DNA of 64,000 nt from Enterobacter asburiae (lineage in GTDB: Bacteria > Pseudomonadota > Gammaproteobacteria > Enterobacterales > Enterobacteriaceae). The stretch is taken from NCBI RefSeq assembly GCF_007035645.1, contig NZ_AP019633.1, positions 1 through 64,000 of the forward strand. Reading direction: 5' to 3'. Below the pieces are notes generated by a model, which was not told where the DNA came from, did not search any database, and saw only the letters and a program-made list of their open reading frames with translations. The position numbers and the translations under genes are program-made. Positions 1 to 64,000 of this stretch are shown here, piece by piece. Position 1 is the stretch's first letter, and every line of letters starts with the position of its first letter.

Positions 1-54
1 TCAGATATCAGGGGGTCCAAAAGCAGGCGCGTTGCCTGTGAAGGATTATAACGC

Positions 55-108
55 ATGCACCATAGAAAACAACACCCGGCCGCCATAAGAACAGGCCGCC
101 GTGAATGA
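55..108 (+). CDS. Leader peptide upstream of repA (Tap-like, 17 aa)
   Basis: A 17-codon reading frame opens with ATG after a GAAGGA ribosome-binding site (40-45) and ends with TGA at 106-108, so it overlaps the GTG start of repA at 101. In IncFII plasmids a short leader peptide (Tap) overlaps repA, and its translation opens the repA start; the copy-number antisense RNA acts on this coupling. The overlap and placement match. The peptide sequence was not matched to a known Tap, and the antisense RNA gene would lie to the left of the window. Confidence 0.6.
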   Translation: MHHRKQHPAAIRTGRRE

Positions 109-1114
109 CAATCAGATTTCTGTTCACTGGTCAGATCTACCGAAAGATGAGCTAGCCCGTTTCTGGCAGAATGTCGATGCCGGCACTCAGGGTAATTTCC
201 TCATTGCACCGGTCAAAAAACTGACCCGCCGCAAACGCGGTGAGCATTCCACAAAAGCCAAATGTGAGAACCCGGCCTGGTATCGCCCGGAGCATTATAA
301 AAAGCTCTCCGGACAGCTCGGACATGCCTACAATCGCCTGGTGAAAAAAGACAAAGAAACCGGGCAGGTCAGCCTGCGCATGCATGTTTCTCGTCACCCT
401 CTCTATGTCGCCGGCCGCCGTAAGGCGGGACGTAAATATGGCTTCCGTCCGGAACGTCAGCGCCTGCTCGATGCGCTCTGGCCAGTGCTCATCAGCTTCT
501 GTGATGCCGGCAAGCATACCGTCGGCATGTGTATCTCCCGTCTTGCAAAAGAACTCAGTGCAAAGGACGCAAAAGGCAATGTCATTCCTGAAACGGAGGT
601 GACAGTGTCACGCCTTTCACGGCTTATTGAGGAACAGGTACGGTTTGGCGTTCTGGGTCTCGCGGAGGAACGCGCCTGGGATCGTGAATCCCGCACCTGG
701 CTGCCAACGTATGTCTATATCACCCCTGTGGGATTCCAGATGCTGGGCGTCGATATGGACAAGCTGTTTAAAGAACAGGAGAAGAAGCTCCGTCAGAGCG
801 CCGAGCGTGAGCAGCTGATCCGGGAAGGGGTGATGAGCGAACATGATGATGTTCAGGCCCACTCTGCGCGGAAATGCTGGTCTGGCCGTAAGCGTCAGGA
901 GGCACTCGTTTACCGCCGCAAAAAAGGCGCGGAGCGTAAACGTGCCAACAACCTGATTAAGCTGCCGGCAGATGAACGACTTCATGCAATGTCTGAATGG
1001 ATTTATCGCACCATGCCGCCTGATGAAGCGTACTGGTGCACATCTGAGCGCCTGAAGGCGCTGGCCATCCAGCATCTTTACCAGCTGGATCTGGCGCTTT
1101 CTCCACCGGACTAG
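101..1114 (+). CDS. repA: IncFII-type replication initiator RepA
   Basis: The product is 337 residues long, basic, and resembles the IncFII RepA1 family, which binds the downstream oriR and starts leading-strand replication, acting mainly in cis. The start is GTG at 101, overlapping the end of a 17-codon leader frame, which is the expected translational coupling. Conserved-looking stretches include GRKYGFRPERQRLLDALWPV near residue 112 and a winged-helix-like region with LSRLIEEQVRFGVLGLAEE near residue 175. The C-terminal third is rich in Arg and Lys. It is full length for the family. The exact FII subtype cannot be told without alignment. Confidence 0.9.
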   Translation: MNDNQISVHWSDLPKDELARFWQNVDAGTQGNFLIAPVKKLTRRKRGEHSTKAKCENPAWYRPEHYKKLSGQLGHAYNRLVKKDKETGQVSLRMHVSRHPLYVAGRRKAGRKYGFRPERQRLLDALWPVLISFCDAGKHTVGMCISRLAKELSAKDAKGNVIPETEVTVSRLSRLIEEQVRFGVLGLAEERAWDRESRTWLPTYVYITPVGFQMLGVDMDKLFKEQEKKLRQSAEREQLIREGVMSEHDDVQAHSARKCWSGRKRQEALVYRRKKGAERKRANNLIKLPADERLHAMSEWIYRTMPPDEAYWCTSERLKALAIQHLYQLDLALSPPD

Positions 1115-1147
1115 TCACAGACGACACAACAGTCTTCTTGTTTACAG

Positions 1148-1166
1148 GCCCCTCACCGGGGCTTTT
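1148..1166 (+). terminator. Possible repA terminator hairpin
   Basis: GCCCC (1148-1152) pairs with GGGGC (1158-1162) and is followed by four T residues, 34 bp after the repA stop codon. In IncFII plasmids transcription ends in this downstream (CIS) region, partly through Rho. The stem is short, so it may be only a partial terminator. Confidence 0.45.
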
Positions 1167-1983
1167 CGTGCTTGTTTTTTTCGGCCATTCTGCTCATTTT
1201 TCATCCTTCACTCCTTTCTTCTTCCGGTCACCATGACGCTCTGCCGGTCGTTATGGCCCGCAATGGCCACAGTCTCTTTTTTTTACACAGAAATCCGCAA
1301 ACGAATAAGTGAAGTAACCCGGAAATGAATAAAAGACATTCCGCAAAACAGTCTTACTTCACCTTTTTTATCTCTCTGTTCATTACATTCCAGAGTAGAT
1401 CTTTGTCTTCGGCCACTCTGTGGATAACGTAAAATGCCTTCGCATGCAGCGGCCTCACGGCCGCGCGCTCAGAAGGAAATCAAAAGTACCTCCCGTCGCA
1501 AGCGCCGGGCCCCGTTCTCGCCAGAACCAGGCGCCGCATACATACCTGACCCCTGCTAAACCGACGCCGCCCCGGCCCGAAGGGCCGGAACACCCTCGCT
1601 TTAAGAGGGATGTTGTAACTAGTATCAAGAGTAGCTGTAGTTAAGTCGCGGTAATCCCTTCATACACGCTCGTAAGCGCCTAACGGCGCTAACGCGGAGA
1701 TACAGCCCGTCAGCGGCCAGAGGCCTTGACGGACTCACTCCGACCGCGCACATTAGCAATCGGAAAGCTTTTAGCGGGTATAGCTTTGCAGGGAAAGGGA
1801 TGGGATTGGCAGAACCTATCAATCCGTAACGGCTGATGCCGGTTACGACGCCCCTCACCAGAATCACCCAGTTCAGCTCTGGCTGGCGTCTCCATGCCGC
1901 TTCGCGGCATACATTTACCCTTTAAAGCAGGGTTGCCTAAATCCGGGAGCGCGATAAGCTTTAACGGGTGATTTTCAATCAGG
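1167..1983 (+). other. IncFII CIS/oriR region downstream of repA
   Basis: This 800-bp stretch has no convincing gene. A perfect DnaA box in reverse orientation (TGTGGATAA, 1419-1427) lies about 305 bp after repA, where IncFII plasmids place oriR. A GC-rich hairpin (1572-1588, CCGGCCC and GGGCCGG arms) follows. A 74-codon GTG frame (1420-1644) sits where some IncFII plasmids carry repA4, but its composition is poor and I do not call it. The rest up to 1983 holds nothing I recognise. Confidence 0.55.
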
Positions 1984-1992
1984 ATGAGAAAA

Positions 1993-2799
1993 ATGGATAT
2001 AATTCTTCCGGGAAACAAAAGCCAGGCACGAGTCTGGGCAGAAACCATGATTAATCTGGAGGCCCGCAAACTCGTCAATACCGCTAATATTGTTGGCGCC
2101 CGACATCTGGGGGATGGATTGACGCGTCTCAAATTCATCGATGAAATTAAATCTGTCATTAATGGCGAATTTGAGCGTGCCCGGCGGGCAAAGTCTGACG
2201 AAGAGTGCATGACCTGCCTGCGTAACCTGCAGGCCGAAAACACCAGTCTGCTTGAGCAGAGCCGTCAGCTCCAGACCGGTTATGCGAAGCTATATGCCCA
2301 GATCAAATACGTCAGGGATGAAGACCGGATGGTCGGTTATGTCATCTCAGGAATTAAAGTGGTGCTGGCAGGTATGCAGGGCGTATTTGGCTTCGTGCTG
2401 ACTTCCTCAATGACCCCCGTTGGCGTTCTTGCCGGGGCTATTCTGATTGTCGACTCGGCCAACACGATAACCCGTGAAGTTGGTCGTCAGTTCCTGAATG
2501 AACCTGACACGCAGGGTATGTTTGGTGATGGTGCCATGAACATCGCTAAATTCATGGGATTTGAACCGTCAAAAGGGTTGGGGATATACAACGGGATCGC
2601 GCTTGCAGGCAATATCTACAGTGTCTATGGATTAATGGCCAGACCTGGAACATGGCGTCTGTTTAACTATATCAGCACCGATTTTTACCGGAAAATCGAC
2701 ACCATGTCCCGGGGCAAACTGACAATGAAAATTGTGGGATGGGGGGTAAAGGCTAAGGTTGTTTTCGATCTGATCACTTCTGATGACGCTGGGAAATGA
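1993..2799 (+). CDS. DUF4225-like membrane protein
   Basis: A 268-residue protein. The N-terminal half is helical and charged. Hydrophobic segments follow around residues 115-155 (GIKVVLAGMQGVFGFVL and GVLAGAILIVDSANTI) and near 200. The pattern of Gly-rich membrane stretches and a late RLFNYISTDFYRK motif resembles DUF4225 proteins, a family without a settled function that includes putative toxins. ATG 1993 is chosen over ATG 1984 because AGGA at 1981-1984 is well spaced from it. Its 3' end overlaps the convergent gene by 26 bp. Function unknown. Confidence 0.55.
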   Translation: MDIILPGNKSQARVWAETMINLEARKLVNTANIVGARHLGDGLTRLKFIDEIKSVINGEFERARRAKSDEECMTCLRNLQAENTSLLEQSRQLQTGYAKLYAQIKYVRDEDRMVGYVISGIKVVLAGMQGVFGFVLTSSMTPVGVLAGAILIVDSANTITREVGRQFLNEPDTQGMFGDGAMNIAKFMGFEPSKGLGIYNGIALAGNIYSVYGLMARPGTWRLFNYISTDFYRKIDTMSRGKLTMKIVGWGVKAKVVFDLITSDDAGK

Positions 2800-3100
2800 G
2801 ATTCCGGCGGTAATGCCATGATTTATAGGCAAGCTTCAAAGGCATGGTAATCGTAAACAGAGTGCCAAGAACAAGAATAGCCACGCCAAAGGAAATGGCA
2901 TGCATCCTCGAGCCAGCCAAAAGTGTGGCCACAAAAATCAGTAACATGACTGACAGCACCCATATCAGGGCCTTAAAACGGTTTGCCAGATCGCTCAGCA
3001 GGGTATCCATCTCCGTACCCGTTTTAGCTGAACTGGCCCGCAGCCGGACAATGTCCTCTTCACTGAAGCCGTGGTTCGTCAGATCACTTTCATGGTTCAT
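2774..3100 (-). CDS. Small two-helix membrane protein
   Basis: The product has 108 residues: an acidic N-terminus (about 40 residues), two transmembrane helices (near 43-62, WVLSVMLLIFVATLLAG, and 69-88, ISFGVAILVLGTLFTITM) and a basic tail. It starts behind a GGAGAG ribosome-binding site and runs tail-to-tail into the DUF4225-like gene, overlapping it by 26 bp. I do not recognise the family. The pairing of a membrane-active candidate with a small membrane protein could be toxin/immunity, but that is only inference. Confidence 0.6.
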   Translation of the reverse strand: MNHESDLTNHGFSEEDIVRLRASSAKTGTEMDTLLSDLANRFKALIWVLSVMLLIFVATLLAGSRMHAISFGVAILVLGTLFTITMPLKLAYKSWHYRRNLISQRHQK

Positions 3101-3231
3101 GCTTCTCTCCTTTTCCCTGCGGGAAGTTTAACATGCCCTGCGCTAATAACCAGTTAAGCCCGACCGATAACCTCTCAGGTGGTTACGGGCTATCAGCTCT
3201 TTCTCACTGATAGCCATCACGTCATCCTAAG

Positions 3232-4002
3232 TCAGCCAAAAGCAGACTGTACCAGACCAATAATCCCCAGGTGGCCGGCGTAACCATAATAAAAGAAATT
3301 ACGCGGCATGAAACGCTTGCGGCCCTCCGGACAGATTTTCCTGCAGAAGGAAACCACTGCCAGGGGGAATGCCAGAGTAGGCAGCGTGGCCAGTAATAAT
3401 GTTTCTGCGGGCATATCCAGGAGATGCGATAACCCGTTTAAACAAATCATTGACAGCACGGCAGTGATGGCCGCCAGACGCTGCACTTCGGGTTTTTCGT
3501 TGCCAGAAACGGTTGCCATACTGATGGCCAGCGTTATTCCTGCCAGCCCGTAGCTTGCCGGCTGCAGTGGCCAAATCATGAGGGCCAGGAGCAGATATCC
3601 CACAAACATTCCTTTCAGGCCGTGCTGGTACTGCAGGGCAATCAGCTGCGTGACGCCGGCAAACACGAACAGAATGTTCAGGGCCCACCAGGGCTGGTGA
3701 TGCCAGAAGGCCAGGCTGAACACCGGCTGCGTGATGACTGCCCAGATCCACAGACGATTGGCTCTCTTCTGAAGTCGTTCCGGGGTGCGCTGTACGTTCA
3801 TCGCCCATATAAGCGTGAACAGGGGGAAGGCCATCCGGCCAAGCGCATACATCACCGGCAAGGCTGGCGACAGAAACACCGTATTGATGTGGTCGATAAT
3901 CATGGCCAGAAGTGCGAGAAGTTTGACCATATCGAGAGCTGCGGGACTGAGCTGGCTGGCGTCCCGGATACTGGGAAGAACGTCGGGTACTGAATGATTC
4001 AT
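3232..4002 (-). CDS. traX: TraX family, pilin acetylase
   Basis: A polytopic membrane protein of 256 residues, close to the length of F TraX (248). TraX N-acetylates the F pilin. The segment LDMVKLLALLAMIIDHINTV (about 23-42), the HHQPWW region and the YYGYAGHLGIIGL C-terminal stretch fit TraX and related acyltransferases. The ribosome-binding site AAGGGGAA precedes the ATG. In F, traX follows traI in the tra operon. Here it points the opposite way to the tra genes at 40-64 kb and has no traI beside it, so it is an orphan or second copy. Confidence 0.85.
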   Translation of the reverse strand: MNHSVPDVLPSIRDASQLSPAALDMVKLLALLAMIIDHINTVFLSPALPVMYALGRMAFPLFTLIWAMNVQRTPERLQKRANRLWIWAVITQPVFSLAFWHHQPWWALNILFVFAGVTQLIALQYQHGLKGMFVGYLLLALMIWPLQPASYGLAGITLAISMATVSGNEKPEVQRLAAITAVLSMICLNGLSHLLDMPAETLLLATLPTLAFPLAVVSFCRKICPEGRKRFMPRNFFYYGYAGHLGIIGLVQSAFG

Positions 4003-4351
4003 GCTGTAGATTCCCCTTGCGACACGCGGTTAACAGCCAGCCCTGAACATAATGCCAGAATGCCCTGCCGGTTTGCGTTGTGACCCTGATCTTTAGTTTC
4101 TCCAGAATTTTGCGCACTGCAAATTCTGATTTATCACGCAGCACGCGCATTGCGCCTGCCACATCCTTATTCTGAATACAAATACTTAAATTATGAAAAT
4201 CGTTCACACCGCCCCCTTTCTTACTCTCTTATTATCGGCCGAGTGAATATTATATTTAGTGCAGTAGGATAATTCCTAATAAAAATTTTATATTACCACC
4301 CCCCAACTTTAGTCATATTATTGACCATACTTAATGGTTGACAATGGTTTA

Positions 4352-4849
4352 TTAATTATTTGCATTGCTTGCTGATGCCTTTGCCCTGACCAGAGCGAAA
4401 TCTTCACGAATAGATTTCGCGGCAGGCTTCCACCCTTTAGCCCATTCATCGTTCATACGGCCTTCACTGACAATTTTCAGGGTGATGGCATAAGGGGTGC
4501 GCTGCAGTTTCTGCGACAGCCAGAGTATATGATCATCGATTCTGTCATACGGAATATCAGCAATAATCGAATGAATAAGGTCCAGGTCCTCCGGTGCCCA
4601 CGGTTTTCCTGAACGCGGAAACACTTCATCCGGAAGGCGTGGTTTTTTTTCCTTTTCTTCTTTTACCTGTTTCTTAGCTTCTTTTTCCGCAGTGATGAGG
4701 CGTTGCCGTTCCGTTAAGCCTCCCAGGGTTGCAACCGTCCTGACCATATTTTCGCGCTGCTCACGCGTAATATTTACTTCACTGCATATAATGGCATTTA
4801 ACGTATCGATAAGAATTTCCAGTTTGCTTTCGGTTAATTTGAAAGTCAT
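4352..4849 (-). CDS. Hypothetical protein with Myb/SANT-like helix-turn-helix
   Basis: A 165-residue protein with a highly charged middle (KEAKKQVKEEKEKK, about 55-68). The segment SGKPWAPEDLDLIHSII (about 80-96) is followed by LSQKLQRTPYAITLKI (about 110-125). The spacing of Trp, acidic patch and LxRTPxAI resembles SANT/Myb-like DNA-binding domains in bacterial regulators. It is the last gene of a minus-strand run and begins 12 bp after the nuclease gene. It could be a regulator; its target is unknown. Confidence 0.6.
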   Translation of the reverse strand: MTFKLTESKLEILIDTLNAIICSEVNITREQRENMVRTVATLGGLTERQRLITAEKEAKKQVKEEKEKKPRLPDEVFPRSGKPWAPEDLDLIHSIIADIPYDRIDDHILWLSQKLQRTPYAITLKIVSEGRMNDEWAKGWKPAAKSIREDFALVRAKASASNANN

Positions 4850-4861
4850 ACAATAATCACC

Positions 4862-5356
4862 TTAATTTTTATTCGTTTTTTGCTCATCCTGATGCAGACT
4901 ACGCCAGCGCCACGGCTCTGTCTGACCCGGTTCTGACCAGAGTCCGACTGACTGACGGCGGGCTTCGGCCTCCAGAACAGCGTAGTCTGGCCGGACGGGA
5001 TTTCCGTGGTACCGGTATGCCCAGGCCAGGCCTTTGCGTACCTGTTCGGCATTTACATCCGTCATACCAAGCCATATGGTACCCAGCAGGCGTCCATAGC
5101 GATCCGCTTCACTTCCCGTGACGGTTACGGGCCGCTGAGCCACCATCGATGAGAGTTCCTGACGTGAACGCTGGCCAAAGGGCTGGCTCTTTTCCGGCGC
5201 ATCGATGCCAGCCAGGCGAACGCGCGTCAGTCGGTTTCCTGGATCAAGTATCTCAACGGTATCCCCGTCCAGCACGCGCACAATCCGGCCGCTGATATCT
5301 GCACTGGCCGAAAACGCCACAACGAACAGGACCAGTGAGCAGAACTTCCGTTTCAT
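4862..5356 (-). CDS. Secreted thermonuclease-like nuclease (SNase family)
   Basis: The 164-residue product begins with a Sec signal peptide (about 1-19, ending SASA). A staphylococcal-nuclease domain follows: LDGDTVEI (29-36) with the calcium-binding Asp, RVRLAGIDAPE (45-55) with the catalytic Arg47 and Glu55 equivalents, and DRYGR (85-89) with the second catalytic Arg89. All key residues are present, so an active periplasmic or secreted nuclease is likely. IncF plasmids often carry such genes near stability loci. It sits between the Myb-like gene and a HigA-like gene in the same direction. Confidence 0.85.
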   Translation of the reverse strand: MKRKFCSLVLFVVAFSASADISGRIVRVLDGDTVEILDPGNRLTRVRLAGIDAPEKSQPFGQRSRQELSSMVAQRPVTVTGSEADRYGRLLGTIWLGMTDVNAEQVRKGLAWAYRYHGNPVRPDYAVLEAEARRQSVGLWSEPGQTEPWRWRSLHQDEQKTNKN

Positions 5357-5415
5357 TATTTATTATCCCCGGTTGCATACCCTGCGGGTATTAAGCTCGT
5401 AAATTTCAACTCGGC

Positions 5416-5775
5416 TTATCCTCCTACGAGGCTTTTTAAAGGAATGCCAAACATTGAATGTAATTTCCTGATCATGGGCAGCGTAAGATTACGTTTGCGG
5501 TTAAGCACTTCATAGACCCGGTTAGATTTTCCAATTGCCGGCTCAAGATCTTTTACTGTCAGCCCCTGCTGTTCCATCCTGAATTTAATAGCTTCAATCG
5601 GGTCTGGGGCTTCGACAGGAAAGTGTTTGTTTTCGTATTCATTAATCAGCACACACATGATTTCGAAAAAGTCTCCCTCCGGGGTATCGGCAGGAGGTTC
5701 GTTATCAAACATAGGTTCTACAGCGCGCAACGCGGCTTCATAGTCCTGTTCAGTTTTAATTGGTTTAATCTGCAT
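5416..5775 (-). CDS. HigA-like antitoxin/transcription regulator
   Basis: A 119-residue protein. The C-terminal half carries a Cro/C1-type helix-turn-helix (FRMEQQGLTVKDLEPAIGKS, then RVYEVLNRKRNLTLPMIRKL), and the N-terminal half resembles HigA (YgjM) antitoxins, with an acidic EGDFFEIMCVLINEYE stretch. HigA normally follows a HigB mRNase gene. The gene upstream here encodes a small membrane protein instead, so this may be an orphan antitoxin or a stand-alone regulator. Confidence 0.75.
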   Translation of the reverse strand: MQIKPIKTEQDYEAALRAVEPMFDNEPPADTPEGDFFEIMCVLINEYENKHFPVEAPDPIEAIKFRMEQQGLTVKDLEPAIGKSNRVYEVLNRKRNLTLPMIRKLHSMFGIPLKSLVGG

Positions 5776-5806
5776 AGGGTTTACTCCAGGCTGACAGTTT
5801 CAGGAT

Positions 5807-6046
5807 CTATCTTGTCATCTTCTTTATGCGTACCAATAATTTTCGAGACGGTTTACGAAGCTTCTGAAGGAGCAAACTTTCCTTGTCATTCAGCTCCTCT
5901 CCATTCTTCAGCTTTTTAAATATTATCTTGTATCTCTTCTCTCTTCTCCATGTATGAATACTGATCAGCACTGCGGTTGATGCAATTATCATGGCAATAA
6001 TTGATACATAAATAGATATATTTTCTGGCAATTTTTTATTCCTCAT
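5807..6046 (-). CDS. Small single-span membrane protein
   Basis: The ATG at 6046 gives 79 residues: a transmembrane helix near 12-29 (IYVSIIAMIIASTAVLIS) and a very basic cytoplasmic tail (WRREKRYKIIFKKLKNG onward). The start overlaps the last 11 bp of the upstream winged-helix gene, so translation is probably coupled. The DNA is much more AT-rich than the GC-rich gene before it, which suggests a separate origin. No family recognised. Confidence 0.55.
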   Translation of the reverse strand: MRNKKLPENISIYVSIIAMIIASTAVLISIHTWRREKRYKIIFKKLKNGEELNDKESLLLQKLRKPSRKLLVRIKKMTR

Positions 6047-7322
6047 GCAGGTGAGGGAATGAAGACGTACCGGCCACTGCTCCGGCGTCGTTCCACACAA
6101 TCACCCTGACCAGATGTTCCACCACCTCCGGCCCCGTGTAGGCGGCCAGGATCGACAGCACCCGGGCGCCCGCGTCACGGGACAGCGGACTCCGGAACCC
6201 GAATCCGTCCGTCATCAGGAGCCACTGCAGACGTTCCGTCCAGCGTTCGCCGGGTTTGCGGACCGGTGAAAACACAATCTCCGTCAGCTGCTCACGGTTG
6301 CAGTACAGCTGGCGCTGCTCCAGTTCGTCCAGCAGGCTGTTCAGTTCGCGCCGGTCAGCGTCTTCCTGGTTCATCAGCGGCCAGCGGATAAGCCGGATGA
6401 GCCGGGAAGCCTGGTCCGGCGTAAACCCGAATCTGTCCAGCACCGCAGTCAGCTGCGGGCCGGTCTCCTCTTCATGGCGATCCGAGCGCAGGGCGCCAGG
6501 CGTCCCCTCCACGGCTTCAGCCAGCGCAAGGAAACGTTCCTGTAACGGTTGTTCCTTATTATGCGTGCCGGGTTTCACAGTTTTAAGCTGTTTCGGGTTT
6601 GTGGCGGAGAGTCCTGCCACATCGTACTGTTGCAGTGTCCGGAGTAACTGCTGGTACCAGGATACCGCTGTGGATGAGGCCTGTCCGCCGGGAAACTCTG
6701 CGTGCTTCAGGTCAGGTGTACCCTGTTCAGGCGCGGTGCTTTCGTTGATCTGCATACGGACATCAATGCCGGCATCGTGACAGGCCTGTAACCACTCCGC
6801 CACGTGCAGGGGGTCACCTTCCAGGCGTGTCACCTGCCCGGCCGCGTTCCACAGCTGCAGGCAGGTGGTGCCGTCGAGACGGATAACGTAGTCGCCCCGG
6901 CTTGCCATGTGCCAGCGACCGTCCAGCGCCACCGGCCGGTCGTCACCGAACCTGTCAGACTCGTATACCGGCTTCATCCGGACCAGGGGAAGAACCCGGA
7001 CAGCCGTCGCGCGCTGCTCTGCCTGGACGCGCGCCTGTTCGTCAGCGAGAAGCGGGGCGGCCAGCGCCCGGCCGGCGTCCGTCAGCTCAACAGCCAGCTG
7101 CAGGTTCGGCGCACGCAGGGTTCGCAGCCAGCCCGCAGCTTCCATGCGCCGGCAGGAGGCACGCAGGTTTGTCCCGTACACCGGGGCGTCCCCGCCCTGC
7201 TCCAGCACCCGCTCGATATCCCGCGTGGCCACCGGCCCCGGACGTTTCGCATCGAGAGCGGCCAGCACAATCAGCACCCGCCGCTGCAGTGGCGACGGAC
7301 GTCGGGATTTTTCCCGCATCAT
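6036..7322 (-). CDS. Winged-helix hypothetical protein
   Basis: A 428-residue protein. Residues about 8-90 look like a winged-helix domain (SPLQRRVLIVLAALDAK, then LRASCRRMEAAGWLRTL and a wing-like LQLAVELTDAGRAL). A middle domain (about 130-190) carries ITRLEGDPLHVAEWLQACHD-like sequence, and the C-terminus is helical. The DNA is clearly GC-rich compared with its neighbours. It overlaps the 82-codon gene upstream by 4 bp (ATGA), and both lie behind the palindrome array at 7607-7723. It is a good candidate for the protein that binds those palindromes. Family not recognised. Confidence 0.6.
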   Translation of the reverse strand: MMREKSRRPSPLQRRVLIVLAALDAKRPGPVATRDIERVLEQGGDAPVYGTNLRASCRRMEAAGWLRTLRAPNLQLAVELTDAGRALAAPLLADEQARVQAEQRATAVRVLPLVRMKPVYESDRFGDDRPVALDGRWHMASRGDYVIRLDGTTCLQLWNAAGQVTRLEGDPLHVAEWLQACHDAGIDVRMQINESTAPEQGTPDLKHAEFPGGQASSTAVSWYQQLLRTLQQYDVAGLSATNPKQLKTVKPGTHNKEQPLQERFLALAEAVEGTPGALRSDRHEEETGPQLTAVLDRFGFTPDQASRLIRLIRWPLMNQEDADRRELNSLLDELEQRQLYCNREQLTEIVFSPVRKPGERWTERLQWLLMTDGFGFRSPLSRDAGARVLSILAAYTGPEVVEHLVRVIVWNDAGAVAGTSSFPHLHEE

Positions 7323-7567
7323 TGTCCCTCATTCCTCTGAGAAATGAGCGTTTTTAGCCGTTTATAGTCTGCTTCGACCCGTGTTGTGGACAGGCCAGTG
7401 TGTCCACGCAGCGCCAGGAGATACCAGAAACGGAGGATGTCATGAGCCTTGTTCACTTCCCAGACATAATGGGTTCCATCCCTGCGAAAATCGCATTGCT
7501 TTATTTCCTCTTCTGCCATCTGCGTCATCTGCTCATAGCTGAGTGAAAACGTCATTTTCTGATCCAT
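7319..7567 (-). CDS. Hypothetical 82-residue protein
   Basis: The first gene of the minus-strand run. The product has 82 residues, begins MDQKMTFSLSYEQM and is mixed helical and charged without a membrane segment. Its stop overlaps the start of the winged-helix gene (ATGA), so the two are translationally coupled. I do not recognise it. The promoter should lie within the palindromic region just upstream (7568-7735). Confidence 0.55.
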   Translation of the reverse strand: MDQKMTFSLSYEQMTQMAEEEIKQCDFRRDGTHYVWEVNKAHDILRFWYLLALRGHTGLSTTRVEADYKRLKTLISQRNEGQ

Positions 7568-7606
7568 CCTGCACGCTCCGTCTGATAATGTCCGGCAAGG
7601 TTAAAA

Positions 7607-7722
7607 ATCATACTTCATATGATTAATGTATTAAATTGCATACATCATATCAGATATGATTTCGTGATTAATGATAAATATCATATGTAGTATGATTTTA
7701 TGCTCATGGTTTAATTATCATA
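7607..7722. promoter_or_regulatory. Phased array of 17-bp palindromic operators
   Basis: Three copies of ATCATA-N5-TATGAT lie at 7607-7623, 7644-7660 and 7680-7696. A lone half-site ATCATA follows at 7717-7722. The start-to-start spacing is 37, 36 and 37 bp, about 3.5 helical turns. The array lies upstream of the minus-strand operon starting at 7567 and of the plus-strand gene at 8150. It is most simply an operator array for a dimeric regulator, perhaps the winged-helix protein. Confidence 0.75.
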
Positions 7723-7798
7723 TCCTTTGACGGATTCCCGCCGTGCAGATCCGAAAATTGTCTGTTCCGGATCTTCTCTCCGGCCCCCGGCGCGCTGC

Positions 7799-7864
7799 GG
7801 GGAAAAAACACAAGATGTGCCACCCAATCAGCTGCGGTCTATTCTATATGTTGTGTTTTCCCCC
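7799..7864. repeat. Long inverted repeat upstream of the DUF3223 gene
   Basis: GGGGAAAAAACACAA (from 7799) is mirrored by TTGTGTTTTCCCC (7852-7864), with about 38 bp between the arms. It could form a hairpin in single-stranded DNA or RNA. The rest of 7723-8149 has no gene that I can support; it includes a further GC-rich inverted pair (8068-8098). Confidence 0.5.
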
Positions 7865-8149
7865 TGCCCCGTGACCGGGTGCGCAGCAGCAGATATTGCC
7901 GCTTTGCTTCTTCCGTGTGCGTGGTACACTTCCGGAAAGTTGTGATACGCCATAAAACCGGATCTGCCGGAAACGGCTCTCCGGTAATTTAACGGCGTGG
8001 TTATATGTCTGCTTATTATCAGCCTGAAAATGATGACGGCAGGGAAAAATCATCCGGGTGACAGACTCAGGGTTGTGCGCAGTGGGTTGTGCTGCGCGTC
8101 ATAATTACTCTGAGTGACTATTTGCCAGCAAACCAGAAAGGAGATCAGG

Positions 8150-8512
8150 ATGGGACGTTCAGTACCGGTGAAGATTGGTCAGAAGGAATATGAATCCAAA
8201 ACTGCAGCTATCAGCCACTACATGAATCAACGTACAGATGTGAAGGCTGCAGGTATCATTTCAGAAGGTGACTATTTTGAGGAGCTGAAAGAACTGTTCA
8301 CCCTCTATTGCGACAGTTGTCCGGGATGGGAACTGAACGGCCGCCTGATTAAACATTTCACGGTTCAGAATGAACCTCGTTTTACCAATGGCCGCTGGGT
8401 ATCGCATCCCTGCTACAAGGTCCAGCTGAGCAACGGTGAGCTGAGACCGTTTTCGATAGAAAAGGCGATAAACGCCATCGTAAAAGCTGCTGCAGCTAAT
8501 CAAAAGAAATAG
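8150..8512 (+). CDS. DUF3223 domain protein
   Basis: The start at 8150 follows the strong ribosome-binding site AAAGGAGA; an upstream ATG at 8114 has none. The product has 120 residues. KIGQKEYESKTAAISHYMNQ, an ISEGDYFEELKELF segment, GRLIKHFTVQNEP and a late SIEKAINAIVKA match the order seen in DUF3223 proteins, small nucleic-acid-associated proteins of unknown role often found on plasmids and phages. The DNA just upstream (8117-8127) contains the TTTGCCAGCA motif that recurs in the cassette array further right. Confidence 0.7.
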   Translation: MGRSVPVKIGQKEYESKTAAISHYMNQRTDVKAAGIISEGDYFEELKELFTLYCDSCPGWELNGRLIKHFTVQNEPRFTNGRWVSHPCYKVQLSNGELRPFSIEKAINAIVKAAAANQKK

Positions 8513-8542
8513 AAGGCGGTATTTCTCAGTAAAGGAAGGGTT

Positions 8543-8872
8543 ATGTGTGATTTATGCAGGGCGGACGGGAATTACTTCCATACGCCGGAATGTGTGTACG
8601 ACCAGCTGGCCAGTGAGTATCCCGTGATGTGGCTGCGGGACTCGACCCGGATTGGCGCCTGCTACACCCTCCGTGAACTGCTGTCGCCGGAAGGGATGGT
8701 GCTGGCCATACAGAACGCGCCTCCCGTGACGGGATGGCGGCTGCGTATGCGGTATAACGAGGCCACAGACGAAGAGATAGACCCGCAGCGCGGGGACTGT
8801 ATTGAGCTGCTCTCCAGGGCTGACGCCCTGCAGGCCTTCAGGTCGTTGCGGGAAGGCACCGCATCAGCTTAA
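8543..8872 (+). CDS. Hypothetical protein with N-terminal Cys/His cluster
   Basis: A 109-residue product with CDLC near the start (residues 2-5) and HTPEC (13-17), which could hold a zinc ion. The remainder looks like a small mixed alpha/beta domain ending in a helical segment. It lies 30 bp after the DUF3223 gene in the same direction, with a ribosome-binding site GGAAGG. No family recognised. Confidence 0.55.
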   Translation: MCDLCRADGNYFHTPECVYDQLASEYPVMWLRDSTRIGACYTLRELLSPEGMVLAIQNAPPVTGWRLRMRYNEATDEEIDPQRGDCIELLSRADALQAFRSLREGTASA

Positions 8873-8919
8873 CCGAGCGGTCCACACAACAACCCTTTAG
8901 CCAGTAAACAGGAAACGAG

Positions 8920-9318
8920 ATGAACAGAACCGATGGCGAACCAGAGACAGAAACAGACGTGATGGCCACCGCTTTCAGCACCATGCGCAAGTACGGCATG
9001 AATATCCTCACCGCCACCCAGCATATGGATATTAATGCTTACGTGAAATCCGATCCGCGGATGCCGAGAACGCGGCTGCGCCGCTACCTGGGCCAGTACG
9101 GTCTGCGCGGTGAGGCGCTGAACAGGGAGGTCAGGCGTATCGTTGCCGGACCAGAACGTCGCGACAGCAAGCTGCAGGAAGGGATTTACCATACGTGGCC
9201 CTATGGCTGGGAGCCAGCGGATTTCACGCCGATGATGCGACGTATCTTTCGCGGAAAGCGTACCCGTCACCTGATGATGTTTGATGAACTGCCTCAGTTG
9301 TTTGGCAAATTAGGATAA
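8920..9318 (+). CDS. Hypothetical basic protein upstream of the recombinase
   Basis: A 132-residue protein rich in Arg, with RMPRTRLRRYLGQYGLRGEAL in the middle and HTWPYGWEPADFTPMMRRIF later. It may bind DNA. It lies 80 bp upstream of the tyrosine recombinase in the same direction and could be its accessory factor, but this is inferred from position only. Confidence 0.55.
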   Translation: MNRTDGEPETETDVMATAFSTMRKYGMNILTATQHMDINAYVKSDPRMPRTRLRRYLGQYGLRGEALNREVRRIVAGPERRDSKLQEGIYHTWPYGWEPADFTPMMRRIFRGKRTRHLMMFDELPQLFGKLG

Positions 9319-9398
9319 GCCGGAGTGAACCGGGAAATAATGGCTGCGCAGGCAGCCGGTGAGCTCGTAGAGCAGCTGCATGACAATGGAGGCATAAA

Positions 9399-10187
9399 AT
9401 GATGCCAGCACTGCAAGGCCATACCGGGGCTTTTTCCTCTGCTCAGTTGCCGGTGGCCATCGATTACCCGGCAGCGCTGGCACTGCGCCAGATGGCGCTC
9501 GTTCAGGACGAACTGCCGAAATATCTGCTGGCGCCGGAAGTGAGTGCCCTGCTCCACTATGTACCCGATCTCCACCGCAAGATGTTGCTGGCCACTCTCT
9601 GGAATACCGGCGCGCGCATTAACGAAGCGCTGGCCCTGACACGGAGTGATTTTTCGCTGGCACCGCCCTACCCGTTTGTGCAGCTGGCCACGCTCAAACA
9701 GCGGGCGGAGAAAGCGGCCCGAACGGCCGGCCGTGCTCCGGCCGGTAGCCTGCCTCATCGTATCGTTCCGCTTTCCGATCCGCAGTATGCCCGCCAGCTG
9801 GAGATGATGGTGGCCACCCTGAAAATTCCGCTGGAGCGCCGTAATAAACGCACCGGCAGAACCGAGAAGGCACGCATCTGGGAAATCACCGACAGGACGG
9901 TCCGGACCTGGATAAGTGAAGCCGTTGATGCGGCTGCCGCCGACGGGGTGACGTTTTCGGTGCCGGTCACCCCGCACACGTTCCGGCACAGCTACGGGAT
10001 GCACATGCTGTATGCCGGCATCCCGCTGAAGGTGCTGCAGAGCCTGATGGGTCACAAGTCGCTGAGTTCGACCGAGGTTTACACGAAGGTCTTCGCGCTG
10101 GATGTCGCGGCACGGCACCGGGTTCAGTTTCAGATGCCCGAGGCAGATGCAGTCAGTATGCTGAAGGCTCTGAGCCCGGGACAATAA
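9399..10187 (+). CDS. ResD-like tyrosine recombinase
   Basis: A 262-residue site-specific recombinase with all hallmark residues: Arg73 in GARINEAL, His193 and Arg196 in HTFRHSYG, His219 in MGHKSLSS, and the nucleophile Tyr228 in EVYTKVF. It resembles ResD (D protein) of F and relatives in IncR and IncFIB plasmids, which resolves plasmid multimers at a nearby site. The short core-binding domain fits that group. Immediately downstream lies a series of repeated sites with inverted CTGGACA/TGTCCAG arms that separate small genes, so the enzyme may also shuffle those segments. The start overlaps the stop of a 25-codon frame (9325-9402). Confidence 0.88.
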   Translation: MMPALQGHTGAFSSAQLPVAIDYPAALALRQMALVQDELPKYLLAPEVSALLHYVPDLHRKMLLATLWNTGARINEALALTRSDFSLAPPYPFVQLATLKQRAEKAARTAGRAPAGSLPHRIVPLSDPQYARQLEMMVATLKIPLERRNKRTGRTEKARIWEITDRTVRTWISEAVDAAAADGVTFSVPVTPHTFRHSYGMHMLYAGIPLKVLQSLMGHKSLSSTEVYTKVFALDVAARHRVQFQMPEADAVSMLKALSPGQ

Positions 10188-10288
10188 TCGCTTACTGTCA
10201 TACATAGCATACATGAAGCAAGTACTGAACAGACTCACGGTTACTGTTTCAGGTCAATGAGAATAAATACGATCACCAGAAATATTTT

Positions 10289-10323
10289 CTGGACACTTTT
10301 TCCGATAGTGCCGAAATGTCCAG
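10289..10323 (+). other. Probable primary recombination site beside the recombinase
   Basis: CTGGACA (10289-10295) and TGTCCAG (10317-10323) form perfect 7-bp inverted arms, 101 bp after the recombinase stop. The spacer is 21 bp, unlike the 12-bp spacer of the five downstream cores, so this may be the master or resolution site. Confidence 0.5.
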
Positions 10324-10398
10324 GATGGATAGCATTTTTTGTACATTACTGGGACGTTCTGCTCCCGATGGGGGCATCAAAAACGCCGCTGTGATGTC

Positions 10399-10424
10399 CT
10401 GGACAGAATCACCTGAATGTCTAA
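10399..10424 (+). repeat. Cassette core site A
   Basis: CTGGACA, a 12-bp spacer (GAATCACCTGAA) and TGTCTAA. It is the first of five cores with the same 7-12-7 layout and orientation. It opens the array to the left of the minus-strand gene at 10492-10815 and lacks the long tail with GCCAGCA motifs. Confidence 0.65.
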
Positions 10425-10491
10425 CCGCGCGGGATTAATCCGAGTGGGAATGCAGAACCGACCGGGCTACGCTCCGGCCGGAACAGCAGTT

Positions 10492-10815
10492 CTAGATCTT
10501 GCTCTTACAGTAAGCGATAAGTACCGAGACGGATAAGGGTACTGTTCCGTCTTCCATTGGCCTTGAAGGAATGAATTTTGTTTTTCGAGCAGCATTCGCT
10601 TTAGCTACGTTTCGTTGCTTACTGACCGGGTTAGTAGTTTTTTGGTGGGCTAATTTTTTGAAACTATCAAGCCAATGTGCATATTCATTACCTACAGCTC
10701 CAATCAGTTTTTTTAGATCGGGGTCTGTTGCTCTATTATAAAAATCTTCCATTTTATTCATATGCTGACGAGTTGTTTTCTCTTCATTCAGCGCATCAAG
10801 TACTTCCTGATACAT
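10492..10815 (-). CDS. Cassette gene 1: hypothetical 107-residue protein
   Basis: A largely helical, charged protein (MYQEVLDALNEEKTT at the start, a basic KQRNVAKANAARKTK stretch near residue 70) with no membrane segment. It is encoded on the minus strand between cores A and B, and is AT-rich compared with the flanking repeats. Function not recognised. Confidence 0.55.
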   Translation of the reverse strand: MYQEVLDALNEEKTTRQHMNKMEDFYNRATDPDLKKLIGAVGNEYAHWLDSFKKLAHQKTTNPVSKQRNVAKANAARKTKFIPSRPMEDGTVPLSVSVLIAYCKSKI

Positions 10816-10863
10816 ATCAATCTCCGCTAATTTAAAAAGGTGATTAGAGCATGTTTTTAATAT

Positions 10864-11020
10864 CTGGGCAAAATCACCTGAATGTCTAGCCTGGCGCAGG
10901 GATTACGTATCAGAGAGTATTTGCCAGCAGCTCTGCGACCGCACCGGCGCATCGATGCCGGGTTATGCCAGCAACATTGCCGCTGGCCGCGCAGCTGCTG
11001 CGGACGAAATGCTAGCACGG
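10864..11020 (+). repeat. Cassette site B: core plus 130-bp tail
   Basis: Core CTGGGCA - AAATCACCTGAA - TGTCTAG (10864-10889) is followed by a tail beginning GGATTACGTATCAGAGAG, with GCCAGCA at 10923-10929 and 10967-10973 and a variant GCTAGCA at 11011-11017. The tail is nearly identical to that of site C over about 110 bp. Confidence 0.75.
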
Positions 11021-11083
11021 TAAAGGCTGAACACAGTATAATCCCGGCCTGAACATTGTTATTGAGCAGAGCGGATACTCAGC

Positions 11084-11893
11084 ATGAAACTATACCATTA
11101 TACTGATCTCAATGGACTGAAAGGCATTATCGAAAATGGCTCACTGTGGGCGACTAATCTTTATTTTCTTAATGACAGTCAGGAATTGCTTCACGGCATG
11201 GAATGTATCCGAAAGGCAATCCCATTTATCACAGACAGCCTTCCGAGGGATTACGTAAATTACATTGTCGAGTCAATGAATAAGTATGATCTGAGACAGT
11301 CAAAGAATGCTTATAACATTTCCTTTTGCCTTGAGCCTGAATTGCTGAGCCAGTGGAGAGGTTATGCCAGTTCGCAGGGAGTGTGCCTCCAGTTTGAGAG
11401 CGACGATCTGCTACAGTCTCTTAATTTCGATGATTGCGAGTATGTTTCGAACAAGGTGATATATTGTGAGAAGGGAGAAACCATACAGGCTAAAGAACAA
11501 ATAATTAACTTCTTTAATAGTCTGAAACAGGTGGAGAATGAAGAACACCGGATGCTTTTGGAACCTCTTCATGCTGCAAAATTTGCCAGTACGGTAACAC
11601 CCTTCTTTAAAAATGACCGGTTCATGGAAGAAAAAGAGTTCAGGTTTGTTCTGTATCCCATAAAGGGTGTCCATGAAATTAATTTCCGCGTCGGGAAAAA
11701 TGGCCTGATACCCTATATTGAAATTAAAGCCCATCAGGGAGATAAGTACCGGGGGAGAATGCCGATAGAAAAAGTAATCATCGGTCCTAGTTCTAATTCC
11801 GAGTTAATGCAGAACGGAATCAGAATGCTACTGGATCAGTACAGATACAGGAATACTGAAGTGGAATTATCACAGACTCCATATCGTGGGTAG
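11084..11893 (+). CDS. Cassette gene 2: DUF2971 protein
   Basis: The 269-residue product opens MKLYHYTDLNGLKGIIENG and continues SLWATNLYFLNDSQELLHG, the signature N-terminus of DUF2971 proteins. YNISFCLEPELLSQWRGYA (about 79-97) and FASTVTPFFKNDRFMEEKEF (about 168-187) are also typical. The biochemical role of this family is not established here; it is scattered among accessory regions of bacterial genomes. The gene stands alone between sites B and C, ending 1 bp before the left arm of C. Confidence 0.75.
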   Translation: MKLYHYTDLNGLKGIIENGSLWATNLYFLNDSQELLHGMECIRKAIPFITDSLPRDYVNYIVESMNKYDLRQSKNAYNISFCLEPELLSQWRGYASSQGVCLQFESDDLLQSLNFDDCEYVSNKVIYCEKGETIQAKEQIINFFNSLKQVENEEHRMLLEPLHAAKFASTVTPFFKNDRFMEEKEFRFVLYPIKGVHEINFRVGKNGLIPYIEIKAHQGDKYRGRMPIEKVIIGPSSNSELMQNGIRMLLDQYRYRNTEVELSQTPYRG

Positions 11894-12047
11894 TTGCGCA
11901 GAAACACCTGAATGTCCAGGCTGACGCGGGGATTACGTATCAGAGAGTATTTGCCAGCAGTTCTGCGACCGCACCGGCGCATCGATGCCGGGTTATGCCA
12001 GCAACATTGCCGCTGGCCGCACAGCTGGAGCACACCATTTGCCAGCA
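11894..12047 (+). repeat. Cassette site C: core plus 130-bp tail
   Basis: Core TTGCGCA - GAAACACCTGAA - TGTCCAG (11894-11919). The tail carries GCCAGCA at 11953-11959, 11997-12003 and 12041-12047. It is near-identical to the site B tail up to about 12020, where the two diverge. Confidence 0.75.
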
Positions 12048-12060
12048 CAATATGGGCGTA

Positions 12061-12090
12061 AAAAAACCGACTGGTGAGGTCGGTTTTTTT
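12061..12090. terminator. Bidirectional Rho-independent terminator
   Basis: AAAAAACCGAC (12061-12071) pairs with GTCGGTTTTTTT (12079-12090). The A and T runs flank a clean stem, so it can stop transcripts from either side. It may end an antisense RNA of the DinQ-like module that follows. Confidence 0.75.
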
Positions 12091-12120
12091 ACTTCGGCCT
12101 GAGCAGGAACCCTGACCGGT

Positions 12121-12337
12121 TGAGAACATCATCATCTAACGCTTCAATAATATTACCTTTGGGGTAATTTCTCAAGTATGGGGTAGAAGTCAAAGATACA
12201 CGCTGTATAATCATCGGGTTAGCGCTGTGATATTTTTGCTCCGGAATCGCACATGAACGATTTTAAAGCCCTGATCAGTAGTACAGGTGGTGCTGTTAAC
12301 TGGTGCTCTGGCCGGAGTGAGAACATCATCATCTAAC
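12121..12337 (+). repeat. 20-bp direct repeat framing the DinQ-like leader
   Basis: TGAGAACATCATCATCTAAC occurs at 12121-12140 and again at 12318-12337, 197 bp apart. No protein-coding frame spans the interval convincingly. A -10-like TATAAT lies near 12207-12212. In the E. coli dinQ locus, small RNAs with related sequences (agrA/agrB) sit beside the toxin, so this interval may hold one or two small RNAs. Confidence 0.45.
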
Positions 12338-12410
12338 AATGAGATATGCTTCGCGACAGGCAATGTAAGAGTAAGCGGAGTCTCTCTCGCTCCATTTTAT
12401 GGAGAAACGG

Positions 12411-12506
12411 ATGATTAACCTGTTAATCATCGTTCTGCGGGCTGTAGTCGCGTGTGCGAATGCGCTGATTGCAGTTCTGGAACTGATCCGCGAACTTATC
12501 GACTGA
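12411..12506 (+). CDS. Cassette gene 3: DinQ-like type I toxin peptide (31 aa)
   Basis: The ATG at 12411 follows GGAG (12401-12404) and encodes a 31-residue hydrophobic peptide whose second half, ALIAVLELIRELI, closely matches ALIALLELIRFLL of E. coli DinQ as I remember it. DinQ inserts in the inner membrane and is silenced by an antisense RNA. The gene has a long non-coding leader and a strong terminator (12526-12560), both expected of type I toxin mRNAs. It lies alone between sites C and D. Confidence 0.7.
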   Translation: MINLLIIVLRAVVACANALIAVLELIRELID

Positions 12507-12525
12507 TAAGACCGGAAACGTAACT

Positions 12526-12560
12526 AAGGGCGAAGGGGTAACCACTCTTCGCCCTTTAAT
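12526..12560 (+). terminator. Terminator of the DinQ-like gene
   Basis: AAGGGCGAAG (12526-12535) pairs perfectly with CTTCGCCCTT (12547-12556) and runs into a T/A-rich tail. It lies 20 bp after the peptide stop codon. Confidence 0.8.
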
Positions 12561-12564
12561 ATTT

Positions 12565-12708
12565 ATGGACAGAATTACCTGAACGTCCAGTGTGGTGAGA
12601 GGATTACGTAACAGACAGGGTTTGCCAGCAGTTCAGCGCATCCGGAGAGGAAGGTACGCCAGCATTTTTGAGCATGGCCGCGCAGCTAAAGCTGACGAAA
12701 CGCCAGCA
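12565..12708 (+). repeat. Cassette site D: core plus tail
   Basis: Core ATGGACA - GAATTACCTGAA - CGTCCAG (12565-12590). The diverged tail keeps GGATTACGTA and has GCCAGCA at 12624-12630, 12658-12664 and 12702-12708, so the three-motif arrangement is conserved while the sequence between the motifs differs from B and C. Confidence 0.7.
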
Positions 12709-12720
12709 ATTCTATAGGGA

Positions 12721-12939
12721 TTAAATACGGGAAAGAAGATCATTCAGAAGATGTGGTGGAGGGAGTTGCCCAAAGACAGTATCATGCAGTAATAATTCTT
12801 CCTTTGTTGGATTTAATATGTCCATAAATAAACCAGGGCAAACATTCCATTTTTTTTCAATTACACCAATCCGGTAGCATTCAGTAATTTCATAATGACC
12901 GGTACTTACTTCGGTATAAAAGTGCATGGCTATTTTCAT
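12721..12939 (-). CDS. Cassette gene 4b: hypothetical 72-residue protein
   Basis: Second gene of a minus-strand pair. The 72-residue product begins MKIAMHFYTEVSTGHYEI and has no membrane segment. Its ATG overlaps the stop codon of the preceding gene (TAATG), so translation is coupled. Two small coupled genes in one cassette recall toxin-antitoxin pairs, but neither product matches a family I know. Confidence 0.5.
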   Translation of the reverse strand: MKIAMHFYTEVSTGHYEITECYRIGVIEKKWNVCPGLFMDILNPTKEELLLHDTVFGQLPPPHLLNDLLSRI

Positions 12940-13247
12940 TAATATTTACTTATTTTGCAGGGTGAAGAGTTATGCAACGTGATGGTTACAGGAGTACCTT
13001 TAACGTTCCAGCGAACTCCCCTGTGCCACATGGGTTTCCAGATGTGCCCTGTCACTTTCACATCCGGTGCGCTGGCTACAGCCGCAAATAGTGCGGGGGC
13101 GCTATCGACATCATCAGGGATGAAATTGTGCGACAGCGGAAAATGTTTGTTCATCGTCCGGATGATGGCTGTGAGTGCGTCCTTTGTTCGGGCGCGATGC
13201 GACCATTTACGAGGGCCGTTCGATTCAGTAATAGTAACGGTTATCAT
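12939..13247 (-). CDS. Cassette gene 4a: hypothetical 102-residue protein
   Basis: First gene of the coupled minus-strand pair between sites D and E. The product begins MITVTITESNGPRKWSHRA and contains LTAIIRTMNKHFPLSHNFIP. It is a small, mildly basic soluble protein. Family not recognised. Confidence 0.5.
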   Translation of the reverse strand: MITVTITESNGPRKWSHRARTKDALTAIIRTMNKHFPLSHNFIPDDVDSAPALFAAVASAPDVKVTGHIWKPMWHRGVRWNVKGTPVTITLHNSSPCKISKY

Positions 13248-13298
13248 TAATACCTCACGTCATTCCTTACACTGATTTTATCCGTGATGATCAGCTTC

Positions 13299-13335
13299 TG
13301 CCAGCAGAGCTGGACAAAATTACCTGAGTGTCCAG
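13299..13335 (+). repeat. Cassette core site E
   Basis: GCCAGCA (13299-13305) is followed by the best inverted core of the series, CTGGACA - AAATTACCTGAG - TGTCCAG (13310-13335). The long tail seen in B-D is absent; only a short GACGCGAAG stretch remains. It marks the right end of the recognisable array. Confidence 0.65.
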
Positions 13336-13414
13336 ATCGACGCGAAGAACCCACAAGAGGAAGGCAAAGAGACTTAAGTTGCACAATAGAACAAACACTC
13401 ACAAGGAGTTTTAA

Positions 13415-13516
13415 ATGGTTCTATTACTCGATGCGTTTCTGTCTGCCCCGCTTATGTCTCAATGTGCTGCCACAGTTTTTCTCTTGCTGCTTATATGGCT
13501 AAAAAAGATGGAATGA
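13415..13516 (+). CDS. Cassette gene 5: 33-residue hydrophobic peptide
   Basis: A strong ribosome-binding site (AAGGAG, 13403-13408) precedes ATG 13415. The peptide begins MVLLLDAFLSAP and has a membrane helix (ATVFLLLLIWL) ending in KKME. The size and layout fit a small membrane toxin or regulatory peptide, but no known family is recognised. An inverted repeat (13608-13639, ACCTTCCCGC and GCGGGAAGGT) lies downstream. Confidence 0.5.
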   Translation: MVLLLDAFLSAPLMSQCAATVFLLLLIWLKKME

Positions 13517-13607
13517 GTGACAAACGTCCAATGTATTTTATCTACGCCCCGCCATCACATACTTCGTGGGCGTGAAGTTTTGCTAGGCAGCAGAACAGGA
13601 CGCTATC

Positions 13608-13639
13608 ACCTTCCCGCTGAAGTACTGCTGCGGGAAGGT
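13608..13639. repeat. 10-bp perfect hairpin after the small peptide gene
   Basis: ACCTTCCCGC (13608-13617) pairs with GCGGGAAGGT (13630-13639). There is no T run on either side, so it may stabilise RNA ends rather than act as a simple terminator. Confidence 0.5.
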
Positions 13640-13670
13640 AAACCCCTTAGACGCGGCGGCGCATTAATCA

Positions 13671-14954
13671 TCATTTAATGATATCATGATACAATGATTT
13701 CATTTTCTTGGGTAAAAGCGATTCGATACTGTCTACAGATGTTCGAGTTGCATCCCATGATAACCAACCAGTTTCGCCATAATTTGCGTTGTACCATCTT
13801 TCCTTTACCATCCGATGCTCCTGATAATCAGGAGTATTCATCCCCCATATTTCCACAGGGATAGGTAAATGGTTATCTGTAGAAACATCAGTGAGGCAAA
13901 AGTCCGCGAGATATTCATGAGTGGATGAATCATAACGTAGGGGTTTGTAAAACGATCGCTCCAGCTCGAATAGCTTTTGTTCAAACGCCCCTTCATTCAA
14001 TGAATCAAGCGGTATGTAGCGATCACTTACCATCATCAGGGCCAGCTGTCTCACCTGGGCTGATTTTGCGCCAGGAACATCCGTAACAGCTATTACAAAT
14101 ACCTTCATACCTTTTATCCAGCCATTCACCGCAATTGGAAATCTGTCTAACGCAGACTTCCATCTGGCATCATCAAGTCCCAGAAAAGGCATGCCGGAAA
14201 AGTCACGTACAGGAAGTCGATTTAATCCATCCATGTAACTTTCAGAGAACTTTGCAAGCTCAGCAATAACTACAAGACGTTGTTTATTAACTTTCGCACG
14301 TTCGACAGTCATGCTGTTTCTTCTGCTATCGCTGGAGTTCGTGTAGGCCGGAGTGAGCAGAACGTCAGATAACTTTGTTTTGCCTGCTTCTATCTTTTCT
14401 GCCTGCTTAAACAAGTGATAACCCAGTTTGGTGGATGAACGCATACCGTCCATTTTAGGTACCCATGTGTTATAGCTGGTTGTCTCCCAGAGAAAATGTA
14501 GAAGACCAAGAATAGAAACAGTGTCGCGTTTATTGTTCCGTGAAGCATCACCAGAACGCAGAGAACTATCTATGGGTGTTGACGGACCGGTTACCTGCAA
14601 CGGGTAATCAAGCTTAATATTGATTGTTCCATCCGGCTTCTCTTTCAATGCGTCCTGTGTATAACACCCCTGCGGCCCTTCAGGACTGAGGCTACTATAG
14701 AATCTGCAGTCCTCTCTGTGTTTTATACCCGTGAGTGGGAATCGAGCTAAATGATGTTTCTCCACTCTGAGCCTCACAGAGAGTGGCAATTCTTTACCCG
14801 TACATAAGCAAGCGGCATATGAATTACAGTCTCGCGACTTTTTAAGAGCCACCTGGAACGGTGTCGTATTCGATGAATCATCCTGCCTGTCGCCACCAAA
14901 ATAAGCAGGCGCAGAGTTATCTCCAAAGTAGATTTTCAATGTGTACTGTTTCAT
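13671..14954 (-). CDS. DUF1173 family protein
   Basis: A 427-residue protein. CLCTGKELPLSV (about 50-61) with a later EDCRFY (about 82-87) gives the Cys pattern of DUF1173. LLHFLWETTSYNTWVPKM (about 149-166) and LSDVLLTPAY (about 195-204) match the family core. These plasmid-borne proteins have no established function. Its upstream region is shared with parA, which is divergent, and contains the same ATGAAATCATGATTT-like motifs, so both genes may answer to the same regulator. Confidence 0.7.
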   Translation of the reverse strand: MKQYTLKIYFGDNSAPAYFGGDRQDDSSNTTPFQVALKKSRDCNSYAACLCTGKELPLSVRLRVEKHHLARFPLTGIKHREDCRFYSSLSPEGPQGCYTQDALKEKPDGTINIKLDYPLQVTGPSTPIDSSLRSGDASRNNKRDTVSILGLLHFLWETTSYNTWVPKMDGMRSSTKLGYHLFKQAEKIEAGKTKLSDVLLTPAYTNSSDSRRNSMTVERAKVNKQRLVVIAELAKFSESYMDGLNRLPVRDFSGMPFLGLDDARWKSALDRFPIAVNGWIKGMKVFVIAVTDVPGAKSAQVRQLALMMVSDRYIPLDSLNEGAFEQKLFELERSFYKPLRYDSSTHEYLADFCLTDVSTDNHLPIPVEIWGMNTPDYQEHRMVKERWYNANYGETGWLSWDATRTSVDSIESLLPKKMKSLYHDIIK

Positions 14955-14985
14955 AAACTATCCTCGCGCACTTAATCATGAAATC

Positions 14986-15145
14986 ATTACATCATGCTTT
15001 CATTGTTTGGTAATGTATTACTATCAGTTAGTTACGTAAATCATGCTATAATTATATCATTAAATCATGATTTCATCTTGTTAAGTTGTTCGATTTTGGG
15101 CAATATGAGAAGTGGGATGTATGTGTTTAATGAAATCATGATTTA
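14986..15145. promoter_or_regulatory. parA promoter/operator and possible parS motifs
   Basis: The AT-rich interval between the DUF1173 gene and parA holds repeated palindromic motifs: AAATCATGATTTCA at 15062-15075, TGAAATCATGATTTA at 15131-15145, and partial copies from 14986. The same motif returns after the second gene (16059-16076). Such repeats are where the partner protein of a ParA would bind for autoregulation and for plasmid segregation. Confidence 0.65.
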
Positions 15146-15160
15146 ATGAAGGTGGTATAT

Positions 15161-15787
15161 ATGGGAAAGGTTATATCGATCGTTGGTCAGAAAGGCGGAG
15201 GTTCAAAAAGTACCAAAGCCAGAACACTTGCTGTTGGGTTTACTGAAGCTGGATGGAAGACTCATCTGGCGGACATAGACACGAAGCAACAAACCTCTCT
15301 GAAGTGGACAGAACGACGCGAGAACAATGGTCTAAGCCAAATTGACTGCGCTCTTTACCGCCGGGTAGATACAGCTGTCAAAATGAAAGATAGCTGCCAT
15401 TTGCTTATCATCGATGGTCGTCCTGCAGCAGAGACAACATCACTGGATGTGGCTGATGAATCTGATCTCGTTATCATAACCACTGGGACCACAATTGATG
15501 ATCTGGAACCCTCTCTGGAACTTGCCCGCGAATTGATTAAAAAGGGCATTGAGAAAAGCAAAATCGTATTCATTGTCGCAAAGTCACCATCTCAGTCACA
15601 GGGCGAAAAAGCTCAGGAGACTATCAAGGCGTGGGGCTTCAAAGTTCTCAATACAATCATTCCATTCAAAACCAGTTACGGTGAGGCTCTGGATGCGGGG
15701 CGTGCCCTCCATGAAACTCCTTTCAAATCCTTAAACGAAACAGCAAAACAAATGATCGAAGAAATTCATGATATCATTAATTCATGA
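15161..15787 (+). CDS. parA: ParA partition ATPase (IncR-type locus)
   Basis: The start at 15161 follows GAAGGTGG; a more upstream ATG (15146) lies inside that site. The 208-residue product is a small ParA without a DNA-binding N-terminus. It has the deviant Walker A box KGGGSKST (residues 11-18) and a Walker-A'-like LLIIDGRPA near residue 85. It should position the plasmid by ATP-driven nucleoid binding with the ribbon-helix-helix protein encoded next. The gene is low in GC like its neighbours DUF1173 and repB, and differs from the leading region. Confidence 0.88.
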   Translation: MGKVISIVGQKGGGSKSTKARTLAVGFTEAGWKTHLADIDTKQQTSLKWTERRENNGLSQIDCALYRRVDTAVKMKDSCHLLIIDGRPAAETTSLDVADESDLVIITTGTTIDDLEPSLELARELIKKGIEKSKIVFIVAKSPSQSQGEKAQETIKAWGFKVLNTIIPFKTSYGEALDAGRALHETPFKSLNETAKQMIEEIHDIINS

Positions 15788-15831
15788 TAGCATGATTTAA
15801 AGATTTCATTATTTTGGATATGAGGAGTTCT

Positions 15832-16059
15832 ATGAAAGCCCCAGGAAAATCAATAAAACTTGCGCCTCCTAAGGAGGATGAGCCAACTCTGGATGTTACC
15901 GGAAAGGGAGCTGCGCCGGATTCGTCGGTTAAACCTATCCAAATCAAAGTGCCGGTATCTAAGCATAAAGAGATGAAAGCTTACGCGGCAGAACAGGGAA
16001 TATCGATGACAGATATGCTCCTTGCAGGATATGAAATGTATCGCAATAAAATGAAATGA
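15832..16059 (+). CDS. Ribbon-helix-helix partition partner of ParA
   Basis: ATG 15832 has the ribosome-binding site GAGGAG 4-9 bp upstream; an upstream ATG (15814) has none. The product has 75 residues: an unstructured Pro/Lys/Asp-rich N-terminus and a C-terminal RHH-like fold (IQIKVPVSKHKEMKAYAAEQ, then ISMTDMLLAGYEMY). The layout matches small partition partners such as ParG-type proteins, which bind the centromere and repress the operon. Its stop codon lies within an 18-bp perfect palindrome (16059-16076). Confidence 0.75.
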   Translation: MKAPGKSIKLAPPKEDEPTLDVTGKGAAPDSSVKPIQIKVPVSKHKEMKAYAAEQGISMTDMLLAGYEMYRNKMK

Positions 16060-16141
16060 TGAAATCATGATTTCATTTCCAGGTTAACCACTCAGACCCC
16101 CGCCTTCATGAAAGGATGAAATCATTATTTCATCCTTTCAT
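16059..16141. repeat. Two perfect palindromes after the parA operon
   Basis: ATGAAATCATGATTTCAT (16059-16076) is a perfect 18-bp palindrome. ATGAAAGGATGAAAT (16108-16122) and ATTTCATCCTTTCAT (16127-16141) form a 15-bp perfect inverted repeat around CATT. The first looks like a binding site of the partition partner; the second could be a terminator or a centromere element. Confidence 0.65.
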
Positions 16142-16207
16142 CTAAGTATATGCACTCTAATCGCCTGTCACCTCGCTTACTAAAAAGTACAAAGCAACTT
16201 AAAGATT

Positions 16208-16255
16208 GCATGAAAGCATGAAAGCATGAAAGCATGACTTCATGCTTTTTTTTAT
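16208..16255. repeat. Short GCATGAAA repeats and terminator-like hairpin
   Basis: Three tandem GCATGAAA units start at 16208. The last one leads into AAAGCATGA CT TCATGCTTT followed by a T run (about 16230-16253), a good Rho-independent terminator for plus-strand transcripts from the parA operon. Confidence 0.6.
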
Positions 16256-16366
16256 GGCTGCTACAGATTTTCTTATCTAGTCATATCTCTTTGCCGCACA
16301 GCTGGGACTCAAGATTAATCTTTGCAGACTCCGGCCGCAGATCATTCAGCCATAGAATCGGTGTTC

Positions 16367-16965
16367 TATGGGAAACAGGTCAACTTTGTAGCCCCCCGGA
16401 ATATGGGAAACAGGTCAACTACACAGACATCCCGGAATATGGGAAACAGGTCAACTACACAGACACCCCGGAATATGGGAAACAGGTCAACTTCACAGAC
16501 ATCCCGGACTATGGGAAACAGGTCAACTTTGCGGACGGCCCGTAATGTGGGAAACAGGTCAACTTCGCAGACGGCCCGGACTGTGGGAAGCAGGTCAACT
16601 TCGCAGACGGCCCGGACTGTGGGAAACACATCAACTTCGCAGGCGGCACGAACTGTGGGAAACAGGTCAACTTCGCAGATGGCCCGTATTGTGGGAAACA
16701 GGTCAACTTCGCAGACGGCCCGGACTGTGGGAAACACATCAACTTCGCAAACGGCACGAACCGTGGGAAACAGGTCAACTTTATGGCCAGCAGGGAGTGT
16801 GGGAAACACGTCAACTTCGCGGACAGTCATGACTGTGGGAAACAGGTCAACTTAATAACTGGCCGGGACTGTGGGAAAGAAGTCAACTTAGAGGGCAGCC
16901 CGAACAGTGGGAAACAGGTCAAGTTCGGCATGTAATGTGGGAAATACAGCAAGTTTAGTATCCCC
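16367..16965 (+). other. Iteron array of the IncR-like replicon (17 copies)
   Basis: Seventeen copies of a unit built on TGTGGGAAACAGGTCAACTT follow each other every 35-37 bp. Copies 1-5 begin TATGGG and later ones TGTGGG; the last (around 16938) is degenerate. Iterons bind the replication initiator, open the origin and set copy number by handcuffing. A reversed, near-perfect copy lies in the repB promoter (17861-17881), linking this array to repB. The high count should give strict copy control. Confidence 0.85.
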
Positions 16966-17012
16966 CCAAAAGTAAGAAACAGTCCAAGGGGGGATATAGG
17001 ATAAATTTCAGA

Positions 17013-17735
17013 TTATTGTTTTTTATCAAGAAAATTAAACAGTAAGCGACCATCTTCTTCGGTTGTATAACTTACCTTTAAGGGCGTCTTCTCATTAATT
17101 TTCTTCAGCGCAGGTTCCAGGAAGGTACGTTTCATTTCCGCAATATTGTTCTTCTGCGAGGTTGGAAGCATAAACCTTTCACATAACCAGTCATGTGTGG
17201 TGATCCAGACACCAGTGCTCCGGAACTGACACAGGCTTTCATAAAGCCGGATGACACGAACACTATTGAGCTGGCCGCAGTCATAGAGAGAATAGGTTGT
17301 GAACTGGGAGGTTAAGCCAACAAGGAATGGCATGACCTTGTAGTTAAACTCAATCTGCCAGGAACCCCGGCCTCTCTTCATTCCTGCTTCAGCAAGCCAA
17401 GGACGTTTAACTTCTTCAAACTCACCTTCTTTTGGATAGAAGGTAACCGTTGATTCGCCCAAAGCATTTACCCCAGCCTTTACATCACGACTGGCGACAG
17501 ACGTAGCGACATTGAAGTATTTGACGTAATCGGAAACGCTAATTTTGAAGAGAGGTAATACGTCAGAATCATCATCCTGACTGTCGTTGAAATAGGCCTG
17601 CATAAGGCATAACCACAGCACACGTTTTGCCTGAAGAGGCAAGTAATATGCGGCTTCGGTCAATTCGTTAGATTGCTTTATACTGGCGCGTTTTTTAAAC
17701 GTTTTAGTAGCTGGCAAGAGTGCTTGAGTATCCAT
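17013..17735 (-). CDS. repB: IncR-like Rep_3 replication initiator RepB
   Basis: Counting from ATG 17735 the product has 240 residues and two winged-helix domains typical of Rep_3 initiators (RepE/RepB type). SNELTEAAYYLPLQAKRVLW (about 20-39), a WQIEFNYKVMPFL segment and SVRVIRLYESLCQF (about 160-173) are characteristic. A longer version from 17795 is possible but would read into the operator. The combination with parA, umuDC and a ResD-like recombinase is that of IncR plasmids. It should bind the iterons at 16367-16965 and repress itself at 17861-17910. Confidence 0.85.
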   Translation of the reverse strand: MDTQALLPATKTFKKRASIKQSNELTEAAYYLPLQAKRVLWLCLMQAYFNDSQDDDSDVLPLFKISVSDYVKYFNVATSVASRDVKAGVNALGESTVTFYPKEGEFEEVKRPWLAEAGMKRGRGSWQIEFNYKVMPFLVGLTSQFTTYSLYDCGQLNSVRVIRLYESLCQFRSTGVWITTHDWLCERFMLPTSQKNNIAEMKRTFLEPALKKINEKTPLKVSYTTEEDGRLLFNFLDKKQ

Positions 17736-17808
17736 TCCAAGGCCTATGGGTAAATTATTATTCACCCATAATGACAGTGAAAACAGAAATTGCAAGCTAT
17801 CACGTTAC

Positions 17809-18083
17809 TTATCCACTGGGAAAATATGCAATTTATCCACAAGTGGATAATTGAGATCTAAACTTGACCTGTTTCCCATAGCTTGTTGATGCATATCCCA
17901 TAGCTTGTTGCTATGGAACCCACAGATACGTGATTAATTACCCATAATATGTTAACCAGTTGCCCATAATGAACTCCTCTCAGGGCGCGCTGCATGCGGC
18001 TTTCAGGCTCCCTAAAAGGAGTAAAATAAAGAAAAAAGAATTAAAAAAGACTTTATAAAAATATACCCGTGGATAAGTGGATA
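17809..18083. promoter_or_regulatory. repB promoter/operator and DnaA boxes
   Basis: TTATCCACT (17809-17817) and the overlapping inverted pair TTATCCACA/AGTGGATAA (17833-17850) are DnaA boxes, and two more GTGGATAA boxes lie at 18069-18084. AACTTGACCTGTTTCCCATA (17861-17880) is an inverted iteron, followed by a direct repeat CCCATAGCTTGTTG (17875-17888, 17897-17910). Together these form the autoregulatory operator and part of the origin. Confidence 0.75.
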
Positions 18084-18147
18084 AAGCTGAGTGGGGTATC
18101 CATTTAACACCGAGCGTAAGCAGAATTTATCCGTGCAGTTCCCTGGT

Positions 18148-18198
18148 GCTTCCTCGCTCACTCGCGGGCTTCGCCCTGTCGTTCGGCTGCGGCGAGCA
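18148..18198. other. Segment resembling DNA beside ColE1-type origins
   Basis: GCTTCCTCGCTCACT (18148-18162) and GTCGTTCGGCTGCGGCGAGC (18180-18199) recall, with a gap, a stretch familiar from ColE1/pBR322-type plasmids next to the origin. No ColE1 RNA I/II can be seen here. It may be a remnant or a primosome-related element. Confidence 0.35.
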
Positions 18199-18225
18199 CT
18201 ACTGGCTCTCTCTGAAAAGCGAAAT

Positions 18226-19497
18226 TTAACCGATCCTCGCTATGGGGATATCTTTCCAGCGTGTGGTGTACGCAGGGGAGAGCATATCGCGTTTCATCTG
18301 CCATGCAGGCGCAATCCCTCGTCCTGCAAACCAGACCTGTCCCAGCCCGGAATGATTAATGCCATCGAGAACCTTCATCAGCTCAGCGCTGTGAGGACGT
18401 GGTGGACGTTCGTCGAACAGCTGCAGCTGCGAAACGCCGGAGCCGGTGAAGTCATTCAGCATCACACCGGCTTTAGCATACCGGTGCCCGTCCTTCCAGA
18501 TACGCTCCAGAGCCGTTGTGGCGGCCGCAATGATGTCCCGGGTGTCCTGAGTGGGGGTAAGCAGTTTCTCCGTGGCCACGTTGCCGTAGTAAGGCTCTTT
18601 AACGGCGAACGGAGACGTTTTGATGAATACGGAAATATGCCGGCAGTACTGGCGCTCTTTACGCAGCTTTTCTGAGGCCCGTTCTGCGTACTGACAGACA
18701 GCCTGGCGCAGCGAATCGTATTCAGTGATCTTCTCGCCAAAACTGCGGCTGCAGACAATCTGTTGTTTAGTAGGCGGTGCTTCTTCAAGCGACATGCAGC
18801 TTTCCCCGTTCAGTTCGCGCACTGTTCGCTCGAGAACGACGGAGAAATTTTTCCGGATGAAGGCCGGGTTCGTCAGGGCCAGATCGAGCGCGGTCCTGAT
18901 GCCAAGAACATTGAGCTTGCGTGCAATACGGTTTCCCACGCCCCAGATCTCTTCGACCGGCTGCAGTGAAAGCAGTTTCCGCGTTCGCTGAGGATTCCCC
19001 CGGGTCAGGGCGAGCACGCCACGAAACTGTTTCCACTCCTTTGAGGCCCACTGGGCTGATTTTGCCAGGGTTTTCGTCGGCCCGGCACCCACGCCGATGG
19101 TCAGACGGGTACAGTCATACACGTGCTGGCGCAGCTGCCGGCCGAAGTCCTCCAGGTCCATGCAGCGCTCAACGCCGGTCAGGTCGAGGAACATCTCGTC
19201 AATCGAATACTGTTCCACCCTGGGAGCCAGCTCCTCCAGACAGCTCATCACGCGCGCCGACATCGAAGCGTAAAGCTCATAATTGCTTGAAAAACAGTAT
19301 ATTTTTTCCGGGTAAAGCTCGTTCTTTATCTGGAACCACGGGGTGCCCATTTTTATCCAGGGCTTCGCCTCGGCGCTGCGTGCGATCACATTTCCGTCGT
19401 TGTTGCTCAAGACGACGATCGGCTTTCCTTTCAAATCCGGGCGGAAAACGCGTTCACAGCTGGCATAAAAGCTGTTCACATCGGCCAGGGCAAACAT
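18226..19497 (-). CDS. umuC: UmuC-type DNA polymerase V subunit
   Basis: A 423-residue Y-family polymerase. [13 protein letters not shown] (6-18) holds the first catalytic Asp6, and [10 protein letters not shown] (97-106) holds Asp100 and Glu101. The helix-hairpin-helix region [20 protein letters not shown] lies at about 185, and a beta-clamp-binding QLQLF near residue 356. With UmuD' it makes error-prone Pol V for translesion synthesis in the SOS response. It overlaps the stop of umuD by one base. Plasmid copies (mucB, impB, samB) raise mutagenesis and UV tolerance. Confidence 0.95.
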
Positions 19498-19928
19498 CAG
19501 TACATCTCCCTCGGGCGGTGGATGATGTGGGTGACGACGCCAAAGATATCCAGATCGTCCGGGTCGGGATAAATCGGCGACCAGGCGGCGTTCATGGGCT
19601 GCAGCGTCAGTCGTGGCGTCAGCAGCAGCCGTTTAACCGTAAATTCCCCCTGCACGCTGGCCACAACAATATCGCCGTGCCGGGGCTTCTCTGCACTGTC
19701 CACAACCAGCAGATCGCCATTGTAAAGGCTGCCGTCGGACATGCTGTCACCGCTGGCACGGAGATAGTAAGTCGCGCTCGGGTGCCGTATGCAGTAATCA
19801 TGGAGATCCAGGTCGGACTCGACATAGTCAGCGGCAGGGCTGGGAAAACCGCAGCTGGCCAGGTCTGCAAACAACGGATGGGCCTGTGGCGGGAGTGCTT
19901 TCCCGGTGCTGAAAAGCTGCAGTTTCAT
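19497..19928 (-). CDS. umuD: UmuD-type SOS mutagenesis protease
   Basis: A 143-residue LexA-like self-cleaving protein. The cleavage site is Cys26-Gly27 (ASCGFPSPA), the nucleophile Ser62 lies in ASGDSMSDG, and the base Lys99 in FTVKR. RecA filaments trigger cleavage to UmuD', which joins UmuC. A good ribosome-binding site (AGGAGGAAAG) and a LexA box at 19953-19968 precede it, so the pair is SOS-induced. Confidence 0.95.
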
Positions 19929-19952
19929 CTTTCCTCCTGACGTCTAAATATA

Positions 19953-19968
19953 CTGGTTATGCATACAG
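19953..19968 (-). promoter_or_regulatory. LexA box of umuDC
   Basis: CTGGTTATGCATACAG is CTG-N10-CAG, 25 bp before the umuD start and flanked by TATA-rich DNA. It is the only clear LexA site I found in the window. Confidence 0.85.
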
Positions 19969-20018
19969 TATATTTAACAGCGCGAGGATAATCCAGATCA
20001 CCAGCTTCATGAACAGGG

Positions 20019-20124
20019 TGAGTAACCTAAGTTACTCAAAATGCTATTTATTCTCATTGTGAGATATTTAAATTACTCACAATGAGAAAATAAGGCTTTT
20101 GTTTTGCCATTTTGCTCTTATAAT
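20019..20124 (+). promoter_or_regulatory. Centromere/operator and promoter of the parM locus
   Basis: Two perfect inverted repeats lie upstream of parM: TGAGTAAC-CTAA-GTTACTCA (20019-20038) and TTCTCATTGTGAG (20051-20063) with CTCACAATGAGAA (20076-20088). A -10 box TATAAT lies at 20119-20124. ParM systems place the centromere over the promoter, where the adaptor protein both represses transcription and joins plasmids to the filament. Confidence 0.75.
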
Positions 20125-20157
20125 ATGTATCAAATTGAGTTTAATTAACGGAGCATA

Positions 20158-21132
20158 ATGATGAATATTTACTGCGATGATGGTTCAACTAATGTTAAGC
20201 TGGCATGGTTTGAAGGAAACGAGCTGCAGACCCGGGTTTCAGCTAACTCCTTCCGGCATGGCTGGAAAGTGGCGGAATTCAGTGCCGCAACGTTCAACTA
20301 TCAGGTGGGCACGCTGAAATACACCTGGGACAGCGTCAGCCGGGATGCCATCCCAACGACAAACGTGGAATACCAGTACGGTGATCTCAACCTGCTGGCC
20401 GTGCATCATGCCCTGCTGAACAGCGGACTTGAGCCGCAGCCGGTGAGCCTGACCGTGACGCTGCCCCTGAGCGAGTATTATGACGGGGACTGCCAGCGGA
20501 ACGAGGAGAACATCCGACGCAAACGGGAAAACCTGATGCGTGAGCTGGTTCTGAATAAGGGCAGGGCATTTACCGTAACGGACGTGAAGGTGATGCCGGA
20601 ATCACTGCCGGCGGCGTTCTCCCGTCTCGCCGAGCTGAAGCCCGGACCCGCTGAGACCACACTGATTATCGATCTCGGCGGAACCACGCTCGATGCCGGC
20701 GTGATTGTCGGACAGTTTGATGATATCAGTGCGGTACACGGCAATCCGTCTGTCGGCGTGTCACAGGTCACCCGCGCAGCTGCAGGCGCGCTGCGGGCTG
20801 CAGACAGCGAAACCAGCGCGCTTATTGCTGACACGGTCATCCGCAACCGCAATGATCGTCAGTATCTGCAGCGAGTGATCAACGATGCCGGAAAAATTGA
20901 CGATGTTCTGAACAAAATTACAGAGGCAATCACTTCCCTGGGCGCGCGTGTCACCAGTGAGCTGACGGCCTTCAGGAACGTTAACCGGGTATTCCTGGTC
21001 GGGGGAGGGGCATCCCTCATTGAAGAGACTATCCGTCAGGCCTGGCCTCTGGCTCCTGACCGTATCGAGGTTATAGGCGATCCGCAGCTGGCGCTGGCCA
21101 GAGAGATTGCCCTTTACAATAAAGAGGACTAA
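20158..21132 (+). CDS. parM: ParM/StbA actin-like partition protein
   Basis: A 324-residue actin-like ATPase. CDDGSTNVKLAW (5-16) is phosphate loop 1, LIIDLGGTTLDAGV (about 164-177) phosphate loop 2, and FLVGGGASLIEE (about 280-291) the adenosine motif. It polymerises into filaments that push sister plasmids apart. It is followed 2 bp later by the adaptor gene. ATG 20158 and ATG 20161 are both possible starts. This is the second partition system of the plasmid. Confidence 0.92.
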   Translation: MMNIYCDDGSTNVKLAWFEGNELQTRVSANSFRHGWKVAEFSAATFNYQVGTLKYTWDSVSRDAIPTTNVEYQYGDLNLLAVHHALLNSGLEPQPVSLTVTLPLSEYYDGDCQRNEENIRRKRENLMRELVLNKGRAFTVTDVKVMPESLPAAFSRLAELKPGPAETTLIIDLGGTTLDAGVIVGQFDDISAVHGNPSVGVSQVTRAAAGALRAADSETSALIADTVIRNRNDRQYLQRVINDAGKIDDVLNKITEAITSLGARVTSELTAFRNVNRVFLVGGGASLIEETIRQAWPLAPDRIEVIGDPQLALAREIALYNKED

Positions 21133-21134
21133 AC

Positions 21135-21797
21135 GTGCCGGACGGCCAGTATTCTTTCTATCTTCACAGCGACGATCGCACCGACATCGCGGCGATGGCG
21201 ACCATCAGCACCATCTCACAGCCCCTGCGCGGTGACTTCATCCGGACCGCCGCCACCGCCGGGGCGGTGATGTACCAGACGGATGCCCGTTTACCGGCGC
21301 TGATCCCGGTGTTCTTTGACGGGCATCTGAGCGCCATCCGGCTTTGTGCCGTGATGGCCCTGGTCTCCGGCACCTGGTCTTCACTCTCAGGACTTCCTGA
21401 TGAGCCTGATGGTGGCGTGGCGGCTCTGGCCATGTCACCGGAGACGGAATACCAGCGCCGGCGTTACACCCTGACGCTTCAGGATGACCGGAGCAGTGAA
21501 CGGGTTGAGCGTGTGCTGACGGGCGTGTCATCCCGCCTGCGCGGAGAGCTGCTGAGAAACCTGATTATCACCGGTCTGGCCCTGCATACGACCGCACCGG
21601 AGCTGCCGCGTCTGCTGGCCAGCATGCCGGTACCGCCCGGCACGGTCAGCGAGCTGCAGGTTCTTGTTCAGCAGATGGCCGGTACGGCTGGCGTGAGTAA
21701 AGCTGCAGTACCGGAGAAACCAGCAGAGCCTGCCGCACCGGTATCCGGTGAAGCGACCCGGATAAAGAAAAATATGCGCCGGGCATTCGGAGACTAG
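21135..21797 (+). CDS. StbB/ParR-like partition adaptor
   Basis: The start is GTG at 21135, 2 bp after parM, giving 220 residues. The protein resembles the plasmid stability family encoded after stbA/parM: an N-terminal part with ISTISQPLRGDFIRTAATAG, repeated later as a related VSSRLRGELLRNLIITGLAL, and a basic C-terminal tail (ATRIKKNMRRAFGD) like the ParM-binding tail of such adaptors. It should bind the repeats at 20019-20088. It is larger than R1 ParR (117 residues), as in StbB-type systems. Confidence 0.8.
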   Translation: MPDGQYSFYLHSDDRTDIAAMATISTISQPLRGDFIRTAATAGAVMYQTDARLPALIPVFFDGHLSAIRLCAVMALVSGTWSSLSGLPDEPDGGVAALAMSPETEYQRRRYTLTLQDDRSSERVERVLTGVSSRLRGELLRNLIITGLALHTTAPELPRLLASMPVPPGTVSELQVLVQQMAGTAGVSKAAVPEKPAEPAAPVSGEATRIKKNMRRAFGD

Positions 21798-21800
21798 AAC

Positions 21801-22064
21801 ATGTCAGTGATTAAACAAAAAGCAGAGCAGTGCATTCATAACTTTCTGCGCGCCCGGAACGTGCCTGAATCTCAGTGGCCGGAACGGGTCAAAAAGACCG
21901 GCAGGGGAATGATACTGGCAGGCGTTGCCGTCGTGGTTCCCGGTGTTCTGGTTGATAATATCTCCCTGCCGGTGACAATTGCGATGCAGGTATGCTACGC
22001 CTCGCTGATCGGCCTCGGTGTTCTCCTGGCGTTTGACGATAAAAAGCCGAAGAACCGATCCTGA
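21801..22064 (+). CDS. Small two-helix membrane protein after the par operon
   Basis: An 87-residue product with a charged N-terminus (about 32 residues) and two membrane helices (near 36-52, MILAGVAVVVPGVLVDN, and 57-76, VTIAMQVCYASLIGLGVLLA). It begins 3 bp after the partition adaptor and is probably cotranscribed. No family recognised. Confidence 0.65.
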   Translation: MSVIKQKAEQCIHNFLRARNVPESQWPERVKKTGRGMILAGVAVVVPGVLVDNISLPVTIAMQVCYASLIGLGVLLAFDDKKPKNRS

Positions 22065-22207
22065 GCAGGAACATCATTCAGAATGGTAATCAGACAGCCA
22101 GGGAGGGACTGATGCAAAAGGTTAAGAGCGCAGGGCTGACGCTGGCGCGGCCAGCGAGCTGTTGAACTGTCAGGACATAAGGGAGATGAACACAATGAGG
22201 AAGACAA

Positions 22208-22588
22208 ATGAAGTGTAATACTGCAATTTTGTTTGTGGCGCTCACACTGGCAATGCCTGGTGCGGTGAATGCCGCAGCCACAGTGGCGGTTCTTGACCAG
22301 ATGGCCACGAAAAAGCAAAAGGAACGTGAAGACCAGCTCGAAGCTGTGGAACGTGATGCTTTGGCACAGCCGGATGCATGGAAAGCGTATCTACAGGTGT
22401 CTGACGCAGTGCCTGCTGATGCCCCCATCATGCTGCAAAACCGCTACCGCAGCCTCGCCATTTCACTGGCACTGAAAGCTGCAATGGCCTGTTCCCCAGA
22501 CGCTCTCAAGCTCCTCGGGCGTAACGACGTGATAGAGTTTCGCGTACTCCGATCATCGTTAGTCTCAGCCTGCAAAACAGCTAAATAA
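22208..22588 (+). CDS. Hypothetical periplasmic protein
   Basis: A 126-residue protein with a Sec signal peptide (about 1-22, ending VNAA), a coiled-coil-like charged stretch (KKQKEREDQLEAVERDALAQ) and two Cys (in MACSPDA and VSACKTAK) that could form a disulfide. It follows the small membrane gene by 143 bp. Function not recognised. Confidence 0.6.
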   Translation: MKCNTAILFVALTLAMPGAVNAAATVAVLDQMATKKQKEREDQLEAVERDALAQPDAWKAYLQVSDAVPADAPIMLQNRYRSLAISLALKAAMACSPDALKLLGRNDVIEFRVLRSSLVSACKTAK

Positions 22589-22660
22589 GTTTCGTGCCAG
22601 CTGCCCACTTCCAGATTCCAATCTTCGGCTGGCATTCTCTCAATCCTGTAAGGGGCGCTG

Positions 22661-22692
22661 AAAAAAAGGACACCATCCGGGGAGGGGTGTCC
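22661..22692 (-). terminator. Minus-strand terminator 1
   Basis: An A run (22661-22667) precedes GGACACC (22668-22674), which pairs with GGTGTCC (22686-22692). Read on the minus strand this is a stem followed by seven T residues. No minus-strand gene is apparent to the right. Confidence 0.65.
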
Positions 22693-22792
22693 TGAAGCCA
22701 TGCAATTCGTTACAGGTGAAAACCCTTAAGATGTTTTCAGCGCTGATAATCACACAATCACTTCACACTTTCACCTGCCATATATCCGACTC

Positions 22793-22822
22793 AAAAAAAA
22801 GACGTCTCCGGTCGGGGACGTC
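22793..22822 (-). terminator. Minus-strand terminator 2
   Basis: An A run (22793-22800) precedes GACGTC (22801-22806), which pairs with GACGTC (22817-22822). On the minus strand it is a terminator with a run of eight Ts. It has the same layout as terminator 1, 130 bp away. Confidence 0.65.
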
Positions 22823-22959
22823 CTGAAATCAAAGGCACACATGTAAGATAACGGCGCGAATCCATTATCAGTGTGCATTCTGCCATACCCTGTCTGACTC
22901 ATCAGCTACCAGAACCGGTAACAAAGGATGTCGGTTCCCTCCGCCTTATTGCCGCCAGC

Positions 22960-23160
22960 CGGCGGCGTGTTCAACGCCGTGCCTTCACGCTAACCCGGCC
23001 GCTGCGGTCACAAGGGTTCACGTTGTCTCCGTCCTCACCCGTTCGCACCTTTCACGGTGCATTCAGCCCGTGAAAGGCTTGCGCTGCGGCTTGCGGCGTC
23101 GCCCCTGCGCCCTCCGCTTTCCGCCGGGTTTTTGTGGCGGCACGGCGCAAGAGGGTGCCG
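22960..23160 (+). repeat. Leading-region leader, family 2, copy 1
   Basis: About 200 bp upstream of the methyltransferase gene are closely similar to 24700-24893 upstream of klcA. They share CACAAGGGTTC (at 23009), TCCGTCCTCACCCGTTCGCA and GCGCTGCGGCTTGCGGCGTC. The landmark is 174 bp from the gene start, against 177 bp in the other copy. Dense inverted repeats suggest it acts as folded single-stranded DNA or RNA, like the Frpo promoter of F. Confidence 0.6.
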
Positions 23161-23182
23161 CATATCAGAGAGGAGTGTGTCT

Positions 23183-23875
23183 ATGTCCCGTTTTATCCTG
23201 GGTGACTGCGTGCAGGTGATGTCCCGTTTTCCGGCGCGTGCCGTCGATTTTATTCTTACCGATCCACCGTATCTGGTTGGCTATAAGGACCGTACCGGTC
23301 GTACCCTGGCCGGGGACAACTCAGCAGAATGGCTCCAGCCCGCCTGTCATGAAATGTACCGCGTACTGAAAAATGACAGCCTGATGGTGAGTTTCTATGC
23401 CTGGAACCGCGCGGATCTGTTTCTGAATGCGTGGAAAACGGCCGGTTTCCGGGTGGTTGGCCATATCGTCTTTGCCAAGAGCTACGCCTCAAAATCGACG
23501 TTCGTGGGTTACACCCATGAGAGCGCCTACCTGCTGGCGAAGGGAAGGCCGCAAACCCCGGACCGTCCCATCCCGGACGTGATCCCCTGGAAATACACGG
23601 GCAACCGACATCACCCGACGGAGAAGCCGGTGCAGAGTCTGCGGCCGCTGATTGAATCGCTCACGCGTCCGGGGGCTATTGTCCTTGACCCGTTCGCCGG
23701 CAGCGGCTCCACCTGCGTGGCCGCCGCCGAAGCCAGCCGCCGCTATATCGGGATCGAGATGCTTGAGCAGTACCACGCCGCCGGCGTTCGACGTCTGGCA
23801 CAGGTTGAACGGGCAAGAAGGATGCCGGCGGCCAATGACGGCGCGTTTTACCCCGACTATCCGGAGGCGGCATGA
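23183..23875 (+). CDS. Orphan DNA methyltransferase (beta class)
   Basis: ATG 23183 follows AGAGAGGAG and gives 230 residues. Motif IV is DPPY (27-30) and motif I is FAGSGS (171-176), an order typical of beta-class N6-adenine or N4-cytosine enzymes. HPTEKP (144-149) is another family mark. No restriction endonuclease gene lies nearby. Related orphan methyltransferases occur in F-type leading regions, where early methylation may shield the incoming plasmid from restriction. Its 3' end overlaps the next gene (ATGA). Confidence 0.9.
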   Translation: MSRFILGDCVQVMSRFPARAVDFILTDPPYLVGYKDRTGRTLAGDNSAEWLQPACHEMYRVLKNDSLMVSFYAWNRADLFLNAWKTAGFRVVGHIVFAKSYASKSTFVGYTHESAYLLAKGRPQTPDRPIPDVIPWKYTGNRHHPTEKPVQSLRPLIESLTRPGAIVLDPFAGSGSTCVAAAEASRRYIGIEMLEQYHAAGVRRLAQVERARRMPAANDGAFYPDYPEAA

Positions 23876-24093
23876 ACTACCCGGGCCTTGAAAACCTGCG
23901 CGCGGACGTGGCCGCGCTCAGCAATGCCATGTGTGACGTGCGGATGCTGCTGAACCGCCTCGAATCGCAACACCGGCACGACGCGGCAACGCTTACCGAA
24001 CGTATGGCTGCGCAGACTCTGCGCCGGATCAACACCCTGCTTCTTGAAGCCTACCGCGAAGCCCTGGTGCTGGACGAAACCTTTCAGGACTGA
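23872..24093 (+). CDS. Hypothetical 73-residue protein
   Basis: Starts in an ATGA overlap with the methyltransferase stop, so expression is coupled. The product is short and mostly helical (LENLRADVAALSNAMCDVRM; LLLEAYREALVLDETFQD) and could form a coiled coil. No known family. A GC hairpin (24102-24119) follows before the next gene. Confidence 0.6.
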   Translation: MNYPGLENLRADVAALSNAMCDVRMLLNRLESQHRHDAATLTERMAAQTLRRINTLLLEAYREALVLDETFQD

Positions 24094-24148
24094 CTGACCC
24101 TGCCGGGCTGATGCCCGGCCTGTAACCCCTTACAAGAGAGAAAAAACG

Positions 24149-24571
24149 ATGTATGGAACCCGCGAAGAACTTTGTGTACAGCTTGAAAACATGTTCACGT
24201 TTGACGAACCCCTGGTCCTGCTGATCTGGACGGAAGAGGGGATTAGCGTGGCCTGCCGTGAAGCCCAGCCAGAACCGGACGGGGCTGAAATCCGGGAGGT
24301 GATGAAGGCGCTAGGCGAAATGAAAATGACGCAATACCGCCAGGAGGGGGTAAATAATCTGACTGTCAGCGAGCTTCTGACCCGCCGGCGCGAAGCGGCA
24401 AATCGTCAGGTGAGTGTTCCGGCGGTACTCCTGTCCCGCGTCCTGCGTAACTATGAATGCGAGCTGGAAAACCGGATCGGTATGGCCTGGGAAGCCGGGC
24501 GGCAGGAGCCGGAATCCGTCAGGAATGAGCTGAATAACGTTCGCGCCCTACAGGAGGCGCTGGCCGCCTGA
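24149..24571 (+). CDS. DUF1380 family protein
   Basis: A 140-residue protein opening MYGTREELCVQLENMFTFDE and containing LVLLIWTEEGISVACRE and a late LLSRVLRNYECELENRIG. It shares this plan with the gene at 25397-25807 (similar WSRNDIRGL and AVVMQLAGKEME segments). DUF1380 proteins are typical of F-like leading regions; their role is unknown, though the setting suggests early action in the recipient. Confidence 0.7.
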   Translation: MYGTREELCVQLENMFTFDEPLVLLIWTEEGISVACREAQPEPDGAEIREVMKALGEMKMTQYRQEGVNNLTVSELLTRRREAANRQVSVPAVLLSRVLRNYECELENRIGMAWEAGRQEPESVRNELNNVRALQEALAA

Positions 24572-24699
24572 GAGAACGCCGGGGTAACGCCCCGGCAACC
24601 GGTGGCCATCCACTGCGAAAAGGATGTCAGTGCCTTCCGCTTCTATCCGCCGCTGCCCTCCGGGCCACGTCGGGACAATGAAACTCCCCTGAAGCTCCG

Positions 24700-24893
24700 T
24701 GCGGTGACGGCATGCGCCGTGACTTCACTGTAGCCCGGCCGCATCGGCCACAAGGGTTCGCTGACGCCTCCGTCCTCACCCGTTCGCACCCTTCACGGTG
24801 CATTCAGCCCGTGAAGGCTTTGCGCTGCGGCTTGCGGCGTCGCCCCTGTGTCCTCCGCTTTTCGCCGGTCTGTCGTGTCGTCACGGCGATGCC
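24700..24893 (+). repeat. Leading-region leader, family 2, copy 2
   Basis: Copy of the element at 22960-23160, here upstream of klcA. CACAAGGGTTC at 24749 lies 177 bp from the klcA start. The two copies differ by scattered substitutions and small indels, so they are older than the family 1 copies. The rest of the gap (24572-24699) shows no gene. Confidence 0.6.
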
Positions 24894-24925
24894 GGAACCG
24901 AGAATATGTTAACCGTGGAGGATCT

Positions 24926-25354
24926 ATGAACCAGACCGTGACCTGTGATGCTGTTCGTCTTGAGGGTGCGCAGCGCCTGACTTTCCTGCCTGATTTGTTT
25001 GGCGGCGATTTTATGACGTCCGAGGCATCCGTGTACGCCTACGCCCAGCGTTACTGCCCTGAGTATCAGGGGGGATTCTGGCAGTTTTACCGGCTGCCGG
25101 AAGGCGGCGGATATATGGCGCCTGACGTGGAGAGCCTGACCCTGTGCAATCCGGAAAACTGGTTTGAGCAGACTGTCAGCGGAGAAGTGGCGGGGATCAT
25201 CCTCACGGCGCTGGTACTGAATCACCGGAGCTGGCACCACAGTAACCATGACCATGAGGAGCTGTGCCGCCACTTCTGCCGCCGTTATGAGCAGCTTATG
25301 GCATTTGCTGATACCCATCCTGAAAGCGCCACCATCTGGCGTGCCCTTGACTGA
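24926..25354 (+). CDS. klcA: KlcA/ArdB-type antirestriction protein
   Basis: ATG 24926 follows GGAGGA and gives 142 residues. RLTFLPDLFGGDFMTSEASV (17-36) and YQGGFWQFYRLPEGGGYMAP (47-66) are the signature of the KlcA/ArdB family, which blocks type I restriction enzymes without direct DNA mimicry. Leading-region placement allows early synthesis in the recipient. It is preceded by a family 2 leader. Confidence 0.92.
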   Translation: MNQTVTCDAVRLEGAQRLTFLPDLFGGDFMTSEASVYAYAQRYCPEYQGGFWQFYRLPEGGGYMAPDVESLTLCNPENWFEQTVSGEVAGIILTALVLNHRSWHHSNHDHEELCRHFCRRYEQLMAFADTHPESATIWRALD

Positions 25355-25396
25355 CTGACCACGGGCGGCGATGCCGCCCGACTAAAGGAGAAAAAA

Positions 25397-25807
25397 ATGA
25401 TTGGTACAGCAAAAGAGATAGCCATCGAAATGCTGCGTGATGACGATAATGACGGCGAGAAATTTGTATTCGCCAGCTGGAGCCGGAACGATATTCGCGG
25501 TCTCTGCATTGACTGGGATCTCAGTGATGAAGAGATCGACGTGGTGATGGAAAGACTGGAGGCAGAACTGTATCCCTCCGGATGTGTCCCTCTCATCTAC
25601 AACATTGTTGAGGTGATGGTGGAAGAAAAACGGAAACACCGTAATGTCACCATTCCGGCAGCGGCGCTTGCGGTGGTGATGCAGCTTGCAGGGAAGGAAA
25701 TGGAGCGTATCGCCGTATGCGCTGAGGATGGCGGCGGATCGGCAGAAGAAACCCTGAAAGAAGAAAACGACGTCATGTTGAACCTGCGCGCAGCGCTCGA
25801 TGCCTGA
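25397..25807 (+). CDS. DUF1380 family protein, second copy
   Basis: A 136-residue acidic protein (MIGTAKEIAIEMLRDDDNDG at the start; FASWSRNDIRGLCIDWDLSD, about 29-48; NVTIPAAALAVVMQLAGKEM later). It is a diverged paralogue of the gene at 24149-24571. It lies behind a perfect hairpin (25362-25380) and a GGAG ribosome-binding site. Confidence 0.7.
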   Translation: MIGTAKEIAIEMLRDDDNDGEKFVFASWSRNDIRGLCIDWDLSDEEIDVVMERLEAELYPSGCVPLIYNIVEVMVEEKRKHRNVTIPAAALAVVMQLAGKEMERIAVCAEDGGGSAEETLKEENDVMLNLRAALDA

Positions 25808-25856
25808 CAGAGAAACCGGAGGCGTTGCCTCCGGAAACTGAAAAAAGGAGAACACC

Positions 25857-26054
25857 ATGCAACTGTCACCGGAAACCCGCAGCATCCTGCGCCAGTATAA
25901 AACGCTCATCAACGAGCGACGTCGCGAATCCGGACTCAACCCCGTAACCACGGCGAAAGTGCTGGATGAGATCTGCGAATCGGCTACCCGCCAGTGTGCC
26001 GTTTATCTTTGCGGCCACTTCATTCTCCAGGGCGGTCAGGGGGATGCACAGTAA
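25857..26054 (+). CDS. Hypothetical 65-residue leading-region protein
   Basis: A short helical protein starting MQLSPETRSILRQYKTLINE, with three Cys in its second half (ICESATRQCAVYLCGHF). A hairpin (25816-25834) and AAAGGAG precede the ATG. Not recognised, but the codon use and spacing fit its neighbours. Confidence 0.6.
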   Translation: MQLSPETRSILRQYKTLINERRRESGLNPVTTAKVLDEICESATRQCAVYLCGHFILQGGQGDAQ

Positions 26055-26230
26055 ATAATCCGGGCGGGGCATATGCGCCGCCTGTTCGCGCGCGAAAACC
26101 CTGTCATCCCTTCGGGCTGACGGACGGCAAGGCCAGCGCCTGCGGCGCTGCCCCCTCCCGCCCTGATGTAAGCCCGGGGAGATGCACATGAAAGGCATTG
26201 TGAGGGCGAATTGTCACTGATACGGTCCTG

Positions 26231-26335
26231 CGTGGCGTGGCGTGGCGTGGCGTGGCGTGGCGTGGCGTGGCGTGGCGTGGCGTGGCGTGGCGTGGCGTGG
26301 CGTGGCGTGGCGTGGCGTGGCGTGGCGTGGCGTGG
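26231..26335. repeat. Pentanucleotide tandem repeat (CGTGG)x21
   Basis: Twenty-one perfect, uninterrupted copies of CGTGG, with a further partial copy at the right end. Perfect short tandem repeats of this length change by slippage, so the number will vary between isolates. Because 5 is not a multiple of 3, frames through it shift with copy number; open frames across it are a by-product of the repeat. It sits about 50 bp before the first family 1 leader. The flanking 26055-26230 has no gene. Confidence 0.95.
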
Positions 26336-26388
26336 CGGCTCTGAAACCCGATCAGCAAATTCCCTCAAAACACCCGAATCCCACTTCT

Positions 26389-26912
26389 GGCCCCCTTCGG
26401 CTCCCGGCCAGCGCTGCTGTCCGGTCGTCGAGCCCCACTCCGCCAGGGCGGCTGCTGACGCACCCGCCGGGCTCCGCCGAACCCCTCCGGGGTTCGTGCC
26501 ATACGGCTAGGGTCTGATGGCTAAGGTCAAGGGCTGCGGCTTCTCCGGCCGTGCCGTCCGGAACGCCTTCACCGCGCCGGCTGACGCCGTCGCTTTAATG
26601 GCGCCACGCCGTTCCGACGTGTCGGGTGTGTGCATCCTGTTCCCCCGGTGAGGCCATCCCCCGTGCGTCCTCACGCGGAGGGCTTGTCGTAGCACCGTCG
26701 GGTCGTCATCCAAGGGGTGAAATGCACTCCGCCAAAACTTTTTGCGTGCCGCAAAAACTTTAGTCTCCGCCCCTTTCCTTCCGCCCTTCGCCGTTGCTCC
26801 TTTGCCCTTTGCCGCGAGAGAACTCACCAGGGAGATGGACAACCATCACCACAGGAGAAAACCAGGATGCACACACGAAACGTCAACGTCAAAACCGCCG
26901 CTCAAGAATCTT
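26389..26912 (+). repeat. Leading-region leader, family 1, copy 1
   Basis: First of four near-identical elements. The landmark GCTAGGGTCTGATGG starts at 26506, exactly 361 bp before ATG 26867, a distance kept in all copies. It contains a hairpin with arms TTTTTGCG (26739-26746) and CGCAAAAA (26750-26757) and other GC-rich inverted repeats. The identity runs across the start codon into the first 13 or so codons of the gene. I infer a single-stranded-DNA promoter plus shared 5' untranslated region. Confidence 0.75.
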
Positions 26913-27139
26913 CCAGGAAGATGGGGGAAGAACAACACCCTGTTTCTGTCGCACGGGAGTGGGTGGCTCAGGCCACCTCGCTGAAAGCGGGGGTCACCGT
27001 CACTCTGTCCGATGTGTCCCGATACGGCGACGTTCAGGTGGAGATCCGCACCAACGGAACGCTTAACTGGCACGCCTGGTCGTTTGAACCGGATTTTCTT
27101 TTTGAACTGAAACGCAACCTGCAATACGTGCAGCTTTAA
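26867..27139 (+). CDS. Shared-N-terminus leading-region protein 1 (90 aa)
   Basis: The product begins MHTRNVNVKTAAQESSRKMG, a segment shared with the proteins at 32563, 35594 and 36867 and, more loosely, 33026. After it comes a unique globular part (VSVAREWVAQATSLKAGVTV; NGTLNWHAWSFEPDFLFELK). ATG 26867 follows CAGGAGAAAACCAGG. The function is unknown; the setting suggests early expression in the recipient. Confidence 0.7.
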   Translation: MHTRNVNVKTAAQESSRKMGEEQHPVSVAREWVAQATSLKAGVTVTLSDVSRYGDVQVEIRTNGTLNWHAWSFEPDFLFELKRNLQYVQL

Positions 27140-27182
27140 CCGGAGGCCGGATGTCCGGCCTTAACCCAGAGAAGGAGGAAAC

Positions 27183-27548
27183 ATGCAGAACCTTAACACC
27201 CGTCCGGCGACCCGTAAGGTCGGGCAGAGCACTGAAATCGTGAAGCTGCTCCGCATTCAGGCCAGCGACACCCACGTGGTTGAGTTTGACAACGTGGACA
27301 CCCGATTTAATGACTGCAACAACTGGCAGGTGATGGCAGGAGGTAAACGCGTCCTGTTCAGCAACCGCATGTATGAGCGTTTTTCAGATGTGAAATCGGG
27401 GATCGTGGCAACGATCAACGTGTGTGAAAACAGCGGCAGCGTAACGGATAAAGCGATGCTGGAAGGGGCAAAAGTCATGATGCAGGTTCTTGATGGCTAT
27501 CCGTCCTTTGCAGCACTGGCAGCACACCCGAAACGCATTACTGATTAA
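27183..27548 (+). CDS. Hypothetical leading-region protein (121 aa)
   Basis: A 121-residue protein starting MQNLNTRPATRKVGQSTEIV, with FNDCNNWQVMAGGKRVLFSN in the middle. A GGCCGG/CCGGCC hairpin (27145-27160) and GAAGGAGG precede it. It occupies the place where F carries ssb, just before the ParB-domain gene, but it does not look like a single-strand binding protein. Not recognised. Confidence 0.6.
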   Translation: MQNLNTRPATRKVGQSTEIVKLLRIQASDTHVVEFDNVDTRFNDCNNWQVMAGGKRVLFSNRMYERFSDVKSGIVATINVCENSGSVTDKAMLEGAKVMMQVLDGYPSFAALAAHPKRITD

Positions 27549-27615
27549 CCGAGTGCCGTGACCGGAGGGCAATCCGGCCACGGCTAACCACAACTATCAC
27601 TGAGAGGTAAAAATC

Positions 27616-29628
27616 ATGGTCGCCACCAATACTACGGCAAAAAAACCAGCTAAGCCCGCCCGTCAGGCAAAATCTGCGGAAAAAATCGCGCAGTCTACCG
27701 AGCAGAAGCTCGTCCAGCTGCTCGCTGATACGCCCGTGCAAATCTTCCCGTACTCCCGCCTGTCACACACGGGCTTAAACACGCGCATCATTCCGCATAC
27801 CGATCAGGAGGTGGAAGAGATGGCTGACAGCATTCAGGCAATGGGCATCCTGCAAAACCTGATCGGTGCAGAACTGCCGGACGGTACGATCGGCATTGTC
27901 GGCGGGGAAGGTCGTCGCAGAGGCACAGGCATTCTGGTGATGCGCGGTGTGCTCGATGCAGACACGCCATTTGTTCCGGTGAAAGTCCTGCCCGTTGAGA
28001 TGGCTGTGGCGGCCTCGATGATCGAGAACGGTCGACGTAAAAACATGCATCCCGCCGAGCAGATTATCGGTTTTCGTACCCTTCAGCAGGAAGGTAAAAC
28101 GGCCTCTCAGATCGGCGCACTGATGGGCTACCACCCGCGCCACGTTCAGCGCTGCCTGAAGCTGGCGAATCTTGCCCCCTCCCTGCTGGATGCGCTGGCG
28201 CGGGATGAAATCTCCCTTGAACAGTGTGAAGTCCTGACACTTGCTGATACCCATGAGCGTCAGGAGCAGGTCTGGAAAGAGGCTGTTGTACAGTGGCGCG
28301 ATCCTGCTGTACAGACTCTGCGCAAAATGGTGACCGACGACAAGATGGCCATCAGTCACCCGATGTTTGAGTATGTAGGCGAGGAAGCCTATACCGCCGC
28401 TGGCGGTACGCTGACCGCCGACCTGTTCAGCGACAAGGACAGCACCTTTGCCGATGCGGCGCTGGTGAAATCTCTGCTGGCTGGCAAGCTCACCGTGCTC
28501 GCCGCCCGCGTTAAGCAGGAGCAGGGCTGGGGCTGGGCTGAGTTCCGTATGACGGAACTGCGTGCCAGCGGTGAGGACGGTGAACAGTACCGTTTTGCGA
28601 TGCCGAAAGCTGTCCTGACGGAAGAAGAACAGAAGCGCGTCAGTGAGCTGGAAGAACAAATGGAAGCCACTGAAACGTACGATGACGAATACGCGATTCA
28701 GGAGCAGATTGATGATATCTACTGCGAGGCGACTTACCGCGAAGCCACGCCGGAATTTCGCGCCGACCACGGTATCTGGGTGTCATGGGACGGTAGCAAT
28801 TTTCAGGTTCAGCCTGGTATCCGCAAGCTGACCGACGAAGACCGGGCAGAAGAAGAACAGGCGCGTCAGGAACGTGAAAAGAACGTGATCAGATACACCA
28901 CGCCTGACATTCCCGCTGACGCCTATCCGGCAACGCTGGTTAAGGCCATGTCTGCGGAGCGTACTCTCGCCGTTCAGGCAGAACTGGCGGGTCGCCCTGA
29001 TGTATCGGTGGCACTCCTGACGTGGACGCTGTGTCTTGCGCTCTTTGACCGCACCCACGGCAAACGCAGTGAACCGCTGAAAGCCTCCGTGTCCTCGAAT
29101 CAGTATCACCTTGCATCACTGGCTCCATCCGGTGAAGAAGGGAAGGCGCTGACGGCGCTCAATGCACAGAAAAAAGCGCTTCAGGCAACGCTGCCAGAAA
29201 ACTGGCATCTCGATTTCACCTGGCTGCTGTCATGGTCAGCAGAGCAGGTGAACACCCTGCTGGGATTCTGTGCAGCGCACGGTATCAACGGTATTCAGGA
29301 GCGTATGTACAACCATACGCAGAAAAGCGAACTGGACGGGCTGGAAGCGGCGCTGGACTTTGACCTGCGCAAATGGTGGCAGCCGGATGCTGAGAGCTAT
29401 TTCGGTAAGCTCACGATTTCCCAGATTGGCAAAGCCTATGAAGAAGCCGGACTCAGCGCCCGTGCGGGTGAAGTTGTGAAGCTCAAGCGCCGGGATGCAG
29501 CGAAGGCTGCCGAGCAGGATCTGAATGCTCAGGGCTGGCTGCCTGACTGGATGGTGCGCCCAGCGCCAGCCGCTGAGGCTGAAGAAGCCACCGAAACCGA
29601 CGCTCACACCACTGACCACGCTGCTTAA
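27616..29628 (+). CDS. Large ParB-domain leading-region protein
   Basis: A 670-residue protein. Residues about 35-150 form a ParB N-terminal domain: FPYSRLSHTGLNTRIIPHTD, an EEMADSIQAMGILQNLI segment, GGEGRRRGTGILV, and ASMIENGRRKNMHPAEQIIG, the usual ENxxR box. A helix-turn-helix follows (KTASQIGALMGYHPRHVQRC, about 165-184). The rest is a long charged region. Related proteins (YdiA-like) precede psiB in F-type plasmids. It is much larger than partition ParB and lies far from parA, so a partition role is unlikely; ParB domains can bind CTP. Confidence 0.82.
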   Translation: MVATNTTAKKPAKPARQAKSAEKIAQSTEQKLVQLLADTPVQIFPYSRLSHTGLNTRIIPHTDQEVEEMADSIQAMGILQNLIGAELPDGTIGIVGGEGRRRGTGILVMRGVLDADTPFVPVKVLPVEMAVAASMIENGRRKNMHPAEQIIGFRTLQQEGKTASQIGALMGYHPRHVQRCLKLANLAPSLLDALARDEISLEQCEVLTLADTHERQEQVWKEAVVQWRDPAVQTLRKMVTDDKMAISHPMFEYVGEEAYTAAGGTLTADLFSDKDSTFADAALVKSLLAGKLTVLAARVKQEQGWGWAEFRMTELRASGEDGEQYRFAMPKAVLTEEEQKRVSELEEQMEATETYDDEYAIQEQIDDIYCEATYREATPEFRADHGIWVSWDGSNFQVQPGIRKLTDEDRAEEEQARQEREKNVIRYTTPDIPADAYPATLVKAMSAERTLAVQAELAGRPDVSVALLTWTLCLALFDRTHGKRSEPLKASVSSNQYHLASLAPSGEEGKALTALNAQKKALQATLPENWHLDFTWLLSWSAEQVNTLLGFCAAHGINGIQERMYNHTQKSELDGLEAALDFDLRKWWQPDAESYFGKLTISQIGKAYEEAGLSARAGEVVKLKRRDAAKAAEQDLNAQGWLPDWMVRPAPAAEAEEATETDAHTTDHAA

Positions 29629-29665
29629 TACCGGAGGCCGCCGCCTTCGGGCGGCGGGAACAGAC

Positions 29666-30100
29666 ATGACCATGCAATATGACCTGAACCAAATCAACAC
29701 ACTGACCGCCTCCGACCTGGAGTTTATCCGTCAGCAGGGCGAAGACGCGCGCCGCGCCCTCAGCGATGCCGTGACCGGCCTCCTGTCCACACCCGAAGGA
29801 TGGCGCGTCTGTGCCGAATACCGCAGCGAGTTCGGCGGCTTCTTCCCCGTCCAGTGCCGCTTCAGCGCGGACGGCAGCGATGACTGGCATCTGTGCGTGT
29901 GCAGCCCCGGCGAAGTCTCGCCTTACTGGCTTCTGGTGCTGCTCTCCTCTGGCGGGGAAGTGGTGCGTACCCTTTACCAGAGCGACACGCTCCAGCCTGA
30001 CCGGATAAACCAGCTGATCGCGCAGCTGGCAGGTATGCGCCGCTTTAACTGCACAGCCAGCACCGTGGTGAACCTGATGAGCGTGGAGGTGACAGCATGA
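29666..30100 (+). CDS. psiB: PsiB, inhibitor of SOS induction
   Basis: A 144-residue protein. LNQINTLTASDLEFIRQQGE near the start, then SEFGGFFPVQCRFS and VCSPGEVSPYWLLVLLSSGG, identify PsiB. PsiB binds RecA and prevents filament formation, so that the incoming single strand does not set off SOS. A hairpin (29638-29657) precedes the start. ATG 29666 and ATG 29672 are both possible. It overlaps psiA (ATGA). Confidence 0.92.
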   Translation: MTMQYDLNQINTLTASDLEFIRQQGEDARRALSDAVTGLLSTPEGWRVCAEYRSEFGGFFPVQCRFSADGSDDWHLCVCSPGEVSPYWLLVLLSSGGEVVRTLYQSDTLQPDRINQLIAQLAGMRRFNCTASTVVNLMSVEVTA

Positions 30101-30828
30101 TCCCGTCCTCACACGCGCTCGTTTCCCTGAAGCCAGCCCGTCAGGCTGCAATACAGGCTATCAGCCATGTTGAGTCTGCCCGCGAACGCGGCGCACGACT
30201 GCCCTCCATGCCGTATGTGCGTACCTTTCTGCGCCTTCTCACGGGCAGCGGGCGTCTCAACGCCACGGTGGCCAATAAAATACCTGGCCTGCACTGGGTG
30301 CCAAATAACCGTCATTCGAACCTGAAACAGGTCGAGGAGGCGCTTAACACCATGATAGCCACCAGTGGTGAAGCCTGCCCGCTGCCGCTCACGATTGACG
30401 TTCAGGCCGAGCTATTCCCTGAAGTCATGCACACCCGCACGGGTCGACGGCTGCACAGGTCCGGCATTAAGACCACGCGGCAGCTACGCCGCCAGTCCCG
30501 CGAGTACGAACAGCGCTGGAAACTGCGCCAGAACCTGCTGGAGCAGGCGAAAATCGATCTGAATTTTCAGTCACCGGAAACCGTCTGCACCTGGTACACC
30601 CGGTGGAGCGACGAGTTTGACGCGGCAGAGCTTGCCGGACCGTTCTGGCGCTGGCAGTCGCGGTTCACGTCGCTGAAAGAACTTGACTGGCTTCGCATCA
30701 GCGGTGAGCCGCTGTATGCAGTGATGTACGAAATCCCGTTCATCGTGCGGGAGACACCGGAACCTGTCCGTACTGCTGAGCGCTGGCAGGTACCGAACAA
30801 GCTGCGGTATCAGCAGGGGGCAGAATGA
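30097..30828 (+). CDS. psiA: PsiA, partner gene of psiB
   Basis: A 243-residue basic protein that overlaps psiB by 4 bp. It opens MIPSSHALVSLKPARQAAIQ and carries RGARLPSMPYVRTFLRLLTG and HRSGIKTTRQLRRQSREYEQ, matching PsiA in length and layout. Its molecular role is still unclear; it is always cotranscribed with psiB in F-like leading regions. Confidence 0.9.
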   Translation: MIPSSHALVSLKPARQAAIQAISHVESARERGARLPSMPYVRTFLRLLTGSGRLNATVANKIPGLHWVPNNRHSNLKQVEEALNTMIATSGEACPLPLTIDVQAELFPEVMHTRTGRRLHRSGIKTTRQLRRQSREYEQRWKLRQNLLEQAKIDLNFQSPETVCTWYTRWSDEFDAAELAGPFWRWQSRFTSLKELDWLRISGEPLYAVMYEIPFIVRETPEPVRTAERWQVPNKLRYQQGAE

Positions 30829-31055
30829 GAAATAACCCCTGCAAGACGGAGCTGAAAGTCGCGCGCAGCCAGCGTAACAAGCTCCGTACCATGTCGGCAA
30901 AGCTGAAAGAGATGTGCTGCGAGTGGGACGGACTCAGTGGCTGGCTGGAAACCGAAAGCGAGCAGCTGGCTGAGAGTATAGACAGGCATCTTGAGGCGCT
31001 CGAAGACCAGATCCGCGAGTGGTCAGAAGGTACGGATAACCGGGAGGGCTATTGA
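30825..31055 (+). CDS. Hypothetical 76-residue coiled-coil protein
   Basis: Overlaps psiA by 4 bp. The product is charged and helical (KVARSQRNKLRTMSAKLKEM; LAESIDRHLEALEDQIREWS), probably a coiled coil. It is part of the psiBA transcript. Family not recognised. Confidence 0.65.
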   Translation: MRNNPCKTELKVARSQRNKLRTMSAKLKEMCCEWDGLSGWLETESEQLAESIDRHLEALEDQIREWSEGTDNREGY

Positions 31056-31276
31056 GCATTATCAGCCGCAGGTTCGACAAAAAAGAGACAGGAACAGTGT
31101 TCCGGCATGCTGAAAGCGGGAAGATCCTGTACCGCCTTGATGCCCGGCTGGAGCGGGATGACTGGGAAATGTTGCAGGCGTTGATCAGCCTTGTCTATAA
31201 CGCCGGCGTAGCCGCCGGAAGCGAACAGCGAGCCGCTGATATTCGTGAGGCGCTTGGGATTTCAGGAGCTGAATGA
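31052..31276 (+). CDS. Hypothetical 74-residue protein, TTG start
   Basis: The TTG start at 31052 overlaps the stop of the gene before (TTGA) and follows GGGAGG. The product contains HAESGKILYRLDARLERDDW and a helical C-terminus (GSEQRAADIREALGISG). The tight overlap is the main support. Not recognised. Confidence 0.55.
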   Translation: MSIISRRFDKKETGTVFRHAESGKILYRLDARLERDDWEMLQALISLVYNAGVAAGSEQRAADIREALGISGAE

Positions 31277-31424
31277 CGCGGAACAATGATGAGGATTTAT
31301 ACAGTTTTCAGACTGTTATTCCTGGGCAGATGATCGACAACGGGATATAATGGCGATGGCGCTTGAGGCTTTTTGCCTCATGACGTGAAGGTGGTTTGTT
31401 GCCGTGTTGTGTGGCAGAAAGCAG

Positions 31425-31482
31425 AAAGCCCCGTAGTTAATTTTCATTAACCCACGAGGCCCGCTGTATGTCTAGTCAACAC
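31425..31482 (-). ncRNA. sok: Sok-like antisense RNA
   Basis: The segment with GTTAATTTTCATTAACCCAC (from 31437) and the following ATGTCTAGTCAAC match the classic hok/sok antisense region. Sok is transcribed from the minus strand and pairs with the mok/hok leader to block Hok synthesis. It decays when the plasmid is lost, releasing the toxin. The limits are approximate. Confidence 0.65.
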
Positions 31483-31683
31483 CAGTATGGCCTCTTACCG
31501 TGCAATTTGCAAGGAGGAGTAAACCATGAAACTGCCGCGAAACGCCCTTATCTGGTGCGTATTAATCGTGTGTATAACGCTTTTGATATTCACGTGTCTG
31601 ACCCGGAACCGCTTATGCGAACTCCGGCTAAAGGACGGGGACAGGGAGGTCGCGGCAAGCCTGGCTTACGAATCCAACGGTAA
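31468..31683 (+). CDS. mok: Mok-like overlapping frame
   Basis: A 71-codon frame from ATG 31468 overlaps nearly all of hok in another frame. In hok/sok systems, Mok translation is needed for hok translation, and Sok blocks it. The N-terminus [20 protein letters not shown] fits known Mok leaders in position. The rest is constrained by hok, so the product itself is probably unimportant. Confidence 0.6.
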
Positions 31684-31687
31684 GTAG
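31526..31687 (+). CDS. hok: Hok-type post-segregational killing toxin (53 aa)
   Basis: ATG 31526 follows AAGGAGGAG. The 53-residue product has a membrane helix ([20 protein letters not shown]) and the Hok tail [20 protein letters not shown]. It depolarises the inner membrane of plasmid-free daughters. The leader is covered by the sok antisense RNA, and a GC terminator (31697-31718) follows. Confidence 0.95.
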
Positions 31688-31696
31688 CAACCTGGA

Positions 31697-31718
31697 GGCG
31701 GGGGAAACCCCGCCTTTT
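31697..31718 (+). terminator. hok terminator
   Basis: GGCGGGG (31697-31703) pairs with CCCCGCC (31708-31714), followed by four Ts, 10 bp after the hok stop codon. The following 31719-32016 shows GC-rich inverted repeats but no gene. Confidence 0.75.
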
Positions 31719-32016
31719 CAGGAGCTGAGTTGGCCTGATATGCCTGAAGCGCCTTTATGAAGGGGTTGCCGGTTCGCCGGTAGCCCCTTTTTCCTTCCTG
31801 GCGCGACCGCACGCCTGAACTTCCGGGAAGGGCTGTTCCCCTGCGGGGAACGGGGGAAGGGGGACGCGCCTCCGGCGCTGCCCCTCTGCTCCCTCCGCCT
31901 TGTCCACACTCCAGCCTTTCCTGCCTGATTTTGCTGAAGTCAGCGCGCCATTAGTTACCTGCCTGTACCTGGCTTCAGCCTGGTTTTCTCTGTGTTCTTC
32001 ATCCCGGGCGTCATAT

Positions 32017-32608
32017 CCGGCGTCCTGCTGGTTAACTTTCTCAGCTGCAGCTCAGTGGCCATAACCCGAAAACAGGGCAGGGCGATGGCCCCCTTCGGCT
32101 CCCGGCCAGCGTTGCTGTCCGGTCGTCGAGCCCCACTCCGCCAGGGCGGCTGCTGACGCACCCGCCGGGCTCCGCCGAACCCCTCCGGGTTTCGGGCTGA
32201 CGCTAGGGTCTGATGGCTAAGGTCAAAGGCTGCGGCTTCTCCGGCCGTGCCGTCCGGAACGCCTTCACCGCGCCGGCTGATGCCGTCGCTTTAATGGCGC
32301 CACGCCGTTCCGACGTGTCGGGTGTGTGCATCCCGTTCCCCCGGTGAAGCCATCCCCCGTGCGTCCTCACGCGGAGGGCTTGTCGTAGCACCGTCGGGTC
32401 GTCATCCAAGGGGTGAAATGCACTCCGCCAAAACTTTTTGCGTGCCGCAAAAACTTTAGTCTCCGCCCCTTTCCTTCCGCCCTTCGCCGTTGCTCCTTTG
32501 CCCTTTGCCGCGAGAGAACTCACCAGGGAGATGGACAACCATCACCACAGGAGAAAACCAGGATGCACACACGAAACGTCAACGTCAAAACCGCCGCTCA
32601 AGAATCTA
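32017..32608 (+). repeat. Leading-region leader, family 1, copy 2
   Basis: Begins at CCGGCGTCCTGCTGGTTAAC and runs through the start of the gene at 32563. The landmark GCTAGGG at 32202 is again 361 bp from the ATG. It differs from copy 1 by only a few bases downstream of the landmark and extends further to the left, like copies 3 and 4. Confidence 0.75.
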
Positions 32609-32967
32609 CCGGAAGATGGGGGACAGACCCGAAAACGCGTCTGACCTGTGTTATCGCGGAGCAAAAGTCATATCTGGACGAGCTTTGCGACGTATGCAAT
32701 CTCCAGCTGAGCCAGCACGATGAGGCTGAGGAAATTCTGCGTCTTCTCAGCCTGATGAGCGACAACGTTCACAAGGAAGGCGTGCTGTGCTGGGAACGTT
32801 CATATCCTCTGGTGTCGTTTCATGTCGTGCAGCCGTGGTTGCAGGCTCAGGCTCATGCCATCCGCTTATACGGCTTTATCGGGCAAAAGGCGTGGGACAT
32901 CGCGCGTAAAGACCTTTGCGACAACTTAAATTTCGCTCAGGCCATGTTGCGCCTGGAAGCGCGTTAA
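32563..32967 (+). CDS. Shared-N-terminus leading-region protein 2 (134 aa)
   Basis: Begins MHTRNVNVKTAAQESTGRWG. The unique part is helical and acidic (EQKSYLDELCDVCNLQLSQH; EEILRLLSLMSDNVHKEG) and ends with NLNFAQAMLRLEAR. It is a soluble protein without a known family. A GGCGGCA/TGCCGCC hairpin (32982-33001) follows before the next gene. Confidence 0.68.
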   Translation: MHTRNVNVKTAAQESTGRWGTDPKTRLTCVIAEQKSYLDELCDVCNLQLSQHDEAEEILRLLSLMSDNVHKEGVLCWERSYPLVSFHVVQPWLQAQAHAIRLYGFIGQKAWDIARKDLCDNLNFAQAMLRLEAR

Positions 32968-33025
32968 TCAGCATCACCCACGGCGGCAGAAGGTGCCGCC
33001 ATCGTTCACAGAAGGAGAAAACAGG

Positions 33026-33409
33026 ATGCTCACACCAGACGTCAACGTCAAAACCGCCGCTTCCGAATCTTCCAGGAAGATGGGTGAAAACACCGTTAAT
33101 ACCGTTACACAGCCGACTCAGGTACAGAAAAAGCTGAATGACGGCTATCGCCGTCCCTGGGGGGAAATTACCGAAGCCCGTTATATCGACCAGCTGGAGA
33201 CACTGGCGCTTACGGACTGGTGCAGAGGGTTCGGCGGGGAGTCGTTCAAATCGATGGAGTTTACGGGCGGGGATGTGACCGCAATTTTTGTCCGGTACGG
33301 CGCGCGCTTCTTTGAGTGCCATGACCTGCACACCCGCAATCACCGGGAGCTGATTGGCGACGTGATCAACCGTTTCTGTCTCGATGCGCCGCTGAATTCC
33401 GCGCATTAA
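33026..33409 (+). CDS. Shared-N-terminus leading-region protein 3 (127 aa)
   Basis: Begins MLTPDVNVKTAASESSRKMG, a diverged form of the shared start. Its ribosome-binding site context GAAGGAGAAAACAGG also matches that of the other members, but the long leader is absent, so it is probably read together with gene 2. The unique part has YIDQLETLALTDWCRGFGGE and HDLHTRNHRELIGDVINRF. Function unknown. Confidence 0.68.
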   Translation: MLTPDVNVKTAASESSRKMGENTVNTVTQPTQVQKKLNDGYRRPWGEITEARYIDQLETLALTDWCRGFGGESFKSMEFTGGDVTAIFVRYGARFFECHDLHTRNHRELIGDVINRFCLDAPLNSAH

Positions 33410-33413
33410 AAAA

Positions 33414-33430
33414 GCAGGGTTGCCCCTGCT
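33414..33430 (+). terminator. Hairpin after shared-N-terminus gene 3
   Basis: GCAGGG and CCCTGC arms enclose a short loop and are followed by TTTCT, just after the stop codon, with an A run before it. It may work in both directions. Confidence 0.55.
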
Positions 33431-33496
33431 TTCTCAACGCCGGGTAGCCGCAGCAACGGTGAACCGGCAATCACAACCAAAGTAAGGAGATTGATC

Positions 33497-33697
33497 GTGA
33501 AATTTGACCCGCAAACTGTCGCACAGGCGAAGGCATTTGTAAATGCCCTCCGCGCCGGAAAACGCGCACGCGTCCCCGCGCTGCGCTTCTCACAGTGGCA
33601 GCAGTTTCTGTCCGTGATAAATGCCGAAACGGGCTACGCCGCCGAGGCTGACTGTGGTCTGGCTGTCAGCGTCTATCCGGCGCTTGGACTGGCTTAA
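33497..33697 (+). CDS. Hypothetical 66-residue leading-region protein
   Basis: GTG 33497 is preferred to TTG 33491 because AAGGAGA (33483-33489) is 7 bp from it. The product (KFDPQTVAQAKAFVNALRAG at the start, then KRARVPALRFSQWQQFLSVI) is small and basic. It is followed by the hairpin 33705-33724. No family recognised. Confidence 0.55.
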   Translation: MKFDPQTVAQAKAFVNALRAGKRARVPALRFSQWQQFLSVINAETGYAAEADCGLAVSVYPALGLA

Positions 33698-33737
33698 CAG
33701 GAGGCGGCCGCCTGCGGGCGGCCGGTAAGGTGAAACC

Positions 33738-34529
33738 ATGTCACAACTGAGTTTTGAATCCCTGTTCCTGGCAGACCAGGCTGATCCGAAGCCGCGGGCT
33801 TCCGCTCCTGTCCGGGTGCAGTCCCCAGCTGAGGCGCGTAAGCAGTTCGCCAGTGTGTTCCGTCAAACCGCTAAATATATGCGCCGTTCCGAAGTGTTCC
33901 GCGACTTTATCACCCTGGCCGCCAGTGGGCTTGATATAGCGAGCATACGCTCGCCAGAAAGCATCGAAAACAGCCGACGAATCTGCGGGCGGTATCAGCC
34001 GGACGATTTAGACGCCATGAGACAGCTGTTCTGCCTGTTGGTGGAGGGGCTGGCGGGTGAAATGCATGATTTTCTGGGCGCACTGTATATGGAGCATGAG
34101 CTGGGCGCGGACGAAATGGGGCAGTATTTCTCTCCGTCCTCCATCTCCCGCCTGATGGCCGGACTACTCATGCCCGGCGCTCAGGAGACGATAAAGCGTG
34201 AGGGTTGGATGACGCTAGATGAGCCTACCTGTGGTAGCGGCGGGATGGTTATTGCCTTTGCATACTGGATGGCTGAGGCGGGATATAACCCCTCAGAACA
34301 GCTGTATGCCACCTGCACAGATATCGATCCGATGGTGGCTGATATGGCCTTTATCCAGCTGTCACTGCTGGGTATCCCTGCGAAAGTCGTGACCGGTAAT
34401 ACGCTGACTCTGAAAGCAAATCGCGTGCGTTATACCCCCGTTTATTACTTCAATGACTGGCAGGGACGTCTGGAGTTTCGCAGTCGTTTCGAAGCTATGA
34501 AAAACTTTCTGGCCACCGTGGCCGCCTGA
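33738..34529 (+). CDS. N6-methylase-like protein without an NPPF box
   Basis: A 263-residue protein related to HsdM-type N6-adenine methylases. GQYFSPSSISRLMAGLL (128-144) and LDEPTCGSGGMVIAFAY (160-176) are the SAM-binding region (motif I), and ATCTDIDPMVADMAFIQLSL (191-210) is motif II/III. The catalytic (N/D)PP(Y/F) tetrapeptide expected after residue 220 is not present; the sequence reads YTPVYYFNDW. It may bind SAM or DNA without methylating, perhaps as a decoy or antirestriction factor. Such genes recur in F-like leading regions. Confidence 0.8.
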   Translation: MSQLSFESLFLADQADPKPRASAPVRVQSPAEARKQFASVFRQTAKYMRRSEVFRDFITLAASGLDIASIRSPESIENSRRICGRYQPDDLDAMRQLFCLLVEGLAGEMHDFLGALYMEHELGADEMGQYFSPSSISRLMAGLLMPGAQETIKREGWMTLDEPTCGSGGMVIAFAYWMAEAGYNPSEQLYATCTDIDPMVADMAFIQLSLLGIPAKVVTGNTLTLKANRVRYTPVYYFNDWQGRLEFRSRFEAMKNFLATVAA

Positions 34530-34571
34530 CTGACAGAGCGGCAGGGCAGACCTGCCGCAGGGAGAGAGAAA

Positions 34572-34907
34572 ATGATGAGCAACACACTGAACGCTGTTCC
34601 GGCCACCGTGCTGGAGACGATGGCAGAACGCCTGCAAGGCCAGGCTGAACCGATAAAAATCCGCAGCAACGATGATCACGCCGCGCTGGCTGCAGATGTG
34701 CTCTGGAAATTTGCCCGTAAAACCGGGCTGAACAGGGAAAGCGAAAGCGTGCAAACTGTCATCACGGATTTTCTGGCAAATCTGCTGCACCTCTGCGAAC
34801 AGTGCGAGCCGGACGGGGCTGGCATTGAGGGATTTAATGTCCTGCTGAATATGGCCATGATGCACTATGAGCAGGAAAACGGAGGTGACAGCGAAGAACC
34901 GATCTGA
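34572..34907 (+). CDS. Hypothetical acidic leading-region protein (111 aa)
   Basis: An acidic helical protein (ATVLETMAERLQGQAEPIKI; TDFLANLLHLCEQCEPDGAG; ENGGDSEEPI at the end). A GCGGCAGG/CCTGCCGC hairpin (34538-34558) and GGGAGAG precede the start. Not recognised. Confidence 0.62.
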   Translation: MMSNTLNAVPATVLETMAERLQGQAEPIKIRSNDDHAALAADVLWKFARKTGLNRESESVQTVITDFLANLLHLCEQCEPDGAGIEGFNVLLNMAMMHYEQENGGDSEEPI

Positions 34908-34971
34908 TCGGAAATCCTGGCCCCGGTGCATATCATCGGGGCAACCGCAAAAAACACTACCCCTCCGGGGT

Positions 34972-35639
34972 AACGGGGAGGGCGAAAGCGCCTCCGGCGC
35001 TCCTGCCGTTCCCCGTTGCTGTGCTTCACTCCTTCCCTGCGATCATAACCGGCGTCCTGCTGGTTAACTTTCTCAGCTGCAGCTCCGTGGCCATAACCCG
35101 AAAACAGGGCAGGGCGATGGCCCCCTTCGGCTCCCGGCCAGCGCTGCTGTCCGGTCGTCGAGCCCCACTCCGCCAGGGCGGCTGCTGCGCACCCGCCGGG
35201 CTCCGCCGAACCCCTCCGGGTTTCGGGCTGACGCTAGGGTCTGATGGCTAAGGTCAAAGGCTGCGGCTTCTCCGGCCGTGCCGTCCGGAACGCCTTCACC
35301 GCGCCGGCTGATGCCGTCGCTTTAATGGCGCCACGCCGTTCCGACGTGTCGGGTGTGTGCATCCTGTTCCCCCGGTGAAGCCATCCCCCGTGCGTCCTCA
35401 CGCGGAGGGCTTGTCGTAGCACCGTCGGGTCGTCATCCAAGGGGTGAAATGCACTCCGCCAAAACTTTTTGCGTGCCGCAAAAACTTTTGTCTCCGCCCC
35501 TTTCCTTCCTCCCTTCGCCGTCGCTCCTTTGCCCTTTGCCGCGAGAGAACTCACCAGGGAGATGGACAACCATCACCACAGGAGAAAACCAGGATGCACA
35601 CACGAAACGTCAACGTCAAAACCGCCGCTCCCGAATCTT
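34972..35639 (+). repeat. Leading-region leader, family 1, copy 3
   Basis: The longest match, to copy 4, begins at AACGGGGAGGGCGAAAGCGC. The landmark GCTAGGG at 35233 lies 361 bp before ATG 35594. The element covers the whole space between its flanking genes. Confidence 0.75.
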
Positions 35640-35803
35640 CCAGAAAGATAGACGGGAAAATTGCACGGATCATAGGCCGGGGATATTACAACATGTTCTG
35701 TATGAAGCAGGTCCATGAGCATTACGGCGATAAGTTCACCCGTACAGATGCCTGTCTGTATTTCATCCGTGGCGCACTGTCTGAAATTGCTAAGAAATCC
35801 TGA
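35594..35803 (+). CDS. Shared-N-terminus leading-region protein 4 (69 aa)
   Basis: Begins MHTRNVNVKTAAPESSRKID. The unique part is only about 50 residues (GKIARIIGRGYYNMFCMKQV; FTRTDACLYFIRGALSEIAK), basic and possibly DNA-binding. It is followed 17 bp later by the next gene. Function unknown. Confidence 0.65.
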   Translation: MHTRNVNVKTAAPESSRKIDGKIARIIGRGYYNMFCMKQVHEHYGDKFTRTDACLYFIRGALSEIAKKS

Positions 35804-35820
35804 GTCGGAGAGAAACGAAA

Positions 35821-36165
35821 ATGACACATAAAACAACGCTCCTGCGCACTGATGGCTTTGTACGCAATATTCACTCACGTAATCCGTTCGACGTCATTCG
35901 TGCTGATGTGGTTCTGGCTCGTATGGAAAAGCGGGCTGGTAAAACATGCGGCGCGTACTACGAAATCTATGATGTCACTTTGCTGGGAATGGCGCTGGAC
36001 TACCTGGCTAAATTACCTCTTAAAGACCGCCCGGTATTCATGGGAGCAGCGTCGATGCGCGGCTTAATGCTGACGTGGGCTGAGGAAGAACGTGCGAAGG
36101 AGAGGTATGACGACCTTATGATCGAGATGGCATTTGAGTCGGGAATTGAGTCAGGTGATTACTAG
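35821..36165 (+). CDS. Hypothetical leading-region protein (114 aa)
   Basis: A soluble protein with NPFDVIRADVVLARMEKRAG, YEIYDVTLLGMALDYLAKLP and an acidic tail. It is preceded by GGAGAG and lies in the same transcript as the gene at 35594. Not recognised. Confidence 0.6.
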   Translation: MTHKTTLLRTDGFVRNIHSRNPFDVIRADVVLARMEKRAGKTCGAYYEIYDVTLLGMALDYLAKLPLKDRPVFMGAASMRGLMLTWAEEERAKERYDDLMIEMAFESGIESGDY

Positions 36166-36242
36166 CTCCTGATCCCGGTTTCGGTCCAGCCCTGGTGCGT
36201 TCCATCAGGGCAACCGCACAAACCCTCTTTCCCCGTCGGGGA

Positions 36243-36912
36243 AACGGGGAGGGCGAAAGCGCCTCCGGCGCTCCTGCCGTTCCCCGTTGCAGTGCTTCTC
36301 TCCTTCCCTGCGATCATAACCGGCGTCCTGCTGGTTAACTTTCTCAGCTGCAGCTCCGTGGCCATAACCCGAAAACAGGGCAGGGCGATGGCCCCCTTCG
36401 GCTCCCGGCCAGCGCTGCTGTCCGGTCGTCGAGCCCCACTCCGCCAGGGCGGCCGCTGCGCATCCGCCGGGCTCCGCCGAACCCCTCCGGGTTTCGGGCC
36501 ATACGGCTAGGGTCTGATGGCTAAGGTCAAAGGCTGCGGCTTCTCCGGCCGTGCCGTCCGGAACGCCTTCACCGCGCCGGCTGATGCCGTCGCTTTAATG
36601 GCGCCACGCCGTTCCGACGTGTCGGGTGTGTGCATCCTGTTCCCCCGGTGAAGCCATCCCCCGTGCGTCCTCACGCGGAGGGCTTGTCGTAGCACCGTCG
36701 GGTCGTCATCCAAGGGGTGAAATGCACTCCGCCAAAACTTTTTGCGTGCCGCAAAAACTTTTGTCTCCGCCCCTTTCCTTCCTCCCTTCGCCGTCGCTCC
36801 TTTGCCCTTTGCCGCGAGAGAACTCACCAGGGAGATGGACAACCATCACCACAGGAGAAAACCAGGATGCACACACAAAACGTCAACGTCAAAACCGCCG
36901 CTCAAGAATCTA
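36243..36912 (+). repeat. Leading-region leader, family 1, copy 4
   Basis: Nearly identical to copy 3 from AACGGGGAGGGCG onward. The landmark at 36506 is 361 bp before ATG 36867. It shares ATACGGCTAGGG with copy 1, whereas copies 2 and 3 have GACGCTAGGG, so copies have been exchanging segments. Confidence 0.75.
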
Positions 36913-37160
36913 CCGGAAGATGTGATTCAAACCTCACCACGTCCCAGTTCACGGATCTGTTTTGCTGGGTCCTGGCAGCATCGGAAGGGGAACCACAACC
37001 GGCAATTTTTACGCCGCCTGAGAATGCCACTGAGCTGACGTTAATTAATGACGAATGCCCGGATTATATCTCTGTCTGGCTTGTAGATGGTCGCCCGGTG
37101 GCAATTGCAATGCCGCTGGATAATTTTCACCGCGTAATTCCTTCATCACTAACTAAATAA
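36867..37160 (+). CDS. Shared-N-terminus leading-region protein 5 (97 aa)
   Basis: Begins MHTQNVNVKTAAQESTGRCD (one change from the others). The unique part is acidic (FTDLFCWVLAASEGEPQPAI; LINDECPDYISVWLVDGRPV), a possible small DNA-mimic or protein inhibitor by charge, which is only an inference. It precedes the DUF932 gene by 16 bp. Confidence 0.66.
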   Translation: MHTQNVNVKTAAQESTGRCDSNLTTSQFTDLFCWVLAASEGEPQPAIFTPPENATELTLINDECPDYISVWLVDGRPVAIAMPLDNFHRVIPSSLTK

Positions 37161-37176
37161 TCAGGAGTAAATAAAA

Positions 37177-37998
37177 ATGGTCAGTTTCGCAAGCCGCTAT
37201 CGTATGCCTACCTCGATCCGTAAAGACCGTCCGCTGACGAATGAGGAATTACAGCTCATCGTTCCGAGCGCGTTCTCATCGGATAAACACGATTCACGCT
37301 CTGAACGTTATACATATATCCCGACCATTAACATTCTTGATCGCTTACGTGATGAAGGTTTTCAGCCTTATTATGCAACTCAGTCACGTACACGTGACCA
37401 GGATAAACGCGACTTTACAAAGCATATGCTTCGCCTGCGCCGTCATGACCAGATTAACGGAAAAGAAGTACCGGAAATTATTCTTCTGAATAGCCATGAT
37501 GGTTCTAGCAGCTATAAAATGATCCCCGGTATGTTCCGTCAGGTTTGCAGTAATGGTCTGGTTGCATGGAAGGATTTTGGTGAAATCCGTGTGCCCCACA
37601 AAGGGGATATTGTCGGGCAGGTTATTGAAGGCGCTTACACGGTGCTGAAAACATTTGACGCGGTTGATGAAAATATTGACCTCATGAAAAGCATTCAGCT
37701 CACTTTGCCTGAGCAGCGCCTTTTTGGTGCGACCGCCCTGGAACTTAAATACGATGGAAAACCAGCGCCGATTACACCGGAGCAAATTATTAACCCTCGC
37801 CGTGTGCTCGACAGAGGCCAGGATTTATGGACCACGTTTAACGTGGTGCAGGAAAATGTGATCCGTGGGGGAATTCGTGGCAGAACGGAAAAAGGGAAGA
37901 TGACCAGAACGCGGGAAGTCACCGGAATAGATGGTGACATCAAATTAAATCAGGTGCTCTGGAAAATGGCTGAGGAGTTTGCAAAGCTGAAGGCCTGA
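37177..37998 (+). CDS. DUF932/YubP-like leading-region protein
   Basis: A 273-residue protein: MVSFASRYRMPTSIRKDRPL at the start, RSERYTYIPTINILDRLRDE, FTKHMLRLRRHDQ (about 89-101), and LNSHDGSSSYKMIPGMFRQV with CSNGLVAWKDFGEIRVPHKG (about 112-150). This is the DUF932 pattern, common in plasmids and phages, with no firmly known function. It is the last plus-strand gene before the transfer origin, so it is among the first to enter the recipient. Its DNA is less GC-rich than the genes further left. Confidence 0.8.
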   Translation: MVSFASRYRMPTSIRKDRPLTNEELQLIVPSAFSSDKHDSRSERYTYIPTINILDRLRDEGFQPYYATQSRTRDQDKRDFTKHMLRLRRHDQINGKEVPEIILLNSHDGSSSYKMIPGMFRQVCSNGLVAWKDFGEIRVPHKGDIVGQVIEGAYTVLKTFDAVDENIDLMKSIQLTLPEQRLFGATALELKYDGKPAPITPEQIINPRRVLDRGQDLWTTFNVVQENVIRGGIRGRTEKGKMTRTREVTGIDGDIKLNQVLWKMAEEFAKLKA

Positions 37999-38026
37999 AA
38001 ATGAAGCCGCTCAACAGAGCGGCTTT

Positions 38027-38566
38027 TTACTGTCCGCTGTTAAGCGATGCTGTTTCTGTAGTTTTTATCTCATGCTCCTTACCCGCAGCTGGCGCGAGAC
38101 GTTCAGAAAGTAATTTTTTTCTGGCCAGTAATACGCGATATATATTTTTGATATCCTTTGCATAGGCCTTGCGCTGCGCAATGAGCTTTTTGCTCGGCCC
38201 CGTATTATACATCCCCACGCTGTCCCAGTTTTTTCCGTATGACCTGAAGTTGTGCGCCAGAACCCATGCACCCGTATAAACGCAGATACATGGATCATTC
38301 AACAGGCGCTCACGGGTAATATTGAAGTTTTTAAGTTTACCGTAATGTGAGCTGTTCACCTGCATCCCACAGACATCTTCTGTCCCATTCCTGTTTGATC
38401 CATTTATCGCATCTGGTACCAGATGGCTCTCTTTAATCGAAATTGACATAAGCAGAAGCGGATCAATTTGGTAATCTTTCCCGGCCTGATCAAAGCACAT
38501 TTGCGGAGCTGCACCAGCAGATAGTGAAAGAGTCAGCAAAGCAGCAGGCAGTAACGATATTTTCAT
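38027..38566 (-). CDS. Lytic transglycosylase of the transfer region (VirB1/Orf169-like)
   Basis: A 179-residue protein with a signal peptide (about 1-20, ending SAGAA). The SLT domain contains the catalytic Glu46 in LLMSISIKESHLVP, then DVCGMQVNSSHYGKL, and AWVLAHNFRSYGKNWDSVGM with YNTGP. It opens the peptidoglycan for the conjugation apparatus. In F-like plasmids the same gene lies next to oriT, on the leading side, as here. Confidence 0.92.
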   Translation of the reverse strand: MKISLLPAALLTLSLSAGAAPQMCFDQAGKDYQIDPLLLMSISIKESHLVPDAINGSNRNGTEDVCGMQVNSSHYGKLKNFNITRERLLNDPCICVYTGAWVLAHNFRSYGKNWDSVGMYNTGPSKKLIAQRKAYAKDIKNIYRVLLARKKLLSERLAPAAGKEHEIKTTETASLNSGQ

Positions 38567-38756
38567 GGTTTGGCCTTTTAGCGAAATAAACGGGCTCTGG
38601 AGAGGCGCTTTAAAAAATACCCCGGCGGATCGTCGTAATCAAGTAAATTCACTACAAACGCGCGTGAGCGCTCTCCTGATGGGATTTTACGCCTGTCCGA
38701 AATAAACATGTCAGAGCAGTAGGCGGTATTAACATGCCGCTCTTTACTAACCCTTT

Positions 38757-38790
38757 AAAACATCACACCCCACGCAAGACTTCGTCTTGC
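38757..38790 (-). other. oriT: oriT nic region
   Basis: AAAACATCACACCCCACGCA (38757-38776) is, on the minus strand, GCGTGGGGTGTGATGTTTT-like, close to the F nic sequence GGGGTGTGGTGCTTTT. By analogy the cut lies between 38763 and 38762 on the minus strand. Transfer would then lead with the DNA to the left (38 to about 22 kb). A hairpin (GCAAGAC 38774-38780, GTCTTGC 38784-38790) adjoins. The relaxase gene traI is outside the window. Confidence 0.72.
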
Positions 38791-38866
38791 AGATTTTTCT
38801 TTTAATTTCAGTTGGATGCCCGTAAGAATTTTGCGCGTTGTTGGATTAAGACCGTTAAATGTCGCA

Positions 38867-39119
38867 CATACCGACACTACACTATCGTATAATCCTGATA
38901 CCTGTTAGTGTCGGTATGTCACACATGTATCGTACAATTGTAGATATGCTTTAATTCCATTGAATTATATATCGCACAGTGTCACACTGTCGTACATCCA
39001 GGTGCTGGATTGTACTACTGTATAGAGCGTAAATTCACAGTAGTATCAATCCATTGCACCTTTGCACAGCAATCTGATAATCCACCAACAGGCTATATGT
39101 AGTGTCGATTCCGACACTA
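38867..39119. promoter_or_regulatory. TraM-type binding sites and traM operator
   Basis: CATACCGACACTA (38867-38879) is inverted as TAGTGTCGGTATG (38906-38918). TAGTGTCG (39100-39107) and CGACACTA (39112-39119) form a second perfect palindrome 21 bp before the traM start. The region is AT-rich between the sites, as IHF/TraY-bent oriT DNA usually is. The sites probably bind TraM for autoregulation and relaxosome activation. Confidence 0.7.
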
Positions 39120-39139
39120 ACTTAAAACAGGTAAGAAAT

Positions 39140-39535
39140 ATGGGAAGAGTCGGCATCTACCTTAAAGATAAAATTGAACGTGAAGTTCGTGATATTGTTC
39201 AACAAGACCTGCAAAACGGCGCCAATGCTGGAGAAGCAAACATATCAGCCACCTGCAACGAATTAATCAGGCTTGGACTTCTTGTTTATAAGCGCGATGG
39301 CGAGGATGGTAACCAGTTTGATATTGAAGGATATCGCAGAGACCTCATAAGAAAAGCAGCCGGCTCACGTGAAGGCACAGTTCTCATTGCAACACTACTC
39401 GCTGAAATGTATTTAAAAATGACAGGAAAAGACGGCGAGGGCAGCCTGGAAGATACGCTCGATATGATTATTAGCGGCATAAATACAGCCGAGAACGAAG
39501 CGGAAGCAAGGCACTTCATCAACGAAAAAGAATAA
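39140..39535 (+). CDS. traM: TraM relaxosome protein
   Basis: ATG 39140 gives 131 residues; a longer frame from 39062 would read through the operator. MGRVGIYLKDKIEREVRDIV is a ribbon-helix-helix N-terminus, followed by the C-terminal tetramer domain (REGTVLIATLLAEMYLKMTG). TraM binds oriT and contacts the coupling protein TraD. Length and layout match F TraM (127). Confidence 0.9.
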   Translation: MGRVGIYLKDKIEREVRDIVQQDLQNGANAGEANISATCNELIRLGLLVYKRDGEDGNQFDIEGYRRDLIRKAAGSREGTVLIATLLAEMYLKMTGKDGEGSLEDTLDMIISGINTAENEAEARHFINEKE

Positions 39536-39567
39536 ATCTGCGAGCCGGACACTCCGGCTCGCATCGA

Positions 39568-40209
39568 TCACTGAGACGATTTTTCATCCCAGGGGAGGTC
39601 ACTTTTTTCTACCTCTCTTATTTTTTCCTTCAGGAAAACTTCAAACTCCATACAGAGAACTTTAAGTGCCTGAGCATCCTCGTTCTGGTCAAGCAACCTT
39701 TCCGTAAAATAACCCAGCGTATTCATCAGGCGGGTGAGCATTTCGTCATTCAGACTACGGTTATGCACCTTCGCCATTGCCCTGATTTCATCAGCAAGAT
39801 TCTCGGGAATACGCATGCTATATCCGGTTGTTTTCCCCGGAAGCAAAATCCGCTCACCCTCACGCCACATCCACAATTGTTCCTGCTTGAGTGGGGTTTT
39901 AACTTCAGCCACAACCTCAGCGGATTCACTATCAAGTAATTTTCCAAGCCACTCCTCGAATCTTACCGCTAGCGCTATGAGCCGCTCACCCTCCGCAGTT
40001 TTAATGACTGGCTTACCCGGCTGATAATTTAGCGACAATAAAAGCCTGGCAATAATTTCCTCATTCACACTCCTGTTGCCAGCTCTGGCACATATTCTCA
40101 GCTCCATAAGCAAATTATCCGGAGCACGCAATCGCCACTCCACCGCTTCACCTGGCTGGAACTTACGCGGACGGCCGCGACCATCCCACATTTTCTCTTT
40201 AACTTTCAT
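39568..40209 (-). CDS. Double-Arc (TraY-like) regulator, divergent from traA
   Basis: A 213-residue protein with two Arc-type ribbon-helix-helix domains: AVEWRLRAPDNLLMELRICA with NRSVNEEIIARLLLSL (about 22-60), and GYSMRIPENLADEIRAMAKV with NRSLNDEMLTRLMNTL (about 127-166). F TraY also has two RHH units but is only 131 residues and is read with traA. Here the gene is larger, points away from traA and shares its promoter region. It may combine the roles of TraY (relaxosome, operon activation) and of the missing TraJ. Confidence 0.72.
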   Translation of the reverse strand: MKVKEKMWDGRGRPRKFQPGEAVEWRLRAPDNLLMELRICARAGNRSVNEEIIARLLLSLNYQPGKPVIKTAEGERLIALAVRFEEWLGKLLDSESAEVVAEVKTPLKQEQLWMWREGERILLPGKTTGYSMRIPENLADEIRAMAKVHNRSLNDEMLTRLMNTLGYFTERLLDQNEDAQALKVLCMEFEVFLKEKIREVEKSDLPWDEKSSQ

Positions 40210-40300
40210 AGCTATAGATCCCGGAGGCCATTTCCGAACTTTCTGGTCAACAAAGCCTACTCACTTACATATTCGGATAAATCTGAATGATTCCAAAAAG

Positions 40301-40316
40301 TGTGACATGCGTCACA
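40301..40316. promoter_or_regulatory. Perfect CRP-type site upstream of traA
   Basis: TGTGA-CATGCG-TCACA is the ideal CRP half-site pair with 6-bp spacing. It lies between the divergent RHH gene (start 40209) and traA (start 40406). It is followed by a T run and an inverted GCGTAA/TTACGC pair (40353-40372). Catabolite control of the main tra promoter is likely. Confidence 0.7.
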
Positions 40317-40405
40317 GTTTTTTTTTTTTAGGGTCATGGGACAATTGCGCCCGCGTAAACAAGCACTTACGCGATTCACTTTTGTTTACTTCGGAGAAAA
40401 CAAAC

Positions 40406-40759
40406 ATGTTAACCAAAGGCAGTGCCCTTAACGTCGGTAAGGGATGGGCGGTAGCGTCTTTATTCCGCAAAGCACGCGAAAATCGCAAAGCTAAATTTTA
40501 CTTAAAGTCAGCAGGCGCTTTTTTAATTGCACTTATGGTCACTCACCCGGCATTCGCATCTGGTACTGACCTTCTTTCCTCACAAAACACCACGGTTAAT
40601 TCAACCTTCGGTTCTGGTTCTTCACTGGTTAAATGGTTCTACATCGCCGAAATCATCATGGGCCTGTTTATTTACATTAAGGCCCGCTCACCACTGGTGT
40701 TCGTCGGTATCGTTATGGCAATCATCTTTACCCGTGTCGCCTTCGGCATCGCGAGCTAA
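40406..40759 (+). CDS. traA: TraA propilin
   Basis: A 117-residue precursor. The long leader (51 residues) ends HPAFA and is followed by SGTDLLSSQNTTVNSTFGSG, close to the F pilin start. This gives a mature pilin of about 66 residues with two membrane helices (WFYIAEIIMGLFIYI; VFVGIVMAIIFTRVAFG). LepB would cut after Ala51. TraX would acetylate the N-terminus. It begins the tra operon. Confidence 0.92.
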   Translation: MLTKGSALNVGKGWAVASLFRKARENRKAKFYLKSAGAFLIALMVTHPAFASGTDLLSSQNTTVNSTFGSGSSLVKWFYIAEIIMGLFIYIKARSPLVFVGIVMAIIFTRVAFGIAS

Positions 40760-41065
40760 ATGATGAATGGGGAAGGAGATAAATATAACTTCCCGGAAAC
40801 AATGAACCAGCAGGACCGTTATTTAGGCTTACCGATTGACGAGTTAATTGTTACCGCACCCCTATTAATTTTGGGGGTGCTTAACAACTTGTCACTTGAA
40901 CTTGGTGTAATCGCGGGAATCCTCTGGTTTATCGTCAGATATCTGAAAAAAGGGCAGGGGTCATACTGGTTGCTTAATTTCTGTTACTGGCACCTGCCAT
41001 CACTTTTATTCAAAGTAACCTTTCGCCAGATACCTGATTCAAGTTTCCGGCACTGGAGGGCATAG
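40760..41065 (+). CDS. traL: TraL, pilus assembly membrane protein
   Basis: A 101-residue protein right after traA (TAAATG junction). MNQQDRYLGLPIDELIVTAP, then two membrane stretches (LLILGVLNNLSLELGVIAGI) and a basic RYLKKGQGS, are the VirB3-like TraL plan. It ends in IPDSSFRHWRA. Confidence 0.9.
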   Translation: MMNGEGDKYNFPETMNQQDRYLGLPIDELIVTAPLLILGVLNNLSLELGVIAGILWFIVRYLKKGQGSYWLLNFCYWHLPSLLFKVTFRQIPDSSFRHWRA

Positions 41066-41071
41066 TTTTTC

Positions 41072-41653
41072 ATGAAACTGAATATTAAAGGAGAGCGCGA
41101 TAAACAACTCCGCTATGCGTTTATTGGTCTTTCAGCTTTAACTTTACTCATGGGCGCAGGGAATGTACTGACAGGGTCACTGGCATGGTATTTCGCCACA
41201 ACCCAGAAAACCATCACCACGCCGTTAACGTTTAACCGCCCATTTGCATCAGATTCTAAAAGTGTCGATGCGACCGGTCTGACACAGTTCGCCGCTTCCT
41301 TTATTTACTGGCGACTCAACGTTACCCCGGAAAACATCGAACATAACCAGAAAATGATTCTTGGATTTGTCCCATCCGCCGAACGGGACGTACTCAAGAA
41401 AGCCCTGGACATAGAAACTGAGCGCATCCAGAAAGCGGGCATCACCACCCAGTTCGACACGAAAGAAATTCGCGTCATGGATGATGGCTCCGTGCAGTAC
41501 AGCGGGGTACTGAAATCCTCCACCACAAACGGCGCAATCATCACGCCACTGAAAGACCAGGAAAAAACCTACCGACTGAAACTGAGTTATGACAACGGTG
41601 TGATTAACCTCCACAGCTTTGAAGAACTCAAGCCGGTATCTTCCACTAACTGA
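41072..41653 (+). CDS. traE: TraE, VirB5/VirB8-like assembly protein
   Basis: A 193-residue protein with an N-terminal anchor (about 16-37, ALTLLMGAGNVLTGSLAWYF) and a periplasmic domain (ITTPLTFNRPFASDSKSVDA; QFAASFIYWRLNVTPENIEH). It matches F TraE (188) in length and order. It is needed for pilus assembly as part of the inner-membrane complex. Confidence 0.92.
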   Translation: MKLNIKGERDKQLRYAFIGLSALTLLMGAGNVLTGSLAWYFATTQKTITTPLTFNRPFASDSKSVDATGLTQFAASFIYWRLNVTPENIEHNQKMILGFVPSAERDVLKKALDIETERIQKAGITTQFDTKEIRVMDDGSVQYSGVLKSSTTNGAIITPLKDQEKTYRLKLSYDNGVINLHSFEELKPVSSTN

Positions 41654-41664
41654 CAGGACTGCCC

Positions 41665-42405
41665 ATGAAATTTCGCATTTCACCGGCAGCTGCTGCTGTG
41701 TTTCTGGCAGCGGGATTATTTACCAGCGGCCTCCGGGCCGCTTCCGCACCCGCAGCCATTCCGTTTGAGAACGACGCCGCCTTTAACGTCACCCTCAGCA
41801 ACACCAACCCGAGCAAGGTTGTTGTAGACGGAGAACTCATTACCAGCATCAGCGGACCAACCGGTGCGTATGACCAGAGCCAGACCGAGGACGGAGCGCT
41901 TATCCTGTCTCCGCTTGTCGGCCAGAACTTCACCCTGTTTATCCAGACTGACCACGGTTCATCGCTGAGCCTGAACGTCAGGCCGCAGCCGGGTAACGGC
42001 AAAACACTGCGCTTCACCCCGATGTCACCACCACTTCGCAAGAACGATGATGCGAAGGCATGGGAAGAAGGGCAGACCTATGAAAAAACGCTGGTTGCGC
42101 TATCCCGCGCCGTAGTCAATGGTCAGGTGCCGGACGACTACCGGGAATACCCGGTCAGCCGCATGCCGGCTTACACACCCGCCAGTGATGTACGCCTGAC
42201 GCCTGAACGCCAGTTTGTGGGCAACCACCTGCGGGTTGTTCGCTTCCGGATGAGCAACCCGGGCAGCATCACCCGCAGCCTCCGCGAGCGCGATTTCTGG
42301 CGCAAGGGCGTCCGGGCCGTAATGCTGTCGCAGAATCAGCTCTACGCTGGCGGCGAAGGCTATGCCTGGATTGTGTTTTCAGATGACGGAGACGCCCGCC
42401 CATGA
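41665..42405 (+). CDS. traK: TraK, VirB9-like outer-membrane core protein
   Basis: The 246-residue product has a signal peptide (about 1-26, ending GLRAA). It contains ITSISGPTGAYDQSQTEDGA and ends YAGGEGYAWIVFSDDGDARP. TraK links the lipoprotein TraV with TraB in the outer-membrane core. It overlaps traB by 4 bp. Confidence 0.92.
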   Translation: MKFRISPAAAAVFLAAGLFTSGLRAASAPAAIPFENDAAFNVTLSNTNPSKVVVDGELITSISGPTGAYDQSQTEDGALILSPLVGQNFTLFIQTDHGSSLSLNVRPQPGNGKTLRFTPMSPPLRKNDDAKAWEEGQTYEKTLVALSRAVVNGQVPDDYREYPVSRMPAYTPASDVRLTPERQFVGNHLRVVRFRMSNPGSITRSLRERDFWRKGVRAVMLSQNQLYAGGEGYAWIVFSDDGDARP

Positions 42406-43811
42406 CCATAAGCCTGAATGAAAACCTGAAAACCCGCCGCAAGCAGCTGGCCATCCTGGCCGCCGTCATCATTGGCGGCGCAGCTGCAGCAGGCGGCGTA
42501 ATGTGGTACGGGCAATACCAGCAAAAACAAAAGCAACCCGCACCGGTTGCAACACCAAACCTGACCGGCGTTGTGACCGCGACGTTTAACGAGCAGGTCA
42601 ACGATGCCGCGCTGACACAGCAGCAGGCAAAGACCTCCGCTCTTGAGCAAAACCTTGCCACGCTTGCTCAGCAGTTCGCGCAGAACAAGCTCACCACCGA
42701 GCAAAAGCTGGCTGAAAAGGATGCTGAAATTCAGCGCCTGAATGACCAGCTTACGAAAGCCCCCGGCAGCAACCAGACCACTGGCCAACAGACACCACCT
42801 GCTGGCCAGAACGGAACACCACTCCCCGGTCCTGTTGCTGCCGGCCAGGCCCGACCACCCGAATACAATGTGACCCCCGCAGGTGCACCGGCCGCCACTG
42901 GTGTGAATATGGGGCAGGGCGCAGCGTTCTATCCGGGCGGCTCTGGCCAGCGCATGACAGGTGGCCTGTCGACAACAAAGTTCAGCTACGACAGCCTGAA
43001 GAAAAAGCCAACTAAATTACCCTGGATTCCTTCCGGCTCATTCTCTGATGCCGTCCTGATTGAGGGGGCCGACGCGAACGCTAGCGTCACCGGTCAGCAG
43101 AATACCAGTCCTGTAACCATTCGCCTGCAGGGCAACATTCAGATGCCCAACAACAAGGAGTTCAACGCTGACGGCTGCTTTATTGTGGGTGAGATGTGGG
43201 GCGATATCTCCAGCGAGCGCGGAAACGTCCGCACCCAGTCCATCAGCTGCATCCTGAAAAACGGCAAGCACGTTGACATGGAGTTTCAGGGACATGTCAG
43301 CTTCCAGGGTAAAGGCGGCATTCGCGGCAAGCCCGTTATGCGAAACGGCATGATTGTCGGCTACGCCGGTGCAGCAGGCCTCCTGTCAGGCTTTGGCGAA
43401 GGTATCAAATCTGCCGCTACACCATCCGTCGGCCTCGGTGCCACAGCGGATGTCGGAGCCGGTGACGTGTTTAAGCAGGGCATAGGCGGCGGGGCCAGCA
43501 AGGCGGCCGACACGCTGAGCCAGTACTGGATTAAACGCGCTGAGCAGTACCACCCGGTAATTGATATCGGCGCTGGCAATCAGGTGACCGTTGTATTCCA
43601 GAAGGGTTTCCGCCTTGAAACCATCGAGGACGCCGAGGACGCGAAAGCGAAAGAGGAACTGCAGAAAGCCGGCAACGCCGCGCAGAATGCCGTAACTCCG
43701 CAACCGGCGAGCCAAACCACCGCATCCAGTACCACCTCAGTCGGCAATATCAACCCGGATGACGTTCTCCGTCAGGCCAGTCAGCTGCGCCTCGGTGACA
43801 CCATCAACTAA
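42402..43811 (+). CDS. traB: TraB, VirB10-like channel scaffold
   Basis: A 469-residue protein. Its anchor is at about 18-36 (LAILAAVIIGGAAAAGGVMW), a coiled coil at about 70-113 (ALEQNLATLAQQFAQNKLTT and on), a Pro-rich linker at about 120-160, and a VirB10 domain from about 205 (VLIEGADANASVTGQQNTSP; GEMWGDISSERGNVRTQSIS). It spans both membranes. It ends with a Thr/Ala-rich low-complexity tail. Confidence 0.93.
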   Translation: MTISLNENLKTRRKQLAILAAVIIGGAAAAGGVMWYGQYQQKQKQPAPVATPNLTGVVTATFNEQVNDAALTQQQAKTSALEQNLATLAQQFAQNKLTTEQKLAEKDAEIQRLNDQLTKAPGSNQTTGQQTPPAGQNGTPLPGPVAAGQARPPEYNVTPAGAPAATGVNMGQGAAFYPGGSGQRMTGGLSTTKFSYDSLKKKPTKLPWIPSGSFSDAVLIEGADANASVTGQQNTSPVTIRLQGNIQMPNNKEFNADGCFIVGEMWGDISSERGNVRTQSISCILKNGKHVDMEFQGHVSFQGKGGIRGKPVMRNGMIVGYAGAAGLLSGFGEGIKSAATPSVGLGATADVGAGDVFKQGIGGGASKAADTLSQYWIKRAEQYHPVIDIGAGNQVTVVFQKGFRLETIEDAEDAKAKEELQKAGNAAQNAVTPQPASQTTASSTTSVGNINPDDVLRQASQLRLGDTIN

Positions 43812-43822
43812 GGGAGCTGCAT

Positions 43823-44302
43823 ATGTCGTTTAAAACTGAGCTGGATGCTATCGAAGAAGACCTGAAGAAATGGCGTGCCGGGAAAAGGCTACATAAGTAC
43901 CGGATATTTTGGTGCGCAGCAGCCATCCCGGGCAGCATGTTTCTCTACAGTGTTTTTTATCAACAGCCTGGATTTATCTTTATGGGCATGGTCCTCGGTT
44001 TCCTCTTGTTCGTGGCAGCGTCAGGCAAAATGGACGCTCCCGATAGCTGGGAAGGCCGAATCAATCAGGCATTACAGTCGGTTAGCCCGAGAGATAAAGA
44101 CGCGTTCGAAAAACTGTGCCGCACAGTGAAAGAGAAGAGGGCAATAGAGCCTGATGACATTGCTGCATGGCTCAAAGACGAAAAAGAAGCGCGTGCGCTT
44201 TTCGAGCGTCAACGAGATGAGCAGCAACGCTACAGCTTCACTGAATGGCTGGATAAACGGGAGTCTGGCCAGAAGGCCGAATGTAATGGAGAGGGCAAAT
44301 GA
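43823..44302 (+). CDS. Hypothetical two-helix membrane protein in the tra operon (a)
   Basis: A 159-residue product with a charged N-terminus, two membrane segments (about 29-45, IFWCAAAIPGSMFLYSV, and 50-67, GFIFMGMVLGFLLFVAAS) and a charged helical C-terminus. It sits where F has traP/trbD/trbG, none of which it resembles. It overlaps the next gene (ATGA). Its relatedness to gene (c) at 44543 in plan (short N-term, two helices, soluble tail) suggests a common ancestor. Confidence 0.65.
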   Translation: MSFKTELDAIEEDLKKWRAGKRLHKYRIFWCAAAIPGSMFLYSVFYQQPGFIFMGMVLGFLLFVAASGKMDAPDSWEGRINQALQSVSPRDKDAFEKLCRTVKEKRAIEPDDIAAWLKDEKEARALFERQRDEQQRYSFTEWLDKRESGQKAECNGEGK

Positions 44303-44532
44303 AAACGCAAGCGCAGGGGGGCGGGCCAGACTGCAAAGCAAAGGATGTGAACCGTCGAATAAGGATAACAGTTAACTGGCTCTATTCGTTTTGTTGGGTC
44401 CTCTGTTGGGTGGCGGTGATTGCAATCATTATCAAAGGAGTACGGGAGGAATACGCATTTCGCATCTTTGGTGCAATCTTCATGGCCATCGTCCTGACTC
44501 GTATACGCCCCCCCATCTGGCCAGATAACTAA
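44299..44532 (+). CDS. Hypothetical small membrane protein in the tra operon (b)
   Basis: A 77-residue product with a polar N-terminus and two hydrophobic stretches (WLYSFCWVLCWVAVIAIII, FRIFGAIFMAIVLTRI). It overlaps gene (a) by 4 bp. Function unknown. Confidence 0.6.
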   Translation: MKTQAQGGGPDCKAKDVNRRIRITVNWLYSFCWVLCWVAVIAIIIKGVREEYAFRIFGAIFMAIVLTRIRPPIWPDN

Positions 44533-44542
44533 GGAAGCCGAA

Positions 44543-45007
44543 ATGCGTGACGACGAGCGTAATAACAGCCTGCTCAGGAGCATGCGGATACACATTGCTG
44601 AATGGGAGGCAGGACGCGCCACTCCGGAAGGAAGCCGGTTCATGTTTATCTGGCTTGTCATGTACCTTGGGACCGCGTGGCCGGTTCTCGCGTACTGCCA
44701 ACTACTATGGGCGCTGGGTTTCCTGGTTATCTGGTTCTTTTCGAGTCAATGGATATGCAGGCGAATTGTCCCTCACTACAACGAAAGCTGGGCGGAGGTA
44801 TTCGACAGGAAGCTTTCTGCTTATGAACCCCTGAACCTTTCTGCCTGGGAACACCTGAAGCACCAGGCTGAAACAGAGGGGCTGACGGCCAGCAACGTCA
44901 GAAACTGGTATCAGTTGGAAGCAATGAGCGTCTGGCCAGAAAAGAAACCAGACCTGAAGTTTCTCCATAAAACTACTGACCGTCGCGGGAAAACGGGAGA
45001 GGAGTGA
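44543..45007 (+). CDS. Hypothetical two-helix membrane protein in the tra operon (c)
   Basis: The 154-residue product has membrane stretches at about 33-49 (FMFIWLVMYLGTAWPVL) and 53-70 (CQLLWALGFLVIWFFSSQ), followed by a soluble helical tail with WEHLKHQAETEGLTASNVRN. It is followed by a 26-codon frame (45004-45084) that overlaps both neighbours. Not recognised. Confidence 0.62.
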   Translation: MRDDERNNSLLRSMRIHIAEWEAGRATPEGSRFMFIWLVMYLGTAWPVLAYCQLLWALGFLVIWFFSSQWICRRIVPHYNESWAEVFDRKLSAYEPLNLSAWEHLKHQAETEGLTASNVRNWYQLEAMSVWPEKKPDLKFLHKTTDRRGKTGEE

Positions 45008-45080
45008 AACGTAATACGCCAATCCCCGTAATTACCCCGCCTCCTGCATCAAAACTGAAATCAATATCAATGGTGGCTAT

Positions 45081-45965
45081 ATGAGATACACAACCGATTC
45101 AGAAACAGGTCTTAACCCCCGCGGTCTTTTCCTCATTATGGGGGGAGCTATCGTCATCGCCAGCCTGCTTATTGCCTGGCTCTCATTTTACAGTATTAAC
45201 GAAGGCGAAAGGGGAGTGCTGCTGCGAAACGGGCGTATTGTTAAAGTCGCTCAGCCCGGCCTGGGACTGAAATGGCCGATCATCGAAAGCGTGGAGAAAA
45301 TAACCGTAAGGAATGAGGCCATGCTTTATGAAGGTATGAGCGCCTACAGCTTCGATCAGCAACCCGCAAAAATGACCGTATCCGTGAACTTCCATGTTCT
45401 GCCGACTGAAGTGGAACGCGTCTACAGTGGCTATCAGACGGTTGATAACATGAAAACGCGGCTGATTGCCCGGCAGATACCTACACAGCTGGAAAACGTT
45501 TTTGGACGATATACCGCAATAAGCGCGGTTCAGGACAGAGCGAAGCTGGTACAGGATATGCAGGCCGCGCTGCGGAAAAGTGTTGATGGACCGGTGGTGA
45601 TTGATACCGTTCAGATTGAAAACATCGACTTCTCGCCGGCATATGAGAAATCCATTGAGGACAGAATGAAAGCTGAGGTGGCCATTGCCACACGGACGCA
45701 GAACCTCCAGACAGAGAAAATTCAGGCTCAGATAGCGGTCACTCAGGCTCAGGCCCAGGCAGACAGTAAACTGGCGGCAGCAAAGGCAGACGCTGAATCA
45801 ATACGCCTTCGCGGAGCCGCAGAAGCTGAATCCATCCGCCAGCGCGGTGATGCACTTCGGGATAATCCCGGTCTGGTCAGTCTGACGACGGCTGAACGCT
45901 GGGATGGAAAGCTTCCGGCATCAATGATCCCCGGAGGTACCGTACCTTTCCTTTCGGTGAAGTAA
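45081..45965 (+). CDS. SPFH/prohibitin-family (HflC-like) membrane protein
   Basis: A 294-residue protein. A single membrane helix at about 15-36 (LFLIMGGAIVIASLLIAWLS) is followed by the SPFH domain (YSINEGERGVLLRNGRIVKV, then GLGLKWPIIESVEKITVRNE). A long Ala/Gln/Glu-rich coiled coil follows from about 190 (KAEVAIATRTQNLQTEKIQA; AAAKADAESIRLRGAAEAES). Such proteins form ring-shaped microdomains, and HflKC modulates FtsH. It lies inside the tra operon between traB and traV, where F has no counterpart. It may organise the conjugation machine in the membrane or protect its proteins from proteolysis. Confidence 0.85.
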   Translation: MRYTTDSETGLNPRGLFLIMGGAIVIASLLIAWLSFYSINEGERGVLLRNGRIVKVAQPGLGLKWPIIESVEKITVRNEAMLYEGMSAYSFDQQPAKMTVSVNFHVLPTEVERVYSGYQTVDNMKTRLIARQIPTQLENVFGRYTAISAVQDRAKLVQDMQAALRKSVDGPVVIDTVQIENIDFSPAYEKSIEDRMKAEVAIATRTQNLQTEKIQAQIAVTQAQAQADSKLAAAKADAESIRLRGAAEAESIRQRGDALRDNPGLVSLTTAERWDGKLPASMIPGGTVPFLSVK

Positions 45966-46078
45966 CCTCTGACATGCTGTGCAGCTAGTTTTCACTGTGC
46001 TTCAGTGCAACTGCAAATAATCGAAACTGAGTATTACCCCTCCCTGAATACCCCTTAAATTAAAACCGGAGTTACCCC

Positions 46079-46633
46079 ATGAAAAATCTACTGGGTGCTG
46101 CACTGCTGTGCAGCGCACTGACCGGCTGCGCCGGTCTCAATTCTGATTTCGACTGCAACAAGACCGCGACCGACCAGTGCCTGACTACCGGTGAGGCCAA
46201 CAAGCTGGCCGCTCAGGGTAAAAGTCTGGATGACCTGACGGCAGAGAAAACCGCAAAAAAGCCTGCGGGTGAAACCCTGCCGGCACTGCGCAATTCAGCA
46301 CCGGTCGTGAATCCCTTCCGTCCTGTCTCCGCCGCAGCAACCGGAACCACTGCCGCTAAGCCTGCTGCACCGCGCCCCCTGACCACTGCGCCGGCGAAAT
46401 CGTCAGGTTCGCTGGTCACGCCGCTGGACACGTCCAGTCATGCAGCCCCTGTGCCGGTTAACACGGCGGGCCGCGTTCCGGTTCAGCGTATTCCAGACGC
46501 CACGCAGCGCCTGTGGATTGCACCCTGGGTGGACACGGACGACAACTTTCATCAGCCGGCTGTGGTCGAGTTCGTGAAAAACAAATCCCACTGGGATGAA
46601 AGCTACCGCGTCATCGGGGAGGGAGGGGAATGA
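46079..46633 (+). CDS. traV: TraV, VirB7-like outer-membrane lipoprotein
   Basis: A 184-residue lipoprotein with the lipobox LTGC (Cys17), a Cys pair (FDCNKTATDQCL), a long Pro/Ala/Thr-rich middle and a C-terminal RLWIAPWVDTDDNFHQPAVV motif typical of TraV. It anchors the TraK-TraB core in the outer membrane. It overlaps the next gene by 4 bp. Confidence 0.92.
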   Translation: MKNLLGAALLCSALTGCAGLNSDFDCNKTATDQCLTTGEANKLAAQGKSLDDLTAEKTAKKPAGETLPALRNSAPVVNPFRPVSAAATGTTAAKPAAPRPLTTAPAKSSGSLVTPLDTSSHAAPVPVNTAGRVPVQRIPDATQRLWIAPWVDTDDNFHQPAVVEFVKNKSHWDESYRVIGEGGE

Positions 46634-46884
46634 GCAGCCACTACATTTCCGGCAGGAACGGCGTCGAATATCTGGCGAAATCGTTAGCCCATTCACGGAA
46701 AGGAACGACGCAAATCACCGCCACACAGTCAGTCGATTCCGACGATGAAACGCTGGCCGTTTTGAGCGTGAGCCGTGACTGGCAGATTAAGACCGCCGGT
46801 GATACACCGTACACCGGCCAGATGAACGAAGAGAAGCTGCGTCGCCTGGAGTTGATCCGGGCCGCTGCGGAGGGCCGAAAATGA
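46630..46884 (+). CDS. Hypothetical 84-residue protein between traV and traC
   Basis: Coupled by ATGA overlaps to traV before it and traC after it. The product is soluble (YLAKSLAHSRKGTTQITATQ; NEEKLRRLELIRAAAEG). F has traR nearby, but the Cys-rich zinc motif of TraR is absent. Not recognised. Confidence 0.62.
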   Translation: MSSHYISGRNGVEYLAKSLAHSRKGTTQITATQSVDSDDETLAVLSVSRDWQIKTAGDTPYTGQMNEEKLRRLELIRAAAEGRK

Positions 46885-49490
46885 GTTTTGTCGACAGCCT
46901 GATGGATATGCTGAAAAACGGGAAAGAGGAAGACGGTGCAGCAACGGCCCGCAACAACCTTTCCCAGACCTGGGACTATCCGTCTCTGGTCGCTGCGCTG
47001 CCGTACCGGTATTACGACGACAAGAATGAAATTTTCGTCAATGCCGGCTCTGCGGGCTTCATTATGGAGGCCGCCCCGCTTCCTGGCGCGAACGAGCAGG
47101 TGATGGCCGCGCTCGATGACATGCTACGTAAGAAGCTTCCCCGCCAGACCCCTGTGACCGTCATTATGCTTGCCAGCAAGTGTGTCGGGGAACGCATCGA
47201 TCGCGGCGTGAGTAACGACATGTGGAAAGGGGGGATGGCCGATCATCTCAATAAAATCACCCGCGCGTTCTGGCAGCGTTCCGCGCTGCACGGCCTGGCC
47301 AACGAACGGGAATACCCGCTCTACCTGCGTAACTACCGTATCTTTATTGTCTACGGTCAGCCCATTAAGCGCGCTTCCCAGGTGCAGCGGGTGATGGATG
47401 ACCTGATTCAGATACGTAACACCATCCGCGTCTCACTGGGAGCCGCGCGCATCGACAGCATGAACACCGATGTGCACGCATTCCTGTCTGCGGTACGCGA
47501 GCAGATGAACTACCGTCAGGAACAGGTGCTGACGTCCTCCGGGGACTACAACGAGGATGAGAAGCTCAACCGCCAGGTGGTTGATCCCGGGATTGACCTG
47601 AAGGTGCATCCATCGCATATCCGGATGGAGCTGCCTGAAACCATTGACGCGCGCGGGACACGCCTGCCGGCATCGGCATGTCGCATCATCAACATGCAGC
47701 TTGCTAAAAATCCGCGTCGATTCGCGCTCTGGCAGGGGGCTGACAATCTGCAGAACCTGCGTTTTCCCGACCTCGGGATACCCTGTCCCTTTATGCTGAC
47801 CTGGACGACGGCGCTGGAAGAACAGACCAAAAGTCAGAGCGAGGCTTTCCGTAAAGACCAGGACCTGTCTAAAAAGGCCAACTCAGCCTACGCTGCACTG
47901 TTCCCCAACACCAAAAAGGCTGCAGAGGAATGGCGGCGTACCCGAGAGCAGCTTCACAGTAATGAAATCGCGCTCTGCAATACCTACTTCAACCTGACCC
48001 TGTTCGCCCCGGATAACAATACCGAGGCACAGAAGTGTGAACTGGCCGCCGTCAACGTGTTCCGTAAGAACGAGCTGGAAATGGTGACGATACAGTACCA
48101 GCAGATGCGCAACTGGCTGGCCAGTTTCCCGTTCGTCATGCAGGAAGGGATGTGGGAAGACCTGAAGATGACGGGGGCAACGCTACGCTCCAAGTCATGG
48201 AACGCAGTGAGCCTGATGCCGGTCGTCGCCGAACGCCAGCTGTCCAACGTGGGTATGCCATTGCCGACCTACCGGAACCAGGTTGCATTCTACGACATGT
48301 TTGGTGAAGAGAACGGCAGTACCAACTTTAACATCGCCGTCACTGGCACGTCCGGGGCCGGTAAATCATTCCTGACGCAGGGCATTCTTCGTGACGTACT
48401 GAATGCCGGGGGATACGCCTGGGTTATCGACATGGGGGACAGCTACAAGAACTACTGTCACCAGGCCGGCGGGGTTTATCTCGATGGCTCTAAACTGCGC
48501 TTTAACCCGTTCGCCAACGTTAAGGACATTAATCATTCTGCGGAAGGGATTGTGCGCCTGCTGACGGTACTCGCCAGTCCGACGCAGCCGCTGGATGGCG
48601 TCTGTGAAGCGATCCTGCAGAAAGCGGTAATGGATGCGTGGGAGAAGAAGGCAAACAAAGCCCGTATCGACGACGTTCATAATTACCTGACCAATGAGGA
48701 TGTGAACCAGGCGTTCGCAGACAAGCCGACCATCATCGCGCGCCTTGCTGAGCTGGCCATGTTGCTCGATACCTACTGCACCTGGGGGCCTGACGGAGAA
48801 TACTTCAACGCCGACGCACCGACGCTCGATGGTGAAACCCGCTTCGCGGTGCTGGAGCTACTGAGCCTGGAAGACAAGCCGAAGCTGCTCTCGTCCATCC
48901 TGTTCTCGCTCATTCTGGCGATACAGGAAAAGATGTACCACAGCCCGCGCGACCTCAAAAAAGTCTGCATCATCGACGAGGCCTGGCGTTTGCTGGGTGG
49001 CTCCAACCCACACGCGGCAAGGTTTATCGAAACCGGCTACCGCACCGTGCGTCGTCACCGTGGGGCGTTTATCACCATCACCCAGGGCATCAAGGACTTC
49101 AGCGCCGGTAAGGAAGCAGAAGCCGCCTGGAACAACAGCTCCACCAAAATCACCCTCTTGCAGGATGCGAAGGCGTTTAAACAGTACCTTGCCGATAACC
49201 CGGATCAGTTCTCGGACATGGAAAAAGAAGTTATCCGTGGCTTCCAGCCAGCCCTGCAGACCGGCTACAGCTCCCTGCTGATAAACGCCGGTGAATACAG
49301 CTCCTTCCATCGCCTGTTCGTCGACCCCGTGACTCGTGCCATGTTCAGCTCGCGCGGCGAGGACTTTGCTTTCATGCAGAAAGCGCAGAAAGAAGCGGGG
49401 GCGACAGCGGAAGAGGCGGCGTATCTGCTGGCGGAGAAAAAATACGGTAGTGAACTTCGCGAACTTGAAGAGTGGGTGAAAGCAGCATGA
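46881..49490 (+). CDS. traC: TraC, VirB4-type assembly ATPase
   Basis: An 869-residue ATPase. Walker A is GTSGAGKSF (about 487-495) and Walker B is KVCIIDEAWRLL (about 692-703). RRHRGAFITITQGIKDFSAG lies beyond. The N-terminal TraC domain includes YPSLVAALPYRYYDDKNEIF. It energises pilus assembly and retraction at the cytoplasmic face. The length matches F TraC (875). Confidence 0.95.
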   Translation: MSFVDSLMDMLKNGKEEDGAATARNNLSQTWDYPSLVAALPYRYYDDKNEIFVNAGSAGFIMEAAPLPGANEQVMAALDDMLRKKLPRQTPVTVIMLASKCVGERIDRGVSNDMWKGGMADHLNKITRAFWQRSALHGLANEREYPLYLRNYRIFIVYGQPIKRASQVQRVMDDLIQIRNTIRVSLGAARIDSMNTDVHAFLSAVREQMNYRQEQVLTSSGDYNEDEKLNRQVVDPGIDLKVHPSHIRMELPETIDARGTRLPASACRIINMQLAKNPRRFALWQGADNLQNLRFPDLGIPCPFMLTWTTALEEQTKSQSEAFRKDQDLSKKANSAYAALFPNTKKAAEEWRRTREQLHSNEIALCNTYFNLTLFAPDNNTEAQKCELAAVNVFRKNELEMVTIQYQQMRNWLASFPFVMQEGMWEDLKMTGATLRSKSWNAVSLMPVVAERQLSNVGMPLPTYRNQVAFYDMFGEENGSTNFNIAVTGTSGAGKSFLTQGILRDVLNAGGYAWVIDMGDSYKNYCHQAGGVYLDGSKLRFNPFANVKDINHSAEGIVRLLTVLASPTQPLDGVCEAILQKAVMDAWEKKANKARIDDVHNYLTNEDVNQAFADKPTIIARLAELAMLLDTYCTWGPDGEYFNADAPTLDGETRFAVLELLSLEDKPKLLSSILFSLILAIQEKMYHSPRDLKKVCIIDEAWRLLGGSNPHAARFIETGYRTVRRHRGAFITITQGIKDFSAGKEAEAAWNNSSTKITLLQDAKAFKQYLADNPDQFSDMEKEVIRGFQPALQTGYSSLLINAGEYSSFHRLFVDPVTRAMFSSRGEDFAFMQKAQKEAGATAEEAAYLLAEKKYGSELRELEEWVKAA

Positions 49491-49900
49491 GTGAACAACA
49501 GGACAAGCCGTATAACGGCGACACCGTCCGCGACGGTGTAACGATAGCCAGCAAGACATCCCGCTGGGTTAAAGCCAGCATGCTGGGGCTGGCGGGACTT
49601 CTGGTTATGACAGGCGTGGCATATGTGACGGCGAAAGCCGTCACCCCGGAGGTGGTGGTCTTCGACATGAAGGGGACTGTGGACCTCTTCATGCAGCAGT
49701 CCGCTCAGTTACAGCTCGATGAAAACAGGGCTAAATCGATGACCCAGCAGTTCAACGCGGCACTGACCGGCAGCCTGGATGCATGGCAGTCCTCACACAA
49801 CGCCATCGTTCTGGTGAAGCCGGCGGTGATGAGCCCGCAGCGCGATATCACGAATGAAATTCGTGCTGATATTGCCCGACGCATCCAGGGGGGCCAGTGA
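49487..49900 (+). CDS. trbI: TrbI-like pilus-retraction protein
   Basis: ATG 49487 overlaps the traC stop and gives 137 residues. There is a short polar N-terminus, one membrane helix (about 30-47, MLGLAGLLVMTGVAYVTA) and a periplasmic domain with VVVFDMKGTVDLFMQQSAQL. F TrbI (128) has the same plan and position between traC and traW. Confidence 0.85.
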   Translation: MSEQQDKPYNGDTVRDGVTIASKTSRWVKASMLGLAGLLVMTGVAYVTAKAVTPEVVVFDMKGTVDLFMQQSAQLQLDENRAKSMTQQFNAALTGSLDAWQSSHNAIVLVKPAVMSPQRDITNEIRADIARRIQGGQ

Positions 49901-50532
49901 AAAAACGACTGCAGCTGACGGCCATGATGCTGCTGATGCTTTCCGCCGGCAGCGGGGCGAAAGATCTCGGTACCTGGGGCAACGTCTTCGAGCCTGCAGA
50001 GCAGGACATGCTGGCGTTTATCCAGAATCGCCTGAAGGGAATGGAGCAGACGGGCGAGCTGGACCGCCTTCGCAAAGAGGCAACGGAAAGAGTGAAGGAG
50101 CATGCGGTGCGTCCGACACCGGTGGAAGGGCTCACGAAAGCGAAGGAATACCGCAGCTTTGCCTGGGACCCGACATTTACCGTGAAGGAAACGATCACAG
50201 ACATGCAGGGCAACGTGATCGCCCGCAAGGGCGACACGGTCAATCCTCTGGATAAGGTGCCCTTCAGCCAGGTGCTCTTTTTTATCGACGGCGATGACAA
50301 GGAGCAGGTGAACTGGACCCGACAGCAGCTCGCCGGCCAGACCAGCGTGAAGGTCATCCTGGTGAACGGCAACATCAAAGAAACCAGTGATGCGCTGAAT
50401 GAACGTATCTACTTCGACCAGTCTGGCGTACTGACCCGTAAATTCGGTTTTGAACACATCCCCGCGCGGATATCGCGCGACGGCCGCGTGATGAAAGTGG
50501 AAGAGATTCCGGTATCAGGAGCGAAAAAATGA
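49897..50532 (+). CDS. traW: TraW, periplasmic pilus-assembly protein
   Basis: The 211-residue product has a signal peptide (about 1-20), then KDLGTWGNVFEPAEQDMLAF, and later FIDGDDKEQVNWTRQQLAGQ and YFDQSGVLTRKFGFEHIPAR, all typical of TraW. It works with TrbC, TraU and TraF. It overlaps trbI and the next gene by 4 bp each. Confidence 0.92.
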   Translation: MKKRLQLTAMMLLMLSAGSGAKDLGTWGNVFEPAEQDMLAFIQNRLKGMEQTGELDRLRKEATERVKEHAVRPTPVEGLTKAKEYRSFAWDPTFTVKETITDMQGNVIARKGDTVNPLDKVPFSQVLFFIDGDDKEQVNWTRQQLAGQTSVKVILVNGNIKETSDALNERIYFDQSGVLTRKFGFEHIPARISRDGRVMKVEEIPVSGAKK

Positions 50533-50921
50533 GTGCAACAACGTTAGGTGACCTGTTTCCCGAAATGCGTCAGGCGGTCACATCCCATCGACGTTACGGC
50601 AGAAAACCACGCAAACCCGCTGAGATAACGCCGCGCATGGGAACAGCAGAACGACTGAAGACGCTTTACCCCGAAATTGACTCCTGGCATCCGGTACTGG
50701 TGACCAAAGCCTGGCTCCACTGGTGTGAGCAGAACCAGCAGGACAGCCGGGAGCCGTCTAGGCGTGATGAACGTTTCCCGGACTACATCATTCACCTCTT
50801 ACTGGAGAACATGCGGGCCGAGGACAGCGCGAAACGTAAAAAGGGCCCGACGCTGTCACTTTCCGAGCGTCTCGACAGGTTGTTTGCAGGCGAAGGGCAG
50901 GAGAACGCCGAATGTCACTGA
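50529..50921 (+). CDS. Hypothetical tra-operon protein, tandem paralogue 1
   Basis: A 130-residue protein. LYPEIDSWHPVLVTKAWLHW followed by CEQNQQDSR and DERFPDYIIHLLLENMR forms a domain repeated in the next gene. The N-terminus and tail are basic. It has no signal peptide or membrane segment. Inserted between traW and traU, where F has none. Confidence 0.65.
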   Translation: MSATTLGDLFPEMRQAVTSHRRYGRKPRKPAEITPRMGTAERLKTLYPEIDSWHPVLVTKAWLHWCEQNQQDSREPSRRDERFPDYIIHLLLENMRAEDSAKRKKGPTLSLSERLDRLFAGEGQENAECH

Positions 50922-51190
50922 TACACAATACCGCTGTGCCACCTGCGTCTCAGCTCATGACAGGCCACAATGCTGATACCAGGGGCTGCGACGAAACCGT
51001 GAAACAAATCAGTCAGCTGTACCCTGAAATCGCATCATGGCAACCGGCGTTGATCGCCGGTGCCTGGCATCAGTGGTGCGCGGAGAACCAGCGTCAGCCG
51101 ATAGCGCCAGACGAACGTGATGAGGCGTTTCCCATGTACCTCGTCAGGCTTATCCGCAACAGAATGGAGGAGATGAACGCATGGCGTTAA
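50912..51190 (+). CDS. Hypothetical tra-operon protein, tandem paralogue 2
   Basis: A 92-residue protein with LYPEIASWQPALIAGAWHQW, then CAENQRQ and DERDEAFPMYLVRLIRNRM, clearly homologous to the gene just before, with which it overlaps by 10 bp. A local duplication is likely. Function unknown. Confidence 0.65.
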   Translation: MSLIHNTAVPPASQLMTGHNADTRGCDETVKQISQLYPEIASWQPALIAGAWHQWCAENQRQPIAPDERDEAFPMYLVRLIRNRMEEMNAWR

Positions 51191-51726
51191 TCAGCTGCTT
51201 CACCGCCACTCAGGGGTTGCAGGGAGTGCTCACCTGTTTGCGCGATACCGAGGGCATGACCGGTATTCTGGTCGTCGTTGCACTACTCGCTGGCTGGATT
51301 GTTGTTCAGTACGTGGCATGTGCCCGACGTGAACGCCGGGCGTGGGAGAGCAGATCGGGAATCCCCGTCCCTCTCGTACAATTTGGCGGTGCCCGACATG
51401 CCGATGCGGTTCACGCCTTTGCTAACCGGGAATACTATCAGGTATTGCTCGCAGAGCTGGAAAAAGGCCTGACTGAGGCGGGCTATGCACTCACTCGCGA
51501 TGAATCACTGCGCGTGACGATCCCAGAGGCCGACTGGCTACAAATTAGCCGCCGGATTATTCGGGCACGCCTGTGTTATACGGCACCGAGAGTCACTGAG
51601 GAGGCGATGCAGGACAGCGAAGATGCAGCAGTGAACGATGGTTACGCCGGCTCGTGGCTCAGATTACTCATACGTGGCAGTGAGCGCATTGGCTGGTACA
51701 TCACCAGACCGGAAAACAGCCAGTGA
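51181..51726 (+). CDS. Hypothetical membrane-anchored protein in the tra operon
   Basis: A 181-residue product with one membrane helix (about 27-47, GILVVVALLAGWIVVQYVAC) and a cytoplasmic domain (EYYQVLLAELEKGLTEAGYA; ADWLQISRRIIRARLCYTAP). It overlaps the previous gene by 10 bp. Not recognised. Confidence 0.62.
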   Translation: MALISCFTATQGLQGVLTCLRDTEGMTGILVVVALLAGWIVVQYVACARRERRAWESRSGIPVPLVQFGGARHADAVHAFANREYYQVLLAELEKGLTEAGYALTRDESLRVTIPEADWLQISRRIIRARLCYTAPRVTEEAMQDSEDAAVNDGYAGSWLRLLIRGSERIGWYITRPENSQ

Positions 51727-51828
51727 TTAACCGCGCTGCCCTTCAGGATGTTCGGTGCTCACTGCGTTGCGCTCCGCCTCAGCCTGAATGTCATCCCGGT
51801 TTCCGATTAACCCCGACCAGGTAACGCC

Positions 51829-52044
51829 ATGAAAAAAGACCCTGATACTGAAAAGGGCCAGAATGTTACAGCCGTTCGTCATGATGAAAAATCGGCTTTA
51901 CGGCTTAAGGCCATTCTTGCAGAAAATCCCCTTTATTATCCCTCAATAGTGTTAAGAGCTGGCTTGCTGGCTCTTGAGGATATGTCCAAAGACCAGCGGC
52001 TGGCATTCATCATGAAAGCGGCCGACAAAACCAAAAACTATTAA
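51829..52044 (+). CDS. Hypothetical 71-residue protein in the tra operon
   Basis: A small soluble protein with SALRLKAILAENPLYYPSIV and LLALEDMSKDQRLAFIMKAA, helical, perhaps ribbon-helix-helix-like. It stands alone, 102 bp after the previous gene, and could be a regulator. Its ribosome-binding site is weak. Confidence 0.5.
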   Translation: MKKDPDTEKGQNVTAVRHDEKSALRLKAILAENPLYYPSIVLRAGLLALEDMSKDQRLAFIMKAADKTKNY

Positions 52045-52099
52045 TCCTGTTTTAAGCCCTCCCGCCGTCCGGTGGCTGCGGCACTCCCGGAGATCCCCC

Positions 52100-52423
52100 A
52101 TGACTCACCCTGAATCTGTCAGGCCGGTGACGGTTACCCGTGACCGCAATGGCTTCTGGACGCACCCTCATTATTTTGCACCCGCCAGTGATGAGGCCAC
52201 GCAGACTGAATTTGGCGACTGGATGCGCCGGCACAATCTGACCTGCGCCACCCGCTGGATGGAAAACGACGCGCCTCCCCAGGTGATTGCCGACTGGGAA
52301 AAGGGGAAACAAAACATCAGTGACTGGCTCCCTTCCGCGCCTCAGGGCGAAGGCTGGTTCATCGGCTCCATTCATGACACTGAGGACGGCCCGGTCTGTG
52401 TGTGGCTGCGGGAGGTGAAATGA
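52100..52423 (+). CDS. Hypothetical 107-residue protein upstream of traU
   Basis: A soluble protein (PVTVTRDRNGFWTHPHYFAP; FGDWMRRHNLTCATRWMEND; EGWFIGSIHDTEDGPVCVWL) whose stop overlaps the traU start. The Trp-rich pattern looks like a small beta domain. Family not recognised. Confidence 0.62.
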   Translation: MTHPESVRPVTVTRDRNGFWTHPHYFAPASDEATQTEFGDWMRRHNLTCATRWMENDAPPQVIADWEKGKQNISDWLPSAPQGEGWFIGSIHDTEDGPVCVWLREVK

Positions 52424-53418
52424 AGCGTTTCTCATGGCTTGCCGGTGTGATGCTGATCCTGCTGTCCTGGATGCCAGCTCAGGCAACGGCCGCAGCCAGC
52501 AACGCGGGTGATGGCCGCTGGGTTAACCCGATAAGCGATGTCTGCTGGAAGTGTCTGTTTCCGATGACGCTCGGTAATATTCAGCTGGCCGCCGGTCCAC
52601 AAAAGGATACCAACAACCCGGCTTCGCCGATCCAGATTTGTCCATATGGTGTGTTTTATCGTATCGGTCTGGCCATCGGGTTCTGGGAGCCAATGGCGAT
52701 GGTGGACGTAACCCGTGAGCCTGGCGTCATGGTCAACATGGGCGGCTTTAAAATCGATCTTGGACGAACGGGAACGGGAACCGCAGGGCAGAGTGACCGG
52801 CCCGCTGCCGGCACGTTCTACCATGTTCACTGGTACAAATACCCGCTGATTTTCTGGCTGAACATCATCACCAGCCTGGGGTGTCTGCAGACCGGCGACA
52901 TGGATATTGCCTATCTCTCCGAAGTTGATCCTCTCTGGAATGACAGCACCCTCTCGATGCTGATTAACCCCGAGGCAGCGCTGTTCGGCAACCTGATCGC
53001 TCAAGGGGCCTGTGCTGCTGACGCAGCTGCATCATCAGCTGGCCTTCCGCTGTCGCCGCTGTTCTGGTGCGCAGGTAGTCAGGGTTCTATCTACCCGCTA
53101 ACAGGCTTTACCAGCGGTGAGTTTTCTCCGCTCGAGGCCTCTCTGCTGGTCGGAGAACGAATGGCCTTCAAGATGCATCGTGAGGGACTGGTATGGAACT
53201 CCGTGGGCGCGGACGTCGCCGTATGTAACCAGTATCCATCCCCGATCATCCCGAAAGAGCGATGGCGATACCAGATGGTAAACATGTACCCCGAACCGGG
53301 TAACTGCCATCCCTTCGGGGCCAGCACGCAGCTCTGGGGCACAACGCATAACTCTCCATCCTCCAAAAAGAACTTCGGCTACCTCTTCTGGCGCAAACGT
53401 AACTGCGTATTCCTTTAA
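52420..53418 (+). CDS. traU: TraU, DNA transfer and pilus protein
   Basis: ATG 52420 sits in an ATGA overlap and gives 332 residues with a signal peptide (about 1-25). NPISDVCWKCLFPMTLGNIQ and YGVFYRIGLAIGFWEPMAMV are characteristic, with several Cys that form disulfides. The length matches F TraU (330). Confidence 0.93.
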   Translation: MKRFSWLAGVMLILLSWMPAQATAAASNAGDGRWVNPISDVCWKCLFPMTLGNIQLAAGPQKDTNNPASPIQICPYGVFYRIGLAIGFWEPMAMVDVTREPGVMVNMGGFKIDLGRTGTGTAGQSDRPAAGTFYHVHWYKYPLIFWLNIITSLGCLQTGDMDIAYLSEVDPLWNDSTLSMLINPEAALFGNLIAQGACAADAAASSAGLPLSPLFWCAGSQGSIYPLTGFTSGEFSPLEASLLVGERMAFKMHREGLVWNSVGADVAVCNQYPSPIIPKERWRYQMVNMYPEPGNCHPFGASTQLWGTTHNSPSSKKNFGYLFWRKRNCVFL

Positions 53419-53422
53419 GGAC

Positions 53423-54052
53423 ATGACAATGAAAAACGCTTATCTCCGGGCGCTGACGATCAGCGTCATGATTGCTTTCGCGCCGCTGGCCCTGGCGAGC
53501 GCCCAGACCGATATCTCCGTCTCCGACCATAGCTGGATCAAAGGTCAGCAGGATGCGCTGACAGCGATGAAGGAAGACCTGCAGGGGCATCCGGCGGCCG
53601 CACCCGTCTTACCGCAGCAGCAACTGGACCTGATTAACCGCCTGCAGGGCGATATCGCAGCCCAGACCAACAAGATGGGGGAAAAAGACACGTTCCCGGC
53701 TATTTACTTTGTGAGCCTCGGTATTCCACGTGAAGGTCTGCTGCCCATGCTGAAGGATGCCCGCCGTTACAACATTCCGCCAACGCTGCGCGGCCTGGTT
53801 AATAACGACATGCGACAGACCGCGGCGGCAATGTTTGAGCTGAGTAAGGAGGACAAGGACGCTGGCGTGCAAATCGATCCAACGTTGTTCACTCAGTACA
53901 ACATCACCACGGTGCCCGCCCTGGTGGTGACCTGCACTGGCCACTATGACGTAATCAGGGGAAGTCTGCCCCTGCAGCAGGCTCTCGAAAAAGTAGCTGA
54001 AAGTGGTGATTGTGCGGCAACGGCACGCCATCTTCTGGAGGCCGGAAAATGA
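53423..54052 (+). CDS. trbC: TrbC, periplasmic pilus-assembly protein
   Basis: A 209-residue secreted protein (signal ending LALASA). The C-terminal half contains FPAIYFVSLGIPREGLLPML and VQIDPTLFTQYNITTVPALV, the TrbC thioredoxin-like fold without a CxxC. It works with TraW. ATG 53429 is an alternative start. It overlaps traN by 4 bp. Confidence 0.92.
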   Translation: MTMKNAYLRALTISVMIAFAPLALASAQTDISVSDHSWIKGQQDALTAMKEDLQGHPAAAPVLPQQQLDLINRLQGDIAAQTNKMGEKDTFPAIYFVSLGIPREGLLPMLKDARRYNIPPTLRGLVNNDMRQTAAAMFELSKEDKDAGVQIDPTLFTQYNITTVPALVVTCTGHYDVIRGSLPLQQALEKVAESGDCAATARHLLEAGK

Positions 54053-55911
54053 AAAAACTACTTTCAACGGTGCTGATGCTTTTTCCGCTTCTGGCTGGCG
54101 CAGCTGATCCTGCCTTTGAGGCGGGAGCGAGCTTTGGTAAAGGCAATGCTTCCGCCGGGACGGGAGCCCTGAAAAATCCGGATACCGTCACGGGGGCAAT
54201 ACCAGGCTATACCGCTAACCCACCGGAGAAAGGATATTACGGCGGCGTGGATGGCGGTGACGGTGGGCTGGCCAACAAAGGGCAGGCCGCTCTGCAGGGC
54301 AATGACGCAGCGCAGTCGGTTATCAACTCCGGAAAAACGAATCCGACGCCCGCCATCGACCCGAACGCACCTTTCATCACTATCGGTAAAAATGCGGAAG
54401 CTGGCGCTGACGGTGTGCTAAACGGGACCGCGAACCAGTGTAAGGAGGTCACGGTATCGAAAACCACCTTTGAAAATTACACCTGCGATAAAGATGTGGC
54501 CTCAGTTGAGGCCTGTACCCGCACAGCAGTGGCGGGCGGGCATGTAGAAAAAACAACTGAACAGAAGACCATCACAATTGATAAACCGATGTGGAACTGG
54601 ACCTATGACAATGACAAACGCGTCTATTTCACGTTTACCTCCCCTTATTCAGGACCGGTTATCAGTGCTTCGCTGGCCATACATTTCAACGATAAGAATA
54701 TGTATTACCAGTTAACCTGGTGGGGTGTTGATCAAGAGTCAGTTGCCAAAAGAGACAACTCGTGGGTTCTTCCTGGTGCTGCAGGTGCAGTGCTGGCAGA
54801 GGGACAGCCTTCACCGCAAGGTGTGATACTCAATAAAAACTGTCTTAATGGAAACCAGGGGCGATGCAGAGAATACGCAAGAAAAACCTATGACTGGCTG
54901 AACAGTGGTGAGGCCACCATGACCGTAACATTGACCATGATCGCGACAACAGAGAAGTGGGTTCCGGAAGTTAACTGGTCCTCTTCCTGTGGCCTGGATA
55001 TGTCGAAGGCGCAAAAAACCACGTCAACATGCACCTCTCCGGGCGGAAATAAAACCATTGTTAACAATGGCCAGAGCTATGACGTTTATAGCGACTGCTG
55101 GGAGTACACCGATAACTATGTCGTACCGTCAGACTCCAAGGGAACCTGCGGAACGCTGATGACGAATCCGTCCTGTACGGCGGCAGGAACAACCTGCACC
55201 GAGTCGACCGACGGGCAGTGTACCCATATGAGCTACACCTACCAGTGTCAGACCACTCATCAGTCTGGCGGCCTGGTTTGCGGCGGCGACTACATCTGTA
55301 AGTCAGGCGAGTGTGACGACACCAATGGTGCCGGAAGCAGCGGTTTTGATACGGCTGTGGCCAAACTGGCAGGTCTTGCCTCGGCGGCTGAAGATGCAAA
55401 AGACGCCAGCAGTACCATTGAAGTTAAAGCCTTCACGGGGAAAGCCATGCGCTGCCGTAAGGCCTTTGCCGGTTTCTCTAACTGCTGCAAAGACTCTGGC
55501 TGGGGACAAAGTGCCGGACTGGCCTCATGTGATGATGAAGAAAAGGCTATAGGGAAGGCGAAGGCGAAGAAAATTACCGTCAGCGTCGGCGAGCGGTGCG
55601 ATCGCAAGGTGCTGGGTGCCTGCATCCAGAAAAGTCAGGTCTACTGCGTCTTTGACGGCAAGCTTGCCCGCATCATTCAGGAGCAGGGGCGTCGCGACCA
55701 GCTGGGCGTTAAGTTCGGCAGCGGCGACAGTCCGAACTGTCGGGGGATCACCGTCCCGGAGCTGCAGAGTATCGACTTCGACAAAATCAACTTCTCTGAC
55801 TTCTACGAGGATTTGATGAAGAACCAGAAAATCCCCGATACCAGCACGCAGGTCCAGCAGATTAAGGAGCGTATCGCCGCGCAGGTGAATCAGCAGGGAG
55901 GTGGTAAATGA
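54049..55911 (+). CDS. traN: TraN, mating-pair stabilisation outer-membrane protein
   Basis: A 620-residue secreted, Cys-rich protein (signal about 1-17). The C-terminal region (from about 440) with KAMRCRKAFAGFSNCCKDSG and VYCVFDGKLARIIQEQGRRD is the conserved TraN core. The middle, residues about 150-330, is the variable tip that binds a recipient porin and sets host preference. The overall length is similar to F TraN (602). It overlaps traF by 4 bp. Confidence 0.93.
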   Translation: MKKLLSTVLMLFPLLAGAADPAFEAGASFGKGNASAGTGALKNPDTVTGAIPGYTANPPEKGYYGGVDGGDGGLANKGQAALQGNDAAQSVINSGKTNPTPAIDPNAPFITIGKNAEAGADGVLNGTANQCKEVTVSKTTFENYTCDKDVASVEACTRTAVAGGHVEKTTEQKTITIDKPMWNWTYDNDKRVYFTFTSPYSGPVISASLAIHFNDKNMYYQLTWWGVDQESVAKRDNSWVLPGAAGAVLAEGQPSPQGVILNKNCLNGNQGRCREYARKTYDWLNSGEATMTVTLTMIATTEKWVPEVNWSSSCGLDMSKAQKTTSTCTSPGGNKTIVNNGQSYDVYSDCWEYTDNYVVPSDSKGTCGTLMTNPSCTAAGTTCTESTDGQCTHMSYTYQCQTTHQSGGLVCGGDYICKSGECDDTNGAGSSGFDTAVAKLAGLASAAEDAKDASSTIEVKAFTGKAMRCRKAFAGFSNCCKDSGWGQSAGLASCDDEEKAIGKAKAKKITVSVGERCDRKVLGACIQKSQVYCVFDGKLARIIQEQGRRDQLGVKFGSGDSPNCRGITVPELQSIDFDKINFSDFYEDLMKNQKIPDTSTQVQQIKERIAAQVNQQGGGK

Positions 55912-56690
55912 AGCGTGTCCTCTGTGGCCTGCTTATGGCGCTGACGAGCCATACGGTGATGGCCGAGGAGATTGTGACCCCGGCAGAGCCGTTCACCGGC
56001 TGGTCCTGGTACAACGAGCCGAAAAAGCCGCCGGAGCAGTCCAGAAAGCCACAACAGCCTGCACCGCAGGCCATTCCGGATCTCAGCAAAATGTCCCCTA
56101 TGGAACAGGCCCGGGTGCTGAAAGGGTACACACAGGAGGCGCTTAACCGCGCCATCCTGTTTCCCTCCCGGGAAAACACGGCGACGTTCCTGCGCTGGCA
56201 GAAATTCTGGACCGATCGGGCATCGATGTTCAGCCAGTCCTTTGCGGCTGCGCAGCTGAGCCACCCGGACCTCGACTACAACCTGGAGTATCCGCACTAC
56301 AACAGCATGGCGCCGTTTATGCAGACCCGCGACCAGCAGACGCGGCAGAGCGCCGTGGAGCAGCTGGCGCAGCAGTACGGTCTGTTCTACTTCTACCGGG
56401 GCAGTGACCCGATTGACGTGCAGATGGCCGGCGTGGTGGCGGACTTTGCGAAAACCAACGGGATTTCGCTTATACCGGTATCGGTTGATGGCCAGGTGGC
56501 AGCCTCCCTGCCGCAGAGCCGTCCGGATACGGGGCAGTCCCAGTCGATGAATATTACGCACTTCCCGGCGCTCTACCTTGTTGACCCCCGGAGCAAGAAT
56601 TATCGCGCGCTGTCATACGGCTTCATGACGCAGGATGACCTGTCTAAGCGATTCCTGAACGTGGCCACCGGCTTTAAACCCAATTCCTGA
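55908..56690 (+). CDS. traF: TraF, periplasmic pilus-assembly protein
   Basis: A 260-residue secreted protein (signal about 1-18). GWSWYNEPKKPPE (about 26-38) and YGLFYFYRGSDPIDVQMAGV (about 159-178) identify TraF. The thioredoxin fold lacks a CxxC, as in F. It assists pilus assembly with TraH and TraU. Confidence 0.92.
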   Translation: MKRVLCGLLMALTSHTVMAEEIVTPAEPFTGWSWYNEPKKPPEQSRKPQQPAPQAIPDLSKMSPMEQARVLKGYTQEALNRAILFPSRENTATFLRWQKFWTDRASMFSQSFAAAQLSHPDLDYNLEYPHYNSMAPFMQTRDQQTRQSAVEQLAQQYGLFYFYRGSDPIDVQMAGVVADFAKTNGISLIPVSVDGQVAASLPQSRPDTGQSQSMNITHFPALYLVDPRSKNYRALSYGFMTQDDLSKRFLNVATGFKPNS

Positions 56691-56699
56691 GAGATTCTT

Positions 56700-57191
56700 A
56701 TGACAAAAACACTTTTCACCCTCATCCGCGATGCAGGGCGGGTCGCCATGTATTCCTTAGTCTTTGGCCCGGCACTGGTGCTGTATGTGTTTGTGATGCT
56801 GGCTGTATCAGACGGCTCACTTTCCCGGCAATTCCTGACGACCTTTCATGACCTGACTGACGGTGCGCCTGCCGGCAAGGTCATGGGGTGTGTTAATGAA
56901 AATGTGATGGCAGGACGCTTCTTGCCACCTGAACCCGGAGAGTCATTAAAGCCTGTGCCTCCTGCCTTAGCGAAAGCACCGCCTGAAGTGTTGTGTCGGC
57001 GTGGCCCTGTGGACAGCGATTCGTGGACGCGTGCGACAGATGCAACATTGCTCAACACCTGGCTTCTCTCGGTGATGTTTGGCTTTGGTGTGTGGTTTGT
57101 ATTCCGAGGCCTGAACCTTGCCGCCCGAAAGAAAATTTCACCAGACACGCATTCGGTTCTGGCACGGCAAAACAAGGAGACACACGAATGA
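56700..57191 (+). CDS. Hypothetical membrane protein in the trbA position
   Basis: The 163-residue product has one helix near the N-terminus (about 14-38, VAMYSLVFGPALVLYVFVML) and another near 120-140 (LLSVMFGFGVWFVFRGL), with a periplasmic loop holding two Cys. F has trbA here, also a membrane protein, but I see no clear sequence match. It overlaps the next gene by 4 bp. Confidence 0.62.
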   Translation: MTKTLFTLIRDAGRVAMYSLVFGPALVLYVFVMLAVSDGSLSRQFLTTFHDLTDGAPAGKVMGCVNENVMAGRFLPPEPGESLKPVPPALAKAPPEVLCRRGPVDSDSWTRATDATLLNTWLLSVMFGFGVWFVFRGLNLAARKKISPDTHSVLARQNKETHE

Positions 57192-57406
57192 AACCCGCTA
57201 TTCTCGCAGGACTGATTTTCTGGGGCACGATGGCGCGCGTACTGAGCGAACTGATGACCTGGTCGGTTGAGCATACGCAGCAGGGGCTCTTATGGCTGTG
57301 CAATGGGATGTGGGCTGGTGCGGCTGGCATGGTGGTGTATGCCGTGTATCGCTGGTTCCGTTACGAAAGAGGGCAAGCGCATAAGGAAGCCGATCATGAA
57401 CATTAA
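57188..57406 (+). CDS. Candidate TraQ (propilin insertion chaperone)
   Basis: A 72-residue protein with two membrane helices (about 3-22, and 38-56, CNGMWAGAAGMVVYAVYRW) and a His/Glu-rich tail. F TraQ (94) is a two-helix inner-membrane protein between traF and trbB that inserts propilin. The position and topology match; the sequence similarity is weak. Confidence 0.5.
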   Translation: MKPAILAGLIFWGTMARVLSELMTWSVEHTQQGLLWLCNGMWAGAAGMVVYAVYRWFRYERGQAHKEADHEH

Positions 57407-58007
57407 AACCGGACTCATTGCGCTCCTGTTATCCCTGCCCCTGCTGGCGAACGCCGGTGCGCGTGAGGAGTTAATGGCGCTTGAAGCATCCAAAACGGCC
57501 TCATCTGCAGACGCTGCAGCCATCACCGCTTCCACTATTCCTGTACCCGCGCCAGCAAGCCTGATGGCGCTGCCGGACGGACGTCGGGCTAACATGAAAG
57601 ATTATGCCGTGGTGCTCTTTATGCAGGCGCACTGCCAGTACAGCGCTAAATTTGACCCGCTGCTGAAGGGCTGGGCCGATGAACATGCCATCAGGGTGTA
57701 CCCGTACAGCCTTGACGGCGGCGGGGACGTTTCTTACCCGACCCCGATGATTCCGCGTAAGACGGACCCTAACTCTCCCATCGCAGATGAGATTGTCACC
57801 TTCTTCGGAAACGGTTTGCCAATTGCGACACCGACGGCCTTTATGGTCAACGTCAACACCCTGAAAGCCTATCCACTCACCCAGGGCGTGATGGACATCC
57901 CGGCACTTGAGAGCCGTATGGCCAGCCTGATTCAGGCTGACATGGATAACGTTGATCCAAAAATGCTGCCGCCAATGCCGGCAAGCGCGCAGGTCACCCC
58001 TCAGTAA
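57396..58007 (+). CDS. trbB: TrbB-like thioredoxin-fold protein with a CxxS motif
   Basis: A 203-residue secreted protein (signal about 1-20). AVVLFMQAHCQYSAKFDPLL (71-90) aligns with the active site of F TrbB, a periplasmic disulfide isomerase, but only Cys80 is kept: the second Cys is Ser83 (CQYS). GLPIATPTAFMVNVNTLKAY carries the cis-Pro. It may still bind substrates through one Cys, or be inactive. Confidence 0.82.
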   Translation: MNIKTGLIALLLSLPLLANAGAREELMALEASKTASSADAAAITASTIPVPAPASLMALPDGRRANMKDYAVVLFMQAHCQYSAKFDPLLKGWADEHAIRVYPYSLDGGGDVSYPTPMIPRKTDPNSPIADEIVTFFGNGLPIATPTAFMVNVNTLKAYPLTQGVMDIPALESRMASLIQADMDNVDPKMLPPMPASAQVTPQ

Positions 58008-58024
58008 TACAAACGGACTACAAA

Positions 58025-58288
58025 ATGACGACAAATACGTATGCGTTATCGCGTACCGAGCGCGTGTGGCTGTTATTCAGCGTGACGCTGCTTGTGTCCG
58101 CAGCGTTCTATGGGGTGCTGGCTCACCGGGTGGTCAGCGTTATGGATCGCCCTGAACTGACAACCTGTCTGCAGGACTTTCCGGTGCTCCTGCTTATCTC
58201 GCTGAGCATCGGATTCTTTTTTACCGTCACCGGGCTGTACGTCTGCCGGCAGACCCTGGCCAGGAAACCCCGGGAGGAGATTGCATGA
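58025..58288 (+). CDS. Small two-helix membrane protein between trbB and traH
   Basis: An 87-residue product with helices at about 13-32 (VWLLFSVTLLVSAAFYGVLA) and 51-72 (FPVLLLISLSIGFFFTVTGL). F has trbJ and trbF here, both small; no clear match. Its position suggests a role in transfer. Confidence 0.6.
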   Translation: MTTNTYALSRTERVWLLFSVTLLVSAAFYGVLAHRVVSVMDRPELTTCLQDFPVLLLISLSIGFFFTVTGLYVCRQTLARKPREEIA

Positions 58289-58333
58289 CGCTTATCAGAC
58301 TGAGGACGCTTACACAAGTTGTGGAGGTGCCAA

Positions 58334-59698
58334 ATGATTAAGGCGCTTATTACGGCAGGGGCCGTGTTCTTCTCAGGCCTGGCTGCTCTGCCTGCCCAGG
58401 CGGACGTCAACGGCGATCTGAACGGTTTCTTCAATAATCTGGGCTACAGCGGCAACGTTACTCAGGCACAGGCCTGGCAGGGACAGGCGGCCGGTTATTT
58501 TACCGGTGGCTCCGTTTACCTGCGAAATCCCGTCAAAAACGTCCAGTTGATCTCGATGCAGCTGCCTTCTCTGAACGCCGGCTGCGGCGGTATAGACGCC
58601 TATCTCGGGTCGTTCAGTATGATCAGCGGCGAGGAAATCCAGCGATTCGTGAAGCAAATCATGAGCAACGCAGCTGGCTATGCATTCGACCTGGCCCTGC
58701 AGACGATGGTACCGGAGCTGAAGCAGGCAAAAGACTTCCTGCAGAAGCTGGCCAGTGATGTTAACTCCATGAACATGAGTTCGTGTCAGGCCGCTCAGGG
58801 CATTATCGGCGGGCTGTGGCCCGTGACACAGGTCTCGCAGCAGAAAATCTGCCAGGACATCGCCGGTGAAACCAATATGTTTTCCGACTGGGCGGCTTCC
58901 AGGCAGGGTTGTACCGTCGGAGGACAGGGCGACAAAGTCACGGCTAAGGCCGGGGATGATGAGAAGGATCAGGTGCTGAAGAACAAAAACCTTATCTGGG
59001 ACACCCTCAGTAAGAATGGTCTTCTCGGCAACGACCGCGCGCTGAAGGAGCTGGTTATGAGTACCGTTGGCTCCATCATTTTCAACAAGAATGGTGATGT
59101 GACAATTCTGACGCCACTGGTCGATAACCGCGACCTGATTAAAGTCCTGATGCGCGGCGGAACAGCGAAAGTCTACGGATGTGACGAATCCGATCTCTGT
59201 CTGGGACCTGTCGTGACCAATCTGACCATTTCCGAGTCGAACGCTCTGGTCACGTTGGTTAAAAACCTGATGCTCTCGATGCAGAACAAGCTGGTCGACG
59301 ATACTGCGCTGACCGATCAGGAAAAAGGCTTTGTGAACACCACTTCTGTGCCGGTACTGAAGTACCTGACTAACGCCCAGAGCATGGGTCAGAGTGCAAC
59401 ATATCTGATACAGGTAGCTGACTTCATCGCACAGGACCTGATGATTCAGTACCTCCAGGAGCTGGTAAAACAGGCAAGTCTGTCGCTGGCTGGCAAGAAC
59501 TTCCCTGAAGAGGCTGCCGCCAAACTACGCGACAACATCATTCATGCGCAAGGACTCCTCGCAGACATGAAGTTGCAGTCTGCTGCTGATCAGAACGCGC
59601 TGGACGGTATCGACCGCAACATGCAGTACCTGCAGCAGCAGGTGTCCACCATTGTTTCAGGCTCCTATCAAAGCAACTATCACTGGGGTGATCGCTGA
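58334..59698 (+). CDS. traH: TraH, pilus assembly protein
   Basis: ATG 58334 gives 454 residues with a signal peptide (about 1-23). DVNGDLNGFFNNLGYSGNVT and the phrase YFTGGSVYLRNPVKNVQLIS are the TraH signature, and a C-terminal coiled coil ends in MQYLQQQVSTIVSG. The length matches F TraH (458). Its stop overlaps the traG start (TGATG). Confidence 0.94.
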   Translation: MIKALITAGAVFFSGLAALPAQADVNGDLNGFFNNLGYSGNVTQAQAWQGQAAGYFTGGSVYLRNPVKNVQLISMQLPSLNAGCGGIDAYLGSFSMISGEEIQRFVKQIMSNAAGYAFDLALQTMVPELKQAKDFLQKLASDVNSMNMSSCQAAQGIIGGLWPVTQVSQQKICQDIAGETNMFSDWAASRQGCTVGGQGDKVTAKAGDDEKDQVLKNKNLIWDTLSKNGLLGNDRALKELVMSTVGSIIFNKNGDVTILTPLVDNRDLIKVLMRGGTAKVYGCDESDLCLGPVVTNLTISESNALVTLVKNLMLSMQNKLVDDTALTDQEKGFVNTTSVPVLKYLTNAQSMGQSATYLIQVADFIAQDLMIQYLQELVKQASLSLAGKNFPEEAAAKLRDNIIHAQGLLADMKLQSAADQNALDGIDRNMQYLQQQVSTIVSGSYQSNYHWGDR

Positions 59699-62600
59699 TG
59701 CTTGAGATATACACCATTTATGGCGGGGGGATGTGGAAAACGGCGCTGGACGCCGTTGTCACCCTTGTCGGTCAGAATACTTTCCACACCTTAATGCGTA
59801 TTGCCGGCACCTTTGGGGTGCTGGCCGTACTGCTTACTTTCATCAAACAACGTAACCCAATGCTTTTCGTCCAGTGGCTGGCGGTCTTCATGATCCTGAC
59901 ATCCATCCTGCTGATACCGAAACGCTCAGTGCAGGTTATTGACCTCTCTGACCCGGGTACGGTCTGGGTCACCGATAACGTACCGGTTGGCCTGGCGGCT
60001 ATTGCGTCTCTTACGACCAGTATCGGGTACAAGATGGCGTCGGTTTACGACATGCTTATGGCCAGACCCGACTCAGTGACCTATAGCAAAACCGGGATGC
60101 TTTTTGGCTCGCAGATTGTGGCGGAAACCAGTGACTTCACGACGCAAAATCCGGAGCTGGCGCAGATGCTGCCGGACTACGTGGAAAACTGTGTGATCGG
60201 CGACATTCTTCTGAATGGAAAATACACCATTAATCAGCTGCTCAATTCTACTGACCCGCTGACGTTGATAACCAGTAACCCAAGCCCGCTGCGGGGAATC
60301 TTTAAGATGACCTCCACCTCGCGTCAGTTCCTGACCTGCCAGCAGGCCGCAACGGAGATCCAGAAGCTTGCCAATACTGACGTTAACCCGGGCAGTGCGA
60401 CGTTCACCTGGCTGACGAGAAAGGTCTTTGGCAACAAGCTGAATGGTGCGTCGCTTCTGGCCAACTCAATGGGGGACAGTTATGGGTTCTTCTATGCCGG
60501 TGGTATGACTGCTGCGCAGATCATGAAGAACAACATCACGAACAGTGCAGTACGGCAAGGGATAAAGGGCTTTGCCGCTCGCTCATCAGACACGGCTAAC
60601 CTGCTTAATCTGGCCACCGAGAACGCTGCAACAAAACAGCGTCTTGCCTGGGCTGCAGGCAATGAGCTGGCGACCCGCACGCTGCCGTTTGCACAGTCTC
60701 TGCTGATGCTTATCCTGGTGTGCCTGTTCCCGCTGATGATTGCGCTGGCCGCATCAAACCACACGCTTTTTGGCCTGAACACCCTGAAAATATACGTTTC
60801 CGGGTTTATCTATTTCCAGATGTGGCCGGTGATGTTCGCCATTCTTAACTATGCCGCCAACTACTGGCTGCAGAGCCAGTCCGGGGGTACGCCCCTGGTG
60901 CTGGCCAACAAGGATGTGGTTGCGCTGCAGCATTCGGACGTGGCGAATCTGGCAGGGTATTTGTCCCTTTCCATTCCGGTGCTGTCGTTCTATCTGACCA
61001 AAGGTGCTGCGGCGATGGGCTCTCAGGTGGCAGGGAGTGTACTCAGCTCGGGCGCCTTCACGTCAGCAGGTGTGGCCGCGACCACAGCCGACGGAAACTG
61101 GTCATTTAACAACATGTCGATGGACAATGTCAGCCAGAACAAGATGGATACCAACCTGATGCAGCGTCAGGGTCAGCAAACCTGGCAGGCGGATAACGGC
61201 TCCACGCAGACTCAGACGGCCGGTGGCCATACGGTTATCGACGGCTCGGGTGCAATGTCGAACCTGCCGGTGAACATGAAGCTCAGCCAGCTGGCCAGCA
61301 GTGGATTCCAGGAGTCCGCCCGTCAGTCGCAGGTACAGGCGCAGACTGCACTCGATGGCTACAACCACAGCGTTACCAGTGGCTGGTCACAGCTCTCTCA
61401 GCTTTCTAATCAGACCGGTACCAGCGACAGCCTGATCAAAGGCAGTGAAAACAGCCAGGCCACTAATGCAACACGCGGTGCTGGCATGATGTTGTCTGCC
61501 GCTGAAAGTTATGCGAAAGCAAACAACATCTCGACGCAGGAAGCCTATAACAAACTGATGGATATCAGTAATCAGGGATCAGTATCTGCAGGTGTTAAAG
61601 GTACTGCTGGGGCAGGCGTCAATTTAGGTGTTGTTAAATTTGGTGCTGAAGGAAGTGTTTCTGGCGATTTGCGGCACTCGACGGGCAGTTCAAGAGGCGT
61701 TCAGGACTCGGGCTCCCAAACACAAGATTCGCGACATGATCAGAACAGCCAGGCAGTTAATGACTTCCGCCAGGGTATGGATATGGTTAAAAGCAGCCGT
61801 ATCACTGATGGTGCGAATCATTCCGAAAATGCTGCAAGCAGTAATGTTCAGCAGCTGGCCGCAACACTCAATGATGCTGAAAGCAAGTACCATCAGTACA
61901 CCACCAGTTCTACACAGAGTAGCGAGTTCAGTCGGATGGCCACCGTTGCGCAGAATCAGAGCGCAAGCCTCGATACGAACTATACGCAGGAGTTTGTGGA
62001 CTGGGCGGCTAATAAATACGGTGATAAGGCTCAGTCCATGCTGACAAGTGCGCCGTCGGCGCGAGAAGCAGCGATGGAATTCGTAAATGAACGTCTCAAA
62101 CCTGAAATTATGGGGGATTATCAGCAGGGTCGTTCAGATCTTACCAGCGGCCAGGAGCATGCAGCATTCAGTGGTGAGCATATTGTTCAGCCAGCGCGTG
62201 GCAGTCAGCAGGTATCAGGTTCATCTGGTCATGATGCTGGAGTCAGTTACAGTGCTCAGTATGGCGGTGCTCGTAGCTCGGGAAGTGTTAGCAGTACCCA
62301 GCCTTACGAAACGACTCAGGGCGCTGAATATGGAGGCCAGCAGGGTGAGAATTATTCTGCCAGAACAGACGATTCTGTTTCGCCGGGTATTGAGCATTCA
62401 ACTGTTCATCAGGGGCAAGCAGCCGGACAGAGAAGCAGTTCGGGTAATATCACCTCGTCGGCAGGGATGGTTGATGCCGGTGGACGCACTACTGCAGATG
62501 AAAGGACCGGTCACATTGCAGAATCGCACCCGGAGTTCCATCATTCAGGAGCCATTAGGGAGAAAGGAAACACGTATGGCCAGGAGAGTGAAATTACTCA

Positions 62601-62979
62601 TAGCCGTTCAGGAATTAATGTTGGCGGCGAAAAAGTACGTGGTGATGCTATGCAGGAGTCCTTCAAAGAAAATCAGGCTAAGTTGCATGAACATTCTACT
62701 CAGGGTTTTGGTCCCCAGAATGAATTACAGCGCAGAGTGGCGGAACAAAGATCTGAAAATGAGCATAAAATCAACGAATCTGCTGGAGAAATTGATAAAA
62801 AACAATCCACTGTTCAGGCATCCAGTGATATCCTGAAAGGAGAGAATTTAAACGCAACCGGTAATTTCAAAATTCAACGAAAAGAAGCCGAGATTGACCA
62901 GCAGACGCCAGTTATAGACAGTGCTGAAAAAAGGAAGTTAGAAGAGCAGTTGCTGGAATTGAGGAAAAGAGCCGGCTAG
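59698..62979 (+). CDS. traG: TraG, mating-pair stabilisation and entry-exclusion target
   Basis: A 1093-residue inner-membrane protein. The N-terminal third has several membrane segments (about 31-56, 62-80, 335-360, 365-395) for pilus assembly. The periplasmic C-terminal two-thirds is Gln/Ser-rich and works in mating-pair stabilisation; in F it interacts with TraS of the recipient. From about residue 620 the sequence is less regular and AT-richer, indicating the variable exclusion-specificity part. It is longer than F TraG (938). Confidence 0.93.
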   Translation: MLEIYTIYGGGMWKTALDAVVTLVGQNTFHTLMRIAGTFGVLAVLLTFIKQRNPMLFVQWLAVFMILTSILLIPKRSVQVIDLSDPGTVWVTDNVPVGLAAIASLTTSIGYKMASVYDMLMARPDSVTYSKTGMLFGSQIVAETSDFTTQNPELAQMLPDYVENCVIGDILLNGKYTINQLLNSTDPLTLITSNPSPLRGIFKMTSTSRQFLTCQQAATEIQKLANTDVNPGSATFTWLTRKVFGNKLNGASLLANSMGDSYGFFYAGGMTAAQIMKNNITNSAVRQGIKGFAARSSDTANLLNLATENAATKQRLAWAAGNELATRTLPFAQSLLMLILVCLFPLMIALAASNHTLFGLNTLKIYVSGFIYFQMWPVMFAILNYAANYWLQSQSGGTPLVLANKDVVALQHSDVANLAGYLSLSIPVLSFYLTKGAAAMGSQVAGSVLSSGAFTSAGVAATTADGNWSFNNMSMDNVSQNKMDTNLMQRQGQQTWQADNGSTQTQTAGGHTVIDGSGAMSNLPVNMKLSQLASSGFQESARQSQVQAQTALDGYNHSVTSGWSQLSQLSNQTGTSDSLIKGSENSQATNATRGAGMMLSAAESYAKANNISTQEAYNKLMDISNQGSVSAGVKGTAGAGVNLGVVKFGAEGSVSGDLRHSTGSSRGVQDSGSQTQDSRHDQNSQAVNDFRQGMDMVKSSRITDGANHSENAASSNVQQLAATLNDAESKYHQYTTSSTQSSEFSRMATVAQNQSASLDTNYTQEFVDWAANKYGDKAQSMLTSAPSAREAAMEFVNERLKPEIMGDYQQGRSDLTSGQEHAAFSGEHIVQPARGSQQVSGSSGHDAGVSYSAQYGGARSSGSVSSTQPYETTQGAEYGGQQGENYSARTDDSVSPGIEHSTVHQGQAAGQRSSSGNITSSAGMVDAGGRTTADERTGHIAESHPEFHHSGAIREKGNTYGQESEITHSRSGINVGGEKVRGDAMQESFKENQAKLHEHSTQGFGPQNELQRRVAEQRSENEHKINESAGEIDKKQSTVQASSDILKGENLNATGNFKIQRKEAEIDQQTPVIDSAEKRKLEEQLLELRKRAG

Positions 62980-62987
62980 GAGGATAA

Positions 62988-63701
62988 ATGCTAAAGGCTA
63001 ATCTATGCAGAATTTCGTACATTCCTGTATTTAGTATATATGCTGCTATTCCACTCATTCATGATGTAATACCTAACCATAACGGGTATTACAGCGAGGA
63101 TTGGATCGCATTGGCAGGGATGTACGCGTTAGGCACATTGATATCCTTACCATTGTTCTATCTTCTTAAAAAAGCGGATAAGAGCGGCAGTGGTGTTTCA
63201 ATTGCCTCGCTCTTTCCACGCTTGCTTGCTTCAATTTTAGCGCAAGTAATATGTCTCTATTTCCTCTGGGAAAATTCAGTATATCTTTATCTGTCGATGT
63301 CCACAGTTATGGTTCTTTCCGCCGTTTTATTTGGGGCTGGAAGGAAGGGGTTAAACCTCTTGATGGATAAAGATACAGGCAATGTCTATGAAATACGCGG
63401 GAGTAAAGCGTATAGACTCTCAGATGAAATGGCCGCCAGATATCAAACAAGTATGTCTGGCAAGGGAATAGCATTGGCTGAGTTTTCATCGAGCCAATAT
63501 TCAGGGCTAGACACAAATTCATCTGTTCTACCTATCAATTTCGGTGCGAGTCATACGGATATCAGTCAAGGGATTGCTATAAATCCTTCGTCAGGAATGC
63601 CAATGGTTGGTGGCATTTCTGGCCTTGATATACACGGAAACAGTTGGGGAACAAACTTCAACGAACCTTCAAATACGTATGACCCTAACCGGGGATACTG
63701 A
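62988..63701 (+). CDS. Candidate entry-exclusion protein (TraS position)
   Basis: A 237-residue protein with about four membrane helices (IPVFSIYAAIPLI; LAGMYALGTLISLPLFYLL; LFPRLLASILAQVICLYFLW; LYLSMSTVMVLSAVLFGAG) and a soluble C-terminal tail of about 110 residues. It lies between traG and traT, exactly where F has traS, whose product blocks redundant transfer by acting on TraG. F TraS is 149-173 residues and highly variable, so sequence similarity is not expected. The AT-rich DNA matches the end of traG. Confidence 0.6.
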   Translation: MLKANLCRISYIPVFSIYAAIPLIHDVIPNHNGYYSEDWIALAGMYALGTLISLPLFYLLKKADKSGSGVSIASLFPRLLASILAQVICLYFLWENSVYLYLSMSTVMVLSAVLFGAGRKGLNLLMDKDTGNVYEIRGSKAYRLSDEMAARYQTSMSGKGIALAEFSSSQYSGLDTNSSVLPINFGASHTDISQGIAINPSSGMPMVGGISGLDIHGNSWGTNFNEPSNTYDPNRGY

Positions 63702-63704
63702 GAG

Positions 63705-63731
63705 TAAGGGGGCATTGGCCCCCTTAATTTT
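63705..63731 (+). terminator. Terminator after the TraS-position gene
   Basis: TAAGGGGGC (63705-63713) pairs with GCCCCCTTA (63718-63726) and is followed by ATTTTTG. It lies 4 bp after the stop codon, so it should limit read-through into traT. Confidence 0.75.
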
Positions 63732-63788
63732 TGTAGTAATCTAAGTAAGCCATCTATTTAACCTAAATTCCCTTTCAAATCAGCCGAT

Positions 63789-63829
63789 AACGTCTCTGTT
63801 AGCTATATCTCGCTAACGGGGACGTTTTT
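63789..63829 (+). terminator. Second hairpin with T run just before traT
   Basis: AACGTC and GTTAGC (63789-63803) pair with GCTAAC (63812-63817) and GACGTT, followed by TTTTC. It ends about 20 bp before the traT ATG. It is terminator-like but also covers the traT leader, so it may act as an attenuator. Confidence 0.6.
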
Positions 63830-63848
63830 CTATGCACAGGATGAATTC

Positions 63849-64000
63849 ATGAAATTAAAACAATTAGCCGTTGTTGGTCTGATCGCGTCTACTCTCGCTC
63901 TGTCTGGTTGTGGTGCCATGTCCACAGCGGTGAAGAAACGTAACCTCGATGTCAAAACCCAGATGAGTGAAACCATCTGGCTGGAGCCATCATCAGAGAA
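63849..64000 (+). CDS. traT: TraT surface-exclusion lipoprotein (5' part)
   Basis: The frame from ATG 63849 begins [20 protein letters not shown] followed by Cys21 (lipobox LSGC) and [20 protein letters not shown], the conserved TraT N-terminus. TraT is an abundant outer-membrane lipoprotein that reduces mating between like donors and gives serum resistance. The gene runs off the window after 50 codons. Confidence 0.93.

Follow-up and report, generated by a model that had tools for sequence, protein, structure and literature searches.

The integron is the best-known arrangement in which one leader site is followed by small mobile cassettes lying between sites repeated in a single direction, with a tyrosine recombinase as the enzyme. 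Integron cassette genes mostly keep one orientation relative to the site. A second point of comparison is the p-dif module, which carries toxin-antitoxin cargo. Passages of two reports describe such small modules as being shuffled site-specifically on the plasmids of Acinetobacter (PMC6449649, PMC13141974). On F plasmids, the recombinase ResD has a published site, rfsF, which the relevant part of its description gives as AGATCCGNAA-N8-TTNCGGATCT (PMC8299605). The genetic load of IncX plasmids is presented, in sections of two papers, as IS and transposon inserts, and those sections mention no repeated core or leader (PMC3402527, PMC6158458).

The window, a stretch of 64,000 nucleotides from Enterobacter asburiae, contains five copies of a 26-bp core, all on the + strand, at 10399..10424, 10864..10889, 11894..11919, 12565..12590 and 13310..13335, exactly where the original prediction had placed them. 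The cores were recovered de novo as a single repeat family, and a weight matrix trained on them and on related sites also finds all five, with 0 matches at the same threshold in 1.17 Mb of base-shuffled sequence. The consensus is CTGGACAGAATNACCTGAATGTCCAG, with the mirror arms TGGACA/TGTCCA; allowing up to 3 mismatches, it was matched 36 times across 18 of the 295 Enterobacteriaceae genomes scanned (the window's five cores included), compared with 2 matches for the reversed control. The exact core was also seen in 3 stretches of viral contigs, and the literature matches to the core letters included none on plasmids by title, one being a phage genome note.

The gene units bounded by the cores are likewise those first described. 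The first holds a minus-strand ORF of 107 aa (10492..10815), for which profile searches gave no family match. The second holds a DUF2971 gene (PF11185; 11084..11893, + strand) whose stop codon directly abuts core 3, and a relative of it, 43% identical, lies between two cores on a 4.9-Mb contig of another genome. The third encodes a DqlB type I toxin of 35 aa (12399..12506, + strand; NF041473, E 1.6e-18). The fourth carries two minus-strand ORFs, of 102 aa (12939..13247) and 72 aa (12721..12939), neither with a family match in profile searches, and the fifth an ORF of 33 aa (13415..13516, + strand). Units 2-4 also have the 78-163 nt that follow the core in common with one another, with TGCCAGCA motifs.

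Ahead of core 1, and separated from it by 76 bp, lies a single copy of a further site, site A (TGGACA-21 nt-TGTCCA; 10290..10322, + strand), which by its position is an attI-like leader of the array. It falls in a leader block (10215..10349, + strand) that is 85-86% shared with L089, L095 and L102, three loci whose arrays adjoin a serine resolvase. Of the 28 multi-core loci, 22 have site A ahead of their first core, once each, upstream and on the same strand; the gap measures 65-143 bp in 21 of them and 982 bp in the remaining one. In the other 6 loci site A was not found. A 76-bp query around it matches 1024 plasmid records. A scan of 394 genomes from the order, a set that includes members of the family, with the window-type pattern gave 2 matches, the window itself and one with 3 mismatches; this pattern is narrower than the IncX leader, so that further copies may have escaped it.

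Larger arrays, of up to 11 cores, occur on IncX1, IncX4 and F-type plasmids. When 29 chosen loci were each oriented by the majority of their cores, 119 cores pointed one way and 1, a borderline case, the other. Between them lie 90 units of 55 types, 12 of which are represented by two or more units (for one of the 12, confined to three near-identical plasmids), and type c0 is found in five different left contexts. Elsewhere the cargo includes AbiD, AbiQ/ToxN, PD-T4-4 and HigB genes. For the 48 of 55 types whose longest ORF reaches 60 aa or more, mechanical ORF calls place the gene on the plus strand relative to the core in 20 and on the minus strand in 28. In L054, L088, L111, L112 and L125-L127 the array lies between the resolvase and topB, an interval which we take to be the usual IncX cargo region. 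When one IncX4 array was used as the query, 3148 plasmid records matched parts of it, and 2, one of them the query's own, held at least 80%. The best-covered plasmid match to the window, L004, agrees with it in the final unit and the flank on the 3' side but has a GIY-YIG unit in place of the other four, so that the cargo between conserved cores differs. Unit order is not fixed among relatives, and the gain, loss and reordering seen between them bear out the capture and shuffling of small genes, including stability and defence genes, that had been proposed.

In its layout of one leader and one-way cores the locus resembles an integron, as was first suggested, and the candidate enzyme would also be a tyrosine recombinase. 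Unlike an integron, however, the system has no IntI: against TIGR02249, ResD scores 57.4 bits and its relative TyrX, introduced below, 54.1 bits, where the cut-off is 265. The core is short and mirror-armed with no significant single-strand fold (attC-like folding was rejected at z -1.24 to +1.29 over 12 strands of six core sites), and the cassette genes point both ways. From the p-dif modules the array differs in its core sequence, in the single direction of its cores and in its leader.

Homology between arrays switches at the core, and inside it. Among 62 strict pairs, which are not mutually independent, core bases 1-10 show 17/320 mismatches where the two partners have the upstream side in common and 70/300 where they have the downstream side in common; for bases 15-26 the figures are 72/384 and 8/360, respectively. 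Bases 1-10 thus mostly go with the upstream neighbour and bases 15-26 with the downstream unit. In a crossover fit with one effective observation for each of 24 families, the best window is bases 8-14 (logL -204.8), ahead of an even spread (-211.5) and of the symmetric 6-bp centre, bases 11-16 (-213.5). A central overlap of 2 bp, such as serine recombinases have, was rejected as the worst fit among the windows printed (-227.9). Several points count against exchange by a site-specific tyrosine enzyme: the best window does not sit on the dyad centre (13.5), bases 11-16, where a 10-6-10 tyrosine site should have its exchange, do worse than the even spread, and of 125 homology ends, 97 are farther than 25 bp from a core in at least one partner. 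Neither an excised circle nor an empty-site pair nor activity of an enzyme came to light.

Taken together, the best explanation of these observations is a cassette array on plasmids whose units move by site-specific recombination, to which we assign a probability of roughly 70%. That this is a site-specific cassette system as such is highly probable from the comparisons, given the direct-repeat cores, the recurring units, the switch within the core and the leader ahead of the first core. Directly repeated 26-bp cores bound small gene units, which recur on different plasmids among different neighbours, with one leader, site A, in front. A tyrosine recombinase would pair two cores, excise the cassette, probably as a circle, and insert it at another core; cassettes would then be retained by selection, presumably for the phage-defence and addiction genes that they carry. 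The system seems to be a relative of the integron that has gone unrecognised, and the open-access literature, in the titles, abstract openings and passages among the matches listed, holds no description of the core, site A or the array. If this is true, enterobacterial plasmids, clinical types included, would possess a second cassette-exchange system beside integrons, through which phage-defence and toxin-antitoxin genes are traded between plasmids. It would help to explain the strong variation of IncX cargo regions, and the core and site A would provide a simple sequence handle for finding new defence genes by their position.

The best candidate for the enzyme is TyrX, which is encoded on IncX plasmids and is related to ResD (47% identity over 232 residues), both proteins being located in plasmid stability regions. 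Site A lies beside 14 of 14 TyrX-clade rows, 9 of which had been fetched for their arrays, and beside 5 of 69 other ResD-family rows, with the window counted twice among the 5. A protein-first search, which returned 30 loci, placed site A beside 5/5 TyrX-clade loci vs 2/25 others. The six solved structures that TyrX matches by sequence are XerC/XerD/XerA/IntI4-type recombinases and an integrase. We tentatively propose that a TyrX-clade recombinase works in cis beside its own site A on IncX-type plasmids and in trans on plasmids such as the window's. The window has site A and cores with ResD, and a search of its genome with TyrX at E up to 1e-20 brought up ResD and no further match; it would then be an array without its enzyme. 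Telling against the proposal, site A and core are also found next to SerX1, SerEh or a further serine resolvase, or with no recognised recombinase nearby. The leader in the window resembles that of a SerEh plasmid more closely than those of TyrX plasmids; action in trans must therefore explain most F-type arrays. Slightly more tentatively, the whole may be an independently evolved integron analogue, with TyrX, an attI-like leader and double-stranded mirror-armed sites, in which enterobacterial plasmids, IncX and F-type as well as others, draw on a common pool of anti-phage and addiction cassettes, the majority having only leader and array and borrowing the enzyme in trans.

That no single enzyme adjoins all arrays would also fit a recombinase that is dedicated to them all but has yet to be seen, belonging to a different family or carried on a different replicon. 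We consider this unlikely, as site A is near every TyrX-clade row, and a scan of ten genomes for both recombinase families speaks weakly against it among the matches listed. Rather improbable is movement by host XerC/XerD, as for the p-dif modules of Acinetobacter plasmids, with no plasmid enzyme needed. Several resolvase types adjoin the arrays, which a host-wide enzyme would fit, and the core can, by our reading by eye, be laid on the 11-6-11 frame that we assume for E. coli dif, with about half of the arm bases equal. However, the mirror arms suit one protein rather than a XerC and XerD pair, and what we take to be the XerD box, TTATGTTAAAT, is absent from the core. The cores run one way, whereas dif modules are of C and D kinds in the passages of one report (PMC13141974).

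Slightly less probable again is that RecA-dependent recombination at short repeats reshuffles these plasmids, the core being a regulatory or structural element. A 26-bp repeat is about the minimum length for homologous exchange, which counts for this explanation, and longer blocks, leader and backbone, are exchanged as well. The gain of the localised over the even crossover model is moderate, with bases 11-16 fitting worse than the even spread. Nevertheless, the best localised window beats that spread, the linkage of core bases to their flanks changes sharply inside the core, and one-way cores with genes in both directions behind a single leader fit site-specific recombination better than RecA exchange.

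The neighbouring ResD (resD, 9399..10187, + strand, 262 aa; PF00589, 65.5 bits), to which the array was first assigned, is the least probable operator: the array does begin about 210 bp past resD, as in L005, but rfsF differs from the core, 63 of the 68 rows nearest to ResD lack a site A inside 1.7 kb, the 22 kb read of R64, which has ResD and rfsF, contain neither core nor site A, and the stretches read of L054, L055, L089 and L111 hold arrays and no ResD. Cores beside serine resolvases or the IncX tyrosine recombinase, together with those 63 rows, amount to repeats without the recombinase, named in the original prediction as a refutation; this tells against ResD and not against the array, so that the capture-and-shuffle reading stands and its enzyme assignment does not. 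ResD is probably a bystander to the array.

The window has its own rfsF, an exact match to the published pattern, at 7747..7774 (+ strand, 28 bp, 10-bp arms and 8-bp spacer; PMC8299605). It is intact, 1.6 kb from resD and apart from the array, and is one site rather than many; with up to 5 mismatches the pattern gives this place and four weak ones, none at a core. Most likely, the window's ResD only resolves plasmid dimers at rfsF.

At the other end of the array, the unit downstream of core 5 recurs at L089:10843, preceded there by a different upstream sequence, and the cassette 5 stretch is also present in L008 and L004. Just beyond it, CGTCCAA at 13525..13531 (+ strand), read by eye, is possibly a right half-core remnant closing the array; like site A and rfsF, it was absent from the earlier description. 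In L008, a full core begins about 20 bp past the end of the stretch held in common with the window.

The array in the window works like an integron, but by three tested features it is not an integron, nor do the data establish it as a dif-module system. No description of this cassette system was found in the open-access literature searched, which does not prove that none exists. The five cores of the original prediction were found exactly where it had placed them (10399, 10864, 11894, 12565 and 13310), all on the plus strand. The cassettes are, in order, a minus-strand ORF of 107 aa, a DUF2971 gene, the DqlB type I toxin, a two-gene unit on the minus strand and an ORF of 33 aa. A GAACATCATCATCTAAC stretch is duplicated 5' of dqlB (12113-12140 and 12310-12337), and is perhaps part of the dqlB RNA antitoxin region.

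Cassettes reappear beside changing neighbours from plasmid to plasmid. The 29 chosen loci yielded 90 inter-core units with a median length of 588 bp, which were sorted into 55 types; 12 of these recur, c7 being confined to three near-identical plasmids. The left neighbour of a unit type varies from place to place, being c19, c21, c6, c1 or the leader for c0, c28, c8, c3 or c40 for c1, and c5, c1 or c0 for c2. With one IncX4 array as the query, partial matches were obtained in 3148 plasmid records, and at least 80% of the query was held by 2 records only, its own and one other. Relatives of the window had been expected to differ in the cargo between cores, and they do: its best-covered plasmid hit, pRHBSTW-00309_3 (L004), has the last cassette and 3' flank in common (96%) and a GIY-YIG unit in place of the window's four other units. 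On the 3' side of the array lie a DUF1173 gene (13671-14954) and a ParA gene that has a small ORF behind it (15146-16059), a stretch common to the window and this hit. Ahead of repE, a long run of near-identical short repeats (16234-16950), recognized by eye in translations, perhaps represents replication iterons.

The core is also found elsewhere. A weight matrix trained on the window cores and related sites gave, at the threshold used, no match in 1.17 Mb of shuffled sequence. Allowing up to 3 mismatches, the core pattern was found at 36 places in 18 of 295 Enterobacteriaceae genomes, 5 of these places being the window's own, and a reversed control pattern at 2 places in the same genomes. 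A permissive BLAST of the core (E-value limit 10) returned 1191 records from a plasmid collection. Arrays include 11 cores in one direction on an IncX4 plasmid (L054), 8 in one direction on an IncX1 plasmid (L111), 6 on an Enterobacter F-type plasmid (L089) and 5 on F-type E. coli plasmids of 131-134 kb (L122-L124). With each of the 29 chosen loci oriented by its majority strand, 119 cores share one direction and a single borderline match has the opposite one. The chromosome of this genome (L109, C1 near 2296107) carries two core-like matches without the 33-bp leader site, site A. Adjoining a TyrX gene, at L131:2578, is the core-like site CTGGACAGAA-ACACGC-TTCTGTCCAA, with near-perfect arms and a different centre, which suggests that core centres can diverge.

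Exchange appears to take place inside the core. In pairwise alignments, homology often begins or ends at an equal offset within the core of both plasmids: 28 of 125 homology ends lie within 25 bp of the core centre in both partners, and the other 97 do not, many being ends of shared backbone or leader. In 62 strict core pairs with one flank common and the other different, mismatches at core bases 1-10 numbered 17/320 when the upstream flank was common and 70/300 when the downstream flank was (background 21%), and at bases 15-26 they numbered 72/384 and 8/360, respectively (background 22%). With the same data grouped as 12 upstream and 12 downstream families, the best-fitting crossover window was bases 8-14 (logL -204.8), left of the core dyad centre, against -211.5 for an even spread, a still lower -213.5 for a symmetric window of 11-16 and a far worse -227.9 for a 2-bp central crossover; this analysis is descriptive because the core pairs are not independent. 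An exchange window several bases wide is more in keeping with a tyrosine than with a serine recombinase.

Upstream of the first core stands site A, TGGACA-21 nt-YGTCCA with a conserved spacer, preceded in most loci by a conserved CGATC block. It occurs in 22 of 28 multi-core loci, as a single copy on the same strand as the cores, and the first core follows at a gap of 65-143 bp in 21 of them and of 982 bp in L098; site A was not found in L047, L087, L092, L106, L107 and L109. A stricter scan gave site A in 17 of 38 loci, the spacer being 21 nt in 16 of them and 20 nt in the remaining one. The first core is distant in L090 (771 bp, start to start) and L131 (877 bp, with a core-like site of other centre 176 bp after site A), and L161 has a second match on the opposite strand with 4 mismatches. 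A 76-bp query around site A matched 1034 places in 1024 plasmid records, with one place spanning at least 80% of the query in 925. Among 5426 complete E. coli genomes, an IncX-type leader query matched 413 (439 of 443 places on plasmids) and a window-type query 163 (165 of 169), sets that may overlap. Site A is attI-like in position, with a putative role in first insertion. In L122-L124 its gap to the first core is 130 bp, the IncX spacing, which would fit leader and array having travelled as one block. What we take to be a Tus/Ter-like sequence starts 22 bp before the first core in seven IncX-type loci (L054:10780, L055:8129, L088:9324, L111:13124, L112:17979, L114:11074 and L116:13978), and these arrays may be located at a replication terminus; the array of the window has no such sequence nearby.

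The neighbouring recombinase is probably a poor guide to the array enzyme. Site A adjoins ResD in the window and L005, the IncX tyrosine recombinase TyrX in L054, L088, L112, L115 and L116, and serine resolvases in L055, L089, L095, L101 and L102. At L094:9015, site A and five cores have no recognized recombinase gene beside them. The leader sequence does not track these neighbours: the window and L089 (serine) have 135 bp in common at 86%, with the 33-bp site identical, and an alignment of leaders from IncX1 (serine) and IncX4 (TyrX) plasmids begins about 320 bp ahead of the core and runs through to the core's end. The array enzyme is therefore likely to be independent of its neighbour.

ResD, whose gene ends about 210 bp from the array, had been proposed to run it, and this proposal is probably wrong. 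The F-plasmid fusion site rfsF, given as AGATCCGNAA-N8-TTNCGGATCT in PMC8299605, has an exact, intact match at 7747-7774, and the window cores do not match it. A core is present, at the threshold used, in 3 of 44 ResD loci listed from genome contigs (L014, L037 and L047), several kb away in two. R64 carries ResD and rfsF, and core and site A are absent from the 22 kb examined. The window's own plasmid has, beyond the window, another tyrosine recombinase gene (C2:75268-76386, 372-aa ORF), and no core turned up in its vicinity in the core pattern search.

TyrX is the stronger candidate. A protein of 271 aa, it shares 47% identity with the window ResD over 232 residues and falls far under the cut-off of the integron-integrase model. 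A search of 392 genomes for relatives gave 67 with a match; among the best 30 loci, site A and core accompany 5 of 5 TyrX-clade loci, two of whose genomes the core search had also recovered, and 2 of 25 others, one being the window (chance about 1.5e-4, hand-computed assuming independence). On a tree with 83 rows, all 14 TyrX-clade rows have site A, 9 of them having been fetched for their arrays, against 5 of 69 others, the window being counted twice among the 5; the program gave a long-branch warning that includes the most divergent TyrX row. Because TyrX matches fewer plasmid records (252 at E <=1e-60) than site A does, most arrays would rely on TyrX supplied in trans, which is our main inference. 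The window array looks like an enzyme-less outpost of this wider cassette system.

The cargo includes toxin and defence families. In a Pfam scan of 40 chosen cassette ORFs, 14 exceeded the curated cut-offs and 26 fell below, the families being Abi_2 (three), DpnII-MboI nuclease (two), HigB, ToxN, RelB, FRG, AAA_15, IstB, GrpB, DUF2971 and DUF7301. PADLOC matched 8 of ten chosen larger ORFs at <=1e-5, including AbiD, AbiQ, PDC-S15, PDC-M68 and PD-T4-4_A (E 2.9e-260); its DrmD match, an IstB-like ATPase, is probably generic, and no match was obtained for two ORFs, one of them encoding the DUF2971 protein of the window. PD-T4-4 is described in PMC9519451 as one of the systems found by functional selection. 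The DUF2971 protein has a relative of equal length, 43% identical, between two cores on a 4.9-Mb contig of another genome. Where the longest ORF of a unit type reaches 60 aa, it lies on the plus strand in 20 types and on the minus strand in 28.
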